From: Hyphomonas jannaschiana VP2
Lineage (GTDB): Bacteria; Pseudomonadota; Alphaproteobacteria; Caulobacterales; Hyphomonadaceae
Assembly: GCF_000685215.1 (NCBI RefSeq)
Contig: NZ_ARYJ01000001.1
Span: 248,001-312,000, forward strand
DNA length: 64,000 nucleotides
Direction: 5' to 3'
Within the stretch, counting starts at the first letter, position 1, and each line of letters opens with the position of its first letter. Positions 1 to 64,000 of the stretch are shown one piece after another. The notes under the pieces were generated by a model. That model searched no databases, had not been told where the DNA came from, and saw nothing but the letters and a program-made list of their open reading frames with translations. Made by a program: the position numbers and the translations under genes.

Positions 1-390
1 GGCGCCCAGTACACAGTGGGCACAGGCATCGTCAGCCCGCGCGCCCGCGCCACAACGATTTCAGTGCTGCTGTTCATTGTCGCCCTGATCGGCAATGGGA
101 TCGGCCCGATGTTCACCGGCTGGATGAGCACGCATTTCATGGTGTCGAGCCTGGCCAGCCAGGGCCTCGCTGACCAGTTCGCCACGTTCGAACCGAAATT
201 CTGCGGCGTGAATGTCGACCAGCTCGGTGCCGACGGCCCGGCCCTCTGCTCGGCCTATGCCGAAGGCCTGCGCCATTCGATGGTCGCCACTGTGATGATC
301 TTCATCGTCGCGGCAGCCTTCTACTTTCTCGCAGCGCGCACGTTCATGCGCGACCGCTACGACCCCGCTGCACCTTCCGGACAAGGATGA
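1..390 (+). CDS. MFS transporter, C-terminal fragment (5' end outside window)
   Basis: The reading frame is open from base 1, so only about the last 129 residues are present. Two hydrophobic helices can be seen (ISVLLFIVALIGNGIGP and VATVMIFIVAAAFYFLA). The segment around GTGIVSPRARATTISV aligns with the corresponding part of the complete MFS gene that follows (GVADARTRATAVALTLF), including the GIGP/GLGP helix and the cysteine-containing loop before the last helix. The two are therefore tandem paralogues. Substrate is unknown. The gap to the next gene is 32 bp, so co-transcription is likely. Confidence 0.85.
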   Translation, partial: GAQYTVGTGIVSPRARATTISVLLFIVALIGNGIGPMFTGWMSTHFMVSSLASQGLADQFATFEPKFCGVNVDQLGADGPALCSAYAEGLRHSMVATVMIFIVAAAFYFLAARTFMRDRYDPAAPSGQG

Positions 391-422
391 TTTCGACCCC
401 GGTAGCTTAACAGGAGACGCCC

Positions 423-1904
423 ATGACTGACGCCGCCTTGACCCGACCGGGACACGAAACGGGATACGGTTCTGCCGGATACCGTGCCTATGTCCTCAGC
501 GCCCTGCTGGTCGTCTACATCTTCAATTTCATCGACCGGTCGATCTTCGCCATCCTGACCGAACCGATGAAGACATCACTGCAGCTGGAAGACTGGCACA
601 TGGGCGTGCTGGGCGGCCTCGCCTTTGCGATCTTCTACACGACACTCGGCATTCCGATTGCGCGCCTCGCCGAACGACGCAGCCGGATCGGCATCATTGT
701 GATTGCCTTGTCCCTGTGGAGCCTGATGACCGTCCTGTGCGGCTTTGCCATGGGCTTCATGTCGCTCTTCCTGTTCCGCCTCATGGTGGGCGTCGGCGAA
801 GCGGGCTGCACGCCGCCGGCCCAGTCCGTCATCGCCGATTATTTCAAACCCTCCAGCCGCGCGACGGCGGCCTCGATCTATGCGCTCGGCGTGCCGCTTG
901 GCGGCATGATTGCCGGCCTCGCGGGTGGCCCGATCAACGACTATGTGACCGGCGACAATGTCCACCACCTGCTGGACAGCTGGGGCTGGACCTGGGCGGT
1001 CGAGATGATCGACTGGAAGAGTTTCGAGGGTTGGCGCATCGCCTTCATCGCCGTCGGCCTGCCGGGCGTTGTGATCGCCGCGATCCTCGGCTTCACCATC
1101 AAAGAGCCGCCGCGTGGCTATACTGATCCGCCGAACGCGTCCGGCATGCCGACAGAGCGCTCAAGCTTTGTAGCCGCCTTCAAGACGCTGATGAAGAAGC
1201 CGACCTATGTGCATGTCGTCACCGGCGCGGCCATCGCCTCCTTTGCCGGCTATGGCATTGCACAATTCTCCACCTCCTTCCTGCGCCGGACCCACGGCCT
1301 CAGCCTGACGGAAGCGGCGCTGATCTTCAGCCTCGTCATCGGCCTTATGGCGGCCATCGGCGTGTTCCTGTCCGGCTTCCTGGCCGACAAGATGTCGGTG
1401 CGCCATCCGAAAGCGCTGTCATGGATGCCGGCGCTCGGCATGGGCCTGTCGGTCCCGCTCTACTGGCTCGGCTACCTCGCCCCGACCGTGCCGCTGATGC
1501 TGCCGCCGCTGATGGCGGCCGCCTTGCTGCACTATTTCTATCTTGGCCCGATGTATGCCGTTTCCACCGGTGTGGCCGACGCCCGCACCCGGGCCACCGC
1601 CGTCGCGCTCACCCTGTTCGCGGTGAACCTGATCGGCATCGGCCTTGGCCCCACCCTGATCGGCATCCTGTCGACATTCCTGAAAACCATGATGCTCGGC
1701 GGATACGACCTCGGCCTGACGCTGGAGATCTGCAAGGATGTGACCGGCCTTCCCGACGCCCAGGCAGCGGCCTGCAACAGCGCCAATGCCCGGGGCCTGC
1801 AATGGTCGATCATCGTCTTCGCCACGCTCTATGGCTGGGCGGCCCTTCATTATCTTTGGGCCGGCAAGACACTGCAGCGTGACATGATCACCCGGTCGGC
1901 TTAA
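423..1904 (+). CDS. MFS transporter (spinster/phthalate-type)
   Basis: A 493-residue major facilitator carrier with about 12 membrane helices. Typical MFS features are the N-terminal IFNFIDRSIFAIL helix, the loop ARLAERRSRIGI between helices 2 and 3, and FRLMVGVGEAGCTPPAQ, which resembles the spinster/hexuronate branch. It is longer than a minimal MFS protein because of a soluble loop at about residues 175-200 and another near 430-455. The start is supported by AGGAGA eight bases upstream. It follows a paralogue in the same direction. The transported compound cannot be read from the sequence. Confidence 0.88.
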   Translation: MTDAALTRPGHETGYGSAGYRAYVLSALLVVYIFNFIDRSIFAILTEPMKTSLQLEDWHMGVLGGLAFAIFYTTLGIPIARLAERRSRIGIIVIALSLWSLMTVLCGFAMGFMSLFLFRLMVGVGEAGCTPPAQSVIADYFKPSSRATAASIYALGVPLGGMIAGLAGGPINDYVTGDNVHHLLDSWGWTWAVEMIDWKSFEGWRIAFIAVGLPGVVIAAILGFTIKEPPRGYTDPPNASGMPTERSSFVAAFKTLMKKPTYVHVVTGAAIASFAGYGIAQFSTSFLRRTHGLSLTEAALIFSLVIGLMAAIGVFLSGFLADKMSVRHPKALSWMPALGMGLSVPLYWLGYLAPTVPLMLPPLMAAALLHYFYLGPMYAVSTGVADARTRATAVALTLFAVNLIGIGLGPTLIGILSTFLKTMMLGGYDLGLTLEICKDVTGLPDAQAAACNSANARGLQWSIIVFATLYGWAALHYLWAGKTLQRDMITRSA

Positions 1905-1913
1905 TCGGGTGGC

Positions 1914-2891
1914 ATGGCTGTCTACACTCAGGTTTCCGACGAGGCGCTCGCCGCCTTCCTAACCGAATACGATCTCGGCGCCGCGCTTTCCTTCAAGGGG
2001 ATCGCGGAGGGCGTCGAGAACTCCAACTATTATCTTGAGACCGAAAAAGGCCGCTTCATCCTCACCCTGTTCGAGAAGCGGGTGAGTGCGGAAGACCTGC
2101 CCTATTTCGTCGCCCTGAAGCAGCATCTCGCCGCCAGGGGCTACCCCTGCCCGTCGCCCATCGCGGCACGGGACGGAAAGGCGCTGCGCACGCTGGAAGG
2201 CCGCCCGGCGCTGATCGTCTCTTTTGTCGATGGTCTCTCCCCCCGCAGGCCGAACGTCACCCAGTGCCGGGAACTCGGCGCCGGCCTTGCCCGCATGCAC
2301 CTCGCCCTCGCCGACTTCGCCATGGAACGCGCGAACAGTCTTGGCCCGGCCGCCTGGCCGCGCCTCTGGACAGGCCGCGAAGCCGATGCCGATGCGCTGC
2401 AGCCCGGCCTCGCCGAGGCCATCGCGGGAGACCTCGCTGCCATCGCCGCCGCAAAACCTGCTGCGCTGAACCTGCCACGCGGCACGATCCATGCGGACCT
2501 GTTCCCCGACAACGCCTTCTTCCTCGGCGACACATTCTCCGGCGCGATCGACTTCTATTTCGCCTGCACCGACGCCCTCGCTTACGACCTCGCCATCTGC
2601 CTCAACGCCTGGGCGTTCGAGGATGGCGGCCGAGATTCCATCGACTATAATTTTTCCAAGGGCGCGGCCCTGATCGCGGGTTATGAAAGCGTGCGGCCAC
2701 TGGAAGCCGCAGAACGCGAGGCCCTGCCTGTTCTTGCCCGTGGCGCGGCGCTGCGTTTCTTCCTGACGCGCCTCGTCGACTGGTCGTCGACACCGGAAGG
2801 TGCCCTCGTAAAGCCCAAAAACCCCCTCGAATATGCCGGACGTCTCGCCTTCCATCGCAAAGTGGAAACGGCGGAAGGCTATGGTGCATGA
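1914..2891 (+). CDS. thrB: Homoserine kinase (APH-fold ThrB)
   Basis: ATP-dependent phosphorylation of L-homoserine in threonine biosynthesis, in the cytosol. This is the aminoglycoside-phosphotransferase-fold ThrB of proteobacteria, not the GHMP-type enzyme. The 325-residue length fits. Visible signatures are GVENSNYYLET near the N terminus, the catalytic loop HADLFPDN starting at His193, and the metal-binding IDFYFACTDALAYDLA segment. The gene starts 9 bp after the MFS gene and its stop overlaps the next start by 4 bp (ATGA), so it is probably translationally coupled. Close linkage of thrB and rnhA, seen here, is familiar in alphaproteobacteria, although three extra genes lie between them. 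Confidence 0.93.
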   Translation: MAVYTQVSDEALAAFLTEYDLGAALSFKGIAEGVENSNYYLETEKGRFILTLFEKRVSAEDLPYFVALKQHLAARGYPCPSPIAARDGKALRTLEGRPALIVSFVDGLSPRRPNVTQCRELGAGLARMHLALADFAMERANSLGPAAWPRLWTGREADADALQPGLAEAIAGDLAAIAAAKPAALNLPRGTIHADLFPDNAFFLGDTFSGAIDFYFACTDALAYDLAICLNAWAFEDGGRDSIDYNFSKGAALIAGYESVRPLEAAEREALPVLARGAALRFFLTRLVDWSSTPEGALVKPKNPLEYAGRLAFHRKVETAEGYGA

Positions 2892-3379
2892 CACGAAACT
2901 GGAAACAGTGGCTGAGGCTCATCCTCGCCGTCCTGTTTGCCCCCATCCTGGCCGCAGGCCTGGTCGCGGCGCTTCTCGCCATCATCATGGTACCTGACCT
3001 GGTCTTCCAGACCGAGATCGACTCCGCCACCTCCCGCCCGGCTACTGCACCGGAGATCATGGCCAGCCTGTTCGGTTTCGGCGCCATCGGCGGCGCGATG
3101 GGAATCGTCCTCGGCTGGCCTGCCATGATCCTTGGCGGCCTGCCGGTGCATGCCTGGCTGGTGCGCAAGGGCCGGACGGACTGGCTGCCCTACGCCCTGA
3201 TTGGCCTCGGTGTTGGAACGATCACCATGCTGATCTATTTCCTCGCCACTGGCAGCTGGCGCGACCCGATGGGCTTGCTGGATGGCGGCCCGCTCCTGCT
3301 GTCCGGCCCGCTGACCGGCTTCCTTGCGGCGAGCCTCTTCTGGCTGATCCGCCTCCCACCCCGGATCCCGGCGCCATGA
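2888..3379 (+). CDS. Hypothetical four-helix membrane protein
   Basis: 163 residues with about four hydrophobic segments: near residues 7-35, 50-78, 95-117 and 130-155. There is no recognisable catalytic motif. The start overlaps the thrB stop (ATGA) and its own stop overlaps the next start in the same way, so the three genes form a coupled unit. It resembles its downstream neighbour in size and helix number, and the two could be distant relatives or partners. No function can be assigned. Confidence 0.7.
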   Translation: MTRNWKQWLRLILAVLFAPILAAGLVAALLAIIMVPDLVFQTEIDSATSRPATAPEIMASLFGFGAIGGAMGIVLGWPAMILGGLPVHAWLVRKGRTDWLPYALIGLGVGTITMLIYFLATGSWRDPMGLLDGGPLLLSGPLTGFLAASLFWLIRLPPRIPAP

Positions 3380-3936
3380 CCGAAGCGCCCGGTTCCAGCC
3401 TGCCCGGCTATGCCGGCCCCGCGACACGGCGCAGTTTCCGGCGGATCAAGCTCGGCCTGTTCCTGTCCTCGCTGGCCGCTTGCCTGTTCGTCACCCTCAT
3501 CGGTGTCGTCTGCACACGCATCATGGCGCTGGCGATGGGCATCACCGGCGCGGCGACCAATTTCGACATGCTGAGCAGCGGCGGCTTCCTCGGCGGGATG
3601 AGCGGCGCGTTCCAGCTGGCGAGCTATAATTTCCTGCTCTTCATGATCAATGTGCCCGCGGCGTGGCTGGCCCTCGGCTTTTCCATCGGGCGGTTTCCGT
3701 ATCGTGGCATCATGCACCGCAAGCCCTACCTCCGCTGGGGCAGTATCTGGGGCGCCATCCTCGTCGGCGGCACGACCGGCTTTTTCGGCACGCTTGCCAG
3801 CATTCCGAGTGGCCTCGGCGCGTTGACCGGCGGCGTCTTCATCGGCGCGCTCGCAGGGGCGCTCTGCGGCTGGCTGTTCCATGCCATCGTGAAGCCCGCC
3901 AACCAGCTCGCCGATGTGGATATCGACGTCTTCTGA
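3376..3936 (+). CDS. Hypothetical four-helix membrane protein
   Basis: 186 residues. A polar N-terminal tail of about 25 residues is followed by four hydrophobic segments (about 27-60, 75-105, 118-142 and 150-170). The Gly-rich helices WGAILVGGTTGFFGTL and GVFIGALAGALCGWLF suggest tight helix packing. Its start overlaps the preceding gene by 4 bp. No conserved family was recognised; it is the last gene of the thrB-led unit. Confidence 0.7.
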   Translation: MTEAPGSSLPGYAGPATRRSFRRIKLGLFLSSLAACLFVTLIGVVCTRIMALAMGITGAATNFDMLSSGGFLGGMSGAFQLASYNFLLFMINVPAAWLALGFSIGRFPYRGIMHRKPYLRWGSIWGAILVGGTTGFFGTLASIPSGLGALTGGVFIGALAGALCGWLFHAIVKPANQLADVDIDVF

Positions 3937-3995
3937 GACTTGAAAATTTCTCCTTTTGGTAGTATTTCTTACCCCCAATGATGGGAGGCTCAAGT

Positions 3996-4406
3996 ATGAA
4001 ACGCTTGGCTTTCGCGCTGGCGTCCCTGCCCCTTCTGGCCACCGGAACTGCCGCCGCTCAGACAGCCTGCTTCAGGGTGAACTGCCCGCCGCCGGATGCG
4101 GCCGGTCTGGGAGATACCGGCTTTTACGACTTTTACCGCGGGCTCTGGAACCTCGATCTCTACAGCGCCCGGACGCAGTGGAGTCTCTCCCAGGCAGACC
4201 CTTTCGAAAAGAATGAGGAATGCGTCGCGGCCTGTCGCCAGGCATACCTTCAGAACATCGCTGTCTGCCAGTCCGTCCATGGGACGCCCGAGATGAACGA
4301 GGATCCGGCCAATGCCCAGTCACGGCTGAATTGCGTGGATGCCATGCGCCAGCAGGAGATCCAGTGCATCAGCCCGTATACGCTGATGAACTGCCCATCC
4401 AGCTAA
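3996..4406 (+). CDS. Secreted Cys-rich hypothetical protein
   Basis: 136 residues with a Sec signal peptide ([22 protein letters not shown]), probably cleaved after AAAQ or AA-AQ. The mature part holds eight cysteines in spaced pairs (ACFRVNC, ECVAAC, VC, NC, QC, NC), suggesting a disulfide-bonded periplasmic protein. The start at 3996 is preferred over the upstream ATG at 3978 because GGGAGG lies eight bases before it and the signal peptide begins there. No family recognised. Confidence 0.7.
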
Positions 4407-4449
4407 CGCCGCGCTTGACGGCCCCGCCGAAGTTCATCACCTGAGGGCG

Positions 4450-4893
4450 ATGACCGATCTTATCGAAATCTGGACCGATGGCGCCTGCAGCGGCAATCCC
4501 GGCCCCGGCGGCTGGGGCGCGCTGATGCGCTGGAACGGCCATGAGAAAGAGCTGTGGGGCGGCGACAAGGCCACCACCAACAACCGCATGGAAATGCAGG
4601 CCGTGATCGAAGCGCTGAACGCGCTGAAGAAGCCGTCAAAGATCACGCTGCACGTCGATTCCACCTATGTGAAAGACGGCCTGACCAAGTGGATCCATGG
4701 CTGGAAACGCAATGGATGGAAAACCGCCGCCAAGAAGCCGGTCAAGAATCAGGACCTCTGGATGGCGATGGACGAAGCCTGCCAGCGCCACGACATCACC
4801 TGGAAATGGGTGAAGGGCCATGACGGCGACCCAGGCAACGAAAAGGCCGACGAACTCGCCCGCCGCGGCACGGACGAAGCGCGCGGGCGCTAG
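4450..4893 (+). CDS. rnhA: Ribonuclease HI
   Basis: Cleaves the RNA strand of RNA-DNA hybrids and removes R-loops and primers. The 147-residue protein keeps all catalytic acids at the same numbers as the E. coli enzyme: Asp10 ([11 protein letters not shown]), Glu48 (NNRMEM), Asp70 (HVDSTYV) and Asp134 (NEKADELA), with His124 in VKGHDG. The basic handle region ([17 protein letters not shown]) is also present. Its end overlaps the stop of the convergent mnmH gene by 4 bp. Confidence 0.96.
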
Positions 4894-5939
4894 ACCAGAA
4901 GCTGCGCAGCGGCGGCCCTGAAATCGTCTTCGCCAGTGCCGGTCATCTCGATCACTGTCTCAGGGGCATCCTCCCGCCGCTTGCGGCTGCGGGCGTAGAG
5001 CGGGTCGTAATGCTGTTGCATCAGCTGGCGCGCCAGTTCGGTGAAATTCTTCTGCGCGGCGAGATCCAGCCAGGCCTCGATCGTCTCCTTTGACTGGATG
5101 CCTTTCAGCTTCCCGATCGCGGCGGAGAGGCGCGGCGCTTCCGCGATAATATCCGCATACGTCCGGACAAGGTAATCCGCCCGCACGCCGAGGCTCATAT
5201 GCATCTCAATGCGGGGCGCGGCCAGCATGCTCCGCCACAGGCGCCTTGGCACGCGGCGGCGGCCGACCAGTGCCGACTCCGCCTCCACGAAGACCGGCTT
5301 CGACAGATCCATGCGGCGCAGCTGGTCCCAGATCTCGGTCTCGAACATGCGCTGCGCAGGCTGGGCGCCGTCGACATCGCCAAAGGCAGAGCCGCGATGA
5401 TTGGCGAGGCCTTCCAGATCCAGCACCTGCCCGCCCTGCTCTGCCAGCGCGTGCAGCAGCGCCGTCTTGCCCGTGCCGGTCTGCCCGTCGATCAGATGCA
5501 CCGGCAGCAGCGGCGCGTCGCAGTCGAGCCCGGTCACCACTTCCCGCCGCCAGGTGCGGTAGCCGCCCTTCACCACGCCTGTCGGCCAGCCGACAGAGGA
5601 CAGGATCGTCGCCATTGCATTCGACCGCATGCCGCCGCGCCAGCAATAGACAAGCGGCCGCCAGCTTTTCGGCTTGTCGGCCAGCGCCGTCTCCAGATGG
5701 ATGGCAATGTTGCGCGCCACGAGCGCCCCGCCGACACGGTTGGCGCGGAACGGGCTCTCCTGCTTGTAGATCGTGCCAACTTCTGCACGCTCGGCATTCG
5801 ACAGGACCGGCAGGCTGATCGCGCCCGGCATATGATCGTCCGCAAACTCGGCCGGCGAGCGCACATCGATGATGGCGTCATAACGGGCGAGATTATCCGG
5901 GCTGAGATCGGTGACGGTTTCAAGATAAGGCATCTCCAT
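4890..5939 (-). CDS. mnmH: tRNA 2-selenouridine synthase
   Basis: Replaces sulfur with selenium in 2-thiouridine at the wobble position of certain tRNAs, using selenophosphate. 349 residues: an N-terminal rhodanese domain (about 10-135) with the active Cys99 in [10 protein letters not shown], then a P-loop domain with GQTGTGKT at 152-159. It lies divergent from selD, which makes the selenophosphate it needs, with only 62 bp between the starts; the two promoters must share that gap. The older name is SelU/YbbB. ATG codons at 5939 and 5933 are both possible starts. Confidence 0.94.
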
Positions 5940-6001
5940 GAGAGGTATCAGGTTTTCCCCGCTGCGCCAGAGCGTTAGACTGCTCCAAACCGGAGGAATC
6001 C

Positions 6002-7048
6002 ATGGCAGACACGCTCACTGAACCGCGCCTCACCTCTCTCGCCCATGGCGGCGGATGCGGCTGCAAGCTCGCGCCCAATGTGCTGGCTGACATTCTATCA
6101 GACATGCCGCTCGCCATCGGCTCAAAAGACCTGCTGGTCGACGCTGGCACCAGCGACGATGCGGCCGTCTACAAGATCAACGAGACGACAGCGCTGGTGG
6201 CCACGACGGACTTCTTTACCCCCATCGTGGATGACCCGCACACGTTCGGGCGGATTGCAGCAACGAACGCGCTCTCCGATGTCTTTGCCATGGGCGCGAA
6301 GCCGATTTTCTCGCTCGCCATTGTCGGCATGCCCATCGGGCAGATTTCGCCGGAGACGATCCGCGCGATCCTCGCCGGTGGCCAGTCCGTGGCGGAGACT
6401 GCCGGTGCCCCGGTTGCTGGCGGGCATTCCATCGACGCGGCGGAACCGATCTATGGCCTCGTCGCCATGGGGCTCGTCGATCCCTCGCGCATTCTGATGA
6501 ACTCGAATGCGAAAGCAGGCGATGTGCTGATCCTCGGCAAGCCGCTCGGCATCGGCATCTATTCCGCCGCGCTGAAGCGGGAAATCCTGGAACCGGCCCA
6601 GTATGAAGAGATGATCGCCTCCACGACGCGGCTGAACACGCCGGGTACGGATCTTTCCGCCATGGACGGCGTGCACGCTGCGACAGATGTGACAGGCTTC
6701 GGCCTGATCGGCCATGGCAGCGAAATGGCGCGCGGCGCGGGCGTGTCGCTGGTCATCGAAAAGGCAAAAGTGCCGGTGTTCGACGGTGCCCGGAAGCTCG
6801 CTGAAGACGGCGTAAAAACCGGCGCATCCGGCCGCAACTGGGACTCGGTCAAACACCTTGTCACGGGTGACATGACAGACGTGGAGCGCGACCTGCTCTG
6901 CGACCCGCAGACCAGCGGCGGCCTGCTCGTCTCCTGCGCGCCGGACGTGGCAGAGGATGTGCTCGCCCTCTTCGCCCGGCACGGCCACGACGCCGCCGCC
7001 ATTGTCGGCCGTGTCGAGGCGGGGGCGCCTTCGGTTCAGGTCATCTGA
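6002..7048 (+). CDS. selD: Selenide, water dikinase (selenophosphate synthase)
   Basis: Makes selenophosphate from selenide and ATP. 348 residues with an AIRS/PurM-like fold. The N-terminal glycine-rich loop HGGGCGCK carries Cys19 and Lys22, the positions essential in E. coli SelD; this copy uses cysteine, encoded by an ordinary codon, not selenocysteine. Further family markers are DDAAVYKI, TTDFFTPIVDDP, AGGHSIDA and DPQTSGGLL. GGAGG lies just upstream of the start. It pairs with divergent mnmH, indicating selenium use for tRNA modification; selA/selB/selC are not in this window. Confidence 0.96.
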   Translation: MADTLTEPRLTSLAHGGGCGCKLAPNVLADILSDMPLAIGSKDLLVDAGTSDDAAVYKINETTALVATTDFFTPIVDDPHTFGRIAATNALSDVFAMGAKPIFSLAIVGMPIGQISPETIRAILAGGQSVAETAGAPVAGGHSIDAAEPIYGLVAMGLVDPSRILMNSNAKAGDVLILGKPLGIGIYSAALKREILEPAQYEEMIASTTRLNTPGTDLSAMDGVHAATDVTGFGLIGHGSEMARGAGVSLVIEKAKVPVFDGARKLAEDGVKTGASGRNWDSVKHLVTGDMTDVERDLLCDPQTSGGLLVSCAPDVAEDVLALFARHGHDAAAIVGRVEAGAPSVQVI

Positions 7049-7060
7049 TCCGCCACCTGA

Positions 7061-7477
7061 TCAGGGGGCGCACAGCCCCTCTTCCCGGACAAGATCGCGC
7101 CGTACCCGGTCGACATATTCGCCGGCCGTTTCGAATTCGGCTTTCGTCACGCTGAACTCGGACTCTGCGCTGCTATCGTCGAGCAGGTTCGCCGCCTCTT
7201 CGAGGCCGAGGCCGCGTTCCTCACGCAGATCGGCCAGAATTTGCGTCACCTTGAGAATGGCCGCCTTGTCGTCCGCACTCTGCGTGCTCAGCCCCTTGGT
7301 ATAGCAGGCGCAATAGTCGGCAACGCTTTTGCCCTCGCGCGCCAGGTCCGGCTCGACCTCGGCATCGCCGCTGAGCATGGTGGTACAGATGGCGGCCGGG
7401 TTTCCACCCGCCGATGTGGACACGCCGCACGCCGCGAGCAGCGCGCAGGCAGAAGCCAGAATTGAAAGCCGTTTCAT
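7061..7477 (-). CDS. Small lipoprotein, paralogue of the next gene
   Basis: 138 residues with a lipoprotein signal peptide: MKRLSILASACALLAAC, lipobox LAAC with Cys17. The mature part has a CACY motif and an acidic helical C-terminal half. It shares with the gene directly upstream a pattern of the form A-x-C-x-T-M-x-SGD, then CACY, then a helical stretch with ILADLR/IIEMRDG, so the two are a tandem duplication. The start has AAGGAA upstream. Function is unknown; probably anchored to the outer membrane. Confidence 0.75.
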   Translation of the reverse strand: MKRLSILASACALLAACGVSTSAGGNPAAICTTMLSGDAEVEPDLAREGKSVADYCACYTKGLSTQSADDKAAILKVTQILADLREERGLGLEEAANLLDDSSAESEFSVTKAEFETAGEYVDRVRRDLVREEGLCAP

Positions 7478-7494
7478 GTGATTTCCTTTGAGGG

Positions 7495-7929
7495 TCAGGA
7501 CGCGCGGCAGCTCGCCGGATCGCGGCGGGCTTTCGACATCGCATCCTCGACCGGTTGGGCGCCCCGTTTCATGCGCTCTTCGGTGAGGCCATAGAGGCTG
7601 CCGTCCCGGTCATCCTCCATGAGTTCAGCCACATCCTCGGTGGAGAGGCCCGTGCCGTCCCGCATCTCGATGATCTTCGTCATCAGCGCATGATTGTCGG
7701 CACGGGTTTCCTCATCCAGCCCGGCTTCAATCTGCACATAGCAGGCGCAGAGATCATCCAGCGTTGCCCCGCGATTGGTGATGCGCAGCTCCAGCTGCGT
7801 GTCGCCGGAGACCATTGTCTGGCACAGCGCAAGCGGCTGCACAGCCTGCTCCGCCGGCGTGCTGGCACAGGCCGCAAGCGCGAACCCGGCCAGCAGGCTG
7901 GCGGATGTTTTACGTTTTCCCCACCGCAT
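7495..7929 (-). CDS. Small lipoprotein, paralogue of the previous gene
   Basis: 144 residues. MRWGKRKTSASLLAGFALAAC is a lipoprotein signal with lipobox LAAC at Cys21. Shared signatures with its neighbour are ALCQTMVSGD, DLCACYVQ and a C-terminal acidic helix (VAELMEDDRDG). The genes are 17 bp apart in the same direction and probably co-transcribed. The conserved cysteines outside the lipobox could form a disulfide. No known family was recognised. Confidence 0.73.
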   Translation of the reverse strand: MRWGKRKTSASLLAGFALAACASTPAEQAVQPLALCQTMVSGDTQLELRITNRGATLDDLCACYVQIEAGLDEETRADNHALMTKIIEMRDGTGLSTEDVAELMEDDRDGSLYGLTEERMKRGAQPVEDAMSKARRDPASCRAS

Positions 7930-7948
7930 ACGGATCAGGCCCCGCCGA

Positions 7949-8938
7949 TCAGGCCGGAACCTTGCCGGCCAGCATGCCCATCATCTGGTTGGAGATGATG
8001 TCTTCAGCTTCAGCCATGATCCGGTCGATCAGTTCCTTACAGGTCGGGATGTCGTGGATCAGGCCCGCGACCATGCCGCAGCTCCACGCGCCGGCATCCA
8101 TTTCGCCATTGACCATGATCTTCGGATAGACGCCGGCCACTTCATCGATGATGTCTTCGAACTTGATGTCGGCGCCAAGGCGCTTCTCTTTCTCAAGCAG
8201 GCTCTGCACGCCTGCATTGTTCAGCACACGCTCGGTATTGCGCAGCGGGCGCATGACGAGGCGGGTGTCGAGTTCGGACGCGGCGAGGATCGCCTGTTTC
8301 ACATTCTCGTGCACCGGGGCTTCCTTCGTCGCGATGAAGCGCGTGCCCATGTTCATGCCCTGTGCCCCGAAGGCCAGCGAAGCAACCAGCGAACGGCCAT
8401 CGGCCTGACCGCCGGAGGACACGAACGGGATCTCCAGTTCATCTGCGGCGCGCGGCAGCAGGATGAAGTTCGGCACGTCGTCCTCACCCGGGTGGCCGCC
8501 GCATTCGAAGCCATCGACCGAGACGGCATCGCAGCCGATCGACTGGGCCTTCAGCGCGTGACGCACGGCAGTACATTTGTGGATCACTTTGATCCCGGCG
8601 TCATGAAGGGCCGGCAGCACGGCAGACGGGTTGTTACCGGCCGTCTCGACCACTTTGACGCCGCCCTTGATGACGGCCTCGACGATACCCGGATAGTCCG
8701 GCGGCGTGGTCGACGGCAGGAAGGTGATGTTCACGCCGAACGGCTTGTCGGTCATGTCCTTGCAGCGGGCGATCTCATTGGCGAGGTCGGCCGGCGTTTT
8801 CTGGGTGAGCGCCGTGATGATGCCCAGCCCGCCCGCATTCGAAACGGCCGCGGCCATTTCCGCAAAGCCGACATAGTGCATGCCGCCCTGGATAATGGGG
8901 TGCTCGATGCCGAACATCTCGGTGATCTTGGTCTTCAT
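7949..8938 (-). CDS. Nitronate monooxygenase family protein (FMN TIM barrel)
   Basis: 329 residues of the 2-nitropropane dioxygenase/NMO family, which oxidises nitronates with FMN and oxygen; some members are enoyl reductases. N-terminal GIEHPIIQGGMHYVGFAEMA and NAGGLGIITAL are the family opening. GFECGGHPGEDD and SSGGQADGRSL contribute to the phosphate/FMN site, followed by GAQGMNMGTRFIAT. The strong GGAGGAG before the ATG supports the start. Substrate is not decided by sequence. It runs in the same direction as the two lipoproteins but is transcribed first. Confidence 0.88.
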   Translation of the reverse strand: MKTKITEMFGIEHPIIQGGMHYVGFAEMAAAVSNAGGLGIITALTQKTPADLANEIARCKDMTDKPFGVNITFLPSTTPPDYPGIVEAVIKGGVKVVETAGNNPSAVLPALHDAGIKVIHKCTAVRHALKAQSIGCDAVSVDGFECGGHPGEDDVPNFILLPRAADELEIPFVSSGGQADGRSLVASLAFGAQGMNMGTRFIATKEAPVHENVKQAILAASELDTRLVMRPLRNTERVLNNAGVQSLLEKEKRLGADIKFEDIIDEVAGVYPKIMVNGEMDAGAWSCGMVAGLIHDIPTCKELIDRIMAEAEDIISNQMMGMLAGKVPA

Positions 8939-9080
8939 GGAATGTCTCCTCCAGTCACGGTTTGCCCGTATCCTTGGAGGAATCAGCCTGTTCCGGCAAG
9001 AGTGACGAAAGGGAACCCTCCCGGCCCGTTATTATGAGACAGCGATAGACATCTCCGCCGGTTTGACGGACAAAAGCGCC

Positions 9081-9989
9081 ATGAAACATTACATTCTTCT
9101 CAGCACCATCGCCCTTCTCGCCGCTTGCCAGACGGCGCCGCCGGAGCCTGCCCCAACGGAAAAGGTCATCGTAAAGGTGATCAAGAAGGTGGACACTCCG
9201 GCCCCTGCTGCGCCGACTGAAAGCCAGCAATGGCTCTACGGCTCGGCGGAATCCCGCATCACCATGGTGCAGAGCTGGAACGCCATCGCATCCTATGTTG
9301 AGGCCAAGGCGGAAAGCCGCCCGAATGCCAGCGTCGTGCTGGCACCCGGGGCAACGGCAGAGGCCGCCGACTTCCTCGCCTGCGGAGCGGACCAGCCGCT
9401 CGCTGCCGTGTTCGATGCCGACGAGACACTGATCTGGAACCTCGGCTCGATGGGCTATTTCACCCGGACCGGTGTCGGCTTCGATCCCGCCATCTGGGAT
9501 GAGTGGGAAAAGACCGGCGCCGGCAAGGCCCAGGCCATTCCGGGCGTGAAGGACGCGTTCAAACGCATCCGCGATGCCGGTGTCGAGATCATCGTCAACA
9601 CGAACCGCTCCAATACAAACATTCAGGGCTCCGCCGACACGCTGAAATCGGCCGGTCTCGGCGAGTTTGCCCACGGCCGGTCGCTCTATCTGCGCGGCGA
9701 CGCACCCGACGGCGGCGCCAAGGATGGACGCCGTTACATGATTTCGGACAATTACTGTGTCATCGCCCTTGCCGGGGACCAGCTGGGCGACATTGCCGAC
9801 ATCTTCAACGACAAGGCCCTCACTCCGCCAGAACGCAAGGCGCTGACCGTCGCCCCGGCCTTCGACCAGATGTGGGGCAATGGCTGGTTCATCCTGCCGA
9901 ACCCGGTCTATGGCCCGTCTCTGGCTGGCACGATGGAAGAGGTCTTCCCGGAAGATACATACTGGGAGCCGCCGAAGCAGGAGGACTAG
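9081..9989 (+). CDS. HAD-superfamily (class C type) acid phosphatase lipoprotein
   Basis: 302 residues from the ATG at 9081, which opens a lipoprotein signal (MKHYILLSTIALLAAC, Cys16). A TTG 18 bp upstream in frame is less likely. A Pro-rich linker is followed by a HAD subfamily IIIB domain: motif I FDADET (nucleophile Asp112, acid/base Asp114), motif II INTNRS (VNTNRSN), and a late acidic motif SDNYCVIALAGDQLGD. Such enzymes release phosphate from nucleotides and other phosphomonoesters on the cell surface. It is 3 bp from the next gene and probably co-transcribed with it. Confidence 0.85.
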   Translation: MKHYILLSTIALLAACQTAPPEPAPTEKVIVKVIKKVDTPAPAAPTESQQWLYGSAESRITMVQSWNAIASYVEAKAESRPNASVVLAPGATAEAADFLACGADQPLAAVFDADETLIWNLGSMGYFTRTGVGFDPAIWDEWEKTGAGKAQAIPGVKDAFKRIRDAGVEIIVNTNRSNTNIQGSADTLKSAGLGEFAHGRSLYLRGDAPDGGAKDGRRYMISDNYCVIALAGDQLGDIADIFNDKALTPPERKALTVAPAFDQMWGNGWFILPNPVYGPSLAGTMEEVFPEDTYWEPPKQED

Positions 9990-9992
9990 GAA

Positions 9993-10727
9993 ATGAAGGT
10001 CTTCATCCATGGCGTGCCGGACACGCCGCACCTCTGGAAGCCGCTGATCGCGGCGCTTGGCCTTCAGCCATCTGAGTATTTCGCGCCTGCCCTGCCCGGC
10101 TTCGGCACGCCGCTGCCGAAAGGCTTTGCCTGCACCAAGGACGCCTATGCCGACCATCTGATTGGCGAGATCGAGAAGCTTGGCCAAAAGATCGATCTTG
10201 TCGGCCATGACTGGGGCGCGCTCCTGTCCCTGCGCATTGCCAGCCTGCGGCCGGACCTGATCCGCACCTGGTGCGTCACCAATGCGGTGATCGACCCGGA
10301 CTATCGCGGCCACCAGACGGCGCGGATGTGGGCGACGCCCCTGCTCGGCGAATTCGTTATGCTGAACATGCGCAACAAGCCGCGCCTTGAAGCCGCCCTC
10401 GTCGAAGGCGGCATGCCGGCCGGTCTTGCGAAGGAAGAAGTGCCGCTGATCGACAAGACGATGCGCCAATCCATCCTGAAGCTCTACCGCTCGGCCGTGG
10501 GCCTGCGCTTCTCCGGCGACTGGGTCAGCGACCTCGCCAACCTCCCCCGTCCGGGCCAACTCTTCTGGGGCGAGACCGACCCCTATGTCGACCTCTCCGT
10601 CGCCGAGCGCTTCTCGAAAAACCACAACGTGCCCCTGCACATCGAAAACGGCGCCGGCCACTGGGCCTGCGCCGAACGCGCAGATGCGTTCGCCGCCGTG
10701 CTGAAAGCGCTCTGGGCAAAGGGCTGA
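9993..10727 (+). CDS. Alpha/beta hydrolase (haloalkane dehalogenase / epoxide hydrolase-like)
   Basis: 244 residues with an alpha/beta hydrolase fold. The nucleophile elbow is GHDWGA, with Asp in place of Ser, as in haloalkane dehalogenases and epoxide hydrolases. A likely acid lies in GETDPYVD and the catalytic His in GAGHWACAE near the C terminus. The protein is shorter than characterised dehalogenases (about 290-310), with a reduced cap region, so the substrate is uncertain. AGGAGGA overlaps the end of the preceding gene and serves as its ribosome site. Confidence 0.84.
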   Translation: MKVFIHGVPDTPHLWKPLIAALGLQPSEYFAPALPGFGTPLPKGFACTKDAYADHLIGEIEKLGQKIDLVGHDWGALLSLRIASLRPDLIRTWCVTNAVIDPDYRGHQTARMWATPLLGEFVMLNMRNKPRLEAALVEGGMPAGLAKEEVPLIDKTMRQSILKLYRSAVGLRFSGDWVSDLANLPRPGQLFWGETDPYVDLSVAERFSKNHNVPLHIENGAGHWACAERADAFAAVLKALWAKG

Positions 10728-10785
10728 TCCGGCATAGTCATTTATAGTCCGGTATGGTCATGGGTCGTCATGCATGGTCATGGCG
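10728..10785. repeat. 58-bp CATGA-rich repeat, copy 1
   Basis: Begins directly after the hydrolase stop codon. It is built from repeated ATGGTCATG/GTCATGCATGG units with two TCCGG blocks. Its reverse complement matches 44701-44758 at 45 of 58 positions without a gap, by hand alignment. Both copies lie at the edge of repeat islands. No coding frame is evident. Confidence 0.75.
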
Positions 10786-10828
10786 TAGTCGGATCTAATC
10801 CGCCGCCAGTCACCCAACGCACGCCCGT

Positions 10829-10996
10829 GTCATCCCGGAATTTGCGCAGCAAATATCCGGGAGCCAGCACGCGCCCGTGCTTCGACTTCGCTCAGCATGA
10901 GCGCTTCAAAAGTGCGGACTCATCCTGAGCGAAGTCGAAGGATGAACGGCAAAGGAACAAGATCCCGGATAAGCGCTGCGCGCTTTCCGGGATGAC
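10829..10996. repeat. Inverted-repeat element with GTCATCCCGGAA ends, interrupted copy
   Basis: The element starts with GTCATCCCGGAA (10829-10840) and ends with its exact reverse complement TTCCGGGATGAC (10985-10996). Its left 36 bases (10827-10862) match 43506-43541 exactly. Compared with the second copy (99 bp), this one is longer because another inverted repeat sits inside it (10880-10940). It is non-coding and resembles a palindromic intergenic element that can fold into a long hairpin. Confidence 0.85.
10880..10940. repeat. Nested CTTCGACTTCGCTCAG inverted repeat
   Basis: Perfect 16-bp arms: CTTCGACTTCGCTCAG at 10880-10895 and its reverse complement at 10925-10940, with a 29-bp loop. 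It sits inside the larger GTCATCC element. The 21 bases at 10911-10931 recur exactly, in inverse orientation, at 43708-43728. This is a second dispersed repeat family. Confidence 0.85.
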
Positions 10997-11102
10997 GCGT
11001 GGAGGGGGCTATCCACCAGTTGGCAAGGCCCATCCTGCTGCAACCACTCACCCCAAAACAAACTTATCCAACACCTCCGTGGCCTGACGTATAGTCAGCC
11101 CC

Positions 11103-11531
11103 ATGTCACTCTTTCACCCACCCGCCTGGTTCCCGCCGCAGCTTGCCTTTCTCTGGCCCATTATCTGGGTCCAGGTGCTGATGCTGCGCGCACAGATCCG
11201 GGCCGCCTATGGCCGGGGTGTCGTGTATCGCTGGAGCGTGACGGACAATCTGCGCGTCTATCTGGTCAGCATTGAATGGATGCCGGGGCAGAAAAAAGAA
11301 CGGACGCATCTGCAGCCCGCTTCGCATTATAACGACCGCCTCGCCGCGGCGTGCGATGGCCGTGCGGCAGCCCCCGCCCATTTCCACTTGCTGCCCCTTC
11401 TCCTTGGGGAGAAGGGGTTGGGGATGAGGGGTAAAGGCGCTTCCGCACGCGCAGCACTTGCAGAAACGTCGCGCCCCCTCACCCCAACCCCTCTCCCCAA
11501 GGAGAGGGGCTTGCCTTTGCCGGAAACCTGA
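11103..11531 (+). CDS. Hypothetical protein whose C terminus reads into a repeat
   Basis: 142 residues. The first about 95 residues look like a real protein: a short hydrophobic segment (PPQLAFLWPIIWVQVLMLRAQI) then a compact Tyr/Trp-containing domain (VVYRWSVTDNLRVYLVSIEW). From about residue 97 (LLPLLLGEKG...) the frame passes through an inverted repeat at 11394-11510, giving the low-information tail LTPTPLPKERG. The original C terminus was probably replaced by the repeat. The hydrophobic segment suggests membrane association. Function unknown. Confidence 0.55.
   Translation: MSLFHPPAWFPPQLAFLWPIIWVQVLMLRAQIRAAYGRGVVYRWSVTDNLRVYLVSIEWMPGQKKERTHLQPASHYNDRLAAACDGRAAAPAHFHLLPLLLGEKGLGMRGKGASARAALAETSRPLTPTPLPKERGLPLPET
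11394..11510. repeat. CCCCTTCTCC / GGAGAGGGG inverted-repeat element
   Basis: The left arm (11394-11431) contains its own hairpin CCCCTTCTCC-TTGG-GGAGAAGGGG followed by TTGGGGATGAGGGG. The right arm (11474-11510) reads CCCCTCACCCCAACCCC and then CTCTCC-CCAA-GGAGAG. Outer arms pair as well, so the whole 117 bp can fold into one structure. The base composition is unlike the flanking genes. It lies inside the 3' end of the preceding reading frame. Confidence 0.8.
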
Positions 11532-11603
11532 CGCCAACCCTGAGCTCAAAACCCAGACCTACACCAAGCGCCTTCACGGGCGTCATCTGTGCTGGTGAAG
11601 ATG

Positions 11604-11870
11604 TCAGCCGTCGCTCCGGCCGAAATAATTGTAGAGCGTCGCGATTAGCCAGGCGAGCGCACCGCCCGACAGGCTCCAGACAAAGAGGCCAGCAACGATC
11701 CCGGCAGGATTCATCGACCACGCCATGCCATGGAAGTTCGTGTGCATCATGTGTCCGCTGAGCGACATCATGCCTCCCGGGGCGATCCCGACGAGCGCCG
11801 TGCAGATCAGCCACGCAATCGCAATGGCTATGGCAACGGCGACAAATAATCTGTTTGGATTCAGTTTCAT
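11604..11870 (-). CDS. DUF5676-like small membrane protein
   Basis: 88 residues with two hydrophobic helices: LFVAVAIAIAIAWLICTALVGIAP and GIVAGLFVWSLSGGALAWLIATLYNYF. The opening KLNPNRL and the closing helix ending in a LYN-type motif fit the DUF5676 family, which often lies near metal-related genes; no such genes are adjacent here. A His/Met-rich loop (MMSLSGHMMHTNFHGMAW) between the helices could bind copper, which is inference. The ATG at 11870 is preferred over TTG at 11888 because AGGTG precedes it. Confidence 0.65.
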   Translation of the reverse strand: MKLNPNRLFVAVAIAIAIAWLICTALVGIAPGGMMSLSGHMMHTNFHGMAWSMNPAGIVAGLFVWSLSGGALAWLIATLYNYFGRSDG

Positions 11871-11960
11871 ATCGGCACCTGTTTTCAACAGGCATCAAAC
11901 GATGCGCCTCAACCGGAGACTCGTCAATGGCGCTCCCGATACCGTGAAACCGGCAGGCGT

Positions 11961-12428
11961 CTACCAGTAGCCCGCCATGATTTCCTTTGCCCAATCCGGC
12001 TCATGGACATCGCCGCGCGGCGCAAAGCCCGACATGACGGGCTTGATGTCCAGCACCGGTGTGCCGTCGATGGCGTCGAGCCCCGTCAGGGTCAGGCGCA
12101 ATCCGTCGACGGAGACGATGTGGCAAGTGGTGAGGCCGATCCGGTTCGGCCGGTTCTTGCCGCGCTGGGCGAAGATGCCGATGCGGGGCCAGTCCTGCCG
12201 GCCGCGGGGGTGGCGTGCGCCGGTCTCGATCTTGTCGTCCGGCACACGGTCGAACAGGAAGACGATTTCGCAATGCGAAAACGCATCGAGGCCCATCAGG
12301 GCCTCGGGCGTGAACTGCTCCGGATCGAGATCGATATGCGCCGGGATGGCATCCCAGTCATCATCGATCGGCGTGTCGCGGGTGGAGGAAACCGTACCGA
12401 TCGGGCGGAGGGTGAACGCCTTGCTCAT
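11961..12428 (-). CDS. trmO: TrmO-family tRNA methyltransferase (t6A37 N6-methyl)
   Basis: 155 residues of the TsaA/YaeB (VirR-like) family; the characterised E. coli member uses SAM to methylate t6A at position 37 of tRNA-Thr. Family markers are LRPIGTVSS at the start, LMGLDAFSHCEIVFLFDR, ARHPRGRQDWPRIGIFAQRGKNRPNRIGLT and LDAIDGTPVLDIKPV. The length equals the catalytic domain; the C-terminal extension of E. coli TrmO is absent. The start has GGAGAGGG upstream. It runs in the same direction as cckA, 26 bp downstream of that gene. Confidence 0.85.
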   Translation of the reverse strand: MSKAFTLRPIGTVSSTRDTPIDDDWDAIPAHIDLDPEQFTPEALMGLDAFSHCEIVFLFDRVPDDKIETGARHPRGRQDWPRIGIFAQRGKNRPNRIGLTTCHIVSVDGLRLTLTGLDAIDGTPVLDIKPVMSGFAPRGDVHEPDWAKEIMAGYW

Positions 12429-12454
12429 GTCACCCTCTCCTCCTCGGCTTCCTT

Positions 12455-15040
12455 TCAGGCGGCTTCCTTGCTGGGGCTACCAAGTTCCTGTTTCACCCGT
12501 TCAGCCAGCTGACGGACAGTGAACGGCTTCGGCAGGAAGGAGACCGCGCGGTCGTCGTCCAGCTGCTGGGCAATGTCGCGCTCGGCATAGCCGGAGATGA
12601 AGATCACGCGGGCATGGCCCAGCAGGTCTTTCGCCTCTCGGATCAGGGTCGGGCCGTCCTTGCCCGGCATGACCACGTCCGAAATGACAAGGTCGAAGCT
12701 CTGCGGATTGTCCTCGAGGATTTCCATGGCTTCCTCACCATCGCAGGCCTCCTCGACCTCATAGCCGCGCGAGCGCAGCAGCGAGGCGGCGATGCCCCGC
12801 ACGCCGTCCTCGTCCTCGATGAGAAGGATCCGTCCGCGTCCGGAAATATCCATCGGGCGGCTGGCAGCCTTGTCGGCAGCGGTCACTTCGACCGGGGCCG
12901 GCACTTCCTCCGGCTTCAGGGCCGGCAGGTAGATGTGGAAGGTCGTGCCCTTGCCCACGGCGGACGTCGTGCAGACATAACCGCCGGACTGTTTGATGAT
13001 GCCGTAAACCGTGGCGAGACCAAGCCCCGTGCCGACGCCGGCTTCCTTGGTGGTGAAGAAGGGCTGGAAGATCTTTTCCATGACATCCTTCGACATGCCG
13101 TGGCCGGTGTCTTCCACCTCGATCAGCATGTACTCGCCGTCCTCGACGAACTTGAAGCCCTTGGCATGGGCATCGGCGCCGGTGGCCCGCGCGGTGCGGA
13201 TCGTCAGCTTGCCGCCATTCTTGTGGCTCAGCATCGCATCGCGTGCATTGGTTGCGAGGTTGAGGATCGCGTTTTCCAGCTGGTTCTTGTCGGCCTTGAT
13301 GTGCGGCACATCGCGGCCATGCTTGACCTCCAGCTCGATCCGCTCGTCCAGCAGCTGGCGCAGGAGGATGGAGAACTCGGACAGGAAGTCCGGCACCGCG
13401 AAGATCTCTCGCTTGAAGGTCTGCTGGCGCGCATAGGCGAGCAGCATCTTCACCAGTTCCTTCGCCCGCATCGCGAACTCGTTGATCGATTGCAGGTTCG
13501 AATAGGACGGATCGCCCAGCGGGTGGCGCACCATCAGCTCCTCATTGTTGAGGATGATGCCCTGCAGGACGTTGTTGAAATCGTGTGCGACGCCGCCGGC
13601 GAGCTGGCCGATGGCCTGCATCTTCTCGCCATGCGCGAGGCGGATTTCCAGCTGGCGCTGGTCGGTGATGTCCATGACATAGGCAACCGACGGACGGCCA
13701 TTGCCATCGAGAGCCACGAATACATTGACGTGGCGCGGGTCCTTGCCCGCAAGCTTCAGGCCGACCGGCTTGTCGATGGCGTCCACCAGAATGCTGGAGA
13801 GCGCATCCTCGCCCTCTTCCGCCTGGAACATCGCCGCGAACTGGCCGCCGGGGGCTGCCTGGCCGCCGGTCATTTCCATCAGGGCGCGGTTGGCGTCGAG
13901 GATCACTGCGCCCTGAACGCTGTCGCCCTGCAAGCGGACAGCGCCGAATGGCGCATCGTCGAACATCGGGTCGCCGTCCGGGCGCGGCGGGCGCGACCCG
14001 GTCAGGGCGAAGCGCTCTTCCCCGCCGTTCAACATCTGTGCGCTCGGCAGCAGGATCGTCCGGCCGGCAGCTTCCGCGCCGCGGCCCGACCAGGTAGTGA
14101 TCGCGTGAACGGGGATCTCGATCCCGTCCCGGCCGCGGATCTGGATGTCGGTCCGTCCCGGCAGGCCGGTCTTGCGGTCACGCGACAGCATCTTCACGAA
14201 TTCCGGACGCATGATGTCGTCGATCCGGACATTGCGGGCCGATTCCGGCAGGCCCAGCGTGTCCCGCAGCCAGGAGTTGGCATAGGTGATCGACCCATCC
14301 GGGCGGGCGGCAAAGAAGCCCATAGGCGCGTCTTCGACATAAAGCGATTTCAGGTCGGCCGCACCGGTCGCCTCGCGCTCCCCGGCGATCGGGCGGATAC
14401 GCCAGAGCACCTTGCCGCGCGGCAGCGGGGAGACGGAAATCTCGTACTGGGCGGGCACCTGCTCCGGCCCGATCGTGATGGGCGGCAGCACTTCGCGACG
14501 CGCCATGCCGGCCTTCGCATCCTTCGACAGGCGGTAGACCGGCGCGGCAAGGCCGGGGCTCGCGCCGAACAGGCGATCCACGGTCACCGGGGCGTTGTCG
14601 CCCTGGCTGACCATCAGCGCCATGCTGGTGAGGTCCTTGTAGGCAGTGTTCGCCGCAACCGGGGCGCCGCCCTGGTCAGCGATCAGCACGCTCTCGTCCA
14701 GCGCCTCGATCCAGCCAAAGCGCGGCTGACTGGCCTGCGCGGCGCGGATCGCGGAGCCCTTCTCCGGGAAGAGCCCCAGCATGCGGCCCGCCCCGCGGAC
14801 GGTCCACAACAGGAAAACGAGGCCGCCTGAGCCCATGGCGATCAGCAGGATCGGCCCCGGCGCACCGGAGGCTTTCGGCCAGGCCAGCGCCACGCTGGCC
14901 GCTGCGATGGAAATCAGCAGGCAGCCCCAGAAAAGGAGCTGCATCACGTCGATCCGGGCGCGCGAAAGATCCAGTCCGGAGCCCTCGGCCGTCTCGACCT
15001 CGTCAGGCGGGCTCTCATGCATCCGGGTATTGGTGTCCAT
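12455..15040 (-). CDS. cckA: Hybrid histidine kinase CckA
   Basis: Master cell-cycle kinase/phosphatase that, through ChpT, controls CtrA and CpdR in alphaproteobacteria. 861 residues: two membrane helices near residues 30-80, a long PAS-containing sensory region (about 90-465), the HisKA domain with phospho-acceptor His486 (HDFNNVLQG), the ATPase domain (NAILNLATNARDAM; DTGHGMSK; FFTTKEAGVGTGLGL), and a C-terminal receiver with Asp788 (LVISDVVMPG) and a Lys in FLPKPF. The ATG at 15040 is chosen; GTG at 15061 is in frame but lacks a ribosome site. Confidence 0.94.
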   Translation of the reverse strand: MDTNTRMHESPPDEVETAEGSGLDLSRARIDVMQLLFWGCLLISIAAASVALAWPKASGAPGPILLIAMGSGGLVFLLWTVRGAGRMLGLFPEKGSAIRAAQASQPRFGWIEALDESVLIADQGGAPVAANTAYKDLTSMALMVSQGDNAPVTVDRLFGASPGLAAPVYRLSKDAKAGMARREVLPPITIGPEQVPAQYEISVSPLPRGKVLWRIRPIAGEREATGAADLKSLYVEDAPMGFFAARPDGSITYANSWLRDTLGLPESARNVRIDDIMRPEFVKMLSRDRKTGLPGRTDIQIRGRDGIEIPVHAITTWSGRGAEAAGRTILLPSAQMLNGGEERFALTGSRPPRPDGDPMFDDAPFGAVRLQGDSVQGAVILDANRALMEMTGGQAAPGGQFAAMFQAEEGEDALSSILVDAIDKPVGLKLAGKDPRHVNVFVALDGNGRPSVAYVMDITDQRQLEIRLAHGEKMQAIGQLAGGVAHDFNNVLQGIILNNEELMVRHPLGDPSYSNLQSINEFAMRAKELVKMLLAYARQQTFKREIFAVPDFLSEFSILLRQLLDERIELEVKHGRDVPHIKADKNQLENAILNLATNARDAMLSHKNGGKLTIRTARATGADAHAKGFKFVEDGEYMLIEVEDTGHGMSKDVMEKIFQPFFTTKEAGVGTGLGLATVYGIIKQSGGYVCTTSAVGKGTTFHIYLPALKPEEVPAPVEVTAADKAASRPMDISGRGRILLIEDEDGVRGIAASLLRSRGYEVEEACDGEEAMEILEDNPQSFDLVISDVVMPGKDGPTLIREAKDLLGHARVIFISGYAERDIAQQLDDDRAVSFLPKPFTVRQLAERVKQELGSPSKEAA

Positions 15041-15162
15041 GCTGCTTTTCACTCCCGCCACCGGCAGACAGGAAAGACCTGCCGGGCAATACTGTCCGGC
15101 CGGGCCGGCAAGCCGACTCAGCCGCTATGAATCCTAGTCTACAGAGAGATAGGCGGCAAAGG

Positions 15163-15187
15163 TTAACGAAAGCGAAAAAAGCGTTAA
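15163..15187. promoter_or_regulatory. Paired TTAA half-sites between cckA and the DUF885 gene
   Basis: TTAAC at 15163-15167 and TTAAG at 15184-15188 are 21 bp apart, two helical turns, in the divergent promoter region. CtrA sites normally have TTAA-N7-TTAA spacing, so this is only suggestive. It lies about 125 bp upstream of the cckA start. Confidence 0.25.
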
Positions 15188-15232
15188 GACTGCCCGTCAA
15201 GATTACAGATTCCCGCTTACCTGGAGACCTTC

Positions 15233-17137
15233 ATGAAACCTGTCCTGATCGCCCGCTCTTCCGTGCTCGCCCTGCTGATCGCGACGGCTGGCTGCGCAAT
15301 GACTGAGGAAACTGCAGCGCCTGCTGCAGGGACCGAAGCGGCTGCTACGGACGCCGTCGCCTCTCCGTCCGTGCCGAGCGCAGACGACATCGCAGCGGAA
15401 TCGGCGCGGCTGAACGAATGGTTCGACCAGAAGTTCACTGAAACCGTCGCCCGCAGCCCGATCACGCAGACCTATCTCGGCATCAAGGACAATTATGGCG
15501 AGTGGGACGATGTCTCCGATGCCAACGCATTGAAAGAACTGGAGATCCAGCGCGCCGACATCGCGGAAATGGAGGCCAGCTTCAATCCCGACCTGCTGGA
15601 CCACCAGGCCAAGATTTCATGGCGCATCGCAAAGATGAACCTGAAGCAGGCTGAGGAAGACTACAAATACCTCCACCACGGCTATGTGTTCGACCAGATG
15701 AACGGCGTTCAGGCGGAAATCCCGGCTTTCCTGATCAACCAGCACCAGATCACCTCCAAGTCGGATGCCGAGGCCTATATCTCCCGTCTCAATGGCGTTC
15801 CGGCCTACATGGAGCAGAACCTCGAAAACGCGCGGATTGCCCTGGCTGACGGTATTCAGCCGCCCGCCTTCGTCTACAAATATGTCCTCTCGGATGCACA
15901 GGGCGTGATCACCGGGGCGCCCTTCGATGACAGCGGCAAGGACAGCCCGCTGATGGGCGACTTCCGCAAGAAGATTGCCGGCCTGGTTGATGCCGGAACT
16001 GTCTCGCAGGAAGAGGCGGATGAGCTGTTGGATGAGGCGACAGACGCGCTGACCAATTCGGTTGGCCCGGCCTATGAGGCAGCGATCGCGGAACTCGGTG
16101 AACAGGCCAAGACAGCGTCGACCGATGACGGCGCATGGAAGCTGCCTGACGGCGACGCCTATTACGCTTCAAGGCTGGCGGACTACACCACGACCGACAT
16201 GACCGCCGAGGAGATCCACAATCTGGGCCTCGCCGAAGTGGCACGCATCCAGGACGAGATGCGCGGGATCATGAAACAGGTCGGCTTTGAAGGCAGCCTG
16301 AAGGAGTTCTTCGACTTCACGCGGACCGATCCGCAATTCTTCAAGCCGAACACGCCGGAAGGCAAAGCCGAATATCTGGACGAAGCCACAACATGGATCG
16401 ACCAGATGCGCGATGACTTGCCGACCGTGTTCAACACCTTCCCCAAGGCCGACATGATCGTCAAAGCGGTGGAACCCTTCCGCGAAAAGTCCGCCGGCAA
16501 GGCCTTCTATTCCCGCCCTGCCCCGGATGGCAGCCGCCCGGGGACCTATTATGCAAACCTCTACCGCATGCAGGACATGCCGACCTATCAGATGCAGGCA
16601 CTCGCCTTCCACGAGGGCATCCCTGGTCACCACATGCAGATCGCCATCGCACAGGAGCTGACCGGTGTGCCCGAGTTCCGCAAGTTCGGTGGCTTCACCG
16701 CCTTCATCGAAGGCTGGGGCCTCTATTCGGAATACCTGCCCAAGGAGATGGGCTATTATAGCGACCCGTATGACGACTTCGGCCGGCTTGCCATGGAGAT
16801 CTGGCGCGCCGCGCGTCTGGTGGTCGACACCGGCATCCATGACCAGCACTGGACCCGCGAACAGGCGATCCAGTACCTGATGGACAATACGCCCAACCCG
16901 GAAGGCGACTGCCGCAAGGCCATCGAGCGCTATATCGTGATGCCGGGACAGGCGACGGCCTACAAGATCGGCATGAACCGCATTCTGGAGCTGCGCGAAC
17001 ATGCCAAGGCGGAGCTGGGTGACAAGTTCGACATCAGGGCGTTTCACGATGTTGTGTTGAAGGATGGGGCTGTGCCGCTGAACATTCTGGAGGAGAATGT
17101 GGACGCATGGATCACAGAAACAAAAGCCGGAGACTAG
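15233..17137 (+). CDS. DUF885 family lipoprotein, predicted metallopeptidase
   Basis: 634 residues. MKPVLIARSSVLALLIATAGC is a lipoprotein signal (Cys21). A low-complexity Ala/Thr linker follows, then the large DUF885 domain. The predicted zinc site HEGIPGHH is at residues 460-467, with a downstream Glu in FIEGWGLYSEYLP. Family members are thought to be peptidases of a thermolysin-like superfamily and are common in this bacterial group. GGAGA precedes the start. The last 31 bp overlap the following YceI gene, so the two are likely coupled. Confidence 0.88.
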   Translation: MKPVLIARSSVLALLIATAGCAMTEETAAPAAGTEAAATDAVASPSVPSADDIAAESARLNEWFDQKFTETVARSPITQTYLGIKDNYGEWDDVSDANALKELEIQRADIAEMEASFNPDLLDHQAKISWRIAKMNLKQAEEDYKYLHHGYVFDQMNGVQAEIPAFLINQHQITSKSDAEAYISRLNGVPAYMEQNLENARIALADGIQPPAFVYKYVLSDAQGVITGAPFDDSGKDSPLMGDFRKKIAGLVDAGTVSQEEADELLDEATDALTNSVGPAYEAAIAELGEQAKTASTDDGAWKLPDGDAYYASRLADYTTTDMTAEEIHNLGLAEVARIQDEMRGIMKQVGFEGSLKEFFDFTRTDPQFFKPNTPEGKAEYLDEATTWIDQMRDDLPTVFNTFPKADMIVKAVEPFREKSAGKAFYSRPAPDGSRPGTYYANLYRMQDMPTYQMQALAFHEGIPGHHMQIAIAQELTGVPEFRKFGGFTAFIEGWGLYSEYLPKEMGYYSDPYDDFGRLAMEIWRAARLVVDTGIHDQHWTREQAIQYLMDNTPNPEGDCRKAIERYIVMPGQATAYKIGMNRILELREHAKAELGDKFDIRAFHDVVLKDGAVPLNILEENVDAWITETKAGD

Positions 17138-17757
17138 GCACCGGATGGGTCGCCCTGCCCCTCGCCGCTCTGGCGCTGGGCGGATGCACATCGCTGGTTG
17201 CGCCGCTGCTGAAGCCGAAACTGTCGGCTGAAATCACGGCGTTGCCAGCGGGCGACTGGAAACTCGACCCAGCGCATGCTGCACTCGTCTTCCGGATCAA
17301 CCATCTCGGTTATTCCGACCTGATCGGCCGGTTCGAGTCGTTTGATGTCTCCCTGACGGGCGACGCATCCGACCCGGCTTCGGCCCGCGCCGACGCCGTG
17401 ATCGACATGACGTCGCTCGATATTGCCAATGACAGCTTCGCCCAGGAGCTGATGGGACCGAAATTCTTCGACACCGCCCGGTATCCGCAGGCCGTTTTCC
17501 GGACCTTGTCTGTGACTCCGGGCGAAAATGGCGGTGCTGAGGTGAATGGCGAGCTGACCCTTCACGGGCAAACCCGGCCTGTGACGCTGGATGTTCGGTT
17601 CAACGGCACCGCGTTCGACGCAATCCGGGGCGCTCAAGTCGCAGGGTTCAGCGCAAGCACCGTCATCGACCGGACTGATTTTGGAGTTTCCGCTTTTTCC
17701 GGCCTGGTGACAGACGAAGTCCGCATTGAGATCCAGGCCGAGTTTCTGAAGCAGTAA
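17107..17757 (+). CDS. YceI-family lipoprotein
   Basis: 216 residues. The basic N terminus MDHRNKSRRLG precedes a lipoprotein signal ending in LALGGC (Cys27). The mature domain is YceI: WKLDPAHAALVFRINHLGYSDLIGRF, DMTSLDIAND, FDTARYPQAVFRT and GELTLHGQTRPVTLDV. YceI proteins form a lipocalin-like barrel that binds isoprenoid-type lipids in the periplasm. The start lies inside the DUF885 gene, 11 bases after GGAGGAG; no in-frame start further down suits the signal. It converges on fliM. Confidence 0.88.
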   Translation: MDHRNKSRRLGTGWVALPLAALALGGCTSLVAPLLKPKLSAEITALPAGDWKLDPAHAALVFRINHLGYSDLIGRFESFDVSLTGDASDPASARADAVIDMTSLDIANDSFAQELMGPKFFDTARYPQAVFRTLSVTPGENGGAEVNGELTLHGQTRPVTLDVRFNGTAFDAIRGAQVAGFSASTVIDRTDFGVSAFSGLVTDEVRIEIQAEFLKQ

Positions 17758-17760
17758 ATG

Positions 17761-18852
17761 TTAACGGAAGCCGGACACGCGGCGCGAGATTCTGAGGGCC
17801 ATTTTGTTGCCCTTGCGCCCGATCTGAGCCTCCGCAACGACAGGGCCGTCGCGTCCGCCGGAGAGGAGCTCAACCGGCTGGTCCGCCGGAACACCCAGCA
17901 GCAGCGTGGAGCCCGCTGTCAGGTCCGAAAGCCGTGACAGCGGCACGCTGAGAGACGCCACACGGGCGGTCAGAAGGACGGTGACGGACGATGGCGGTGT
18001 ACCGGCAGGCGGCGCAGCAGCCTGAACGGTCTGCGGGGCCGGAAGAGCCTCCGGCTTATCCTGTTCAGAAATCTCACCCGACAGGATGAGCCGGGCTGCA
18101 TGACGGCCGCCATCCACGCGGATCTCGAAGTCGACAATTTCCGCCGTGCCCGGACGGGCGAGCGCCGCAGCGAAGTCCACTTCCGTCTCCATGCCGGCAA
18201 AGCTGAGCCCCGGTGCGATGGCATGGCCCAACGGCCGGACGAGCCCTTCCAGCAACGCACTGTCGAGCGGGGTCAGGTCACGCGGGGACCAGTCGCCGGG
18301 CATGCCGTTTCCGCCGCAAGCTGTTTCAATCAGGGCGTTTGCCAGCTCCGGCGACAGGACAAGCATGGCGTCCACCTCGCCCTCTCCGACGGCGAAGCAG
18401 GCGATGGCGGCGCCCTGCCCGGCAACACGCCCCGTCAGGCCGCTGTCGAAATCGCCTTCGCGAACAGCGCGGGCGGCTGCGGCCGCGCGCAGACCGCAGC
18501 CCTTGCGCAATCCCAGCGACAGGCGCGAGGCCATCTGCCGGGCCGTCATCGGAATATCCGTGGCCGGTGCGTCCTCTGCCACCGGGGCCGGCACGGGCGT
18601 CTCCACATCCGGCAGGAGTTTGTCCGCAATCGATTCCGGCGCAGGTTCAGGCGGATTATCCGGCAGGTCCGACAGGTCAGGGCGCAGGAGCGCCTCGATC
18701 TCCGCCGCACTCAGTACGCCGCGTGCGGACGGCAGCGGCCGGTCCGGCGAAAGCGGCTCGAACGAGGTCGGCATGTCCACCATGACCGCCGATTCCCGGC
18801 GAGGTGACATGTCCCAGCCGTCATCGGCGGCGAGAGGGAGGTCTGACTTCAT
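17761..18852 (-). CDS. fliM: Divergent flagellar switch protein FliM
   Basis: 363 residues. An N-terminal element VLSAAEIEALLRPD resembles the FliM peptide that binds CheY-P (LSQDEIDALL). A Pro/Asp/Glu-rich linker follows (about 60-100), then a FliM middle domain (about 105-255) with PRDLTPLDSALLEGLVRPLG. The C terminus (about 275-360) is a SpoA/FliN-type domain (VTVLLTARVASLSVPLSRLSDLTAGS). The sequence is divergent and no other C-ring gene is adjacent. A CtrA-type box lies 42 bp upstream, as expected for a class II flagellar gene. It could instead be a specialised FliM/FliN homologue. Confidence 0.72.
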   Translation of the reverse strand: MKSDLPLAADDGWDMSPRRESAVMVDMPTSFEPLSPDRPLPSARGVLSAAEIEALLRPDLSDLPDNPPEPAPESIADKLLPDVETPVPAPVAEDAPATDIPMTARQMASRLSLGLRKGCGLRAAAAARAVREGDFDSGLTGRVAGQGAAIACFAVGEGEVDAMLVLSPELANALIETACGGNGMPGDWSPRDLTPLDSALLEGLVRPLGHAIAPGLSFAGMETEVDFAAALARPGTAEIVDFEIRVDGGRHAARLILSGEISEQDKPEALPAPQTVQAAAPPAGTPPSSVTVLLTARVASLSVPLSRLSDLTAGSTLLLGVPADQPVELLSGGRDGPVVAEAQIGRKGNKMALRISRRVSGFR

Positions 18853-18893
18853 GCGGCGCGCTTCCGTAATGGTTACTTTTGCAGCAGAGAGGG

Positions 18894-18908
18894 TTAACGG
18901 ACCGTTAG
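18894..18908 (-). promoter_or_regulatory. CtrA-type binding site upstream of fliM
   Basis: On the minus strand the sequence reads CTAA-CGGTCCG-TTAACC, one mismatch from the CtrA consensus TTAA-N7-TTAACC. It lies 42-56 bp before the fliM start, a position suited to activation. The window also encodes CckA, the kinase that feeds CtrA. Confidence 0.55.
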
Positions 18909-18989
18909 GGATTAGAATTCCCGCGCCCGGTCAATGCCTGTCGAACAGACGTGCGGTCTGGCTGGAGGCTAACAAAACGGGACTTGCTG

Positions 18990-19013
18990 TTAAACATTAA
19001 GCCTCAGCCTTAA
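18990..19013. promoter_or_regulatory. Cluster of TTAA half-sites, otherwise empty intergenic DNA
   Basis: Three TTAA half-sites (18990, 18997 and 19010) lie in the 362-bp gap between fliM and dksA. Spacing does not match a full CtrA site. Apart from the CtrA box, an 18-bp direct repeat and the dksA terminator, I see nothing else in 18853-19214. Confidence 0.25.
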
Positions 19014-19104
19014 GACCTTGATTACCAAGATGTAAGAGATCGTTTGGACCTTGCTGGCATTGTCCATTCACCGCGGAACAAGGCGGCCGCGGAGACGATA
19101 AAGC

Positions 19105-19144
19105 GCCGTGGCGTTGGGATGAGCTAGCCGTGGCGTTGGGATGA
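19105..19144. repeat. Tandem 18-bp direct repeat
   Basis: GCCGTGGCGTTGGGATGA occurs at 19105-19122 and again, exactly, at 19127-19144, separated by GCTA. It sits just beyond the dksA terminator. Function unknown; it may be a recent small duplication or a paired protein site. Confidence 0.7.
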
Positions 19145-19145
19145 T

Positions 19146-19183
19146 AAAAAAAGCGGCGGCGCCTCTATCAGAGACGCCGCCGC
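19146..19183 (-). terminator. Rho-independent terminator of dksA
   Basis: On the minus strand a GC-rich hairpin (arms GCGGCGGCG and CGCCGCCGC plus CTC/GAG, loop of about 5) covers 19153-19183 and is followed by seven T residues (19152-19146). It starts about 30 bp after the dksA stop. Confidence 0.85.
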
Positions 19184-19214
19184 AAATAATTTGGGGATCG
19201 TGTTTTCAGGCGCC

Positions 19215-19631
19215 TCAGTCGTCGCGCAGGGTGCGTTCCTTGCGCTCGTGCCGCTCCTGAGCCTCCAGGCTGAGCGTCGCGGTAGGCCGGGCTTCGAGGC
19301 GGCGCAGGCCGATCGGCTCACCGGTCACTTCGCAGAAGCCGTAGGATCCGTCTTCGATCCGGCGCAGGGCCGCATCGATCTTGGAGATCAGCTTGCGCTG
19401 GCGGTCGCGGGTGCGAAGTTCCAGCGCCTTGTCACTCTCCGCCGATGCCCGGTCGACGATGTCAGGGAGAGACCCGGACTCATCCTGCAGATTCGTAATG
19501 GTCTGCTTGGCACCGTCCAGAATGTCGGCTTTCCAGTTCTCGAGCAGCCGGCGGAAGTAAGCCAGCTGCTTCTCGTTCATGAATTCCTCGTCATCCGAGG
19601 GACGATAGTCGTCTGCAATTTCGACACTCAT
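19215..19631 (-). CDS. dksA: DksA-family transcription factor with degenerate zinc finger
   Basis: Binds the RNA polymerase secondary channel and acts with ppGpp. 138 residues: a coiled-coil region (MNEKQLAYFRRLLENWKADIL ... LIS KIDAALRRI) and a C-terminal TraR/DksA finger, GFCEVTGEPIGLRRLEARPTATL. Only one of the four zinc-ligand cysteines remains, as in other alphaproteobacterial DksA proteins that fold without zinc. The Asp pair at the coiled-coil tip appears as SLPDIVDRAS. The start at 19631 has GAGGTG upstream; ATG at 19646 does not. Confidence 0.9.
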   Translation of the reverse strand: MSVEIADDYRPSDDEEFMNEKQLAYFRRLLENWKADILDGAKQTITNLQDESGSLPDIVDRASAESDKALELRTRDRQRKLISKIDAALRRIEDGSYGFCEVTGEPIGLRRLEARPTATLSLEAQERHERKERTLRDD

Positions 19632-19891
19632 CGCAGGACACCTCATTCAAACTTGGCCGGGATATAAAGCCGCAGGCGATTCACCGCAATCGGCAATGCT
19701 GTGTTAATTTTGTCCGCCTTTTCAGGCGCGTGAGCCAATACCCCAGAATTATCGTTAAATTGTGACAGGCCTGTTCCTGCCCAATTGGCCAATTCCACTG
19801 CAATATGCAGGCCGGGGCTTGATCTTTCCTCCCCCCGCGCGCTCTATAAAAACTCGCCCAACGTACAGCTTTTACAACGGTTTCAGCGTTC

Positions 19892-21175
19892 ATGGCCCGA
19901 CGCCGGAAAAGCACTGGAAAAACCTCGGGCTGGATGCAGGCTGTCGTTTTTAACTCCATGCTCATCCTGCTTCCGGTCATTGGTGCAGAGGTGCTGGGCG
20001 CCGCCTTTTCGGGGTCAGCCTTCTCCGATTCTCCGGGAATCGAGGCAATCGACCAGACCCGCAAGAACATGGACGAGGCCTTCGCCTCCTTTGCGCCGCG
20101 CAATCCGGCCGACCGCTATGAGTTCTGGTATGACGTCGTTGACCGGGAACTCAGCGAGCGCGATGTCGCCGCCGCACACGGCTTCCTCCTCGCTGCGCCC
20201 CAGATGCTGGACCGCAAGGACGTAAAAGAACTGATGGTTGCGGCGGATGCCGAGCGACTGGACCGCGCGGACGACCGCCTCAGCGCCGCGGCCTTGCGCA
20301 AGCTGCCAACGGCGATCAGCCTCAAATATGAGGAAGCCCAGGTTTCCCAGCGGGTCGTCGACGTCCAGTCCGGCCTGGTCGATGCAGCCGAAACACCGGT
20401 CGAGGTCGCCGAAGACGCCCCGGAAAGTCAGGGCGGGCTGGAGGTGGAAGTGTCGTCCGAGCGCCTGGCAACGGAAACGCGCTTCCGCCTGCTCGGCACG
20501 TTCCAGGACCTGGCGGAAAATTCCGAGCGCTGGCTCTACGGCGACCGGGTCGATGAAATCGCGCTCAAGATCACGGCTATTGGCCTGCTGGAAGCGGAAA
20601 CCGCCGACGGCCTCTCGGATGCCAATATCCGCGCGGCGTCGATTCTGAAATCGGCCCTCCGCTCGCGGCGCCTGACGGACGATTTCCAGAATTACCTTTC
20701 CCAGCGGGTCAATGACGCCCTGCCCGACAGCAAGCTGCGCCCGGCGCTCGAAGAAGCGCTGGGAGAACTCGCCACCGTGGATGTCCGGACCGAACGTGCA
20801 AAATCCGCCTTCGTTGAGTCCATTGACGCGCGGGGGCTGCAACGGCTGGAATCAGACCTTGAACAGATCGACCGGATCGGCACCCTCACCAGCCCCGCCG
20901 CTGCGGTGACCCTGCTGGAACAGGTGGAAGACGCTTCGGACCTGCGCCGGGTCCGCCTGATCGCCGAAGCTGGCGGAGACCGGGCCGTGGCGCTCGTCAA
21001 ACAGTCGGGTGCCGGGGCGCTGCGAACCGCCGACACCGGCATTCGCTGGACGCTTGAAATGGTGCTGCAGGTAATGGGCATGACGGCGGCCGGTCTCGCC
21101 CTGATCTTCGTGACCTGGTCGACTTTCCGCCGGAATATCCGGAAAAAGAAGAAACTGGAGCCGATGGGCGCCTGA
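19892..21175 (+). CDS. Hypothetical protein with terminal membrane helices
   Basis: 427 residues. A basic N terminus (MARRRKSTGKTSG) leads into a hydrophobic helix (about 15-42); a second helix is near the C terminus (about 388-410, MVLQVMGMTAAGLALIFVTW), followed by a basic tail RRNIRKKKK. The roughly 340 residues between them are acidic, rich in Ala, Glu, Asp and Leu, and look largely helical, so they are probably one periplasmic domain. No motif was recognised. Flanked by dksA and marC; no operon partner is evident. Confidence 0.72.
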   Translation: MARRRKSTGKTSGWMQAVVFNSMLILLPVIGAEVLGAAFSGSAFSDSPGIEAIDQTRKNMDEAFASFAPRNPADRYEFWYDVVDRELSERDVAAAHGFLLAAPQMLDRKDVKELMVAADAERLDRADDRLSAAALRKLPTAISLKYEEAQVSQRVVDVQSGLVDAAETPVEVAEDAPESQGGLEVEVSSERLATETRFRLLGTFQDLAENSERWLYGDRVDEIALKITAIGLLEAETADGLSDANIRAASILKSALRSRRLTDDFQNYLSQRVNDALPDSKLRPALEEALGELATVDVRTERAKSAFVESIDARGLQRLESDLEQIDRIGTLTSPAAAVTLLEQVEDASDLRRVRLIAEAGGDRAVALVKQSGAGALRTADTGIRWTLEMVLQVMGMTAAGLALIFVTWSTFRRNIRKKKKLEPMGA

Positions 21176-21188
21176 TCCCTGCTGAGGG

Positions 21189-21839
21189 TCAGCCGAGATT
21201 GAACGCGCCCTTGATCCCGTCGATCAGGAGCTGGATCGACAAGGCTGCCAGCACAACGCCGAGGATCCGCGTCAGCGCCCCGGCAACACTTGCGCCCAGC
21301 ATGCGAACCAGCGGACCGGCTGCCAGGAAAATCACCAGCGTCAGGAGCAGGTTCAGCCCGATGGCCGACAGGATCACGCCCTTCTCCATCCAGTTGTCCG
21401 CATCCGACATGTAGAACATCGCGGTCGCAATGGAGCCTGGCCCTGCGATCATCGGAATACCAAGCGGAAAGACCGAGACATCGTCCGGCTCCGGATCCGT
21501 CTCGTGCTGGCCCAAATGTTCCTCGGTGCGGTGTTCGCGGCGCTCGGTGCGCTTTTCGAACACCATGTCGAGCGCAATCAGGAACAGAAGGACACCGCCC
21601 GCCGCCCGGAAGGCGTCGATGGAGATGTGCATGGCGTCCATCAGCCAGGCACCGCCGAATGCAAACGCGAAGATGATCACGGCTGCGACGAAGATCGACT
21701 TGAACGCCATTCGCCGGCGGTAACCCGCATCTCCCCGCGCCGTCAGGGTCGCAAACATCGGTGCGACGCCCAGCGAGTCGATCAGGACGAAGAAGGTGAC
21801 AAAGCTTGCCGTAAAGAGGGAGAGGAGTTCTGCGCTCAT
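21189..21839 (-). CDS. MarC-family integral membrane protein
   Basis: 216 residues from the ATG at 21839; the in-frame extension to 21899 is not membrane-like and is probably untranslated. About six helices: LFTASFVTFFVLIDSLGVAPMF, the conserved AFRAAGGVLLFLIALDMVFE, FPLGIPMIAGPGSIATAM, and a C-terminal pair. The PLGIPMIAGPG motif is diagnostic for the MarC (UPF0056) family; its physiological role is unsettled. A His/Glu-rich loop (RREHRTEEHLGQHE) lies between helices 3 and 4. Confidence 0.87.
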   Translation of the reverse strand: MSAELLSLFTASFVTFFVLIDSLGVAPMFATLTARGDAGYRRRMAFKSIFVAAVIIFAFAFGGAWLMDAMHISIDAFRAAGGVLLFLIALDMVFEKRTERREHRTEEHLGQHETDPEPDDVSVFPLGIPMIAGPGSIATAMFYMSDADNWMEKGVILSAIGLNLLLTLVIFLAAGPLVRMLGASVAGALTRILGVVLAALSIQLLIDGIKGAFNLG

Positions 21840-21849
21840 GCGCGGCGCT

Positions 21850-22161
21850 CTAGTCCCTCTGGGTCGCGGCGTCGAGGATTTCCTGCACGCCCGGTGCAAT
21901 CGTCAGCGAACGCGGCGCGGCCGAGAAACGGGAAAGGTCTGCCGCGCCGGATGCCAGCGCGAGCATCATCTTGTGGCCCCGCAGGCGTTGCAGCAAGCCT
22001 TCGCGGCCACGCGGCCCATCAGCGCGCGCCAGACGCCCGTCGCCGAGGTCGACGCAGATGTCAGCCCCCTCCCCGGCCTCCAGAAGGCGGATAGCGTCAT
22101 CCAGCCCCAGCGGCTTGGTCTCGGGGGCAGGATGCGCGCGCATTGCGAAACCGCCCGGCAT
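21850..22161 (-). CDS. Hypothetical protein coupled to flbT
   Basis: 103 residues, soluble, with no signal peptide. The start codon overlaps the flbT stop by 3 bp (ATGA), so it is translated with flbT. Features: a short basic N terminus, DDAIRLLEAGEGADICVDLGDGRLARADGP, and RLRGHKMMLALASG. It does not look like FlaF, the usual flbT neighbour. Its position suggests a flagellar or cell-cycle role, which is inference only. Confidence 0.65.
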   Translation of the reverse strand: MPGGFAMRAHPAPETKPLGLDDAIRLLEAGEGADICVDLGDGRLARADGPRGREGLLQRLRGHKMMLALASGAADLSRFSAAPRSLTIAPGVQEILDAATQRD

Positions 22162-22547
22162 CAGGCTGCCGCCCCTTCACCGTCTGCCAGCAGGCGCCGG
22201 CACCGGCTGAGGGCACGGTAGAGGTTGGAACAGGCAACATCGGCGGAAATATCGAGCACGGCCGCACGGGAATCCTCGTCCTCGCTGGCAGCCAGCAGGG
22301 CAGCGAGCGACTCAGCCGCCTGCGAATAGGTCGGGCCATCCGCCTCACCCAGCAGGTACATCTGCATGACGCTGAAATAAGCCCGTGCTGCAGGGGTCGT
22401 GGCATCGCGCGGATGCAGAATATCCTTTTCGCGCAGGACCCGGGCCTGATTCTCCAGCAACAGCACACCCCGGCGGTCGCCATTGCGCACGACGGCACCG
22501 TTCACGACGAACGTCTCACCCGGCTTGAGCGACAGTTTGAGAGGCAT
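22161..22547 (-). CDS. flbT: Flagellin mRNA regulator FlbT
   Basis: 128 residues. In Caulobacter FlbT binds flagellin mRNA and promotes its decay when the hook-basal body is incomplete. Family signatures are LKPGETFVVNGAVVRNGDRRG, LLLENQARVLREKDIL and a helical C-terminal region with AARAYFSVMQMYLLGE. It is the first gene of a two-gene unit. No flagellin genes lie nearby, so its targets are elsewhere in the genome. Confidence 0.9.
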   Translation of the reverse strand: MPLKLSLKPGETFVVNGAVVRNGDRRGVLLLENQARVLREKDILHPRDATTPAARAYFSVMQMYLLGEADGPTYSQAAESLAALLAASEDEDSRAAVLDISADVACSNLYRALSRCRRLLADGEGAAA

Positions 22548-22947
22548 GGTTCCAGATCCAATGCGGCGAATTTCGCAAAGAATTGCAGGAAGGCGTTAAC
22601 GCTTGATTGCCGGTTCACCAACTTTCCACGAGTGGGGGATGCGCTTTCAAACCAGCACGAAAAGGTGCCATGCGCGCGATTCCCGGCAGGGTTCTGGATC
22701 ACAAGTCCTGCATCGGCCCGGGCCTGTCCCCACCCACTGGATCAGACCTGCCCGGACCGGTGCGGCACTCCGCTGAAGCATGAGACGCTGCGGTCGTGCG
22801 CATGGCCGGTCTTGTTTACCACAGGCCGCCAGACGCGAAAAATGAAACCCGTGCTGCGGTGCGGGATGCACCTCCCGCCACGTCAGAGCTTGCCCCTGTC
22901 CGGGCACTCCTTATTGTGGAGGAAAGACAAATAAGGACGGGACACCC
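22548..22947. other. 400-bp intergenic region between flbT and the moxR-type gene
   Basis: Contains the divergent promoters. The only structure I see is a 7-bp inverted repeat CCTTATT/AATAAGG (22909-22936) just before the ATPase start. Short frames on either strand have no ribosome site or protein-like composition. Confidence 0.5.
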
Positions 22948-23823
22948 ATGCGTTTCGAAGGCACTGAAAACTATGTGGCAACTGACGACCTGCGCGTGGC
23001 CGTGAATGCCGCCATTGCACTGGAGCGTCCGCTGCTCGTCAAAGGCGAACCCGGCACCGGCAAGACCGTGCTGGCTGTTGAAGTCGCCAAGGCGCTCGGC
23101 TGCGAGCTGATCGAGTGGCACATCAAGTCCACCACCAAGGCGAACCAGGGCCTGTATGAATATGACGCCGTGTCCCGCCTGCGCGACGGCCAGATGGGTG
23201 AAGAGCGCGCCAAGGACGTCAGGAACTACATCAAGAAGGGCAAGCTGTGGGAGGCATTCACCGCCGACAAGCGCCCGGTTCTGCTGATCGATGAAATCGA
23301 CAAGGCCGACATCGAATTCCCGAACGACCTCCTGCAGGAGCTCGACCGGATGGAATTCTATGTCTACGAGACCGACGAAACCGTGAAGGCGAAACAGCGC
23401 CCGATCGTGATCATCACATCGAACAATGAGAAAGAACTGCCGGACGCCTTCCTGCGCCGCTGCTTCTTCCACTTCATCAAATTCCCGGACGAAGACACGA
23501 TGCAGGAAATCATCGATGTCCACTATCCGGGCATCAAGCAGAAGCTGGTGAAGGACGCCCTGACAACCTTCTACGCCATGCGCGAACTGCCGGGCGTCAA
23601 GAAGAAGCCGTCGACCAGCGAGCTGCTGGACTGGCTGAAGCTACTGATGAATGAGGACATCGACCTCGAAACCCTGCGCGAGAAGGACCCGGAGCGGCTC
23701 ACCCCGCCGCTGCATGGCGCCCTCCTCAAGAACGAGCAGGACATCGCCCTCTTCGAACGCCTCGCCTTCCTCGCCCGCCGTCAGGATGGTCCGGGCGGCG
23801 GCCGCCGCGGCCCGGCGGGCTGA
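22948..23823 (+). CDS. MoxR-family AAA+ ATPase
   Basis: 291 residues. Walker A GEPGTGKT at 33-40, Walker B VLLIDEID at 111-118, sensor 1 ITSNNEKELPDAF, and an arginine-finger segment FLRRCFF. MoxR ATPases work as chaperones with VWA-domain partners, for example inserting metal centres or maturing enzymes. The matching VWA protein is encoded 2.6 kb downstream on the same strand (26386-27567), with three minus-strand genes between. A Gly/Arg-rich tail (GPGGGRRGPAG) ends the protein. Close to the CoxD/NorQ type in style. Confidence 0.9.
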   Translation: MRFEGTENYVATDDLRVAVNAAIALERPLLVKGEPGTGKTVLAVEVAKALGCELIEWHIKSTTKANQGLYEYDAVSRLRDGQMGEERAKDVRNYIKKGKLWEAFTADKRPVLLIDEIDKADIEFPNDLLQELDRMEFYVYETDETVKAKQRPIVIITSNNEKELPDAFLRRCFFHFIKFPDEDTMQEIIDVHYPGIKQKLVKDALTTFYAMRELPGVKKKPSTSELLDWLKLLMNEDIDLETLREKDPERLTPPLHGALLKNEQDIALFERLAFLARRQDGPGGGRRGPAG

Positions 23824-23847
23824 TCACTGCTCAGCGCCAGCTTTGTG

Positions 23848-24600
23848 CTATGCCCTGAGAAGCCGGTCAGCAAAAAAAGCAACTTGCTTGTCTGATAACA
23901 GACGCCGCCTGCTTTTGACGACAGCGGACAGAAAAGCCTTTGGCGAGGTCACCAGAACCGGGGCGTCCCATGCCTTGGTTTCGACGCGCCATCCTGGGAA
24001 AAGCACAACGGCTCTGACCGGATGGCGAAACGTGAGGCCAAGCGTCTCGGTGAGGTGCGTCCTGAGCCAGGCTGCCTGCCGGGTTGCCTGCGGCAAAGGA
24101 TCATGCTGAAGAGGTTTCCCATTCACACTGACGTGATGTCCGTCAAAAGACATGGTCGCCCAGCGGCCAGCAAGGCGCGATTTGTGTTTTGTTTCGACAG
24201 CGTAGATCCCGCTCGGATGGATCACCACATGATCAATATTACCGATCGGTCCGCGCAGGTCATGCAGGACATAAGCACCCTGCCGCTCCAGCCCCTTCAG
24301 GACTTCCCCGACATTGCGTTCGCCTTTGAGGCCCGCGAGGACACGGTCCATCTTCCTGTCGGCCGCGATCATCGGCACAGATAAGGCAAAGATCGCAAAT
24401 ACGAGACAGGCCGCGGCCGCCCAGGTCCGGTAATCCTGCAGGATGGGTGCTATCAACAACCCTGAGGCAAACGACACGGCGCAGAACACGGCCAAGCTCC
24501 AGCCAGCAAAGGCAATAAAAGTGCGCTTGCTTTGTTCCTCGAGACCCTCACCGGCATTTCGCATTGTTGGCTTGCCGATGGCCCAGACTTTTCGGCTCAT
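23848..24600 (-). CDS. NERD-domain membrane protein
   Basis: 250 residues. Two membrane helices (about 30-80: FAGWSLAVFCAVSFASGLLI and WAAAACLVFAIFALSVPMIA) precede a NERD (nuclease-related) domain: GLKGERNVGEVLKGL, VLHDLRGPIGNIDHVVIHPSGIYAVETK, and Q-A-x(3)-WLR. The Asp of NIDHVV, the Glu and Lys of VETK and the upstream Glu match the predicted nuclease-like site. The start at 24600 is decided by GGAGGAG four bases upstream; the ATG or GTG further upstream lacks one. Substrate and role unknown. Confidence 0.8.
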   Translation of the reverse strand: MSRKVWAIGKPTMRNAGEGLEEQSKRTFIAFAGWSLAVFCAVSFASGLLIAPILQDYRTWAAAACLVFAIFALSVPMIAADRKMDRVLAGLKGERNVGEVLKGLERQGAYVLHDLRGPIGNIDHVVIHPSGIYAVETKHKSRLAGRWATMSFDGHHVSVNGKPLQHDPLPQATRQAAWLRTHLTETLGLTFRHPVRAVVLFPGWRVETKAWDAPVLVTSPKAFLSAVVKSRRRLLSDKQVAFFADRLLRA

Positions 24601-24682
24601 AGTGCTCCTCCAGCTCCTCACCAAACCAGAACAGCATTAATGGAGCGCTGAATTCCTACTATTAATTGAAAATGTAACGTAC

Positions 24683-25468
24683 TTAGTCGTCCGCCTTCAT
24701 CGGCGTGACACCTTTGGTCGGCGGGCGGAAATTGACGTCTTCGCGGCTTTTCAGGAAGTCGGCCATCTTCGTCTTGTCGCTGCGCTCATCCCACCAGGTT
24801 TTCCAGGCAAGCGTGATCCAGCCGATGTGGAAAGCAACGCCGCAGATCAGCGCCAACCAGCCCGGGATCGGCCCGATATGCGCGCGGCGCACGAAGTGGG
24901 CGAAATTGTCCACATCGGTCGGATGAATGGCGATCTTGGCGAAATAGGCTGCCCCCAGGATGGCGAAGATCCAGCCATAATTGCGGCGCAGGCGCCTGCC
25001 GACCGACCGGATCATCGAGATCCGGTATTGCGGTTTGACGTAATCGTCTGACAGGGCCGTGCCCCGGTCGAGCGGGATCCGGGCCCCCTCCCCGCGCAGC
25101 ATGGGCACATAGAAGGCAATTTCCAGCACGCGCGCACGGAACCGCCAGACATAGAAGAAGCGGTAGCGCCGCGCCTCCAGCATCAGGAACATGATGCAGA
25201 GCGCCCCCACCAGGACGATCGGAAACGGCGACGCACGCTCTGACGCAAACGCAGCAGACAGGCCGATACCGGTGGAGATGACCGCCCAATTGGTGGTCTG
25301 GTCGAGGCGCTGGCGCCAAACGGTCGAACGATAGACTTCCGCCCGGTAGAGGTGCGCAATTGCCCCAACTTCCTTGTTGCCGGAAATACCTGATGGTGGA
25401 TCACCGTCAGGATCACCATCGGTTGATGTGGCCAGCGCCACATCGTCTCTGTCGTCAAATTCGGTCAT
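24683..25468 (-). CDS. DUF2270 membrane protein
   Basis: 261 residues. An acidic N-terminal tail of about 30 residues leads into the DUF2270 signature IAHLYRAEVYRSTVWRQRLDQTTNWAV. Four or so helices follow (ISTGIGLSAAF, PFPIVLVGALCIMFLMLEARRY, WIFAILGAAYFAKIA, GWLALICGVAFHIGWITLAW). The RLDQTTNWA motif marks the family, whose function is unknown. It is the middle gene of a minus-strand block placed between the MoxR and VWA genes. Confidence 0.82.
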   Translation of the reverse strand: MTEFDDRDDVALATSTDGDPDGDPPSGISGNKEVGAIAHLYRAEVYRSTVWRQRLDQTTNWAVISTGIGLSAAFASERASPFPIVLVGALCIMFLMLEARRYRFFYVWRFRARVLEIAFYVPMLRGEGARIPLDRGTALSDDYVKPQYRISMIRSVGRRLRRNYGWIFAILGAAYFAKIAIHPTDVDNFAHFVRRAHIGPIPGWLALICGVAFHIGWITLAWKTWWDERSDKTKMADFLKSREDVNFRPPTKGVTPMKADD

Positions 25469-25513
25469 GCAGGCGTTTCCTTGCCCCCGCCTACTCCCAA
25501 AAAGGCCGCCGGA

Positions 25514-26263
25514 TCAAGCCGGACAGTAGCCTCGCTGAAGAATCGCGCCATAGCCTTCCAGCGCTTCCCGGACGTGACGCGTGTCCTGCTGACCGTTCCC
25601 GCCGGAACGCACGCGCGCCGCCAATGGCGCTGCGTTCCCGGTGATCCGGGCCCGCCAGAAGGCATAACGTAGCCCATCCGGTTCCACCGTCAGCTGCACG
25701 GCCCGATCGAACATGGCGAGATCGCAGGTCTCCATCGCCAGCTCGCTCAGCACATGACCGAAATCGCCACGCTCGAAGTCCTCAAGCGGCCGGGCATCCC
25801 GCTGCGGCGGACCGGCAAGCGCGAACATGGCGTCTGTGACACGCCGGCGGGTGGCTGCATCCGGCGCGAGGCGCGCTCCTGCGGCCATCAGCTCCGGACG
25901 GCCGATATTGAAGGGCGGAAGCCCGGCCTGGGCCTGCTGCAGGAAGCGATTCCAATCAGCTTCCCGCAGCTCGGCCTCCGCCCGCTCGCGGAGATAGTCG
26001 GGATAGTGCGGCTGCGGCGCTGCCTCGCCGTCCAGCCTGCCCTCCCATTCCGCGAGCAGCGCTGTGTCCCCACTCAGCGCTAAGGTGTTCAGGAATAGTG
26101 TTTTCAGGCGATCCCTCTTGTCGGCCGGGAACCCGGCGGCCGACTCCCAGATCGCCTGCATCATGCAGCTTTTCTCGTCCTGCCCCGGCGCACAGCCGGG
26201 CATGGCCGCAGCGATCGGAGCAGCAAACAACAGGCAAAAGGACAGGAAACAGACACGCATCAT
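25514..26263 (-). CDS. Secreted hypothetical protein
   Basis: 249 residues with a Sec signal peptide (MMRVCFLSFCLLFAAPIAAA, cleavage likely before MPGC or after AAA). The mature part is largely helical and acidic-aromatic, with scattered Cys (CAPG, SCMMQ, ETCDL, GYCPA) that could form disulfides. A helical-repeat look (ALxG, AExEL) suggests a TPR-like or SEL1-like periplasmic protein but no clear repeat was found. ATGs at 26263 and 26260 are both possible. Confidence 0.65.
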   Translation of the reverse strand: MMRVCFLSFCLLFAAPIAAAMPGCAPGQDEKSCMMQAIWESAAGFPADKRDRLKTLFLNTLALSGDTALLAEWEGRLDGEAAPQPHYPDYLRERAEAELREADWNRFLQQAQAGLPPFNIGRPELMAAGARLAPDAATRRRVTDAMFALAGPPQRDARPLEDFERGDFGHVLSELAMETCDLAMFDRAVQLTVEPDGLRYAFWRARITGNAAPLAARVRSGGNGQQDTRHVREALEGYGAILQRGYCPA

Positions 26264-26385
26264 GCCGATACAGGCCTACCCGGCGAAAGCTGAACGCAGG
26301 ATGAGCAGGCAGTTCGCGTGACGTCAGCTTGGACAGAGGCAGGCAGGCGGGCTATGTTTATGACAAGCCACAGTGAGACATTCCC

Positions 26386-27567
26386 ATGTTCCTCAATTTC
26401 TTCAACCAATTGCGCGAAGCCAAGGTGCCCGTCACGCTGAAGGAATACCTGATGCTGATGGAAGCGATGGACGAGAAAGTCATCGATATGGATGTCGAGG
26501 ACTTCTACTATCTCTCCCGCGCCGCGCTGGTGAAGGACGAGCGAAATATCGACAAGTTCGACAAGGTGTTCTCCCACGTCTTCAAGGGGCTCGACTCCCT
26601 GGCAGACGCGGTGGATGTGCAGGACATTCCTGAGGAATGGCTGCGCAAGATGACCGAGAAATTCCTCACCAAGGAGGAAATGGACGAGATCGAGGCCATG
26701 GGCGGCTTCGAGAAACTGATGGAGACGCTCAAACAGCGCCTCGAAGAGCAGAAGAAGCGCCACGAGGGCGGCAACAAGTGGATCGGAACAGGCGGCACCT
26801 CGCCTTTCGGCGCAAACGGCTACAATCCGGAAGGCGTTCGCGTCGGGCAGGAGAAATCCCGTCACCGCCGCGCCGTGAAGGTGTGGGACAAGCGCGAGTT
26901 CAAGAATTACGACGACAGCGTCGAACTTGGCACGCGCAACATCAAGGTCGCCATGAAACGCCTGCGCAAATGGGCCCGCAAGGGTGCGCCGGATGAACTG
27001 GACCTGGACGGCACGATCAACAACACCGCCCGCAAGGGCTATCTCGACATCGAGATGCGCCCCGAAAAGCGCAACACCGTTTCCGTCCTTCTGCTTCTGG
27101 ATGTCGGTGGCTCGATGGACCCCTATGTGCGCGTCATGGAGGAATTGTTCTCGGCCGCGCGGTCAGAGATCAAGAACCTCGAATACTACTACTTCCACAA
27201 CTGTCCTTATGAGGGGCTGTGGAAGGACAATCGCCGGCGCATGAATAACCGCATCCCGACCTGGGACGTCCTGAACAAATACCCGTCAGACTATAAAGTC
27301 ATCATCGTCGGCGACGCCACGATGAGCCCCTATGAGATCACCTATGCCGGTGGTTCTGTCGAACACTGGAACGAGGAGGCCGGCGGCCTCTGGATCCAGC
27401 GTTTCGTTGAGCGTTATCCGAACCTTGTCTGGCTGAACCCGGTCAAGGAAGGCGCCTGGGAATATACCGGCTCCATCAAGCTGATCCGTGAACTGATCGG
27501 CCCACAGCGTATGTTCGAGCTTACGCTGGGCGGCCTTGATGAGGCGATGAAGGAACTCAGCCGCTAA
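26386..27567 (+). CDS. CoxE-like VWA domain protein
   Basis: 393 residues. The N-terminal half (about 1-130) resembles CoxE-type proteins (FLNFFNQLREAKVPVTLKEYL; FYYLSRAALVKDERN). The VWA domain begins near residue 230 with MIDAS DVGGS (239-243), which is DxGxS as expected, and a later Thr/Asp (VIIVGDATMSPYE). It is the probable partner of the MoxR ATPase at 22948. The family is linked to maturation of metalloenzymes, but no molybdenum or copper enzyme gene is in the window. Confidence 0.9.
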   Translation: MFLNFFNQLREAKVPVTLKEYLMLMEAMDEKVIDMDVEDFYYLSRAALVKDERNIDKFDKVFSHVFKGLDSLADAVDVQDIPEEWLRKMTEKFLTKEEMDEIEAMGGFEKLMETLKQRLEEQKKRHEGGNKWIGTGGTSPFGANGYNPEGVRVGQEKSRHRRAVKVWDKREFKNYDDSVELGTRNIKVAMKRLRKWARKGAPDELDLDGTINNTARKGYLDIEMRPEKRNTVSVLLLLDVGGSMDPYVRVMEELFSAARSEIKNLEYYYFHNCPYEGLWKDNRRRMNNRIPTWDVLNKYPSDYKVIIVGDATMSPYEITYAGGSVEHWNEEAGGLWIQRFVERYPNLVWLNPVKEGAWEYTGSIKLIRELIGPQRMFELTLGGLDEAMKELSR

Positions 27568-27650
27568 GTCACGTTTCCTCCCACGGACCTTGCAGATGGC
27601 CTGACGCACCTCCGGTGCCAGGGCTTGGCGTATTCCGGAAGGGGGAAACA

Positions 27651-28136
27651 ATGATCCGCTATCTAAAGATTGTCCTGATTGTCTTTGTGGGCCTTCAGGG
27701 CTTGTTCTATTTCATCTCAAATGCCGTGAACTGGGAATATGCCCAGATGGCGGTCAGTGCTGTCCTGAGCCAGTCGGACAGCCCGGCCTATCCAAATCTG
27801 GTTGTGCCGTCGATCACGTCTCCGTTCCTCGTCAAACTCGCTCTGATTGGCATAATGACCGGCGAATTGCTCGTCGGCCTGCTGTGCCTGAAGGGCGCGT
27901 TCGACATGTGGAAAATGGCTGACGGCCCGGCGGAAGGGTTCAATGCCGCAAAGACCTGGGCCATTGTCGGCTGCTGCACAGCACTGATCGTGTGGTTCGG
28001 TATTTTCCAGGTCTTCGGCGCCGCCCTGCTGCAGATGTGGCAGGGTCAGGTTGGCGTTGGCTCCTTTGAAGGGGCCTTCATGTATCACGCCGCCAGCGGC
28101 ATCATTCTGATTTTCGTCAATCAGAAAGACGACTGA
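27651..28136 (+). CDS. DUF2165 small integral membrane protein
   Basis: 161 residues with about four helices: IVLIVFVGLQGLFYFISNAVNW, LVKLALIGIMTGELLVGLLCLKGAF, WAIVGCCTALIVWFGIFQVFGAA and a last AASGIILIFV. The pattern NAVNWEYA and KTWAIVGC fits DUF2165. The ATG at 27651 is preceded by GGGGGA. Function unknown. Confidence 0.82.
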   Translation: MIRYLKIVLIVFVGLQGLFYFISNAVNWEYAQMAVSAVLSQSDSPAYPNLVVPSITSPFLVKLALIGIMTGELLVGLLCLKGAFDMWKMADGPAEGFNAAKTWAIVGCCTALIVWFGIFQVFGAALLQMWQGQVGVGSFEGAFMYHAASGIILIFVNQKDD

Positions 28137-28227
28137 GAAACATTCATGGCAACCACCAAAGCCACGCTTGAGGTTTGAGCCATGTCTCCTAGTGTGAGCC
28201 GGAATAAACTTCCGGAAGGAGATGGCG

Positions 28228-29136
28228 ATGCCGCGTGTCAGAGCGAACGGTCTTGAAATCGAGTATGAGGAGACCGGTTCACCTGACAATCCGATGATTC
28301 TTCTGGTCTCTGGCTATATGGGCCAGATGACGGAATGGCCGGACCGTTTCAAGCAAGCCCTGGCGGATGCAGGCCGCCGGGTGATTGTATTCGACAATCG
28401 CGACATCGGGCTCACCACGGCGGTTGATGATCCGGCTCTCGAAGACTGTATCCCCCCGCCCATGGAAGAGCTTATGCAGGGCGCTGCCGAGGGTGAGCCA
28501 GTGCATGAACGTGTGCCCTATGTCCTCGATGACATGGCTGCTGATGCCGCTGCGCTGATCGAAGCCCTGGGCGCAGAACAGGCAGATGTTCTTGGCCTCT
28601 CGATGGGAGGCATGATCGTCCAGCTGATGGCGCTCAATCATCCGGACAGGGTGCGGGCTCTCATTCCAGTCATGACCACGTCCGGAGACCCCGCTCTGCC
28701 GCCAGCCCAACCCGAAGCTCTCGAAGCCCTGACAGCCGAGCCGGAAAGCGAGACCCTGGAGGCGATCGGTGATCTGGCAGTGAGAACCTATCACGCGATC
28801 GGATCCCATCCGGATCTGCGTGCATCGGATAATGAGCTTCGTGCCGCGGCGATGGCCGACGTGCAGCGTGCGAACCGGCCTCTCGGACTTGCACGCCAAT
28901 TTGCTGCTCTGCTGGCACAGCCGCGATGGCACGACCGGCTCGAGACAATCGGAAAACCTACACTCGTTCTGCACGGACAGATGGACCGGCTGATCCCGCC
29001 AGACTGCGGTCGCGACATTGCCCGGCGGATACCGGGGGCAGACTTCAGGGCGATCGAGAAATGGGGCCACGACCTGCCGGAAGCGGTCGTGCCGGACCTG
29101 CTGGACGAGATCCTGCCGTTTCTGGCGCGAATCTAG
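28228..29136 (+). CDS. Alpha/beta hydrolase, tandem copy 1
   Basis: 302 residues. Nucleophile elbow GLSMGG with Ser125, acid in HGQMDRLIPP, His in WGHDLPE. It is closely similar along its whole length to the next gene (same IEYEE opening, FDNRDIGLTT, GAEQADV, PRWH), a tandem duplication. The start at 28228 rather than 28222 aligns with the paralogue and puts AGGAG at a normal distance. Members of this group include various esterases and lactone hydrolases. Probably the first gene of a four-gene unit. Confidence 0.87.
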   Translation: MPRVRANGLEIEYEETGSPDNPMILLVSGYMGQMTEWPDRFKQALADAGRRVIVFDNRDIGLTTAVDDPALEDCIPPPMEELMQGAAEGEPVHERVPYVLDDMAADAAALIEALGAEQADVLGLSMGGMIVQLMALNHPDRVRALIPVMTTSGDPALPPAQPEALEALTAEPESETLEAIGDLAVRTYHAIGSHPDLRASDNELRAAAMADVQRANRPLGLARQFAALLAQPRWHDRLETIGKPTLVLHGQMDRLIPPDCGRDIARRIPGADFRAIEKWGHDLPEAVVPDLLDEILPFLARI

Positions 29137-29198
29137 AACGCGGGACCGGTGTGGGTACGGTGGCCACAATGAAGAAAAGACAAGCGAGGAAGTGACAT

Positions 29199-30110
29199 AT
29201 GGCAAAGATTCAGGCCAACGGCATCGACATCGAGTATGAGGAGTTCGGATCGAAAGACGATCCAATGATGCTGCTCGTCATGGGGTTTTCAGGTCAGCTG
29301 ACCGGATGGCCGGAAAGTCTTATCCGGGGGCTGACGGATGCCGGACGACGGGTCGTGATCTTCGACAATCGCGATATTGGCCTGACAACGGAACTCGAAG
29401 GCCATACGCCTCCTACACCGCGTGACATCGTGAAAGGGATCGCTGCCGGTGAGCCGATGCATGAGAAAGTTCCTTACCTGCTGAACGATATGGCGGCCGA
29501 TGCAGCGGCACTGATCGAAGCCCTGGGTGCAGAACAGGCGGATGTGATGGGCATCTCCATGGGCGGGATGATCGTGCAGCTTTTGGCGCTGAACCATCCC
29601 GAACGTGTGCGTACGCTCATCCCGGTCATGACCACGTCCGGAGACCCTTCCCTGCCACCTGCGACACCGGAAGCCACCGCCGCACTGACCGCCGTGCCGG
29701 AGGAACGCACACCGGATGCCATCGCCGACCTCGCCGTCAAAGGCCGCGCGGTCTATGGCTCTCATCCGGACATCCGCACGCCAGACGATGAAATCCGCGC
29801 CAACGCGATTGCGGCCATGCAGCGCTCTGACCGGCCGATGGGAACGGCCCGGCAATATGCGGCTATTCTTGCTCAACCACGATGGCACGAGCGTCTTGCA
29901 ACGCTCGACGTTCCGACTCTGGTCCTGCATGGCGAAATGGACACGCTGATCCTGCCGGCCGCGGGCGAGGATATTGCCCGGCGCATCCCCGGGGCCAAAA
30001 TCGAGATTATTGAGAAATGGGGTCACGACCTCTCTGAAACCGTCATGCCTGTGCTGCTGAACCGGATTGTTCCCTTCCTGGGGCAAACCAGTCCTGCAGG
30101 AGCGAACTGA
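29199..30110 (+). CDS. Alpha/beta hydrolase, tandem copy 2
   Basis: 303 residues, paralogue of the preceding gene. Nucleophile Ser120 in GISMGG, acid in HGEMDTLILP, His in WGHDLSE. It starts 62 bp after copy 1 with GAGGA upstream; its stop overlaps the start of the DUF4336 gene. The two copies differ most in the cap region (about residues 65-80) and around 140-160, which may give them different substrates. Confidence 0.87.
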   Translation: MAKIQANGIDIEYEEFGSKDDPMMLLVMGFSGQLTGWPESLIRGLTDAGRRVVIFDNRDIGLTTELEGHTPPTPRDIVKGIAAGEPMHEKVPYLLNDMAADAAALIEALGAEQADVMGISMGGMIVQLLALNHPERVRTLIPVMTTSGDPSLPPATPEATAALTAVPEERTPDAIADLAVKGRAVYGSHPDIRTPDDEIRANAIAAMQRSDRPMGTARQYAAILAQPRWHERLATLDVPTLVLHGEMDTLILPAAGEDIARRIPGAKIEIIEKWGHDLSETVMPVLLNRIVPFLGQTSPAGAN

Positions 30111-30811
30111 TGCTCGAAGAGGTCGCCTCAGACATCTGGCTCACCGAGGGCCCGATTGTCGATTTCCACGGATTTCCCTATCCGACACGATCGATCATCG
30201 TCCGCCTGCCGGATGGTGGACTCTGGGTCTGGTCTCCTGTGGCTCTGACGCCGGAACTGAAGACGGAGATGGATGCGCTGGGCCCTGTCGCCCACCTCGT
30301 CAGTCCCAACAAGATCCACCACCTTTACCTCACCGGATGGCACGAGGCCTATCCGGATGCAAAGCTCTGGGGCCCGTCGAGTACCATCCGAAAACGGAAA
30401 GACCTGCCCTTCCAGCCGGCACTGGAAGACGCGCCGCCCGAGGCCTGGCAGGGTGTGTTTGAACAGGCCTGGTTCCGCGGCTCTTTCTTCATGGACGAGA
30501 TCGCCTTTGTCCATCGTCCGAGCGGGACGGCCATATTCGCTGACCTGTCCGAGCATTTCAGCGAGAGCTTTCTTGACCGATACTGGAAGGGCTGGAAGCG
30601 CCTGATCGCCAAGCCCTGGGGCATCGTTGTCGGCAAAGGCTACGCGCCGCTCGAATGGCGGCTCAGCTTCACCAATCGTTCGCCTGCGCGCGCGGCGTTC
30701 AAGAAAGTTGCCGCCACACACCCCGACCGGATCATCATGGCTCATGGCGAATGGGTGAAGACCGGCGGGGAAGCTTATCTGCGTCAGGCCTTTGCCTGGC
30801 TGATCCGCTGA
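30110..30811 (+). CDS. DUF4336 family protein
   Basis: 233 residues. The opening LTEGPIVDFHGFPYPTRSIIVRLPDGGLWVWSP and NKIHHLYLTGWHEAYPDAKLWGP fit DUF4336, a family related to metallo-beta-lactamase folds. The classic HxHxDH motif is not present; HH and H remain (IHHLY, WHEAY), so it may have a reduced metal site. It overlaps the hydrolase stop by 1 bp and precedes the crotonase by 15 bp. The substrate is unknown. Confidence 0.8.
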   Translation: MLEEVASDIWLTEGPIVDFHGFPYPTRSIIVRLPDGGLWVWSPVALTPELKTEMDALGPVAHLVSPNKIHHLYLTGWHEAYPDAKLWGPSSTIRKRKDLPFQPALEDAPPEAWQGVFEQAWFRGSFFMDEIAFVHRPSGTAIFADLSEHFSESFLDRYWKGWKRLIAKPWGIVVGKGYAPLEWRLSFTNRSPARAAFKKVAATHPDRIIMAHGEWVKTGGEAYLRQAFAWLIR

Positions 30812-30826
30812 CCCAAGGAGAAACGC

Positions 30827-31600
30827 ATGTCCAGCTCCGGCATCCGCACCGAAACCGACGGTGACGTCTTCATCGTTTCCATCGACCGCCCTGAGGCCCG
30901 CAATGCGGTCGACCGTCCGACAGCCGACGCACTCTACGAAGCGTTCAAAGCCTTCGATGCAAACGACACCCTGTCTGTCGCCATTCTGACAGGAACAGGT
31001 GGCAATTTCTGTGCGGGGGCCGACCTGAAGGCGGTAGCTGCTGGCCGCGGTAACAAGTCTGTCCCTGAGGGGGATTATGGGCCGATGGGCCCGTCACGGC
31101 TCGAACTCTCCAAACCGGTGATCGCTGCTGTGGATGGCTATGCTGTTGCGGGTGGTCTCGAACTCGCTTGCTGGTGCGACCTGCGTGTCGCCTCGCCTAA
31201 CGCGAAATTCGGCGTCTTCTGTCGCCGGTTCGGCGTGCCGCTGATCGATGGCGGCACGATCCGGCTGCCGCGCCTGATCGGAGCTTCCCGCGCGATGGAC
31301 ATGATCCTGACCGGCCGGGAGGTCGGCGCGGAGGAAGCCCTGTCGTTTGGTCTGGTGAACTATGTGTCCGGCGAAGACACAGCCTTGCCTATGGCCATCG
31401 AGGTTGCCCGGCGCATTGCCGGTTTCCCGCAACTCTGCATGCGGACAGATCGTGCCTCCGCCCTGGCGCAGTGGTCGCTGCCGATGGAGGAAGCGCTACG
31501 CCGGGAGATCGCAGGTGGCCTGACCGTCATCGAGCGGGGTGAAACCCGGGATGGCGCCAAACGTTTCACCGCCGGCGTCGGCCGTGGCGGCCTCTTCTGA
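30827..31600 (+). CDS. Crotonase-fold protein with a substituted catalytic Glu
   Basis: 257 residues of the enoyl-CoA hydratase/isomerase superfamily. The oxyanion-hole segments are present (FCAGADLKAVA; GGLELACWCDL). The first catalytic Glu position of hydratases is Glu112 (GGLELA). The second, in the region equivalent to QPEILLG, reads VFCRRFG, putting Cys132 at the Glu position, so ordinary hydration is doubtful. Preceded by AAGGAGAA. It ends the hydrolase/DUF4336 unit, and its last 105 bp overlap the convergent gene. Confidence 0.85.
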   Translation: MSSSGIRTETDGDVFIVSIDRPEARNAVDRPTADALYEAFKAFDANDTLSVAILTGTGGNFCAGADLKAVAAGRGNKSVPEGDYGPMGPSRLELSKPVIAAVDGYAVAGGLELACWCDLRVASPNAKFGVFCRRFGVPLIDGGTIRLPRLIGASRAMDMILTGREVGAEEALSFGLVNYVSGEDTALPMAIEVARRIAGFPQLCMRTDRASALAQWSLPMEEALRREIAGGLTVIERGETRDGAKRFTAGVGRGGLF

Positions 31601-31873
31601 AAGATAGGGCGCGCCCGGACGCTCGGTCAGGCGGCGGCCCTGCCACAAGGTGTAGAAACCGATACCGACCCAGATCACATTGATCGTGGTCGACGGGATG
31701 GCACCATTATAGCCGCTGTTGATGATGAAGCCGGTCGCACCGACCACGTTCATCACCTGGTAGGCTTTCGAACGGCCGTCCATCTTTCCAGCGGAAAGCA
31801 TCAGGTAAGCGATCAGGATGAGAACGGCCCCGGCCCAGCCGGACATCTCGATGAGGAAGTGCGTAACAGACAT
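31496..31873 (-). CDS. CBU_0592-like small membrane protein
   Basis: 125 residues from ATG 31873. About three helices: EMSGWAGAVLILIAYLMLSAG, YQVMNVVGATGFIINSGYNGA and TTINVIWVGIGFYTLW. The KAYQVMNVVG segment fits the CBU_0592 family. After the last helix the frame continues about 35 residues through the antisense strand of the crotonase; that tail has no membrane character and may be an overprinted extension. An upstream start at 31933 is less likely. Confidence 0.72.
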   Translation of the reverse strand: MSVTHFLIEMSGWAGAVLILIAYLMLSAGKMDGRSKAYQVMNVVGATGFIINSGYNGAIPSTTINVIWVGIGFYTLWQGRRLTERPGAPYLSEEAATADAGGETFGAIPGFTPLDDGQATCDLPA

Positions 31874-31993
31874 GGGGCGCCTCGCGAGTCCGGTATATTT
31901 TCGCCCCGTAATCTCACTTTTCTTCCCGCGCAATCATAAAATTGCACCGCCTCGAAAATTTCATTTTTCAGACACAGCACCGGGCAGAAAGAT

Positions 31994-33703
31994 CTACCAG
32001 CCGCCGCCCCCGCCGCCGCCACCACCACCACCGGACGACCCCCCACCGCCCCCACCGGACGAACTCGAACTTTGCGGCAGGGAGCTGGAAACCCCCGTGC
32101 TCATGCTGGACATGATGGCGTCGTTCATCCCGCCAACATTGCGGAAGGACCGGCTGCCAAAATGGCCCCACGCCGGACTGTAATTTTCGGCCTCTGCGGG
32201 TAGTTGGTCCTCAAAGTATTTCGTCCATGGTTTCTCAACATTCAGCGCGACGGCATAGGGCAGGAAACGTTCATACCGTTCCAGGCTCATCGGCGGCGGC
32301 GCATCGCTGCCCACTTTCACCGCATTCATCTGGAGCTTCTCTGCCGTTTCGAGGTAAAGCCTGAAGCCCTCGATTTCTGTACGGATTTTCTGACCTTTCA
32401 CCGTCGGCGCAGGCATGAGGTACATGAAGAGGCCATTCAACGCCGCAAATGCCAGAACCACAAGCGTATGCAGGCCTGACCAGTTCGTCGCCTGCGCAAT
32501 TGCGAAGACCACGGCAGCGATCGTCATCACGGCGGCGACCAGCGTGTAGCCGATGTTCCAGCGGAAATAGGCGCTGCCATATTTACGGGACAGGGACTGG
32601 CGGAATGTCTGGTAGGTTGACGTGAAGCCCGCATCATACTTTCCACCCAGCGTCCGTTCGGTGCGGCCGCCAAAAAGGCCAGCATCCAGAATGGCCTCAT
32701 CCGGCATGATCTTGGCCGCACTGCCCGGCTTTCGGGTCAGGGTTGTTTCCTTCTTGCTCGAAGCATCTATGTCCACCAATCCCTTCACGCCCATGCTGAT
32801 AAGGGTCGCGATCAGGGCGCCATGCCCGCGTATGCCGCGATAATAGATATGATGGACGGCGGCGGGCGAATAGCCTTCCGGCGGTTCATAGCGCGGGAAG
32901 ACCGGCCCCTTGGGCGGGTCCTGCCCTACCTTGCGGAACCCCGACATCAGGAACCAGAAGACCCCACAGAAGGAGGCAACCAGGATCGCCAGAGCGCCAT
33001 TGCGCAACCACCACAGCATCCCCCTGTCCCCGACAGACGGCGGCGCAATTACTCCCTTCGGAACTGAAACAACAATCGTCAGGCCTTCGCGGCGGTCCAG
33101 TGGACGGGTTGTCTCGAAGACCTGAACGCCGTTTTCCTGCCTGTAGGAATAGTCGCGGCCGGTCTCGCCTTTTTTGCCCGTGTAGGCAGCTGCTTCGATG
33201 ACGCTGGCATTATCGGGAAGTGTCACCCGTGCCGACGCCGCTTCAATCGGGAACAACCAATAGCTGCCTGTGACGTTCCAGTAGAGTTCGTCATGGTCAT
33301 TGAAATAGCGGATCTGGTTTTTCACCTCATATTCGATGACATAGGTATGATCGCCATAGTCCAGCAGCACGTCGGCATCACCGATCCGGATACGATAGGC
33401 ATTCCCCTCCTGCTCGACCGTGTAGGGCTCCTTTCGGCCATCACGGCGCACCCGGCGCACGTCATACTGATAGGGCAGCTTGTCTCCGGGCTTCACATCA
33501 TCTGCGTAATAGCGAGGCAGGTCCCGGAAGATGCCGCGGCGGATGTCCCGGCCTTCGATGGTCACATTGATCGTCTCGGTGACAATGATGTCGCCATCCT
33601 GCTGTACCGCGATACCGACATCGAAGCGGTTGATCTTCTCGTCCGCGCCTGCCGCAAGAACGAACAGGCAGGCGGCGACCACGGCCAGCAGATGGCGTAA
33701 CAT
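31994..33703 (-). CDS. DUF2207 membrane protein with Gly-rich C terminus
   Basis: 569 residues. Signal peptide (MLRHLLAVVAACLFVLAAG), an N-terminal beta-rich DUF2207 domain (about 22-215: FDVGIAVQQDGDIIVTETI), one helix near 230-255, a soluble insert, two helices near 385-430, then a cytosolic region. The last about 25 residues are Ser then Gly repeats ending in GGW. It is paired with LemA, overlapping its stop by 3 bp, an arrangement known for this family. The role is probably in envelope stress or surface assembly; substrate unknown. Confidence 0.88.
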   Translation of the reverse strand: MLRHLLAVVAACLFVLAAGADEKINRFDVGIAVQQDGDIIVTETINVTIEGRDIRRGIFRDLPRYYADDVKPGDKLPYQYDVRRVRRDGRKEPYTVEQEGNAYRIRIGDADVLLDYGDHTYVIEYEVKNQIRYFNDHDELYWNVTGSYWLFPIEAASARVTLPDNASVIEAAAYTGKKGETGRDYSYRQENGVQVFETTRPLDRREGLTIVVSVPKGVIAPPSVGDRGMLWWLRNGALAILVASFCGVFWFLMSGFRKVGQDPPKGPVFPRYEPPEGYSPAAVHHIYYRGIRGHGALIATLISMGVKGLVDIDASSKKETTLTRKPGSAAKIMPDEAILDAGLFGGRTERTLGGKYDAGFTSTYQTFRQSLSRKYGSAYFRWNIGYTLVAAVMTIAAVVFAIAQATNWSGLHTLVVLAFAALNGLFMYLMPAPTVKGQKIRTEIEGFRLYLETAEKLQMNAVKVGSDAPPPMSLERYERFLPYAVALNVEKPWTKYFEDQLPAEAENYSPAWGHFGSRSFRNVGGMNDAIMSSMSTGVSSSLPQSSSSSGGGGGGSSGGGGGGGGGGGW

Positions 33704-34275
33704 CAGCTTGCGCCTCCGAGGTCGACCTTCGGAACCGCCCGCTCCGGCATCGACACTTCAAAAAACTCCCGCGTGCGGAATCCGAATATGTCTGCCATCA
33801 GGTTGGCCGGGAAGCTCTGCACACGCGTGTTCAGTTCGCGTACTGCACCATTATAGAAGCGCCGGGCCATCTCGATCTTGTCTTCGGTGTCGGCCAGTTC
33901 CTGCTGCAGATCGAGAAAGTTCTGGCTGGCTTTCATGTCAGGATAGTCCTCTGCCACGGCCATCAGCTTTGCGACGGGCCGGGAAAGCTCGCTTTCCGCT
34001 TCGCCCCGGCTGGCAAGGTCATCGCCGGCGGCCAGCGCCTTCGCCCGCTTCTCCGCTATGTCGGCAAACAGCTCCCGCTCGTGCGTGGCATAGCCCTGCA
34101 CTGTGTTGACGAGTTGCGGGATAAGGTTTGCGCGGCGTTTCAGCTGGACATCGATGTCGGACCACCCATTGTCCGCCATCTGAGATTTCTGGACGAGCCC
34201 GTTATAGATCAGGATCACGCCGATAATCAGTACGATCAGAATGGCGCCGGCAATGTATAGTCCCACGTTTCGCAT
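33703..34275 (-). CDS. LemA family protein
   Basis: 190 residues. One N-terminal membrane helix (about 5-25) and a helical domain with NLIPQLVNTVQGYATHE, a LemA signature. Two starts fit: ATG at 34275, where GGAGG abuts the codon, or GTG at 34266, where GGAGG lies nine bases away, the more usual distance; the shorter form loses only three residues. The stop overlaps the DUF2207 start (ATGA), so both are co-translated. Confidence 0.9.
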   Translation of the reverse strand: MRNVGLYIAGAILIVLIIGVILIYNGLVQKSQMADNGWSDIDVQLKRRANLIPQLVNTVQGYATHERELFADIAEKRAKALAAGDDLASRGEAESELSRPVAKLMAVAEDYPDMKASQNFLDLQQELADTEDKIEMARRFYNGAVRELNTRVQSFPANLMADIFGFRTREFFEVSMPERAVPKVDLGGAS

Positions 34276-34343
34276 CCTCCGGTTCAGGAAGCTTCATGCA
34301 TATCCAGCATTGGACGCTCTGTTAAGGTGTCACCCCGAAGGGA

Positions 34344-34946
34344 TCAGCGGGATGCCGTCCATTCCTGCCGTGTCATTTCCCAGACGAGCGATTCCCGCGT
34401 CGTCCCATCCGTCCGCCGCGATGTGACCTGCCCCATTCTCCGGAAGCCCATTCCATCCAGCATGCGCTGGGTAATCACATTCTCCAGGCTCGCCGTTTCG
34501 CAGATCAAATCGAGGTGCAGCGCCTCGAACATCCAGGTGAAGGTCTGGGCTGCGCCTTTCGTGCCTGTGCCCTTCGAGTGAAGCGACGGATGCAGGCCGC
34601 CGCCGATTTCGCCCGCTGCCCATTCCGGCCAGACCTGGATGTCGGAATAGCCCATGATCTGCCCGCCGCCGGTGTCCCGGACGAACAACAGGCCCTCCCC
34701 GCGTGCCTGCTGGGCCTGATGATCCTCAATGAACAGCCGAACCGTCTCCACGGTCAGCGGCCGGGGCAGCGAATAGATTGGCGCGTTGACCTTCGGCTCT
34801 GAAAACAAGGCATAAAGTCCCTCGGCATCCTCAGGTCTGGCCAGGCGCGAATCGTTCAGCTGCTCCGCCTCACGAACCGCCGCGCGGATGCGTTCAACCT
34901 GTTCCGGCGGGGCCGGGTGGCGAGTGATCGGAATGCCCTCCGTCAT
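34344..34946 (-). CDS. GNAT family acetyltransferase (RimJ-like)
   Basis: 200 residues from ATG 34946; the longer frame to 35225 reads across the upstream region and the divergent MFS gene and is not protein-like. GNAT features: DAEGLYALFSEP near the N terminus, MGYSDIQVWPEW, HPSLHSKGTGTKGAAQTFTWMFEALHLDLIC for the acetyl-CoA loop region, and NVITQRMLDGMGFRRMG, typical of the RimJ/RimL group that modify N termini or small molecules. Divergent to the MFS gene at 35044. Confidence 0.85.
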   Translation of the reverse strand: MTEGIPITRHPAPPEQVERIRAAVREAEQLNDSRLARPEDAEGLYALFSEPKVNAPIYSLPRPLTVETVRLFIEDHQAQQARGEGLLFVRDTGGGQIMGYSDIQVWPEWAAGEIGGGLHPSLHSKGTGTKGAAQTFTWMFEALHLDLICETASLENVITQRMLDGMGFRRMGQVTSRRTDGTTRESLVWEMTRQEWTASR

Positions 34947-35043
34947 GACGGCGATCCTGCGCTCGCCTCGCCGCTCCGGCAATCCGTCACCCTGCGTCAA
35001 AACCGATTGACCCGCCCGGCGGGCAGGGCCAAACCTGCCTGCG

Positions 35044-36297
35044 ATGACTGACAGCGCACCTCCCGGAAAACACGGCAAGAATGCCTTCTTCTTCGTGATC
35101 GTGACGGTTGCGCTGGATATGCTGGCCTTTGGCCTGATCATTCCCGTCGTTCCGGCCCTGATCCGGGAACTGGCGCATGTTACGTCGGAGGAAGCGACGC
35201 TCTGGCTCGGCCCGCTGGCCGCCACCTATGCCGTCATGAATTTCCTGTTCGGCCCGGTCATGGGTGCCCTGTCTGACAAATTCGGCCGGCGGCCCGTCCT
35301 TCTGGCCTCGATCTCGACACTGGCCATCGATTTCCTGATCATGGGCTTTGCCCACAATATCTGGCTCCTGTTCCTCGGCCGGGCCTTGTCAGGCATTTCC
35401 GGCGCCACCTATTCCACGGCAAATGCTTACATCGCCGATGTGACCACGCCGGGAGAGCGCGGCCGCGCCTTTGGCATGATCGGGGCGGCATTCGGGTTTG
35501 GCTTCGTATTTGGCCCGGTCATCGGCGGCTTTCTGGGAGAAATCGACCCGCGCGCGCCCTTCTTTGCCGGCGCAGGGCTTGCCTTTCTGAACTTCCTCTA
35601 TGGACTAATCGTCCTGCCGGAATCGCTGGATCCGGATAATCGCCGTGCCTTTGACATCCGGCGCGCCAATCCGCTGGGTGCGGCAAAGCATTTCTCGAAA
35701 CTGCCGCATGTCGGCTGGTTCCTGATTGCCGCCGGCATCTTCATGCTGGCGCATACGGTCTTCCCGTCGACCTGGAACGTCTATTCAGAGATCCGATACA
35801 ACTGGACGCCGAAGGCAATCGGCTTTTCGCTCGGCCTTGTCGGCATCGGCGCCGCCGTGGTGCAGGCCGGCTTGATGGGCCTGATCCTCGACCGGATCGG
35901 CACGGTGAAGACCGCCCTGCTCGGGTTTGGCGTCAACGTCGCGGCGCTGTTTGCCTATGCGTTCGCCAGCCATGGCTGGATGGTCTATGCGATCATTCCG
36001 TTCGGGGCGCTAGGCGGTGTTGCGTCCCCCGCACTGAACTCCCTGATGTCGACAGTCACCCCCGCCAATGCGCAGGGGGAGTTGCAGGGCGCCTCCTCCA
36101 GCCTCAACGCGATGGCCATGATTATCGGGCCGCTCACCATGAACGGGATTCTGTATGCCTTCACCCATGAGGGGGCAGCAGTCCATTTCGCAGGGGCGGC
36201 TTTCCTGCTGGCGGGCTTGCTGACGCTGCTCTCGCTCGCACCCTTCATGCGCGGCGTGGCCGTCAACCGGGACGCCATTCCATCCTCTGCCGAATAG
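35044..36297 (+). CDS. TCR/Tet-type MFS transporter
   Basis: 417 residues with 12 helices. MFS motif A is GALSDKFGRRPVLL between helices 2 and 3, and RALSGISGATYSTANAYIAD with GPVIGGFLG resembles the tetracycline (DHA1) antiporter branch. The opening LDMLAFGLIIPVVPALI is also typical. The family contains TetA but most members export other compounds; tetracycline transport should not be assumed. The ribosome site is weak. Divergent from a GNAT gene. Confidence 0.87.
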   Translation: MTDSAPPGKHGKNAFFFVIVTVALDMLAFGLIIPVVPALIRELAHVTSEEATLWLGPLAATYAVMNFLFGPVMGALSDKFGRRPVLLASISTLAIDFLIMGFAHNIWLLFLGRALSGISGATYSTANAYIADVTTPGERGRAFGMIGAAFGFGFVFGPVIGGFLGEIDPRAPFFAGAGLAFLNFLYGLIVLPESLDPDNRRAFDIRRANPLGAAKHFSKLPHVGWFLIAAGIFMLAHTVFPSTWNVYSEIRYNWTPKAIGFSLGLVGIGAAVVQAGLMGLILDRIGTVKTALLGFGVNVAALFAYAFASHGWMVYAIIPFGALGGVASPALNSLMSTVTPANAQGELQGASSSLNAMAMIIGPLTMNGILYAFTHEGAAVHFAGAAFLLAGLLTLLSLAPFMRGVAVNRDAIPSSAE

Positions 36298-36300
36298 GCA

Positions 36301-36555
36301 TCAGGTCTTTTTCCGCATCATGAAACCGCCTGCGAGACCGAGCAGTGCGCCGCCCGCGGCCCCTTCCAGCAGTGCGATCAACCGCGCGGGCGAGCCTCCC
36401 TCCGACACGGGATGCAGATACAGGAACACCGACATCGCCCCGATCATGCCGCCCAGCAGACCGCCGGTCATGTTCCCGCGGGACAGGCGCGCAGCCCCCA
36501 GACCGGCAACGATACCGCCCAAGGCGCTCAGCAGAACGGATACAAGAAATCCCAT
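36301..36555 (-). CDS. Small Gly-rich membrane protein
   Basis: 84 residues from ATG 36555, supported by GGGAG eight bases upstream; the longer frame to 36657 is not convincing. Two or three short Gly/Ala/Leu helices: FLVSVLLSALGGIVAGLGAARL, NMTGGLLGGMIGAMSVFLYL and LIALLEGAAGGALLGLAGGFMM. Basic tail RKKT. It converges on the MFS gene stop with 3 bp between. No family recognised. Confidence 0.65.
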   Translation of the reverse strand: MGFLVSVLLSALGGIVAGLGAARLSRGNMTGGLLGGMIGAMSVFLYLHPVSEGGSPARLIALLEGAAGGALLGLAGGFMMRKKT

Positions 36556-36668
36556 TGGCACAATCTCCCGGCAGGACTGCAACAAACGCTGTCTTGCCCC
36601 GCGCGTCCAGCCCCGCAGCATCGGGACACAGTTGCCAGCGCCCGGGGATGCAGGCAAAGACCGGCGCG

Positions 36669-37199
36669 ATGGCTGACCTCCGCCCCGCCTTGTTCCTCGA
36701 CCGTGATGGCGTGATCAACGTCGACAAGGGCTATGTCAGCCGGGTCGAGGATTTCGAATGGGTGGACGGCGCCGCCGAGACCATTGCCGCCTTCAACAAG
36801 CGCGGCTGGTTCGTTTTCGTGGTCACCAACCAGTCCGGCATTGCGCGCAACTATTACACCGAGGCCGACATGAAGGCGCTGCATGACTGGATGCAGGCAG
36901 AGCTGGCAAAGGCCGGCGCGCATATCGACCACATCTATTACTGCCCCTACCACGAGGCGGGAGAAAACCCGGCCTACCGCAAAGACAGTTTCGACCGGAA
37001 GCCGAAGCCCGGAATGCTACTGCAGGCGATGTCGGACTTTCCGGTCAGACGGGAGCTCAGCTTCATGATCGGCGACAAGGAAGCCGACATGCAGGCCGCC
37101 CGCGCCGCCGGTGTCGCCGGCTTCCTGTTCAGCGGCGGCAATCTTTTCCAATTTGCCGAATGGACGCTTGCCAGCTTTGAAGAAGGCAACCGGGGTTAA
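36669..37199 (+). CDS. gmhB: D-glycero-manno-heptose 1,7-bisphosphate phosphatase-like HAD protein
   Basis: 176 residues. HAD-IIIA motifs: FLDRDGVIN (DxD), VVTNQSGIARNYYTEADM, the zinc cluster-like YYCPYHEAG, DSFDRKPKPGML and MIGDKEADMQAARAAG. Together these define GmhB/histidinol-phosphatase type enzymes; the substrate in this genome may be heptose 1,7-bisphosphate for LPS or a related sugar phosphate. The start is ATG 36669; the frame upstream is unrelated. The zinc-binding segment is partial (one Cys and His visible, rather than four ligands), so function is inferred with moderate confidence. Confidence 0.83.
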   Translation: MADLRPALFLDRDGVINVDKGYVSRVEDFEWVDGAAETIAAFNKRGWFVFVVTNQSGIARNYYTEADMKALHDWMQAELAKAGAHIDHIYYCPYHEAGENPAYRKDSFDRKPKPGMLLQAMSDFPVRRELSFMIGDKEADMQAARAAGVAGFLFSGGNLFQFAEWTLASFEEGNRG

Positions 37200-37275
37200 A
37201 AACAACCTCGCGCCGAAATCCGCTTCGTGCTACAGACCGGCAGATGATTTATCTGTCCCCTGATATTGCCAGACC

Positions 37276-38010
37276 ATGAAAAATTATCGTCCGGAAACGT
37301 TTGGCGAACTGAACGCTGACGAATACGATCTGCTACACAATCCCGGAACGACCGAAGCCGCCGTTGAACTTCTGTCGGAATTCGCCCTGCCCGGCCGCAC
37401 GTTGGAACTTGCCATAGGCACAGGGCGTGTTGCCCTTCCGTTGGCTGAACGCGGCTGCCGGATCGAAGGCATCGAAGCCTCGCCGTTGATGGTGGAGAAA
37501 CTGCGTCAGAAACCCGGCGGGCACGGCATACCGGTCACGATCGGTGATATGTCGGAGGTGAAGGCGGACGGCACATTCGACTTCATCTTCCTGATCTTCA
37601 ATACGCTCTATAACCTGACCAGTCAGGCTGCGCAGGTGAACTGCTTCCGGAATGCAGCCAGCATGCTTGCGCCCGGCGGAGCGTTCCTGATTGAAGCCTT
37701 TGTGCCGGACCTCGCCCAGTTCCATGACCATCGCAGCGTGATGCCCCGGCATGTCGGGTTCAGCTCGCTGGCGCTCGAAGCGGCGGTGCATGATCCCACG
37801 ACGCAGCGGATCGACTATCAGGTCCTGCGCGTCACGCCCGACGGGATGCAGCTGACGCCGCTGCCCATGCGATATGCCTGGCCTCAGGAAACGGACCTGA
37901 TGGCAGAGCTTGCCGGGATGCACCTTGAAACCCGTTGGGGCGGCTGGGACAAATCAGAGTTCACCGCCAACAGCCGTATGCATATCTCCGTCTACCGCAA
38001 ACCCGCCTAG
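37276..38010 (+). CDS. Class I SAM-dependent methyltransferase
   Basis: 244 residues. Motif I LELAIGTGRVALPLAERG (GxGxG), acidic ligand in IEGIEASP, motif II/III TFDFIFLIFNTLYNL and ASMLAPGGAFLIEAF. The opening EYDLLHNPGTTEAAVELL suggests the Methyltransf_25/11 group. Substrate unknown. Its 3' end overlaps the convergent EVE gene by 4 bp. Confidence 0.85.
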   Translation: MKNYRPETFGELNADEYDLLHNPGTTEAAVELLSEFALPGRTLELAIGTGRVALPLAERGCRIEGIEASPLMVEKLRQKPGGHGIPVTIGDMSEVKADGTFDFIFLIFNTLYNLTSQAAQVNCFRNAASMLAPGGAFLIEAFVPDLAQFHDHRSVMPRHVGFSSLALEAAVHDPTTQRIDYQVLRVTPDGMQLTPLPMRYAWPQETDLMAELAGMHLETRWGGWDKSEFTANSRMHISVYRKPA

Positions 38011-38444
38011 ACCGGCTTCAGCGTCTTCGGATCGATCCCGCCCATCTTGCAGACTTCTTTCCACTCTGCCGCCGTCACCGGCTGAACGGAGAGACGGAAG
38101 GATGTCACCAGGCTCATCTCGCTCAGCTTCGGGTTGGCCTTCACGTCTTTCAGGCTGACCGGCTTCGGCATCGGTGCCAGTGCCTTGACCCAGACGCAGT
38201 CCCAACGCGGATCATCCGTTGTTGAATCCGGCGTGCTTTCCTTGCAAACTTCCGCAATGCCGACGACTTCCAGCCCCTTGTTGGAATGATAGAAGAAGAG
38301 CCGGTCGCCGATCTTCATTTCGCGCATGAAGTTCCGGGCCTGATAGTTGCGGATACCGCTCCATTCTTCGCCTTCATCTCCTTTGGCGATCTGCTCATCC
38401 CAGCTCCAGGCATCGGGTTCGGATTTGATCAGCCAGTATTTCAT
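38007..38444 (-). CDS. EVE domain protein
   Basis: 145 residues, one EVE domain: KYWLIKSEPDAWSW, EWSGIRNYQARNFMREMKIGDRLFFYHSN and LSEMSLVTSFRLSVQPVT. EVE domains are PUA-like folds that bind modified bases in nucleic acids. The single-domain form is widespread and not tied to restriction; no nuclease partner is present here. GGAAG lies just before the start. It converges on the methyltransferase with a 4-bp overlap. Confidence 0.92.
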   Translation of the reverse strand: MKYWLIKSEPDAWSWDEQIAKGDEGEEWSGIRNYQARNFMREMKIGDRLFFYHSNKGLEVVGIAEVCKESTPDSTTDDPRWDCVWVKALAPMPKPVSLKDVKANPKLSEMSLVTSFRLSVQPVTAAEWKEVCKMGGIDPKTLKPV

Positions 38445-38522
38445 TGCGTCTTCCGTCTCTCATTCTGCGGTGTTCGATTCCGTCCGAGGCATAACGCGGT
38501 TGCCTCCCTCAGAAAAGGCATG

Positions 38523-39341
38523 TCAGGAAAGGCGGCGGAGTGCAGCGCGCACCAGCCGCTCATAATGCGGCCACCCCTTATAGGCCGCGAGCGCCGGATC
38601 CGTGCCATTCCACGCAGCCTGAAACGCCGCGACGCGGTCCGGCGAGGATAGCACCGCCTCAAGCGGATCGACGGCAATGCGGATCGTGAATAACAAAAGG
38701 CCGCTGTCTGGCAGTTTCGAAATTGTCTGCCGCTCGACACGCAGATGAAGGACGCGCAGCGCCGCCTCATCGGATGTATTTGCAGCCAGCGCCTTAAGCG
38801 GTGCCGCGTCAGGTGTGAACCGGGCATCACCGGCCTGGACCGTCCAGTTGAACCGCTCCAGCACCTGCCCCGGACGCAGGGCATCGAACATGCGCGCAAT
38901 CCGGGCAACCAGTCCCGGATTGGCGTCCGGTACCGGATCGTGCAGCCCGCCCAGCGGCTGGCCGGCCTTTTCGGCGAGCCGCCAGAAAGTCGGCGCGACA
39001 AGGCTTGCCGCTTCCAGCCGCCAGAGCCCATCCGCGCCGCGCTGGAGCAGGCAGAGATCGTCAGAGACGCGGGCGGCTGCACCTTCGAGCGGGGTTGGCC
39101 AGTCTTCCTCCGGGGGCGGAAGGTGGCCTGTAACAAGGCGCGAGGCTTCGATCAGCGCGACATCCGGCAGGTTTGAGAAAAACACCTCTGCGCGATGCGC
39201 TTTCATGATCCGCCGCTTCTCCGGCAGCCAGGCTTCGGCCTCGGTATCGGGCGCAATCAGGTTTTCCGGCGCGATCGGCTTCAGCCCCGGGGCGAGGCTG
39301 GCCGGACCGGATAGAAATGGCAAATAGGGCGGCTCCCGCAT
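38523..39341 (-). CDS. Heme-dependent oxidative N-demethylase-like protein (DUF3445)
   Basis: 272 residues from ATG 39341, which lies one base after the stop of the upstream methyltransferase (TGACATG); a TTG at 39383 would lengthen it by 14 residues. Family features: FLSGPASLAPGLKPI, TGHLPPPEEDWPTPLEGAA, LHDPVPDANPGLVAR, ERFNWTVQ and the strongly conserved LRVERQTISKLPDSG then FTIRI. Homologues bind heme and remove N-methyl groups from amines. It is the last gene of a three-gene unit. Confidence 0.85.
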   Translation of the reverse strand: MREPPYLPFLSGPASLAPGLKPIAPENLIAPDTEAEAWLPEKRRIMKAHRAEVFFSNLPDVALIEASRLVTGHLPPPEEDWPTPLEGAAARVSDDLCLLQRGADGLWRLEAASLVAPTFWRLAEKAGQPLGGLHDPVPDANPGLVARIARMFDALRPGQVLERFNWTVQAGDARFTPDAAPLKALAANTSDEAALRVLHLRVERQTISKLPDSGLLLFTIRIAVDPLEAVLSSPDRVAAFQAAWNGTDPALAAYKGWPHYERLVRAALRRLS

Positions 39342-39342
39342 G

Positions 39343-39969
39343 TCAGGCCGGAACGGCGGACCCCCAGGAACAAAAACCGGCAATCTTAGGCGTGCCCGGC
39401 AGATACATGGTTTCCGCGTCCTGCAGTTCGAAGCCCGCCTCTTCCAGCATCTTCTTTGTATCGCGGGTGAGGTGGCATCCTCCCGCGAGCGGCTTCCAGA
39501 CGGGTTCCACCCGGCGCTGCCACTTTGCGACGCCTTCGTCCGGCGCGAGACCGTGTTCGGAAAAAATGATCTTCCCGCCCGGTTTCAGAAGGCGGCGGGT
39601 TTCCTGCAAGGCACCTTTCCAGTCCGGGATCGTGCAGAGGACAAAAGTGTATACCACCGTATCGATGGAGTGATCTTCCAGCGGAACCGACTCCGCACCG
39701 GTCTCCAGGAATTCAATGCTGTTGCCGATTCCAAGCGCACCTGCCGTGCGGCGCGCCTTTTTCAGCATGCCTTCAGACGGTTCCAGCGCATAAAGCCGTT
39801 CGACCTTTTCCGGATCGTAATAGCTGAAATTCGTGCCGCTGCCGCACCCGATTTCCAGCACCTTGCCTTCCGCGTGCGGAATGACCTTTTCGCGCTGCTT
39901 CATCATCGGCTTCGATGCGCAGGCGCACGAGATCAGGTTCGGAACGACGTATTTTTCCCAGGGGTTCAC
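39343..39969 (-). CDS. Class I SAM-dependent methyltransferase (UbiE-like)
   Basis: 208 residues. GTG start at 39969 overlapping the upstream stop (GTGA). Motif I VLEIGCGSGTNFSYY, acidic YALEPSEGML, motif II DTVVYTFVLCTIPD, motif III LLKPGGKIIFSEHG. An N-terminal CACASKPMMKQ segment and His/Cys in the C-terminal part (GGCHLTRDT) are notable. Substrate unknown. It sits between a membrane protein and the N-demethylase-like gene, so a role in methyl metabolism is possible but not shown. Confidence 0.85.
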   Translation of the reverse strand: MNPWEKYVVPNLISCACASKPMMKQREKVIPHAEGKVLEIGCGSGTNFSYYDPEKVERLYALEPSEGMLKKARRTAGALGIGNSIEFLETGAESVPLEDHSIDTVVYTFVLCTIPDWKGALQETRRLLKPGGKIIFSEHGLAPDEGVAKWQRRVEPVWKPLAGGCHLTRDTKKMLEEAGFELQDAETMYLPGTPKIAGFCSWGSAVPA

Positions 39970-40673
39970 TTCGGTGTCTCCGCTCCGGGCTGGAACCCGG
40001 GATAGGCCGCCCGCTGCATCAGCAGACGGGTCGCTTCGGTTGGCCGGGCGACCAGCGCATCCTGCGTGATATTCACGTCGAACTCGTATCCATCACCCAT
40101 TGGCATATAGGTGGCAGAGCCATACTGCGCATCTTCCAGACCAAAGCGCGCGCCCTGCTCTGCCGCGAATTTGCGGACATCCAGCCCCGGATTGGCATAG
40201 AGGCGGATACCATTGGACTCCGCCTTCGTGACAGCTTCCGTGGAATAGCGGTTCGAATTGCGGCCTTCGAGATATTCCAGCCGGTAGACCGAATCATAGC
40301 CCAGCATGTTTGCCAGCGGCTTGAACTTGATCACCTGCGCGCCCATCGAGAACTCGTCGCCCGTCAGCGTGTAAACGCGCGGCTCGACCTCCTGCGGCAC
40401 AGTCAGGGTGGCCTGATAGGTATTCGGCTGACCGACAACAGCATCGAAGCGGATGTGGGCGGCATCCCGCTCAAGTGTCAGACGCTTATAGGTCTGCAGG
40501 TTCAGGCCTGACAGGGCCACAATCCCGGCGAGGCCAAGGAAACCGACCCCGAAAACCAGCCGGCCGCCGCCGCTGACGGGCTTCAGGCTTGCCAGTTTAC
40601 CGAACCCGGCAAACAGCAGCATCAGGCCGATAACGCCTGAAATTGCTGGCAGAATCCACCAGATCAGAGACAT
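39966..40673 (-). CDS. Hypothetical membrane-anchored protein
   Basis: 235 residues. Two helices at the N terminus (about 3-28 and 40-60), then a periplasmic or cytosolic beta-rich domain of about 175 residues with Tyr-rich strands (YRLEYLEGRNSNRYS, GYEFDVNI). It is the first gene of the unit with a methyltransferase and the N-demethylase-like gene, all overlapping by a few bases. No known family recognised. Confidence 0.72.
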   Translation of the reverse strand: MSLIWWILPAISGVIGLMLLFAGFGKLASLKPVSGGGRLVFGVGFLGLAGIVALSGLNLQTYKRLTLERDAAHIRFDAVVGQPNTYQATLTVPQEVEPRVYTLTGDEFSMGAQVIKFKPLANMLGYDSVYRLEYLEGRNSNRYSTEAVTKAESNGIRLYANPGLDVRKFAAEQGARFGLEDAQYGSATYMPMGDGYEFDVNITQDALVARPTEATRLLMQRAAYPGFQPGAETPK

Positions 40674-40851
40674 CCACCTACTCCCATAAGGCCGCTGCCT
40701 GTCCGCGGCTCAGCCGTACACCCTTATTGATGTTAACTTAAACCCAGCCTGAATGCAGCCACAAGTGTACGCATGAAAGTCGCCCCGGTTCCCCCGACGG
40801 AGGCCTTCATAGAGCCTGCCCAAACCGGGAAAAGCCTGATACGGGGCAAAC

Positions 40852-41754
40852 ATGAATTTCCGTGATTTTCTCCTCCTGTTCGGTGTCTGCCTCGTCTGGG
40901 GCCTCAATATCGTGCTGACGCGGTGGGTGGTGGCGGACATGCAGGTCCCGCCCCTCTTCTTTGCCGCAGTCCGTTTCGCCGGTGTCGCCCTGTTCCTGAT
41001 CCCCTTCCTGAGGCCGGTGCCGGACAAGCTGTTCACCCTGCTTCTGATCTCCATCATGATCGGATCGCTGAACTTCGCCTTGCTGTTCCTCGGCCTGCAA
41101 TCGGCCGAAGCCTCGGCAGTCGCGGTGACCGGACAGCTCGGCGTGCCGATCTCCACCCTGATGAGCATGGCATTCCTCGGCGAAACGATCGGCTGGCGCC
41201 GCGGGCTTGGCATCATGCTGTCCTTTGCAGGCGTGGTGCTGATCGCGTTCGATCCTTCGAGCTTCCAGATTTCCGTCGGCCTGATGTTCGTGGTCGGGTC
41301 TGCTTTCATCGGGTCCTTCGGGGGCATCCTGATGAAGAAGATGCCGCCGCTGACCGGCCTTCAGGTCCAGGCCTGGGTCGGCCTGTTCAGCTTTGCCCCG
41401 CTGTTTGCCGTCTCTTTCCTCTGGGAGCGCGGCCAGGTGGAGGCGTACATCCATGGCGGCTGGCCGGTCTGGCTGGCCAGCCTGTTTGCCATCGCGGGCG
41501 TTTCCATCTTCGGGCACGGTGCTTTCTACACGCTGATCAAGAAGTATGATGTCTCCATGCTGTCTCCATTGACCCTGATGACGCCGATCTGGGGCGTTGT
41601 CTTCGGTGTGGCGCTGTTGAACGAGCCGGTCTCGCCGAGGCTGCTGATGGGCGCTGTCATTGCGCTGGCCGGTGTGTTCATGATCGCGGTTCGCCAGAAC
41701 ACCCGCCTGCCCGAGGCCGCCCTTGGCCGCAAAGCGGGCGCCGGAGACAGCTGA
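40852..41754 (+). CDS. EamA-family (DMT) permease
   Basis: 300 residues, about ten helices in two EamA repeats. First repeat: DFLLLFGVCLVWGLNIVLTRWV with FAAVRFAGVALFLIPF; second: FVVGSAFIGSFGGILMKKM with YDVSMLSPLTLMTPIWGVVFGVALLNEPVS. The latter closely matches amino-acid and metabolite exporters of the RhaT/YdcZ type. Substrate unknown. GGGGCAAAC precedes the start; the stop shares an A with the next start (TGATG). Confidence 0.88.
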   Translation: MNFRDFLLLFGVCLVWGLNIVLTRWVVADMQVPPLFFAAVRFAGVALFLIPFLRPVPDKLFTLLLISIMIGSLNFALLFLGLQSAEASAVAVTGQLGVPISTLMSMAFLGETIGWRRGLGIMLSFAGVVLIAFDPSSFQISVGLMFVVGSAFIGSFGGILMKKMPPLTGLQVQAWVGLFSFAPLFAVSFLWERGQVEAYIHGGWPVWLASLFAIAGVSIFGHGAFYTLIKKYDVSMLSPLTLMTPIWGVVFGVALLNEPVSPRLLMGAVIALAGVFMIAVRQNTRLPEAALGRKAGAGDS

Positions 41755-42497
41755 TGGACATCACCTCCTCCCCCAGCCCGAATTTCGACGAGCGCAAGCA
41801 TCCGGTCGACATGCTGGTACTGCACTATACCGGCATGGAAACCGGACAGGCAGCCTTTGACCAGCTGCGCAACCCGGACGCCAAGGTCTCGTCGCATTAC
41901 CTCCTCTGGGAGGATGGCCGGGTGGACCAGCTGGTCGCCGAGGATCGCCGCGCCTGGCATGCCGGGGTCTCCAGCTGGCAGGGCGAGGAGGACCTGAACT
42001 CCCGCTCCATCGGGATCGAGATCGTCAATGGCGGGCACGATTTCCCGCTGCCCGATGGCAGCCTGCCGCCCTACCCGCGGGCCCAGATCGACGCGCTGAT
42101 CGGGCTCTGCCGGAAAATCCTCGCCGCGCATGACATTCCGCAAACGCGGATCGTCGGCCATTCGGACATCGCCCCCCTGCGCAAGCAGGATCCCGGCGAG
42201 CACTTCCCCTGGGAACAGCTCGCCCGCGCCGGGATTGGTCTCTGGCCGGACGGGACCGGCCCAGCCGATGGCCCCGGCCTCGCCCCCGGCGAAACAGGAC
42301 CGGACGTCGAAAAGCTTCAGGCCACTCTGGCCGGCATCGGCTACGGCATCGCCGAGACCGGCATTTTTGACCCGCTGACCGAGGCGGTTGTCCGGGCATT
42401 CCAGCGCCGCTGGCGGCCCGGCAGGGTGACCGGCACGGCGGACTTTGAAACCCTGCGCCGGATTGCGGCGGTCCATACGCTGTATACGGCGGACTAG
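41754..42497 (+). CDS. N-acetylmuramoyl-L-alanine amidase (AmiD-like) with peptidoglycan-binding domain
   Basis: 247 residues. An Ami_2 (zinc amidase) domain: first zinc His in VLHYTGM (His24), SHYLLWEDG, WHAGVSSWQG, and HSDIAPLRKQDPGEHFPW holding the second His and the acid. A C-terminal peptidoglycan-binding helix bundle begins near residue 180 (ETGPDVEKLQATLAGIGYG). No signal peptide is visible, so it may be a cytosolic recycling enzyme for anhydromuropeptides. It shares a base with the preceding permease, and its stop overlaps the convergent yihY stop. Confidence 0.9.
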   Translation: MDITSSPSPNFDERKHPVDMLVLHYTGMETGQAAFDQLRNPDAKVSSHYLLWEDGRVDQLVAEDRRAWHAGVSSWQGEEDLNSRSIGIEIVNGGHDFPLPDGSLPPYPRAQIDALIGLCRKILAAHDIPQTRIVGHSDIAPLRKQDPGEHFPWEQLARAGIGLWPDGTGPADGPGLAPGETGPDVEKLQATLAGIGYGIAETGIFDPLTEAVVRAFQRRWRPGRVTGTADFETLRRIAAVHTLYTAD

Positions 42498-43426
42498 GCT
42501 TCCCCGCCGAGGACGATGTCATCCTCCTCGTCATCTTCGTCGATCAGTTCCGGCTCCGCCTGGCGGGCCGCCCATTCGGCCGTCAGCGCCGCGCCGAAGA
42601 GGAGCGATGACACGGATGTCGCCAGCCAGATAAAGCCGAGGATCACGGAGGCCAGCGCGCCATAGAAATTGTCGAGCGCGGTGAACTTCAGATAGAGGTG
42701 AAAGCCCCAGGTCGCGATCACCCAGCTGAGCGCCCCGGCGGCGGCGCCGGCCGCTTTCGCCCGGTGCCCCTTCAGGCGCCCATGCAGGGCGACCGCGAGG
42801 ATCATGTAGAAGATGGCGAAACAGGCGATCCATTTGCCAAGCCAGAGCCGCGAGGCGAGATGGCTGATCTGCAGGGCGAGGTCATAGGCGATAAAGCCCT
42901 GTTTCTCGGTCACGAAGGACAGGATCAGCTGCAGCGCGCCGAGCAGCCAGACTGCCAGGATCAGCAGCGCCGTCATCAGGATCGACACGCCCTGAAAGCG
43001 GATGATCCGCGTGCGCCGCTCAGACCCTGTCACCATGCGGATGCCGGTGATGGCGGCCTTGGCGCCAGAGCTTGCCGTATACAGAACGACGATCACTGCC
43101 AGCAACGCCCTCAGGGTGACGCCCTGCGGGGTGACCTGGCGGATGGTTTCAAGGTCTGCCTTCGACAGCGGCGCAACGGCGGAGACGAGCACATCGTCCA
43201 CCGTTTCGGCGAGGCGCTGGGACAGGTCCAGCGGCAGGAAGGCGAACAACAGGCTGAGCGTCAGGTAGATGATCGGAAAGATCGAGAACAGCGCATAGAA
43301 GCTGATACCGCCGGTGACGATGCGCACTTCCGGTTTCGACAGGCGCATGATGGCGCCCCAGACCGGCTCGACGGCCCAGACCTTCAGCCAGTCCGGCAAG
43401 GGCAGTTTCTCAATCCATGGCCGCAT
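42494..43426 (-). CDS. YihY/BrkB family membrane protein
   Basis: 310 residues with about six helices: ISFYALFSIFPIIYLTLSLLFA, VTLRALLAVIVVLYTASSGAKA, GVSILMTALLILAVWLLGALQLILSFV, IACFAIFYMILAVALHG, KAAGAAAGALSWVIATWGFHLYL and DNFYGALASVILGFIWLATSVSSLLFGAAL. The family was once called RNase BN; that assignment is withdrawn, and function is unknown. The acidic tail (ELIDEDDEEDDIVLG) is distinctive. Confidence 0.9.
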   Translation of the reverse strand: MRPWIEKLPLPDWLKVWAVEPVWGAIMRLSKPEVRIVTGGISFYALFSIFPIIYLTLSLLFAFLPLDLSQRLAETVDDVLVSAVAPLSKADLETIRQVTPQGVTLRALLAVIVVLYTASSGAKAAITGIRMVTGSERRTRIIRFQGVSILMTALLILAVWLLGALQLILSFVTEKQGFIAYDLALQISHLASRLWLGKWIACFAIFYMILAVALHGRLKGHRAKAAGAAAGALSWVIATWGFHLYLKFTALDNFYGALASVILGFIWLATSVSSLLFGAALTAEWAARQAEPELIDEDDEEDDIVLGGEA

Positions 43427-43507
43427 GGGGATCCTGTCGTTCCGGTGGTTCTGCCATGTTTAAAACGGTTCGGGACGCTTGGCCATTCGCTGCGCCGTCA
43501 TTCCGGT

Positions 43508-43606
43508 GTCATCCCGGAATTTGCGCAGCAAATATCCGGGACCCAGTGCGTCGTTTCGAACCGGGAACCAGGCCCCGGATAAACCCTGCGGGCTTTCCGG
43601 GGTGAC
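43508..43606. repeat. GTCATCC inverted-repeat element, uninterrupted copy
   Basis: Starts GTCATCCCGGAA (43508) and ends TTCCGGGGTGAC (43595-43606), one mismatch from the perfect complement. The first 36 bases of the matching block (43506-43541) equal 10827-10862. At 99 bp this copy lacks the nested repeat of copy 1. It lies in the 411-bp gap between yihY and the 43838 gene. Confidence 0.85.
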
Positions 43607-43635
43607 AAGAGGTGGGCTTCTGCTCTTTGCCTTTC

Positions 43636-43768
43636 ATCCTTCGATGCCCTGCGCTTGCGCTTGGGCCTTCTCGGGGAAATCGCAGTGCGATTTCTTTTCC
43701 CTCGAAGCGCTCAGGATGAGTCCGCACTCCCGGAGCGCTCTTGGCTCGAGCGAAGTCGAAGCACGGGC
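43636..43768. repeat. CTTCGACTTCG-type repeat with internal insertion
   Basis: In reverse orientation this matches the nested repeat of island 1: CTTCGACTTCGCTC, AGAGCGCT, then a 21-base block at 43708-43728 identical to the complement of 10911-10931, and CGAAGGATGA at the far end. An extra segment of about 60 bp containing its own hairpin (AAATCGCAGTGCGATTT, about 43677-43693) is absent from island 1. Confidence 0.75.
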
Positions 43769-43837
43769 GCGGGCGAGCCAGCACCAGCGGCCGGAAACGC
43801 CCCCGCGCTCCGGCAAAATACCTGATTGTCGGCAAAC

Positions 43838-44434
43838 TCAGCTCGTGTCGAAACTGGGCCAGTCTTTCAGCGCTTCGATCAGCTGCACCGTCAGCCCGCC
43901 GGAGACGAGGGCGATGGCCGCGGGCAGACGGTGCGCGTGCGGGATCGGCGGCACGTGCGGTCTCGCCTCACCCGCCGCCTGCCAGCGCTGGATCGTTCGG
44001 GCGAGCCGCCGTGCGCGGCGCCTGTGATGCTTCAGCGTGTCGAGCATGGCCTGCCACCGCGCGATCAGCGGCGCGGCGGGCACAGGCCCGCGCATGGGCA
44101 CCGTCACAGGCCCTTTCATGAAATGCGGGCATGGGCGCGATGGCGCAGACACCATGGTGAAGATGTAGCGGTAGTCTGCGTCTGCCTGCTTGGGCTCGTA
44201 ATAATTGCTGCCGATACGGGGCTTCAGAGGTGCCAGCTTCATCTGCAGCGCGATCAGGAAGATCAGACGGCGGAGCAGCACGGCCAGCCGCTTCAGCTCC
44301 ACCCGCACGCGCCGGTTCACCGATTTCGAGATCGTCTCAGGTGTCTTGTACAAGTCGGCATTCACACCCGCCTCGGCAATCGCGCGGGCGAGCGTGTGCC
44401 AGGCCTGGGAGAGGAAGTCGGTGGGGTCTGTCAT
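43838..44434 (-). CDS. Hypothetical protein in a repeat island
   Basis: 198 residues, very basic, with a helical N-terminal half (AWHTLARAIAEAGVNADLY; LKRLAVLLRRLIFLIALQMKLAPLKPR) and an Arg/Pro/His-rich second half (TLKHHRRRARRLARTIQRW; PHVPPIPHAHRLPAA). No family recognised. A hydrophobic stretch near 50-65 may associate with the membrane. It is flanked by repeat elements on both sides. The gene has no good ribosome site, but the open frame and consistent helical design favour a real protein. Confidence 0.55.
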   Translation of the reverse strand: MTDPTDFLSQAWHTLARAIAEAGVNADLYKTPETISKSVNRRVRVELKRLAVLLRRLIFLIALQMKLAPLKPRIGSNYYEPKQADADYRYIFTMVSAPSRPCPHFMKGPVTVPMRGPVPAAPLIARWQAMLDTLKHHRRRARRLARTIQRWQAAGEARPHVPPIPHAHRLPAAIALVSGGLTVQLIEALKDWPSFDTS

Positions 44435-44480
44435 GGCGGGAAGAGTCGCATGGGGCGCTTATGGGGTGGATTGAGGAAGG

Positions 44481-44640
44481 CCCTCACCTCCCATCGCTGG
44501 CGCGATGGGCCCCTCCTCTCCCGCAAGCGGGAGAGGGGTGAAACCGGCGCCGCCGTTACAGGTTTGCTGTCTGGAAAGGATAACCCCTCTCCCTCCGGGA
44601 GAGGCGGGACCCGCGCCCGTGAGGGTCTGGGAGGTGAGGG
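44481..44640. repeat. 160-bp element with perfect 13-bp CCCTCACCTCCCA terminal inverted repeats
   Basis: CCCTCACCTCCCA at 44481-44493 is exactly complementary to 44628-44640. Inside are two smaller hairpins: CCTCTCCCGC-AA-GCGGGAGAGG (44515-44536) and CCCTCTCCC-TC-CGGGAGAGG. The CCCCTCTCC theme resembles the 11394-11510 element. MITE-like; no transposase frame inside. Confidence 0.85.
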
Positions 44641-44700
44641 ATGGGTCCTGAACTATCCTCTCTCAGAAGTGCATGACCAGAGGCGCACCAAACATGACTT

Positions 44701-44758
44701 CGCCATGACTATGTATGATCAGCCATGATTATACCGGACTAAGCCGGACTATACCGGA
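44701..44758. repeat. 58-bp CATGA-rich repeat, copy 2
   Basis: Contains CCATGACTATGTATGATC-type blocks followed by two ACCGGACT/GCCGGACT units. Matches the reverse complement of 10728-10785 at 45 of 58 positions. It lies about 110 bp before the CHAD gene. Confidence 0.75.
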
Positions 44759-44870
44759 TCAGGACGGACTGGAGACTGGCCCCCGCCCCGATTCCACTCT
44801 CAAGCGTATCGCTTTGGCCGCGATGCCGGGTTGCGATACAAAACGTCTTCACCGCAAATGAGATGCCGCC

Positions 44871-45773
44871 TTGTCCTATTCCTTCCGCCTGTCCGATCAT
44901 TCCCTGACCCATGGGGTGCGCCGCATTGCGCGCAGCCAGATCGAAACGGCGATTGCCGAGATTGACGATGAGACGCTTGGCCCGGTGACGACCGTCCACC
45001 AGCTGCGCAAGCGGTGCAAGAAGATCCGCGGCCTCGTCCGGCTCGTGCGGCCGGGCTTCAAGGCCTATGCCGATGAGAATGCCGCCTTCCGCGACCTGTC
45101 GCGCAGCCTGGCGGATTTGCGCGACGCAGGCGCTCTGCTGGAAACGGTCGGCGCGCTGGAGGCGCGGTTTGGCGAGGTGATTGGCGGCAATTTCTTTGCC
45201 GATGTGCGCGAGACGCTCGCCGCCGGGAGCCCGCCCGCAGACGATGTGCATGTCGCCGAGCGCCTCGCCGGGGCGCGGGAGGCGTTCGTCGCTGCCCTCG
45301 CCCGCACCGATGACTGGAAAGTCAAAGGCAAGGCGGCGGACATTGTCGGCCGCGGTGTCGCCCAGACCTACAAGCGCGCCGTGAAGACGCTGGCGGACGC
45401 CGAAGACGACGGCACGCCGGTGGAATTCCATGAATTCCGCAAGCGGGTGAAATACCATTGGTATCACATGCGCCTGTTGAAACACGTCTGGCCGAAAATG
45501 ATCCATGCACGGATTGTCGAGGCGCGGCATCTGGCAACGTCTCTGGGCGACCTGCATGATCTGGCCGTCTTCCGCCTCACCGTGCTGCCGATGATCGAAA
45601 ACGCCGATGCAAAAGTGGGCGAAGTGCTGGGCGGCCTGATTGAGGCGGAGGAAAAACGCCTCGCGCCGGACTGCCTGCACCATGGCCACCGCCTGTTCGC
45701 GGAGAAGCCGCGCCCGTTCGGCGACAGTATCACTGCCTACTGGACCACCTGGCAGGACACGGCGCGCACCTGA
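44871..45773 (+). CDS. CHAD domain protein
   Basis: 300 residues with a TTG start at 44871: ATGs at 44858 and 44863 are out of frame. CHAD domains are histidine-rich helical bundles that bind polyphosphate: VHQLRKRCKKIRGLVRLVRP and EFHEFRKRVKYHWYHMRLLKHVWP are the two hallmark repeats. No CYTH partner domain is fused or adjacent. The role is probably on polyphosphate granules. It lies downstream of the second repeat island. Confidence 0.9.
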   Translation: MSYSFRLSDHSLTHGVRRIARSQIETAIAEIDDETLGPVTTVHQLRKRCKKIRGLVRLVRPGFKAYADENAAFRDLSRSLADLRDAGALLETVGALEARFGEVIGGNFFADVRETLAAGSPPADDVHVAERLAGAREAFVAALARTDDWKVKGKAADIVGRGVAQTYKRAVKTLADAEDDGTPVEFHEFRKRVKYHWYHMRLLKHVWPKMIHARIVEARHLATSLGDLHDLAVFRLTVLPMIENADAKVGEVLGGLIEAEEKRLAPDCLHHGHRLFAEKPRPFGDSITAYWTTWQDTART

Positions 45774-45863
45774 TTTCCTCTTGAAACGGGCAGCGTCCGG
45801 TTTTATCTCCCCAGTCTCTCGTGTTGCCGCGGCTGCTGAACCCGACAACATGAGGAAAAGACG

Positions 45864-46400
45864 ATGTCACACCCCGCAAACCGGGCCGCACGCCGTGTGG
45901 CTGCCCGTAACCATAACGGCGACCGCAAGGTCGAGCCGACCTATCGCGGCTTCGAACAGAAAAGCTGGAAACTGATCTACCGGCGCGCGAACAAGCTTGG
46001 CCGCGCGCGCCAGATCGGCAAGATATGGCCGCACCGGGAATGGGAGAAACTGATGGCCGATGCAGAGCCGGTAAAAGTCCTTTTCGTCTGCAGCCACAAC
46101 AAATGGCGCAGCCCGACGGGCGAAGCCATGTTCTCCCGTGTCGCCGGCGTCGCCACCCGCTCAGCCGGGACGGCGCACAATGCCCGGCACAAGATCACCT
46201 TGGCCGACATCCGCTGGGCCGACATGATCCTCGTCATGGAGGACAAGCACGCACAGCGCCTGCGCGCCGATTTCCGCCAGGAAGTCGCCTACAAGCCCCT
46301 GCACGTGCTGGAAATTCCGGACGACTACCAGTTCATGGAAGACGAGCTGATCGGCCTGCTGCGCGAGAAATGCGAACCGCTGATCTTCGGGACGGCGTAA
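45864..46400 (+). CDS. Low-molecular-weight protein tyrosine phosphatase family protein
   Basis: 178 residues, or 115 if started at ATG 46053. The phosphatase loop is VCSHNKWRS, Cys76 to Arg82 with the required C-x5-R spacing. A shortened LMW-PTP (about 110 residues) ending EIPDDYQFMEDELIGLL supplies the Asp. The N-terminal 63 residues are basic and have no counterpart in the short family members. Both possible starts have a good ribosome site (GAGGA before 45864 and GGGAG before 46053), so length is undecided. Confidence 0.82.
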   Translation: MSHPANRAARRVAARNHNGDRKVEPTYRGFEQKSWKLIYRRANKLGRARQIGKIWPHREWEKLMADAEPVKVLFVCSHNKWRSPTGEAMFSRVAGVATRSAGTAHNARHKITLADIRWADMILVMEDKHAQRLRADFRQEVAYKPLHVLEIPDDYQFMEDELIGLLREKCEPLIFGTA

Positions 46401-46430
46401 ACGCGGCTGGCCACGGGCAGCCCTTGGCCC

Positions 46431-46436
46431 TATATA
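46431..46436 (+). promoter_or_regulatory. Candidate -10 box of rnpB
   Basis: TATATA ends six bases before the expected start of the RNase P RNA. A possible -35 (CTGGCC, 46407-46412) is poor, so only the -10 is proposed. Confidence 0.35.
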
Positions 46437-46441
46437 CCTCG

Positions 46442-46818
46442 CCAGACCAGACGGCCGGGCAGCCGCTGGTATGCTGGTAACGGCATGCTGGAGGAAAGTC
46501 CGGGCTCCAGGGATACAGGGCGACGGCTAACGGCCGCCCGGCGCAAGCCGAGGGAAAGTGCCACAGAAAGCAAACCGCCTCCCCCCGGGGAGGTAAGGGT
46601 GAAAGGGTGGGGTAAGAGCCCACCGCGGGACTGGCGACAGGACCGGCACGGTAAACCCCGCCCGGAGCAAGACCGAATAGGGGGCGCGCATGGGCTGTAT
46701 CCCGCCTGCGCCCCGGGTGTGTCGCGTGAGGTGCCTGGCAACAGGCATCCCAGAGGAATGGCTGCCAGACCTGAGCAATCAGGCGAACAGAACCCGGCTT
46801 ACAGGCCGTCTGGTCTTT
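46442..46818 (+). ncRNA. rnpB: RNase P RNA (class A)
   Basis: The RNA subunit of ribonuclease P, which cleaves the 5' leader of tRNA precursors. Visible landmarks in order: the P1 helix formed by 46444-46456 (AGACCAGACGGCC) and its exact complement at 46804-46816; the universally conserved GAGGAAAGTCCGGGCTC from 46491; CACAGAAAGCA near 46562; GACAGGACCGGCACGGTAAACC after 46635; and AGAGGAATGGCTGCC-type late core. Length of about 375 nt is normal. It ends in a short T run. It lies 41 bp after the phosphatase stop, so the region before it must hold its own promoter. None of the frames across it is a real gene. Confidence 0.96.
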
Positions 46819-46841
46819 TATTCCGGTCGCGCAAGGCGCGG

Positions 46842-46864
46842 CAATTCGATCGAGGATCGAATTG
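46842..46864. terminator. Perfect hairpin downstream of rnpB
   Basis: CAATTCGATC-GAG-GATCGAATTG is a 10-bp perfect inverted repeat with a 3-base loop, 24 bp after the end of rnpB and 45 bp from the convergent DUF1428 gene. There is no T tract, so it may be a processing or stabilising hairpin rather than a classical terminator. Confidence 0.5.
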
Positions 46865-46909
46865 AGGAAGAAAAGGCCCGAAGCGCAAGCGAGGGCTTTC
46901 TCCGCATTC

Positions 46910-47263
46910 CTAGGCGTCAAGCACCATGTTGAAGCCGCCAAAGATCATCCGTGATCCATCGAATGGCATTTCCTGATCCGCCATCCGGCTGTCTTCCATC
47001 ATCCGGGCCCACCCGGCATCGCGGATTTCCCTGGATGGCCAGATGGTCCAGGAGAAGACGATGGCTTCCCCGTCCTTGCGCTGAACGGCTGTGTGCATGG
47101 AGTTGATCTTGCCTTCGGGCACATCGTCGCCCCAGCATTCTGCGACCGCAATAGCGCCATACTCCCGGAAGATCGCCGCCGCCTGACGGGCATGCTCGAT
47201 ATAGGCGTCCTTGTTGGCCTCCGGCACAGCGGCCACGACGCCGTCTACGTAACTCATGCTCAT
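46910..47263 (-). CDS. DUF1428 protein
   Basis: 117 residues. Family features: SYVDGVVAAVPEANKDAYIEHA, IFREYGAIAVAECWGDDVPEGK and IVFSWTIWPSREIRDAGWARMM. DUF1428 has a ferredoxin-like (dimeric alpha-beta barrel) fold related to YbaA; function unknown. Its start overlaps the stop of the larger upstream gene (ATGA). It converges on rnpB. Confidence 0.9.
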   Translation of the reverse strand: MSMSYVDGVVAAVPEANKDAYIEHARQAAAIFREYGAIAVAECWGDDVPEGKINSMHTAVQRKDGEAIVFSWTIWPSREIRDAGWARMMEDSRMADQEMPFDGSRMIFGGFNMVLDA

Positions 47264-48426
47264 TCTCCTTGGCCTTCTGGCAGGGTTGGCGGGTAATACT
47301 TGTCGCGCTGATAGGTGCTTTCCTCATCCTTCAGCGGGAACAGGTTTGGCGGGCCGATGAACAATTCATAATTGTAGCTAGCCCCCTTTTCAGCACGGCG
47401 GACGCGAATGGCATCTGAGGCCTCCGCTGGGAAGACAAAACAGAAATCGGCCGGACAGGACGGATCAGCAAGCTGTTCGGCCCGGAAGCGAATTGTGCCG
47501 GCCCGCCAGTCTTCCTTGTTCCATGCCATCAGGTCCGGCTCCTTCTGGACAAGGAGTTCCGCCTCCAGCGTATTCGGCCCCCAATTGGCAGCATCCTTGC
47601 TGACCAGTATCACGATCCGTCCACTGTTCATCACGCCTTCCGCCTGATTGATCCGGATTCTTGCGCCGGACGCATCACGGATGTCCGGGTGAAACCGGCG
47701 GCCAAGGCGGGCCGGGAAATACGCGCCGTCAACATTCGCAAGCTTTGCCCGAAAATATCCAGGTTCTCCCGGATAGGGCTGATACACGTAATTCTTCTCG
47801 CCCAGACGGATCTGCCACAAGGCATCGTAAACGCTGGACTGAATTCCCTTCCAGGCACTGGAGGGCGTCACCCCTTCATTCGTATTCTGCGCGACCAGCT
47901 GACTGGCGACGGATTGATAATTGGCGCCAAACATTTTCCCAGCGAACTGGCCAAGCTGCATCGCCGCATTCTTTTGCCCGGCGCGGCCCGAATTCAGCTC
48001 AGGCGCATTCTGGGCAGCCAGCATGGCTCTCAGGTAGTAGGGCGCGTAGGCGGAGCGGGCCGCCGTGATGTCCGCGTCCGCGCCGGTGCAGGGCCTGCCG
48101 CTCACTTCTGTCTTCGCTTGTTTGCGGTGCGCGTTTAGCATTACCTTGTATTTGGCGAATGTCTCCTCAAACCACGACTGACCAGCCGCAAAATTGCTGG
48201 CTTGTCCTTCCGGCGTATCCTGTGCCGCGTCATTGATCGCCTTGTCGATCGTGCGGACTTCGAAATAATTGAGCATGTTGCAGCGCTCATTCAGCGCTTC
48301 TGCACGCATCCAGGAATCCAGGGACGCATAGGGATCCGGACTGGAAGCTTCATCTTCGGCGTTCGCTGGAACACCCTGAACCAGCAGAACAGCCAGGCAA
48401 ACGAAAGTGAGCCATCTGATATTCAT
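47260..48426 (-). CDS. Secreted hypothetical protein
   Basis: 388 residues from ATG 48426, the start of a signal peptide (MNIRWLTFVCLAVLLVQGVPANAE). The upstream frame to 48483 is not a signal sequence. The mature part has four or five cysteines (NERCNMLNYF, RPCTGAD, DPSCPADFCFVFP) in separate places, a helical N-terminal half and a strand-rich C-terminal half. No known family. Co-transcribed with the DUF1428 gene. Confidence 0.7.
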   Translation of the reverse strand: MNIRWLTFVCLAVLLVQGVPANAEDEASSPDPYASLDSWMRAEALNERCNMLNYFEVRTIDKAINDAAQDTPEGQASNFAAGQSWFEETFAKYKVMLNAHRKQAKTEVSGRPCTGADADITAARSAYAPYYLRAMLAAQNAPELNSGRAGQKNAAMQLGQFAGKMFGANYQSVASQLVAQNTNEGVTPSSAWKGIQSSVYDALWQIRLGEKNYVYQPYPGEPGYFRAKLANVDGAYFPARLGRRFHPDIRDASGARIRINQAEGVMNSGRIVILVSKDAANWGPNTLEAELLVQKEPDLMAWNKEDWRAGTIRFRAEQLADPSCPADFCFVFPAEASDAIRVRRAEKGASYNYELFIGPPNLFPLKDEESTYQRDKYYPPTLPEGQGE

Positions 48427-48502
48427 ATGTGTCCCCGTCCAATGCGGCCAGGCCCAGATCCTGCCAGGACCGTGTCCGTACATTTAATCAAAGAGTCGAC
48501 GC

Positions 48503-49033
48503 ATGAACAAACTCAACGTCATTTCCGGATGCTCCGGCGGGGGCAAGTCGACACTGCTGAAGGTGCTGAAGGCCTGCGGCCATCATGTCGTGGAAGAGCC
48601 GGGCCGGCGCGTTGTCGAGGCGGAAGAGGCGCATGGCGGCGATGCCCTGCCCTGGCTGGATATGGAGGCCTTCCTGCAGCGCACGCTGTCGCTGGCCATC
48701 GAAGATTTCGAGGCCGCCCGCGCCCTGGCCGGACCGGTCTTCTTCGACCGGGGGATCATCGATGCGCTGTCCGGCCTGCAGCACCTGACCGGTAGGGCGC
48801 CGGAAGATGCCGCCCGCCTTTACCGCTACGCCGAAACGGTTTTCCTGGCGCCGCCCTGGCCGGAGATCTACGAAACAGACTCAGCCCGCAAGCACGGGCT
48901 GGACGAGGCGGTCGCCGAATATGACCGGCTGGCTGCGGCATTTCCTGAATTCGGTTATCGAACCCAGGTATTGCCCAAAGTAGCGGTGGCGGATCGCACA
49001 GACCATATCCTGTCCACGCTGCAGCTTGGTTGA
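48503..49033 (+). CDS. AAA_28-like P-loop ATPase/kinase
   Basis: 176 residues. Walker A GCSGGGKS near residue 9; a later FFDRGIIDALSGL (DRG) resembles the AAA_28/NadR-type NTP-binding domain, which includes kinases. WPEIYETDSARKHGLDEAVAEYDRL follows. The presence of a P-loop, Asp-Arg switch and short size suggests a nucleoside/nucleotide kinase or small ATPase; substrate unknown. Divergent from the secreted gene, 77 bp apart. Confidence 0.78.
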   Translation: MNKLNVISGCSGGGKSTLLKVLKACGHHVVEEPGRRVVEAEEAHGGDALPWLDMEAFLQRTLSLAIEDFEAARALAGPVFFDRGIIDALSGLQHLTGRAPEDAARLYRYAETVFLAPPWPEIYETDSARKHGLDEAVAEYDRLAAAFPEFGYRTQVLPKVAVADRTDHILSTLQLG

Positions 49034-49040
49034 TCCGGCG

Positions 49041-49442
49041 CTAGCGGGTTTTCCGGCGGAGGAATTTCAGGCCGGACCAGTCTGAATCCACGGCGCAGAC
49101 TTTCACATCGACCCAGCCGGTGGGCAGGATGATCTCCCGCAGCATGTCTTCGGTCAGGTCCCGGAACAGGGCGGAGCTTTTCTTCGGCCACGACACCCAC
49201 AACATGCCCCCGGGCGACACATGTGCCAGCGCCGGGCCTATCCCCGCCTCCAGATCCGCCCGGAGTGGGCAGAACAGATGGACAAGGTCCGCCGGCCCTT
49301 TCTCAACAAAATCAATGTCTTGCGCCCCGTCCACCAATGCCTGATACGGCCCGGGCGAATTCAGGGGCAGGCAGGACATACCAGGCTTCAGGCCCAGTTT
49401 CTGCCAGAGCGGCTTGCCGGAATAGCCTGCAGGTTTTGGCAT
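49041..49442 (-). CDS. DUF3052 family protein
   Basis: 133 residues. Features: MPKPAGYSGKPLWQKLGLKPGM, FVEKGPADLVHLFCPLRADLEAGI, LWVSWPKKSS and TGWVDVKVCAVDSDWSGLKFLRR, which match DUF3052. It looks like a truncated Rossmann-like protein with no SAM motif. Function unknown. It converges on the ATPase gene. Confidence 0.82.
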   Translation of the reverse strand: MPKPAGYSGKPLWQKLGLKPGMSCLPLNSPGPYQALVDGAQDIDFVEKGPADLVHLFCPLRADLEAGIGPALAHVSPGGMLWVSWPKKSSALFRDLTEDMLREIILPTGWVDVKVCAVDSDWSGLKFLRRKTR

Positions 49443-49546
49443 TTGTCGTCCCCTTCCGGTACAAGCCTGACATCATTCTGGCACATGCTATGCACAAGAT
49501 CCGGCAAAATGTGCGGTGGACCCGGTCAAAGGAGACGGATTCCATA

Positions 49547-50260
49547 ATGCTGAAACGTATACTGCTGAGCGCCCTGCTGCTGGCCATGCCGGCCTGTGCC
49601 AATCAGGAAACGCCCAAGGGCCCGTTGCCGGACCTGCCGGGCAAGGTGCTGATCGTGGGCGATTCCATTTCCCTCGGCCTCGGTGCGATGGGGCCGGACA
49701 AGACCTGCCCGCTGACGCCGGAATACACATCCGAGCGCCACTCCTATGGCGTCCAGGTCGCTGATGCGCTGGGCGTGGACTATGAGATGTTCGCCTGGCC
49801 GGGCATTGGCCTTGTGCACAATTACGGGGACAATCAGACCAATACGATGTCGATGCGCCTGACGCGGGCCGGAGAGCTGGAACGCCTCGATGCGACCGGC
49901 CCGGTTCAACTTGTGCTCGTCAATCTCGGCACCCATGACTTTTTCCAAAACGACCCGACCGACCGCTTCGTTCCGGCGATGGAAGACCTGCTGGCCCTGA
50001 TGACCATGCGCTATCCGGATGCCACCATCTATGCGCTGACCGGCCCGATGCTGGGCGGCACGGACAATGCCCTCCATGGCCACGCCGTGGAGACGGCGGT
50101 GAAGTCCGTGAACAAGGACTATGACGCAGACATCCGCTATCTCGCCCTGAATGGCGGCGACCCATCCATTGCCTATGGCTGCCAGTGGCATCCGTCCGTA
50201 CCGGCACATGACCATATGGCAGAGATGATCCTGGACGATCTGCGCAGCCAGAACCAGTAG
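49547..50260 (+). CDS. SGNH/GDSL-type hydrolase, secreted
   Basis: 237 residues from ATG 49547; AGGAG precedes it. The frame upstream (from 49223) lies under another gene and is ignored. Signal peptide MLKRILLSALLLAMPAC, possibly a lipoprotein (Cys17, although Pro at -2 is unusual for a lipobox). SGNH blocks: GDSISLG (block I, Ser), WPGIGLV (block II), NLGTHDFF (block III with His in place of Asn-Asp neighbour) and late DHMAEM with HPSVPAHDH (block V His). A likely esterase acting in the envelope. Confidence 0.84.
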   Translation: MLKRILLSALLLAMPACANQETPKGPLPDLPGKVLIVGDSISLGLGAMGPDKTCPLTPEYTSERHSYGVQVADALGVDYEMFAWPGIGLVHNYGDNQTNTMSMRLTRAGELERLDATGPVQLVLVNLGTHDFFQNDPTDRFVPAMEDLLALMTMRYPDATIYALTGPMLGGTDNALHGHAVETAVKSVNKDYDADIRYLALNGGDPSIAYGCQWHPSVPAHDHMAEMILDDLRSQNQ

Positions 50261-50535
50261 TCCGGCGGCCGGCAAACTTACGTACCGCACGTGCCCTCCA
50301 CACGTGCCGGTTCAAGCACAAGGTGCGTGCCGCTCACCGGAAACTGCGCTAGAATCACTCCAAGGAAGATGGGCGGACGGCGCGCCTGCCGGCGACGATC
50401 CCGGTCCGGCAGGCAATTTTTCATGCACGCAAAAATGGCAATTCCGGGCAGACTTAACGGGGCATGAAGGCGTACGAAATCAAGGCAAATCAGCCTAATA
50501 TTTCAGTCTTCGCGTGTCTTTACGCTGCGCGGCTG

Positions 50536-50586
50536 AGTGTAGCGCGTTGACACTTTCAGCCGCGATACACTAGTCGCGGCTACTGA
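50536..50586. promoter_or_regulatory. Overlapping inverted repeats upstream of a TetR gene
   Basis: A perfect 8-bp palindrome AGCCGCGA-TACACTAG-TCGCGGCT covers 50558-50581, extended on both sides by TTTC/GAAA with a small bulge. A second, imperfect repeat pairs AGTGTAGCGCG (50536-50546) with CGCGATACACT (50561-50571), sharing the central arm. The two pairings are mutually exclusive. Either an operator for the adjacent TetR protein or an RNA switch. The other bases of 50261-50644 show nothing clear. Confidence 0.5.
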
Positions 50587-50644
50587 AATCAGATATTCAC
50601 TCCGATAGAAACCGGTTTAACGGTAAAGAGAGGCAGGCCCCTTC

Positions 50645-51268
50645 ATGGCCCGAACACCTGGCGCCCGGAACTACAACTTTGACGCGAAGCGTTCAGCCTT
50701 GCTCGCAAGCGTTATCGACTTTGCCCTGTCCGGTGACATCCAGCGTCCCTCCCTGCGCCAGCTTGCGATGGCAGCCGAAACTTCAGAGCCGACACTGCGT
50801 CATTATTTTACCGACCGCAAAGGCCTCGTCATCGCCATGATGGCGGAACTGGGCGAGCGCGCCCAACCCATCTGGGCGCAATTGTCCGAACCCGCCGCAA
50901 GTGTGGACGAAGCGGTCAGCGCCTGTTTCCAGCACGCCCTGAACCGCATGAATGATGATCTGTTCGTCCGTATGCACGCCTTTGGCATGGTTGAAGGCAT
51001 GGCCGACCGGGATGTCGGGCAGGCCTATCTGGAACATGTGCTGGAGCCGTCTCTCGATTGCGTCTGCATCAAACTCTCCGGCACGCCGGGCTCGCCCGAA
51101 GATCCGAACGAGCTGCGCACAGCCGCCATCGCTATGTTCTCACCGGTCATCATGATGAGCCTGCATCAGCATTTGCTGGGTGGACGCGCCGTGGCACCCC
51201 TGGATGACCAGTCATCTGTCCGGCATCTCAACAACTGGCTGAGCGGGGCTTTCGCAGAAAGCGCCTAG
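50645..51268 (+). CDS. TetR/AcrR family regulator
   Basis: 207 residues. The N-terminal HTH region is ALLASVIDFALSGDIQRPSLRQLAMAAETSEPTLRHYFTDRKGLVIAMM, with the recognition helix ending in LRHYF. The C-terminal ligand/dimer domain is helical. Preceded by GAGAGGCAGGCC 7-14 bases upstream. The leader contains inverted repeats that may be its own operator. The neighbours do not reveal the target. It is convergent with the threonine aldolase, overlapping by 4 bp. Confidence 0.86.
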   Translation: MARTPGARNYNFDAKRSALLASVIDFALSGDIQRPSLRQLAMAAETSEPTLRHYFTDRKGLVIAMMAELGERAQPIWAQLSEPAASVDEAVSACFQHALNRMNDDLFVRMHAFGMVEGMADRDVGQAYLEHVLEPSLDCVCIKLSGTPGSPEDPNELRTAAIAMFSPVIMMSLHQHLLGGRAVAPLDDQSSVRHLNNWLSGAFAESA

Positions 51269-52287
51269 GGCTTCAGCGCCTCGGCGAGCGCCGCGATGTC
51301 CGCCTCGGCCGTATTCCACGAACAGACAAACCGGTAGGCTCCGCCCGGCCAGGGATAGAATTTTGCGCCTGCCGCCATCAGCCGCCGCGCCACCTCCTCC
51401 GGCAGGAACGGGAAGACCTCATTGCCATCGACCGGATAGGCCAGCTCATAGCCGGCGCCGGTGAACAGGTCTGCCAGGGCCGCTGCCCGCGCATTGGCCT
51501 GCCCTGCCAGGTTCAGCCACAAGCCATCCTCCAGCATGGCGTGAGCCTGCGCAGCCAGAAACCGCATCTTTGGCGGCATGTGGCCAGACCGTTTGGCCCG
51601 GGCCTGAAGCGCCGCAAATTTCTTCCGGGCACCGCCGAAAAGGAGAATGATCTCGCATCCGATCGCGCCGGTCTTGGTCAGGCCGAAAGTCAGCACATCG
51701 ACGCCAGACCGCCAGGTCATGTCCGCCGCAGAGGCCTTGCCGGAAGCAAGCACATTGCCGAGACGTGCGCCATCGAGATGGACGGCCAGTCCCTTCTCTT
51801 TCGCAAGCCCCGCATAGAGCGCGATTTCCGCAGCGCGATAGGCCGTGCCGCATTCCGTCAGATTGGTGAGAGACAGCACTTCGGCGGGCGTCTCATGCAC
51901 AAAGCCGGGATTGATCTGGCCAAGCGCCGTCTCCAGCGCCTCCCGGTCGATCCGTGCACCGAACCCGGTCAGCAGCTGCAGCTTGCCGCCACCGGAAAAG
52001 AATTCCGGCGCGCCGCGCTCGTCCCGGGCGATGTGGGCCTCTTCATGGCAGAGAACCGCACCGATCGGCGAGCAGAAACAGGAAAGCGCCAGCGCATTGG
52101 ACGCCGTGCCAGACGCGGTCAGCCAGTAATCGAAATCTTCCGTTTCAAACACGGCGGCGAGTTTCGCCCGCAGGCCCGCCGTCACGCTGTCGCCGCCATA
52201 GCTGGCTTCCATGCCGGTATTGACCCCGGCCAGCGCTTCGATCACGGCGGGATGCGCCGGCGCCGACGTGTCGGAAGAAAAGTTCAT
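51265..52287 (-). CDS. Low-specificity L-threonine aldolase-like PLP enzyme
   Basis: 340 residues from ATG 52287. Aspartate aminotransferase fold type I. The PLP-binding lysine is Lys205 in FGLTKTGAIG, and the ring-binding Asp is Asp172 in HLDGARLGN. Threonine aldolases split threonine into glycine and acetaldehyde; the opening NFSSDTSAPAHP and SYGGDSVTAGL fit this subfamily. The start overlaps the stop of the SDR gene upstream by 4 bp. Confidence 0.9.
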   Translation of the reverse strand: MNFSSDTSAPAHPAVIEALAGVNTGMEASYGGDSVTAGLRAKLAAVFETEDFDYWLTASGTASNALALSCFCSPIGAVLCHEEAHIARDERGAPEFFSGGGKLQLLTGFGARIDREALETALGQINPGFVHETPAEVLSLTNLTECGTAYRAAEIALYAGLAKEKGLAVHLDGARLGNVLASGKASAADMTWRSGVDVLTFGLTKTGAIGCEIILLFGGARKKFAALQARAKRSGHMPPKMRFLAAQAHAMLEDGLWLNLAGQANARAAALADLFTGAGYELAYPVDGNEVFPFLPEEVARRLMAAGAKFYPWPGGAYRFVCSWNTAEADIAALAEALKP

Positions 52288-53036
52288 ATGTTCATGTCCG
52301 GAGTTTGCCACATCAGGTGCTGGCCGCCATCGCTGGCGATCATCTGGCCTGTCACACTGCTGGCGGCGATCAGGTAGCGCATGGCCCGCACGATCTCCTC
52401 CGGGGACGAGCCCTCCCCTGTCAGGGTGGCGGCCTTCTCCGCAGCGAACTCCTCCGGCGTCTGATGCACGCTGGCCAGCGTCGGCCCGGGACCGATGCCA
52501 TTGACGCGGACATCCGGCGCCAGCGCCTGAGCCAGTGTCTGCGTCGCCTGCCACAGCGCCGCCTTCGACAGGGTGTAGGTGAAGAAGACCGGGTTCAGCT
52601 TCCAGACGCGCTGGTCGATCATGTTGATCACCAGCCCTTTCTGGCCGTCCGGCAGGTCCGAGGCCATCAGCTGCGCCAGGTGGACCGGCGCCCGCAGGTT
52701 CGGCTCCATGTGCGCGTCCCAGTCCTCCCGGGAATGGGTCAGTGCCGTGTCGTCATGGAAGGTGGAGGCCGAATTGATCAGCAGGCTGACCGGGCCGCCC
52801 AGCAGGTCCGCCACACCGGGAATGAGGCCGCTGCGGGCGTCTTCGTCTGCCAGATCGGCCTCTATGGCCTCTGCGGTGCCGCCGGCCTTCCGGATCACTT
52901 CGCACGTCTCGTCGGCGCCCTCGGACGAGCTGTGATAGTGGACGGCAACTTTCCAGCCATCTTCCCCCAGCGCGAGCGCCATGGCGCGGCCAAGACGGGC
53001 CCCGGCGCCGGTGACGAGCGCGATACCGGGCGTCAT
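52284..53036 (-). CDS. SDR oxidoreductase, pteridine-reductase-like
   Basis: 250 residues. Rossmann motif TGAGARLGRAMA; NSAST; catalytic Tyr154 and Lys158 (YTLSKAA). An Asp (Asp141, IDQRVW) stands where most SDRs have Ser, 13 residues before the Tyr, the same spacing as Asp181/Tyr194/Lys198 of the pteridine reductase PTR1. This, with NLRAPVHLAQ, suggests a FolM/PTR1-like dihydropterin reductase. It overlaps the aldolase and the antiporter gene by 4 bp on each side. Confidence 0.85.
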   Translation of the reverse strand: MTPGIALVTGAGARLGRAMALALGEDGWKVAVHYHSSSEGADETCEVIRKAGGTAEAIEADLADEDARSGLIPGVADLLGGPVSLLINSASTFHDDTALTHSREDWDAHMEPNLRAPVHLAQLMASDLPDGQKGLVINMIDQRVWKLNPVFFTYTLSKAALWQATQTLAQALAPDVRVNGIGPGPTLASVHQTPEEFAAEKAATLTGEGSSPEEIVRAMRYLIAASSVTGQMIASDGGQHLMWQTPDMNI

Positions 53037-54022
53037 GTCCCCGCCGGCTGGAACAAGCCGGTAATGTTGAGGCCGGTGATCAGGCCATAGATATAGGCGG
53101 CATAGATCAGCAGCAGCAGCAGGCCGAAGAGCCGCCCGATCCGCGCCTTGGTCAGGATGACATAAGCGAGGACCAGCGTGGCAAGGCCAAGGGCCCAGTG
53201 GTCATATTGCTGGAAGGTCGGCGCCATCTGCACCGGGCCGAACAGGGAGATGATCCCGCCCGCGCCGAGGATGTTGAACACGTTGGAGCCGAGCACATTG
53301 CCGATCAGCACTTCCCCCTGCTTCTTGACCACGGCAACCAGTCCCGCGCCGATCTCCGGCAGCGAGGTCCCGACGGCCAGCAGGGTGAGGCCGATATATT
53401 CCTCCGGCACGTTCAGGAACATGGCAATTCCGACGCCGCCCTCGATCACAAGGTCTGCGCCCAGCACCAGGCCCAGAATGCCGAGCGGGACATAGACCAG
53501 CGCCAGCCAGAGCGGCAGGTGCGGGTCTTCCTCCTCGGTGACTCCCGGATCCTTGCCGGCGGCCACGGCGCGGCGTGCCGCGATAAAAGTCAGGCCGGAA
53601 TAGGCGATCAGGAGCGCGATGAAGCAGATGCCGACCATCGGCGTCAGCGGCATGATGGCGGTAATGCCGATCCAGGCCACGGCCGCAACGATGACCGCCG
53701 TCAGGCCGCGCTTCTCCCCCACCCCGCCCGCTGCAATCGGCGCAATCAGGGCCGGCAAGCCAAGCACGAGGAAGACGTTTGCGATATTGGAGCCGACAAT
53801 ATTGCCGAGCGCCAGACCGGACCGGTCCGACAGGGCCGCATCGAGCGACACAATCATTTCAGGGGCGGACGTGCCGAAACCGACAATAAAAATGCCCGCG
53901 ACAAGGGGGGAAACCCCCATCCGGGCAGCCAGGGACACAGCGCCGCTGACCAGCGCGTTACCCGCCAGTGCCATGATCACGAGGCCCCCGACGAGGGCAG
54001 CGATCAGAGAGAGCTCCGGCAT
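53033..54022 (-). CDS. CaCA-family sodium/calcium antiporter (YrbG-like)
   Basis: 329 residues from ATG 54022. Two alpha-repeats: GTSAPEMIVSLDAALSDRSGLALGNIVGSNIANVFLVLG and GTSLPEIGAGLVAVVKKQGEVLIGNVLGSNVFNILGAGG, each with the G-S-x-P-E and GN-xx-GSN motifs that form the ion path. About ten helices. TTG at 54028 is in frame but unlikely. The downstream overlap with the SDR gene suggests co-transcription. Confidence 0.93.
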   Translation of the reverse strand: MPELSLIAALVGGLVIMALAGNALVSGAVSLAARMGVSPLVAGIFIVGFGTSAPEMIVSLDAALSDRSGLALGNIVGSNIANVFLVLGLPALIAPIAAGGVGEKRGLTAVIVAAVAWIGITAIMPLTPMVGICFIALLIAYSGLTFIAARRAVAAGKDPGVTEEEDPHLPLWLALVYVPLGILGLVLGADLVIEGGVGIAMFLNVPEEYIGLTLLAVGTSLPEIGAGLVAVVKKQGEVLIGNVLGSNVFNILGAGGIISLFGPVQMAPTFQQYDHWALGLATLVLAYVILTKARIGRLFGLLLLLIYAAYIYGLITGLNITGLFQPAGT

Positions 54023-54037
54023 TAACAAGCCTAGCGG

Positions 54038-54124
54038 TTAGTCCAGCCGCTTGAATTCAATCAGGTTGAGGACGCCGAAAACGACGACGATGGCGGCAAT
54101 GGCAAGCAGGGACGGATGGATCAT
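54038..54124 (-). CDS. 28-residue single-helix membrane peptide
   Basis: Reads MIHPSLLAIAAIVVVFGVLN then LIEFKRLD and stops. One helix (about 5-23) with a charged C terminus, 15 bp upstream of the antiporter gene and in the same direction. It begins ATG ATC and has a weak GAGAAAG about 8 bases upstream. It is too short to be recognised by homology, but a hydrophobic frame with a charged tail in this position is unlikely to be chance. It may be a regulatory or assembly partner of the antiporter. Confidence 0.5.
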   Translation of the reverse strand: MIHPSLLAIAAIVVVFGVLNLIEFKRLD

Positions 54125-54321
54125 GTCGCTTTCTCGCTTGTGAAATCTTTGTCACATGATTGTGTTTGTTGGCGTGTGCATAGCGCGGTGCGCCGCGCAT
54201 GGCGAGCCCAATTCGACAGGGTTTTCACCCGATTTTTCACCGGAAACCCCGAATTTTCCGCCGAGCGCAGGAAAATTTTTGCATTCACCTCATCTTGAGA
54301 CGACATCATTAGGGAGATCGC

Positions 54322-54792
54322 ATGGCCCGTATCCGCACCCGCCTCTTCCAGTCCTGGTTCCGCCTCTCGCGGCCGATGACCCTCGGCGTGCGGGCGGTCG
54401 TGGAGAATGAGGCCGGGAAAATCTTCATGATCCGCCACACTTACACGCCCGGCTGGTACCTGCCGGGCGGCGGCGTGGAAAAGGCCGAGACGAGTCTGGA
54501 ATCACTGGAGCGCGAACTCCTCGAAGAAGGCGGCTTCTCGCTGACGTCTACACCGGACCTGGTCGGCATCTATTCCAACCATTTCGTGTTTCCGAATGAT
54601 CATGTCGTGCTTTACCGGGCCCGGCCGGGTACCTGGACGCAGGGCAAGGCAACCTCTCGCGGGGAAATCGCCGAAGCGGTCTGGGCCGATCCGCTGTCCC
54701 CGCCGGAGGGCACTACAGGCGGTACGCGCACCAAGCTTCAGGAAATGTTCGGCGGCGCCCCGGCCTCGCCCTACTGGGCCCCGCCCCGTTAA
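54322..54792 (+). CDS. Nudix hydrolase
   Basis: 156 residues. The Nudix box GGGVEKAETSLESLERELLE continues EGG and F, matching GX5EX7REUXEEXGU, with GWYLPGGGVEKAE before it. Nudix enzymes cleave nucleoside diphosphates linked to other groups; substrate unknown. GGGAG lies ahead of the ATG. The N-terminal basic segment (MARIRTRLFQSWFRLSRPM) is longer than in minimal Nudix domains. Confidence 0.92.
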   Translation: MARIRTRLFQSWFRLSRPMTLGVRAVVENEAGKIFMIRHTYTPGWYLPGGGVEKAETSLESLERELLEEGGFSLTSTPDLVGIYSNHFVFPNDHVVLYRARPGTWTQGKATSRGEIAEAVWADPLSPPEGTTGGTRTKLQEMFGGAPASPYWAPPR

Positions 54793-54798
54793 GCCGTA

Positions 54799-55560
54799 TC
54801 AGCTGGCCGGAAGGACCTCATAGTCCCCGTCCGACACCCGCACGACCGGCACATGGCCGGTGTCTTCGAACGCTTCCCAGGCCGGGGCCAGCGAGCGCCA
54901 GAAGGCGGCATTCGGGTCTCCGGCATGACGCTGAAGGTTCGCCGCCGTCATCGGGAACGGGAAGATGTGCACCGGCACAGAGCGCTGGCCTTCTTCCATC
55001 GCGGCCTGCATCAGGGTCCAGATTTCTTCAATGGCGTCATCGGTCATGGCGTAGCAGCCGATCGACACGCAGTCGCCATGCACCATGAGGTAAGAGCCGG
55101 TGCGGCCCTGCGCCCGGTCATAGGCGTTCGGAAAGCCGAGATTGAAGGCGAGATGATAGTCCGAGGCGGCATTCATCTGGCCGGGCGCGACACTGTAGAA
55201 ACCTTCGGGGGCCTGCATGTCCCCTTCTGCCCGTTTCGGGCCCAGTTCACCGGAAAAGGCACAGACCGGCCAGGAGCGGAACGGTTCGTACACCCCTTCC
55301 GCATTGGCGACATAGGCCGTCAGTTCAGCAGGTTCCTTGGTAAGCCGGAGGTAAACGGGCGCGCCGAGGCGCAGCCCCTCCTCTGCCAGCGCGCCGCGGA
55401 GACTGGCCGTCTGCGCTTCGACCACGGCCCGGGAGCGCGGCGTTTCGCGAACATCGTCCACCCCGGCCACGGCCAGCACGGCCGGCAGGCAGAGGAACGC
55501 CATCGCCGCGCCGAACACGGCGACGAGCTTCCAGGCAGCGATGGGGCGTTTACGTTTCAT
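54799..55560 (-). CDS. L,D-transpeptidase (YkuD) family protein
   Basis: 253 residues from ATG 55560, at the start of a membrane anchor/signal (MKRKRPIAAWKLVAVFGAAM). YkuD domain about 80-215 with the catalytic motif VHGDCVSIGCYAM (His, then the S-x-G-C nucleophile). Like the E. coli YafK-type protein, the HGxC-SIGC form is present and the chain is short. It cross-links or trims peptidoglycan, or acts as an amidase (as YafK/DpaA does). It converges on the Nudix gene with 6 bp between. Confidence 0.88.
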   Translation of the reverse strand: MKRKRPIAAWKLVAVFGAAMAFLCLPAVLAVAGVDDVRETPRSRAVVEAQTASLRGALAEEGLRLGAPVYLRLTKEPAELTAYVANAEGVYEPFRSWPVCAFSGELGPKRAEGDMQAPEGFYSVAPGQMNAASDYHLAFNLGFPNAYDRAQGRTGSYLMVHGDCVSIGCYAMTDDAIEEIWTLMQAAMEEGQRSVPVHIFPFPMTAANLQRHAGDPNAAFWRSLAPAWEAFEDTGHVPVVRVSDGDYEVLPAS

Positions 55561-55776
55561 AAACCCAGTGGTCTGCCCCGAATGCGGCAGCACAGGGGCC
55601 AGTCCTGTGGCGGTTCCGAGGAAATGACGCCCTATTCCTGCCGCGAGTGTTAAACCTCTTTTAAGTGGCCGGTGAGACGCTTTTTCCGTGACGGGGGAGT
55701 GAACCAGTTCTCGTCATTCGAAAGGCCATCAGCGCTGCGGGTTTCCCCTTGTTCTGCGCGCCGGTGACGAAAATGG

Positions 55777-55811
55777 AACGCCGGCTCTTTATTCCCCTTG
55801 GAGCCGGCGTT
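55777..55811 (-). terminator. Hairpin downstream of pgsA
   Basis: Arms AACGCCGGCTC (55777-55787) and GAGCCGGCGTT (55801-55811), 11 bp perfect, loop 13. On the minus strand it is 7 bp after the pgsA stop and followed by CCATTTTC, a weak T tract. Confidence 0.65.
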
Positions 55812-55818
55812 TCTACAT

Positions 55819-56484
55819 TCAGCTTTTACGACTGCGGCCCGCCGCCACCATGTAGCGCCAGCCCGTCAGCAGCGACAGACCCGCCGCGATCCATAGAAGG
55901 CCGACCAGCAGGACCGCAGCAAGCTCCGCCAGATGCCCCCCCGTCGCGTCCTGCGTCACGGCACTCTGCGGGATGGCCGCCAGCGGCAGCATCAGGCCGA
56001 TAATGGCGGCCATTTCACAGGCGGTTTTCCATTTGGCCAGATTGGACGGGTCCACCACCGCCTTGCCGGCCGGCGTGGTGCGCAACCAGGTCATGAAGGC
56101 ATCGCGCGCAATGATCGCCGCCGCCGGGATGTAGATCAGCCAGGTGTGGAAAATCAGGGCGAGGCCCAGCAAGGCAAAGCCGACCAGAAATTTGTCCGCA
56201 ATCGGGTCCAGCCACACACCAAATCGCGACTGCGCGTTCAGCTTGCGGGCAAGCCATCCATCCAGGAAATCCGTCAGCGCGCCGGACAGGAAGGCCAGCA
56301 GGGCGAACTGGTACCAGAGCTGTTGAATCGCGATCCGTCTCTCTTGAACAGCAGAGACGGCATCTTCCGGCACGATCATAATCAGGTCCTGCACTTTCAG
56401 GGCCTGCACGATCCCGCCGAGGCAGAGCAGCGCGAACACGCAGCGCGCGATGGTCAGCGCATTGGGGAGCCATTTGAACGTCAT
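55819..56484 (-). CDS. pgsA: CDP-diacylglycerol-glycerol-3-phosphate phosphatidyltransferase
   Basis: 221 residues from ATG 56484, chosen over 56493 because GGGG lies just upstream and the N terminus aligns (MTFKWLPNALTIARC). The CDP-alcohol phosphotransferase motif DG-xx-AR-x(8)-G-x(3)-D-x(3)-D is present as DFLDGWLARKLNAQSRFGVW then LDPIADK. About five helices. It makes phosphatidylglycerophosphate. The additional hydrophilic loop near 45-60 (LIMIVPEDAVSAVQERR) is unusual. Confidence 0.92.
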   Translation of the reverse strand: MTFKWLPNALTIARCVFALLCLGGIVQALKVQDLIMIVPEDAVSAVQERRIAIQQLWYQFALLAFLSGALTDFLDGWLARKLNAQSRFGVWLDPIADKFLVGFALLGLALIFHTWLIYIPAAAIIARDAFMTWLRTTPAGKAVVDPSNLAKWKTACEMAAIIGLMLPLAAIPQSAVTQDATGGHLAELAAVLLVGLLWIAAGLSLLTGWRYMVAAGRSRKS

Positions 56485-56579
56485 GGACCCCATGTGCCAG
56501 CGGGCGGACGCCGAAGCAATGCGGAATGCAGGAGAGGCCCGGCCTCCCATTCACGCAGAATGAAAGACCGGGCCTGTTT

Positions 56580-57512
56580 CTAGTTCGCCGCGCCGGTGAC
56601 CTTTTCGATCGGCACGGTGTAGTGGCGGCCGCAGAACTGGCAGTCGATCGACAGCGTACCATCGTCCTCCACGAGGTCGTGCAGGCCGTCATCAGGCATG
56701 TTCTGCAGCGTCGCAATGAGGCGTTCCTCATTGCAGGTGCAGCGGTCATCCAGTGTGACCGGCATTTCCATCCGTACACCCTGTTCGTGGAACAGGCGGT
56801 AGAGCAGCCGCTCCATCGGCAGGTCCGGATCGGCGAGTTCCTGGTCGGTGACCGTCGCGAACAGGGCCTGCGCCTCGTTCCACGCCTCTTCGGTATCGCC
56901 GCGCGTTTCATCCTCAGCGATTCGCTGGATCATCATGCCGCCGGAGACCCAGAGGCCGGGCTCGCCCTTGCGCTCGAACTCGGCGAGCGACAGGCGGATG
57001 CGCGTCGGCACCTGTTCGGACTGGGCGAAATAGTCCTCCGCGCATTCGGCCAGCGTGCCTTTCACAAGCGGAACGATGCCCTGATAGGGCTGGATCGCAG
57101 GATTGTCCTGAATGATGATGAGCCCCAGCCGCCCGGCCGCACCGAACAGCTGCGGCATGTGCGGGGCTGCGCCCTTGTTCAGCTTGTCCAGATGCGCCCA
57201 TGCCTCGGCATCGAAGCGTGCATAGCCGCGCACACCGCCATCGGAGCGGTATTCGCCGACCAGCATCTTCACCGGGCCATCGCCTTCGGCCTGCACCAGG
57301 AGGCGGCCATCGAACTTCAGGGACGATCCGACCAGTGCGGCCAACGTGACAGCCTCGCCCAGGATACGGGCAAGGCTCACAGGATAATCGTGCCGGTGCA
57401 GGATTGGCGAAATGCTGCCGGCGCCCATGCGGACGGCCCGGCCGCGCACGGGCCGCTGATCGATCTGGAAATTGGCAACGAAGTCGCTGAGGGGCGTGGA
57501 TGTGTCAGCCAT
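56580..57512 (-). CDS. hslO: Hsp33 redox-regulated chaperone
   Basis: 310 residues from ATG 57512. The redox switch zinc ligands are Cys258 and Cys260 (CTCN) and Cys291 and Cys294 (CQFC), the standard CxC...CxxC arrangement. N-terminal domain features include VRMGAGSISPILHRHDYP and KMLVGEYRSDGGVRGYARF. Hsp33 is activated by oxidative unfolding and prevents aggregation. Its neighbour pgsA, on the same strand, is 96 bp downstream. The longer frame to 57563 is not needed. Confidence 0.93.
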   Translation of the reverse strand: MADTSTPLSDFVANFQIDQRPVRGRAVRMGAGSISPILHRHDYPVSLARILGEAVTLAALVGSSLKFDGRLLVQAEGDGPVKMLVGEYRSDGGVRGYARFDAEAWAHLDKLNKGAAPHMPQLFGAAGRLGLIIIQDNPAIQPYQGIVPLVKGTLAECAEDYFAQSEQVPTRIRLSLAEFERKGEPGLWVSGGMMIQRIAEDETRGDTEEAWNEAQALFATVTDQELADPDLPMERLLYRLFHEQGVRMEMPVTLDDRCTCNEERLIATLQNMPDDGLHDLVEDDGTLSIDCQFCGRHYTVPIEKVTGAAN

Positions 57513-57635
57513 GACGGGCTCCTTGTGACGCCCCCATGTGGCAGCGCCCTGCCCGCGTATCAAGGTCCGGCTCTGTGATCGCCAAATCCCACCTTTTTAT
57601 TGACTCGTCTGCGGTGCCTTCGTCTTATTCGTTTT

Positions 57636-58010
57636 ATGGGGGTCAAGTTGAATTCCGCTGAGTTGACGCTGGCGCATCTGGACCTGGATGTGCCGGAAGA
57701 ACTGCGTCCGTCGACGTTGCGGCGGCTGGGCCTGCGGCCGGAACTCGATGAACGGATCGACGCCCTGCCGCCCCTGAAAGGCTGGGGCCTGCGCCAGACC
57801 GCGATCGGTCTGCTGCGCCTCTATCGGCGGATACGGCCTGAAGCCATCGGGAACCGCTGCGGATTTGAACCAAGTTGTTCGCGCTACAGTGAACTTGCCT
57901 TCAGGACCAAACCGCCCGTCACCGCATTCCGCCTCACCCTGTCGCGCCTGCACCGGTGCAAGCCCGGACATGGGGGAACCGACATGACAGATTTGGAGCT
58001 ATCAGAATGA
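57636..58010 (+). CDS. yidD: Membrane protein insertion efficiency factor YidD
   Basis: 124 residues. The YidD core is IGLLRLYRRIRPEAIGNRCGFEPSCSRYSELAF, ending LHRCKPGHGGTD. An N-terminal extension of about 50 residues is longer than in E. coli YidD (85). The start at 57636 has GGGGGTCA downstream but a weak ribosome site upstream. It overlaps the next gene by 4 bp. It is usually near rnpA/yidC; here it stands alone. Confidence 0.86.
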   Translation: MGVKLNSAELTLAHLDLDVPEELRPSTLRRLGLRPELDERIDALPPLKGWGLRQTAIGLLRLYRRIRPEAIGNRCGFEPSCSRYSELAFRTKPPVTAFRLTLSRLHRCKPGHGGTDMTDLELSE

Positions 58011-58219
58011 AATACCGTATTCAGGCCATTGGACGGGTCTTTTCGGACAAGGCGATCAAGGACCTGGAAGACAAACTCAATCGCGCCCACGACAAGGGCT
58101 ACCGGTTTCACAGCGTGATGGAAATTACTCAGCCCGGTTGTGCAGGTCTCGGTACGCCGACCATCACCTATCTCGCCGTCTTCGAACAGGTCGATCCGGG
58201 CGCACCGCCGCTCAACTGA
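58007..58219 (+). CDS. Small hypothetical protein coupled to yidD
   Basis: 70 residues, start overlapping the yidD stop (ATGA). KYRIQAIGRVFSDKAIKDLEDKLN is followed by KGYRFHSVMEITQPG and TITYLAVFEQVD. The short alpha/beta pattern resembles DUF4177, but this is weak. Translational coupling suggests co-function with YidD. Confidence 0.65.
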   Translation: MKYRIQAIGRVFSDKAIKDLEDKLNRAHDKGYRFHSVMEITQPGCAGLGTPTITYLAVFEQVDPGAPPLN

Positions 58220-58228
58220 CGCGCCCGG

Positions 58229-59179
58229 TCAGGCCGAGCAACTGCCCCCGCCCAGAACGCAGAAACTGGCGCACCAGGGATGGTTCAGCTTCACCGGCTC
58301 CGCCGTCGCCTGTTTCAGCGTGTGGCCCAGTTCGAAAGCCGGGTCGTCCACAAGCAAGGTACAGGCAGTCACGCTGGCGCGGGCTGCGCCCTTGCGGCGG
58401 ATGACCATGCGCTGGTCCGAGCACATGATGCTCTCAGGTGACTTGTTCAGGATCCCCCAGCACTCCGTGGTGATCTCGGGCGGATCATCCTGTGCGATCA
58501 TCTCCGGGAACAGGACCAGCTGTTTCGGATCCGCCGGGTCCAGCATCAGGCCAAGCGAACGGGCAAGCGCGCCATAGGCCGCGCGGGCGGCGGCCTCGTC
58601 CTCATGCAGGGACTGGCGCCCGGCGAGCGCCACGGGAAAGCCTTCCTCCGCCAGCCAGCGAAGCCCCTTGCAGGCTTCCTCGAACGCCCCCTCCCCGCGT
58701 TCGGCATCGTGCAGGGCCTGGTCATGGCTATCGAGCGAGACACGCAGGGTGAGCTTCTCCGCCAGGCCGTTCCGGCGAAGGCGCAGGAGGCCTTCCTGGA
58801 GACGCGGCCGCATCATCGGGCGCATGGCATTGGTCAGCAACAGAAGGCTGTGTCCACGGAACAGGATCGCTTCCATGATGGGCAGGATGTCCGGACACAT
58901 GAAGGGTTCGCCGCCGGTGATGCCGATCTCCACCTCGTTGGCGCTCAGACGCTCGATCTCGTCCAGATAGGGCATGACATCAGCGAGGCTGAGATAGACC
59001 AGCCGGTCATTCTTCGGCGAGGAGAGAATATAGCAATTGCGGCACTCGATATTGCAGAGCGTGCCGGTGTTGAACCAGAGCGTCTTCAGCCCGGTCCAGG
59101 CCACGCTGGCGCGGGCCTCGCCCTTGGCCGTGATGTCGGGATGAGAGAATTTCTCGGTCGGAAAATGTGTGTCTGCCAT
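58229..59179 (-). CDS. Radical SAM protein with extra C-terminal cysteines
   Basis: 316 residues. The radical SAM cluster is CNIECRNC (Cys42, Cys46, Cys49) and the SAM-binding GGEPF follows (ITGGEPFMCPD). The C-terminal third contains further cysteines: in ECWGIL, MCSD and TACTLL, then CASFCVLGGGSC at Cys303, Cys307 and Cys314 near the very end. The latter may bind an auxiliary iron-sulfur cluster. The substrate is not known; the compact N-terminal form (no B12 domain) suggests peptide or small-molecule modification. Divergent from an MFS gene. Confidence 0.86.
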   Translation of the reverse strand: MADTHFPTEKFSHPDITAKGEARASVAWTGLKTLWFNTGTLCNIECRNCYILSSPKNDRLVYLSLADVMPYLDEIERLSANEVEIGITGGEPFMCPDILPIMEAILFRGHSLLLLTNAMRPMMRPRLQEGLLRLRRNGLAEKLTLRVSLDSHDQALHDAERGEGAFEEACKGLRWLAEEGFPVALAGRQSLHEDEAAARAAYGALARSLGLMLDPADPKQLVLFPEMIAQDDPPEITTECWGILNKSPESIMCSDQRMVIRRKGAARASVTACTLLVDDPAFELGHTLKQATAEPVKLNHPWCASFCVLGGGSCSA

Positions 59180-59350
59180 ATCCGCACCCTACCCATGCAG
59201 GGCGCGGGGGCCAGCCGGAATTTGCCGTTCTGACAAAGGTTTGATCCGTGCGTGTGATCGGGGATGCAGATGCCCCTGCACCTTTGCAATTGTCTTTTAG
59301 ACGCGAAACGTGATCCTTTCCCGATCCGAACTGCTGAGGGCTGACCGGCA

Positions 59351-60658
59351 ATGGCTGAGGACAAGAAGAAGGCGGTGTTCCGCCTGTTGACCTCGACGAG
59401 CGAAACGCCGGGCAATCTCGACATTTCCGACACGGCCCGCACGCACGAGCCGGACAATTTCTTCCGCCATGTCACCAGCCTGTCGGCCAGCAAGATTGCC
59501 GACGGCTTGATCGATCCGAAACTCGTGCTGAGCTGGCTGCTAACGACGTTGGGCGCCCCGGCGGGCCTGCTGGGCCTGCTGGTGCCGATCCGCGAAGCAG
59601 GCGCCCTCTTCCCGCAAATGTTCACCGCCGGGGCGCTGCAAAGGCTGAAACGCCGCAAATGGGCCTGGGCCGGCGGCGCGCTGGTGGAAGGCCTGGCCGC
59701 CATTGCCATGGGACTGGCTGCGCTGGTGCTGACTGGCGCCGCAGCAGGCTGGGCGATTCTGGCAGCGCTCGCCGTCCTGGCGCTCGCCCGCTCGGTCTGT
59801 TCGGTCACCTACAAGGACGTGCTCGGCAAGACGATTGCGAAATCCCGGCGCGGCACGGCGACGGGCGCGGCTGGCACGGTCGGCGGGGGCGCGGTGCTGA
59901 CCTATGGTGTGCTGCTGGCCTTTGCGGGCGAAAGCCGGCTCACGCTGGTGACAGGCGGGCTGGTGCTGGCAGGCCTGCTCTGGATCGCCGCCGCTGTGGT
60001 GTTTGCCAGCCTTGCCGAAGAGGCAAGCGAGCCGGAAACGGGGTCCAGCCCGGTCCGGCGCCTGAAGGAAGATTTCGGCCTGCTGGCCCGCGATGCCCAG
60101 CTCCGCCGGTTCATCCTCGTACGCGCCCTGCTGACCTCGACCGCCCTCGCTCCGCCTTTCATGGTCGCGCTCGGCACGGAGGCGGACGCCGCGCGCAACA
60201 TGTTCGGCGGCCTCGGCCTGCTGGTCGTCGCTTCGGCCGGCGCGGGCCTGCTCAGCTCCTATGTCTGGGGCAGGCTTGCCGACCGGTCCAGCCGCAAAGT
60301 CCTGATCCTGACGGGTCTTGCCGGGGCGCTCTCTCTGTTCGGCACGCTGGGCCTGAACGCGGCGGGCCTCCTCACGGCGACCATAGGCCTGCCCGCCATG
60401 ATCTTTATCCTGATGATTGCCTATCAGGGCGTACGCCTCGGCCGCTCCACCCATCTGGTCGATATGGCGACGGCGGAGACGCGGGCGGCCTATACGGCGC
60501 TGTCCAACACGATCATCGGCACCGTGCTGATCCTCGGCGGCGGCTTCAGCCTGGTGGCGAGCTTCGCCGGGCTGACCGCCGTCATCGCCATCCTCGGTGC
60601 GATGAGCGCGGTCGCGGCGTTGTTTGCACTGGGCCTGAAGGAAGTTCAGTCTGGCTAG
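59351..60658 (+). CDS. MFS transporter
   Basis: 435 residues with about 12 helices. The first about 50 residues are hydrophilic (a cytosolic extension, MAEDKKKAVFRLLTSTSETPGN). Motif A-like RLADRSSRKVLIL lies between helices 8 and 9 region, and the LVPIREAGALFPQMFTAGAL opening marks the branch. Divergent from the radical SAM gene, 171 bp away. Transport substrate unknown; a link to the radical SAM product is possible only by proximity. Confidence 0.82.
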   Translation: MAEDKKKAVFRLLTSTSETPGNLDISDTARTHEPDNFFRHVTSLSASKIADGLIDPKLVLSWLLTTLGAPAGLLGLLVPIREAGALFPQMFTAGALQRLKRRKWAWAGGALVEGLAAIAMGLAALVLTGAAAGWAILAALAVLALARSVCSVTYKDVLGKTIAKSRRGTATGAAGTVGGGAVLTYGVLLAFAGESRLTLVTGGLVLAGLLWIAAAVVFASLAEEASEPETGSSPVRRLKEDFGLLARDAQLRRFILVRALLTSTALAPPFMVALGTEADAARNMFGGLGLLVVASAGAGLLSSYVWGRLADRSSRKVLILTGLAGALSLFGTLGLNAAGLLTATIGLPAMIFILMIAYQGVRLGRSTHLVDMATAETRAAYTALSNTIIGTVLILGGGFSLVASFAGLTAVIAILGAMSAVAALFALGLKEVQSG

Positions 60659-60661
60659 GAC

Positions 60662-61588
60662 CTATTTCTCGAGGCACCAGCGCAGCACGGCCTTCTGGGC
60701 GTGCAGGCGGTTTTCGGCTTCGTCGAAGACGAGGCTTTGCGGACCGTCGATGACTTCCGCATCGACTTCCTCGCCCCGATGGGCCGGCAGGCAGTGCAGG
60801 AAATGCGCGCCCTTGTTTGCCATCTCCATCAGGTCTTCGGTGACGGCATAAGGTTCCAGGATTTCGAGGCGGCGCTCGGCATCCTTGTCGCCCATGGAGA
60901 CGAACGTATCGGCGATGACGACGTCTGCGCCTGCAACGGCTTCTTCGGCCGTCTCATAGAGATCGATCTTGCCCTGCAGTTCGCGCGCGATGTCGAGATC
61001 CTCATCATCCGGCGCAAAGCGGGCCGGTATGCCGACGGCCAGCGAGAAGCCGAACTTCGCCGCGGCATGGATGAAGCTGGCGCAGACATTGTTGCCATCA
61101 CCGACCCAGGCGATGCGTGCGCCGCGCAGCTCCAGACCATGCTCTTCCAGCGTCTGCAGGTCCGCCATGATCTGGCAGGGGTGCGAGCGGTCGGTCAGGC
61201 CGTTAATGACGGGGACGGAGGAAAACTCCGCAAACGCCTCGACATCGGAATGGTCGTTGGCGCGGATCATCACCGCATCGACATAACGGGAGAGAACACG
61301 GGCCGTGTCCTCAATCGTTTCGCCCCGGCCCAGCTGCATGTCGCTGGAGGTGGCCGTGATCGACGAGCCGCCCAGCTGGCGCATGGCCATATCGAAGGAG
61401 AAACGCGTGCGGGTCGAGGATTTCTCGAAGATCATCGCCAGCGTGTGGCCTTCCAGCGGCGCACCGTCATCGACACGGCCCTTCGGCCAGCCGGCGCGCG
61501 CTTTCTTCATGGCGTGGGCCATGTCGAGAATTTCGCGCAGTTCGACATGGTCGAGATGCCAGAGATCGATGAAGTGACGGCCTGCCAT
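60662..61588 (-). CDS. argF: Ornithine carbamoyltransferase
   Basis: 308 residues from ATG 61588 with GGGGGA upstream. Converts ornithine and carbamoyl phosphate to citrulline in arginine biosynthesis. Carbamoyl-phosphate motif SSTRTR, ornithine-binding loop SMGDK ([12 protein letters not shown]), and [11 protein letters not shown] with the catalytic Cys. [11 protein letters not shown] is also diagnostic. The longer frame to 61753 is not needed. Confidence 0.96.
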
Positions 61589-61704
61589 GGCGTCCCCCTG
61601 TTTAAAATGAAGGGCGCGCCTTAGCCTAAATCTGCCCATACGGCTAGATGCGATCCGGATTGGCCCGGCCAGCGTATAGACATCAGGCAAACGGAAGGCA
61701 TGCG

Positions 61705-62169
61705 ATGATCCGCTCCATTTTGGCTTGCGCCACCCTGCTTCTATGTGCGGCATGCGCCTCTGCGCCCAAACCTGCCGGCAGCTGGGTCAGTTTTGCGGCG
61801 CTCGAGCCAGGCCTGCCGACCAATCGTTACCTGGCTTGCAACCCGGCCATCTGCGAGGCGGCCGGAAACACCGGAAATGCGCTGGATTTTGCCTATCCGG
61901 CCACGGACGTGGCAGCGGCGCTTGTCCGGCTTCAGCCGGATGCCGAACAGCGGGAATTGCCGAATGGTGACATCCAATTGCGTTATGTTGCTGTAACCCC
62001 CATCGCCCGGTTCCGGGACGATGTGGACGTTCTCATCCGGCCGACCGGTGCGGACGCATCTCAGGTGGCAATCTATTCCCGCTCGCGCATCGGCTTGTCA
62101 GACCTCGGCAAGAACAAGTCACGCGTCGAAACGCTTGCAAAACAGCTCGAGGCCGAACTGGCCAGCTGA
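61705..62169 (+). CDS. DUF1499 lipoprotein
   Basis: 154 residues from ATG 61705, with GGAAGG upstream. The lipoprotein signal [17 protein letters not shown] has lipobox CAAC (Cys17). The DUF1499 domain includes [19 protein letters not shown] and [32 protein letters not shown]. Function unknown. Confidence 0.86.
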
Positions 62170-62180
62170 TCCCCGCCGGG

Positions 62181-62435
62181 TCAGGCGCGCTTCAGCACAC
62201 GCACAATCAGGAGCAGGACCACTGCGCCGATCGTCGCGTGCAGGATGGACGCCACGATGCCCACACCAAGGCTGATGCCGAATACCGGGAACAGGAACCC
62301 GGCCACGAAGGCACCAATGATGCCAACGGCAATGTTGCCGATGATGCCAAAGCCGCCGCCACGCACGATCAGCCCAGCCAGCCAGCCGGCCACGCCGCCG
62401 ACCAGCAGAAAAATGATAATCCCTTCAAGGGTCAT
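62181..62435 (-). CDS. GlsB/YeaQ/YmgE family membrane protein
   Basis: 84 residues from ATG 62435, supported by AGGAGA. Three helices with the family's Gly-rich pattern: IIIFLLVGGVAGWLAGLIVRGGGFGIIGNIAVGIIGAFVAGFLF, then a final helix. Members are linked to general stress. It converges on the DUF1499 gene. Confidence 0.9.
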   Translation of the reverse strand: MTLEGIIIFLLVGGVAGWLAGLIVRGGGFGIIGNIAVGIIGAFVAGFLFPVFGISLGVGIVASILHATIGAVVLLLIVRVLKRA

Positions 62436-62647
62436 CTGGTGTCTCCTCATGTGTCACCGGCACCGGGAACGGGCCGGACTGTTAAGCGTATAACCCGTGG
62501 AAACGGCATTCGTTCCCACAGTCCGGCCATGACCCGGCAAGGACTTATGGTTGGCCTGCGCGACATTTTTGAGAATGACTTGCAAAAAGACTCCGGATAT
62601 GAGAGCTTTAGATTTGCGAATGCATCTCAATTTTATGGAGACGTGTC

Positions 62648-62839
62648 ATGTGTGTGCCTGTCGATGAAGCCGCCATGCTTTGCTGGCTGCAGACCCAGTT
62701 ACGGGTGCTTAAGGCCTGGCAGGATGAACTGACCAGCCGGCCCGATGCCGACATCCGCCAGGTCGAGCGGCTGAGCCGCCACCGGGACTGGCTGACCGAG
62801 GAGCTTGCCCGCCTGACACCGCACAGGCAGGCAGCCTGA
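62648..62839 (+). CDS. Small helical hypothetical protein
   Basis: 63 residues, mainly helical, with an Arg/Leu-rich pattern (RQVERLSRHRDWLTEELARL). GGAGA lies eight bases before the ATG. No family recognised. A real gene is plausible because of the ribosome site and good helical periodicity. Confidence 0.5.
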   Translation: MCVPVDEAAMLCWLQTQLRVLKAWQDELTSRPDADIRQVERLSRHRDWLTEELARLTPHRQAA

Positions 62840-63001
62840 CCCTTCCCCCGGCGCAGCGTGGGCGGCCTGTCGTTTCCTCCCACCCTCGCGAACCCGCCCG
62901 CGCTGCGCCACCCCTCATGTCTCCACTGGCGAAGGCCCCCGGTTTGCCCTATGTGACGGGTCAACTCAGGAACCCCGCAGAGTATTGGAGGCCCTCCCAT
63001 C

Positions 63002-64000
63002 ATGGACCGCGTTCTCATCATCGGTGCCGGCGCTGCCGGTTCGGTCGTCGCCCAAAAATGCGCGATGGACCGCGACACGTTCAAGCACATCACACTCGCC
63101 TCCCGCCGTATCGAAAGCTGCGAGAAAGTGGCGAAGCTCTGCAAGACGCCGATCGAGATCGCGCAGGTCGATGCCGACAATGTCGCTGAAGTCGTCGCCC
63201 TCATCGAGAAGGTGAAACCGGACCTGCTGATCAACATGGCCCTGCCCTATCAGGACCTGCCGATCATGGATGCCTGCCTCGAAACCGGCTGCAACTATAT
63301 GGACACGGCGAACTATGAGCCGCGCGATGTGGCGAAGTTCGAATATCACTGGCAGTGGGCCTATCATGACCGCTTCAAGGAGAAGGGCATCACCGCCATT
63401 CTCGGCTGCGGCTTCGACCCCGGCGTGACCAACGTCTACTGCGCCTATGCGCAGGAGCACCTGTTCGACGAGATCGAATATATCGACATTGTGGACTGCA
63501 ATGCCGGCGACCATGGCAAAACCTTCGCCACGAACTTTAACCCGGAGATCAACCTGCGCGAAGTCACGCAGGACGGCAAATACTGGAAGAATGGCGAGTG
63601 GATCGAGATCCCCGCCCTCTCCATCAATTGCGACATCGACTATCCGGAAGTCGGCCCGAAGGATTCCTACCTCATCTATCACGAGGAAGAGGAAAGCCTG
63701 GTCAAGCACATCAAGGGCCTGAAGCAGATCCGCTTCTGGATGACGTTCGGTGCCGAATACATCAAGCACCTTCAGGTGTTCAAAAGCATTGGCCTGATCG
63801 GCCTCGAACCGATCAAGCACAAGGGCATGGACATTATCCCCATGGAGTTCCTGAAAGACCTCCTGCCGCCGCCCTCCTCCCTCGCCGAGAACTATACCGG
63901 CAAGACCAGCATCGGCGTGATCGTCCGTGGCAAGAAGGATGGCAAGTCGTTGACGAAGATGATCTACAACGTCTCTGACCATGCCGAGACGAACAAGGAA
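63002..64000 (+). CDS. Carboxynorspermidine dehydrogenase-like saccharopine dehydrogenase family protein (3' end outside window)
   Basis: 333 residues are visible, still open at the window end; family members have about 400. Opening MDRVLIIGAGAAGSVVAQKC is an NAD(P)-binding Rossmann motif. Then LINMALPYQDLPIMDACLETGCNYMDTANYEP and GCGFDPGVTNVYCAYAQEHLFDEIEYIDIVDCN are typical of carboxy(nor)spermidine dehydrogenase in the alternative polyamine pathway. GGAGG lies ten bases before the ATG. The partner decarboxylase gene is not in the window. Confidence 0.85.
   Translation, partial: MDRVLIIGAGAAGSVVAQKCAMDRDTFKHITLASRRIESCEKVAKLCKTPIEIAQVDADNVAEVVALIEKVKPDLLINMALPYQDLPIMDACLETGCNYMDTANYEPRDVAKFEYHWQWAYHDRFKEKGITAILGCGFDPGVTNVYCAYAQEHLFDEIEYIDIVDCNAGDHGKTFATNFNPEINLREVTQDGKYWKNGEWIEIPALSINCDIDYPEVGPKDSYLIYHEEEESLVKHIKGLKQIRFWMTFGAEYIKHLQVFKSIGLIGLEPIKHKGMDIIPMEFLKDLLPPPSSLAENYTGKTSIGVIVRGKKDGKSLTKMIYNVSDHAETNKE

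Follow-up and report, generated by a model that had tools for sequence, protein, structure and literature searches.

The DNA analysed here, referred to as the window, is a stretch of 64,000 nucleotides from Hyphomonas jannaschiana VP2 (G000:C1:248001-312000); the genome to which it belongs, G000, is assembled to 3.64 Mb on 30 contigs. Two loci in the window, island 1 and island 2, share a set of short repeats, which we term A (GTCATCC), B (CTTCGACTTCG), C (CATGA-rich) and D (CCCCTCTCC). Searching the genome with positions 10500-12000 shows that island 1 is larger than a preliminary description had stated and forms a unit of ~860 bp that extends from 10721 to ~11584-11595. Two other loci (L005 and L008) carry this unit whole-length at ~80-82%, with the matches ending at 10722-10724 and 11584-11595, and three more (L002-L004) contain shortened versions of it. 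The unit is a cassette in which the array C is followed by palindrome A enclosing B, a leaderless-type promoter and an ORF of a multicopy family, termed X, with D in its 3' part. The inverted repeats found within 10700-11600 are internal, and none connects both ends of the cassette. The conserved promoter region starts near a TATCCACC motif (11005-11020; CTTATCCACC in many other X copies), which resembles a DnaA box. The loop of B contains GACTC (10917-10921), which fits GANTC, the CcrM methylation site.

Island 2 is arranged around a second multicopy ORF, that of family Y. Both multicopy genes had been overlooked in the preliminary description, while the repeats it had reported as common to the two islands were all recovered: C (10728-10790 versus 44758-44696, inverted, 78%), A (10824-10867 versus 43503-43546, 95%, including an exact block of 36 bases) and B (10867-10931 versus 43774-43708, inverted, 88%). 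Moreover, the inverted-repeat search detected CCCCTCTCC-type inverted repeats in both islands. In island 2 B adjoins A, whereas in island 1 it is nested inside it. A gene of family Y lies ~33 kb from the X copy at the island 1 site also in two complete related genomes, G036 (3328004 and 3361794) and G019 (664178 and 697218).

Table 1. Features of the two islands, in window coordinates.
Feature	Position	Strand	Basis
Family X cassette, whole unit (island 1)	10721-11595	+	whole-length matches elsewhere in the genome
C, array of ~10-bp repeats at the upstream end of the cassette	10724-10790	+	similarity search, periodicity
A, GTCATCC palindrome (arms 10826-10862 and 10963-10999)	10824-10999	+	inverted-repeat and similarity searches
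B, CTTCGACTTCG palindrome within A	10867-10950	+	inverted-repeat and similarity searches
P, conserved promoter region (TATAGT at 11090-11095, 13 bases 5' of the ATG)	11000-11102	+	conserved across X copies
ORF of family X, 142 aa (core: first ~91 codons; conserved end LPLPET)	11103-11531	+	
D, CCCCTCTCC palindrome, in-frame linker of X	11395-11509	+	inverted-repeat search, translation
A element of island 2, downstream of the Y ORF	43503-43606	+	similarity searches
B element of island 2	43625-43774	-	similarity search
ORF of family Y, 198 aa, multicopy	43838-44434	-	
CCCCTCTCC-type inverted repeats, upstream of Y	44481-44640	-	inverted-repeat search; comparable matches at other places in G036 and G019
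C array of island 2, upstream of Y	44696-44762	-	similarity searches

Family X has ten matches in G000. Nine span the entire conserved length (83-100%) and the tenth is truncated at the end of a contig; two additional matches (E 0.15 and 0.20) were disregarded. Among 61 genomes (G000, 36 others of the genus and 24 from other genera of the order), X was found in 29 and Y in 24, all of the genus Hyphomonas. A profile of 15 X members, searched against 200 genomes of the order, matched 17, namely 16 of the genus and one of a sister genus, the latter weakly (E 6.2e-4). Named records containing X comprise 11 loci in two organisms, again of the genus Hyphomonas. The richest Hyphomonas genomes have ~10-12 X and 10-15 Y matches; for Y, with partial and divergent matches included, we count 10 in G000, 13 in G036 and 15 in G019. 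Identity among 20 X copies is 0.88, 0.91 and 0.66 at the three codon positions, and the median dN/dS is 0.18-0.20 (9 orthologue, 36 G000 and 45 G036 pairs, the last from 10 of the 11 G036 copies). This indicates that X is a protein gene. For Y, dN/dS is 0.19 (51 pairs, without two cut G000 copies). Purifying selection on both X and Y is supported by these sequence comparisons.

All further comparisons of X copies with each other, i.e., identity, mosaicism, motifs, nearest copies and tree, are based on 40 copies from G000, G036, G019 and a fourth genome, G007; the cut G000 copy (C10) and one of the nine G007 copies were left out. The C-terminal motif LP-x-P-E/D-T/S is present in all 40. A TATA[GTC]T box begins 13 bases 5' of the ATG in 38 of them, and a Shine-Dalgarno motif precedes none of the 40. 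The box at -13, together with the missing Shine-Dalgarno motif, suggests that the X mRNA is leaderless. A structural model of the X core (pLDDT 68) consists of a helix at residues 12-36 followed by a two-stranded hairpin, with residues 65-91 mostly below 50. We tentatively predict X to be a small, possibly membrane-associated protein made from a leaderless mRNA. The model of Y, built from one sequence, is helical (pLDDT 52).

The middle and 3' parts of X differ in a genome-typical manner. One 26-residue segment is identical in eight of the nine G000 copies, another in seven of the 12 G019 copies. By simple text rules, the linker is of the D type in 9/12 copies of G019, 6/9 of G000 and one of G036, and in 6/11 G036 copies (e.g., L062, L064 and L065) it is a different palindrome-like sequence (HPGAGRGP...LDPG); neither type was seen in the eight G007 copies. 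The G036 linkers give the impression that another kind of palindrome has spread from copy to copy in that genome. With BLAST, D was detected in X in 7/9 copies of G000, 1/11 of G036, 9/12 of G019 and 0/8 of G007.

In G000 we found 14 matches to A and 43 core matches to B (~two per element), with none for the reversed control pattern in either case, 36 matches to C at E<=1, and seven sites with long matches to D, six of which lie inside copies of X. Contig ends fall inside these repeat units in several cases, as is expected of repeats, so that some copies are cut. Considering only X copies with >=450 bp of upstream sequence, C is present upstream in 6/7, 11/11, 11/12 and 6/8 copies of G000, G036, G019 and G007, respectively, A in 4/7, 10/11, 10/12 and 0/8, and B in 5/7, 4/11, 10/12 and 0/8. 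Thus, most X copies whose upstream DNA is uncut consist, in this order, of a C array, A alone or together with B (G007 excepted), the promoter and the ORF. The arrangement is also directional: in all 11 G036 copies C begins 250-530 bp upstream of X in the same orientation, and the A elements near X (eight in G036, nine in G019) are all oriented as the X ORF. Since G007 has C, the promoter and X and lacks A, B and D, the palindromes seem to be later arrivals. This suggests that A, B and D are later passengers of the X cassettes, the alternative being their loss in G007. Array C itself has a 10-bp period, with a self-identity of 0.52, 0.51 and 0.39 at lags of 10, 20 and 30 compared to 0.25 for shuffled sequence (33 arrays). 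It might be a putative helically phased protein-binding array.

A third multicopy ORF family, Z (e.g., L177:3688-4056), has seven loci in G019 and four in G036. Every one of these 11 loci has A upstream of the ORF and a C-like sequence inside its 3' coding part, and six have B after the ORF. As Z was discovered in the stretches around C sites, its association with C and A cannot serve as independent evidence. The layouts of X and Z are alike, and homology between the two was considered; however, a profile comparison gave a probability of only 0.9 percent (E 0.061), and we do not claim it.

Co-location of the repeats was tested in G036 and G019 at a distance of 1.2 kb. For C, only matches with E<=1e-3 were used (19 in G036 and 20 in G019 after merging); weaker C matches (13/32 and 9/30) and divergent Y matches (3/13 and 2/15) were dropped beforehand. 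Two null models were applied, 2000 rotations in which shifts of less than 20 kb were excluded, and a stricter one with 500 intergenic slots. A lies near C in 8/17 cases in G036 and 13/19 in G019, near X in 8/17 and 9/19, and C lies near X in 11/19 and 9/20; none of these counts was reached in any of the 2000 rotations. The count for C near Y in G036 (2/19) was reached by 11 of the 2000. The strict slot model yields at most four A-C pairs, below the numbers observed in both genomes. In G019, A-B (14/19) and B-C (12/43) likewise exceed the strict maxima of six and seven, whereas in G036 the corresponding counts (4/17 each) equal the maximum of four and are only moderately unusual. That the repeats meet more often than by chance, as had been proposed from the window alone, is therefore borne out by the A-C pairs, which exceed both null models in both genomes. 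Moreover, 11/17 A elements of G036 and 16/19 of G019 have X, Y or Z at a distance of no more than 1.2 kb; the Z part of these counts is not independent, Z having been found via C. Away from X, Y and Z are 6/17 and 3/19 of the A, 9/17 and 25/43 of the B and 5/19 and 3/20 of the C elements in G036 and G019, respectively. Rather than being spread over hundreds of unrelated loci without co-localisation, the repeats number tens per family, and most A elements are close to X, Y or Z.

The X genes occupy corresponding sites in different species. All ten G000 copies share flanks with a G036 X copy, four by both flanks and six by one, and as judged by neighbouring ORFs, 10/12 G019 copies and 8/8 of the G007 copies examined (of nine found) lie at G036 sites. 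The mean identity of the X core within a genome is 0.846 in G000, 0.812 in G036, 0.779 in G019 and 0.753 in G007. Orthologues are less alike than non-orthologues for G000-G036 (0.795 versus 0.809) and G000-G019 (0.722 versus 0.744). In the remaining comparisons they are slightly closer (G036-G019 0.772/0.751, G036-G007 0.697/0.690, G019-G007 0.746/0.697 and G000-G007 0.692/0.683), which counts against concerted evolution. A shared site thus adds little or nothing to the likeness of two X copies, a hallmark of concerted evolution. The nearest copy belongs to the same genome for 26 of the 40 copies, to the orthologous site for five and to another site for six, with three ties; it is in the same genome for 9/9 copies of G000 and only 6/11 of G036. 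Same-genome likeness of X is thus clear for G000 and weaker for G036 and G007. On the X tree, the genome labels need 11 changes, a number as low as this being found in 0/200 shuffles (14/500 for the G000 labels alone). Two orthologous pairs, p4 of G019 and G007 and p8 of G036 and G019, stay together on the tree and also count against concerted evolution. Finally, X copies are mosaic in a PHI-like permutation test, in which the observed value was matched by 0/1000 permutations in G000, G036 and G019 and by 14/1000 in G007. Taken together, these comparisons point to X being protein genes under concerted evolution, the agent most likely being gene conversion.

For family Y the picture is mixed. 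The copies are mosaic (0/500 permutations, without the two cut G000 copies), and in one Y type same-genome identity (0.878 and 0.874) is higher than that of orthologues (0.827 and 0.807). Type-1 Y, with same-genome values of 0.828 (G000) and 0.877 versus 0.823 and 0.883 for orthologues, shows no clear homogenisation, which again counts against the concerted reading. One Y copy of G000 (L226, G000:C3:348500-362500) has an upstream flank that matches the G036 Y locus L236 and a downstream flank that matches L235, likely due to a chromosomal rearrangement at Y copies.

At two sites the cassette is present in G019 and absent from G000 and G036, which shows that copies are gained or lost. Site p13 measures 845 bp in G019 but only 40 bp (G036) and 51 bp (G000) where it is empty, and there a C array alone still follows the stop codon of the upstream gene. 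Site p12 measures 995 bp in G019 versus 31 bp in G036 and G000, neither of which has C; in G019 the C array apparently provides the stop codon of the upstream gene. Comparison by eye of the filled p12 site with the empty ones in G036 and G000, where 31 bp are replaced, revealed no target duplication at this one site.

Searches for relatives yielded little. Neither X nor Y has a match in Pfam (E<=0.1) or NCBIfam (E<=1), and Pfam gave none for any of 15 X relatives. PHROG returned no match for X and a single one for Y at E 0.12, and PADLOC none for X, Y and one Z. In the PDB, the best hits of the X profile are antibody chains (E 0.00037 over a 23-residue stretch), which we judged to be due to chance, and the best hit of Y has an E of 0.33. 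Foldseek comparison of the X core model with the PDB gave cyanase as the best, not significant, hit (E 0.09). X is absent from the phage and plasmid collections searched, and Y from the plasmids. A structured RNA in the islands was also considered and rejected: at the Rfam gathering thresholds the window contains only a bacterial class A RNase P RNA (RF00010, 309.6 bits) at 46447-46817 on the forward strand, ~1.7 kb from island 2. At the level of titles and the openings of abstracts, we found no publication describing families X, Y or Z. PMC5009972 concerns CRISPR repeats and is irrelevant to these families.

In our judgement, it is likely that the islands are members of lineage-specific dispersed Hyphomonas multigene families which are homogenised by conversion, with the palindromes travelling along. 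X and Y would be short protein genes with ~ten copies each at places common to several species, and the same repeats meet at both islands because each island is one copy of a recurring gene unit, and these units have repeats in common. Within each genome, the copies would be kept alike by homologous (RecA-type) gene conversion from one scattered site to another. The palindromes A, B and D would have been acquired by the cassettes of some members of the genus, a D-type sequence having become inserted into a permissive linker of X, and would then have spread along with the conversion tracts. Such spread would place the same repeats together at distant sites. The hitch-hiking of the repeats on one another that the preliminary description had envisaged agrees with this, B lying inside A in island 1 and both within the larger cassette. 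As a best guess, held with low confidence, X, Y and Z could be small accessory proteins, X being anchored by its hydrophobic helix and having a variable stretch that conversion reshuffles.

Other explanations have to be weighed against conversion among recurring gene units. It is rather unlikely that independent REP-like palindromes simply share a preference for certain intergenic hotspots, for instance gene ends, with the ORFs being incidental. In G036 and G019 some A, B and C elements do lie at a distance from all three gene families, a lone C array remains at the empty p13 site, and X copies often lie at gene ends, 14 of the 40 being scored as lying between converging genes (the largest class). 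The last count was made with a crude ORF caller, which got at least one copy, that of the window, wrong. However, order and orientation relative to X are fixed, the matches span the whole unit and the ORF is conserved. Gene ends, which had been put forward as an attracting feature, are a frequent setting of X but are not supported as the main cause of the shared repeats. Nor are sites that merely attract palindromes, or replication-fork pauses: what recurs instead is an ordered cassette around a conserved ORF. Chance scatter of common repeats deserves hardly any credence. Each genome does contain tens of copies of the repeats, but none of the 2000 rotations reaches the A-C, A-B or B-C counts in either genome, and for A-C the strict slot model is exceeded in both.

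The cassettes might also be a mobile element with a cargo ORF that jumps to preferred sites, the likeness within a genome reflecting recent jumps. Such an element would fit their multicopy nature and the almost clean ends with which they are present or missing at p12 and p13. We nevertheless regard it as quite improbable: the sites are common to several species, p12 revealed no target duplication, none of X, Y and Z is recognisably related to a transposase, and no record of the phage and plasmid collections contains X. Finally, the cassette at each site could have been replaced by DNA of other strains through flank homology, so that copies are alike because of a shared donor pool. Some X blocks are indeed common to species at different sites, and the G019 copy at p12 groups with G000/G036 copies. 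Between G000 and G036, however, the flanks are syntenic and mostly 84-94% identical, whereas the ORF cores are less alike between the two genomes than within G000. Alike flanks with less alike cores require exchange between sites, not at one site only. We regard a shared donor pool as very improbable.

Going beyond conversion as such, C could be a dedicated cis-acting site that starts or licenses it, so that the orphan families X, Y and Z would together act as a single system of many sites in which a variable part of the protein is reshuffled again and again. We consider this speculation conceivable but unlikely. Three of the 40 X copies lack C although their upstream DNA is uncut (G019 p4, G007 p4 and G007 p6); the two p4 copies are each other's closest relatives, and G007 p6 has the longest branch. 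However, the promoter block is missing from the p4 copies as well, and reduced homology alone could explain their pairing; moreover, the p8 pair has C and yet pairs by position, which argues against C as the starter of conversion.

In the X/Y system, each family has ~ten loci whose positions are stable from species to species, while the sequences at these loci have been largely reset in each individual genome. The system also draws attention to orphan protein families for which the libraries searched contain no relative. With it, one could examine directly whether palindromes in bacteria can spread through conversion instead of transposition. Concerted evolution of many scattered protein genes has seldom been reported for bacteria, apart from rRNA, tuf and antigen genes.

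Several known systems resemble parts of what we describe. D in X is reminiscent of the Rickettsia palindromic elements (RPE), in which a palindrome is translated in frame within a protein gene; according to the review PMC10969869, RPEs occur in many unrelated genes, at 44 places in one genome. In contrast, six of the seven long D matches of G000 lie in copies of a single gene family that is itself multicopy. Like REP, REPIN and BIME sequences, A, B and C include short dispersed intergenic palindromes with tens of copies, and PMC12306157 gives 3,707 predicted REPs for one Hyphomonas genome. Unlike those, the palindromes here are tied in a fixed order to a conserved ORF. Miniature elements (MITEs) with ORFs, as described in PMC10969869, are likewise short, repeated units whose ORF has no known function. 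The cassettes differ from them in that their sites are common across species, that no target duplication was seen at p12 and that the ORF is under purifying selection. Bacterial rRNA, tuf, PE_PGRS and pilin genes evolve in concert, their copies being alike and mosaic through conversion. What sets X and Y apart from these is that each family comprises ~ten scattered, genus-limited orphan genes with palindromes that would travel along.
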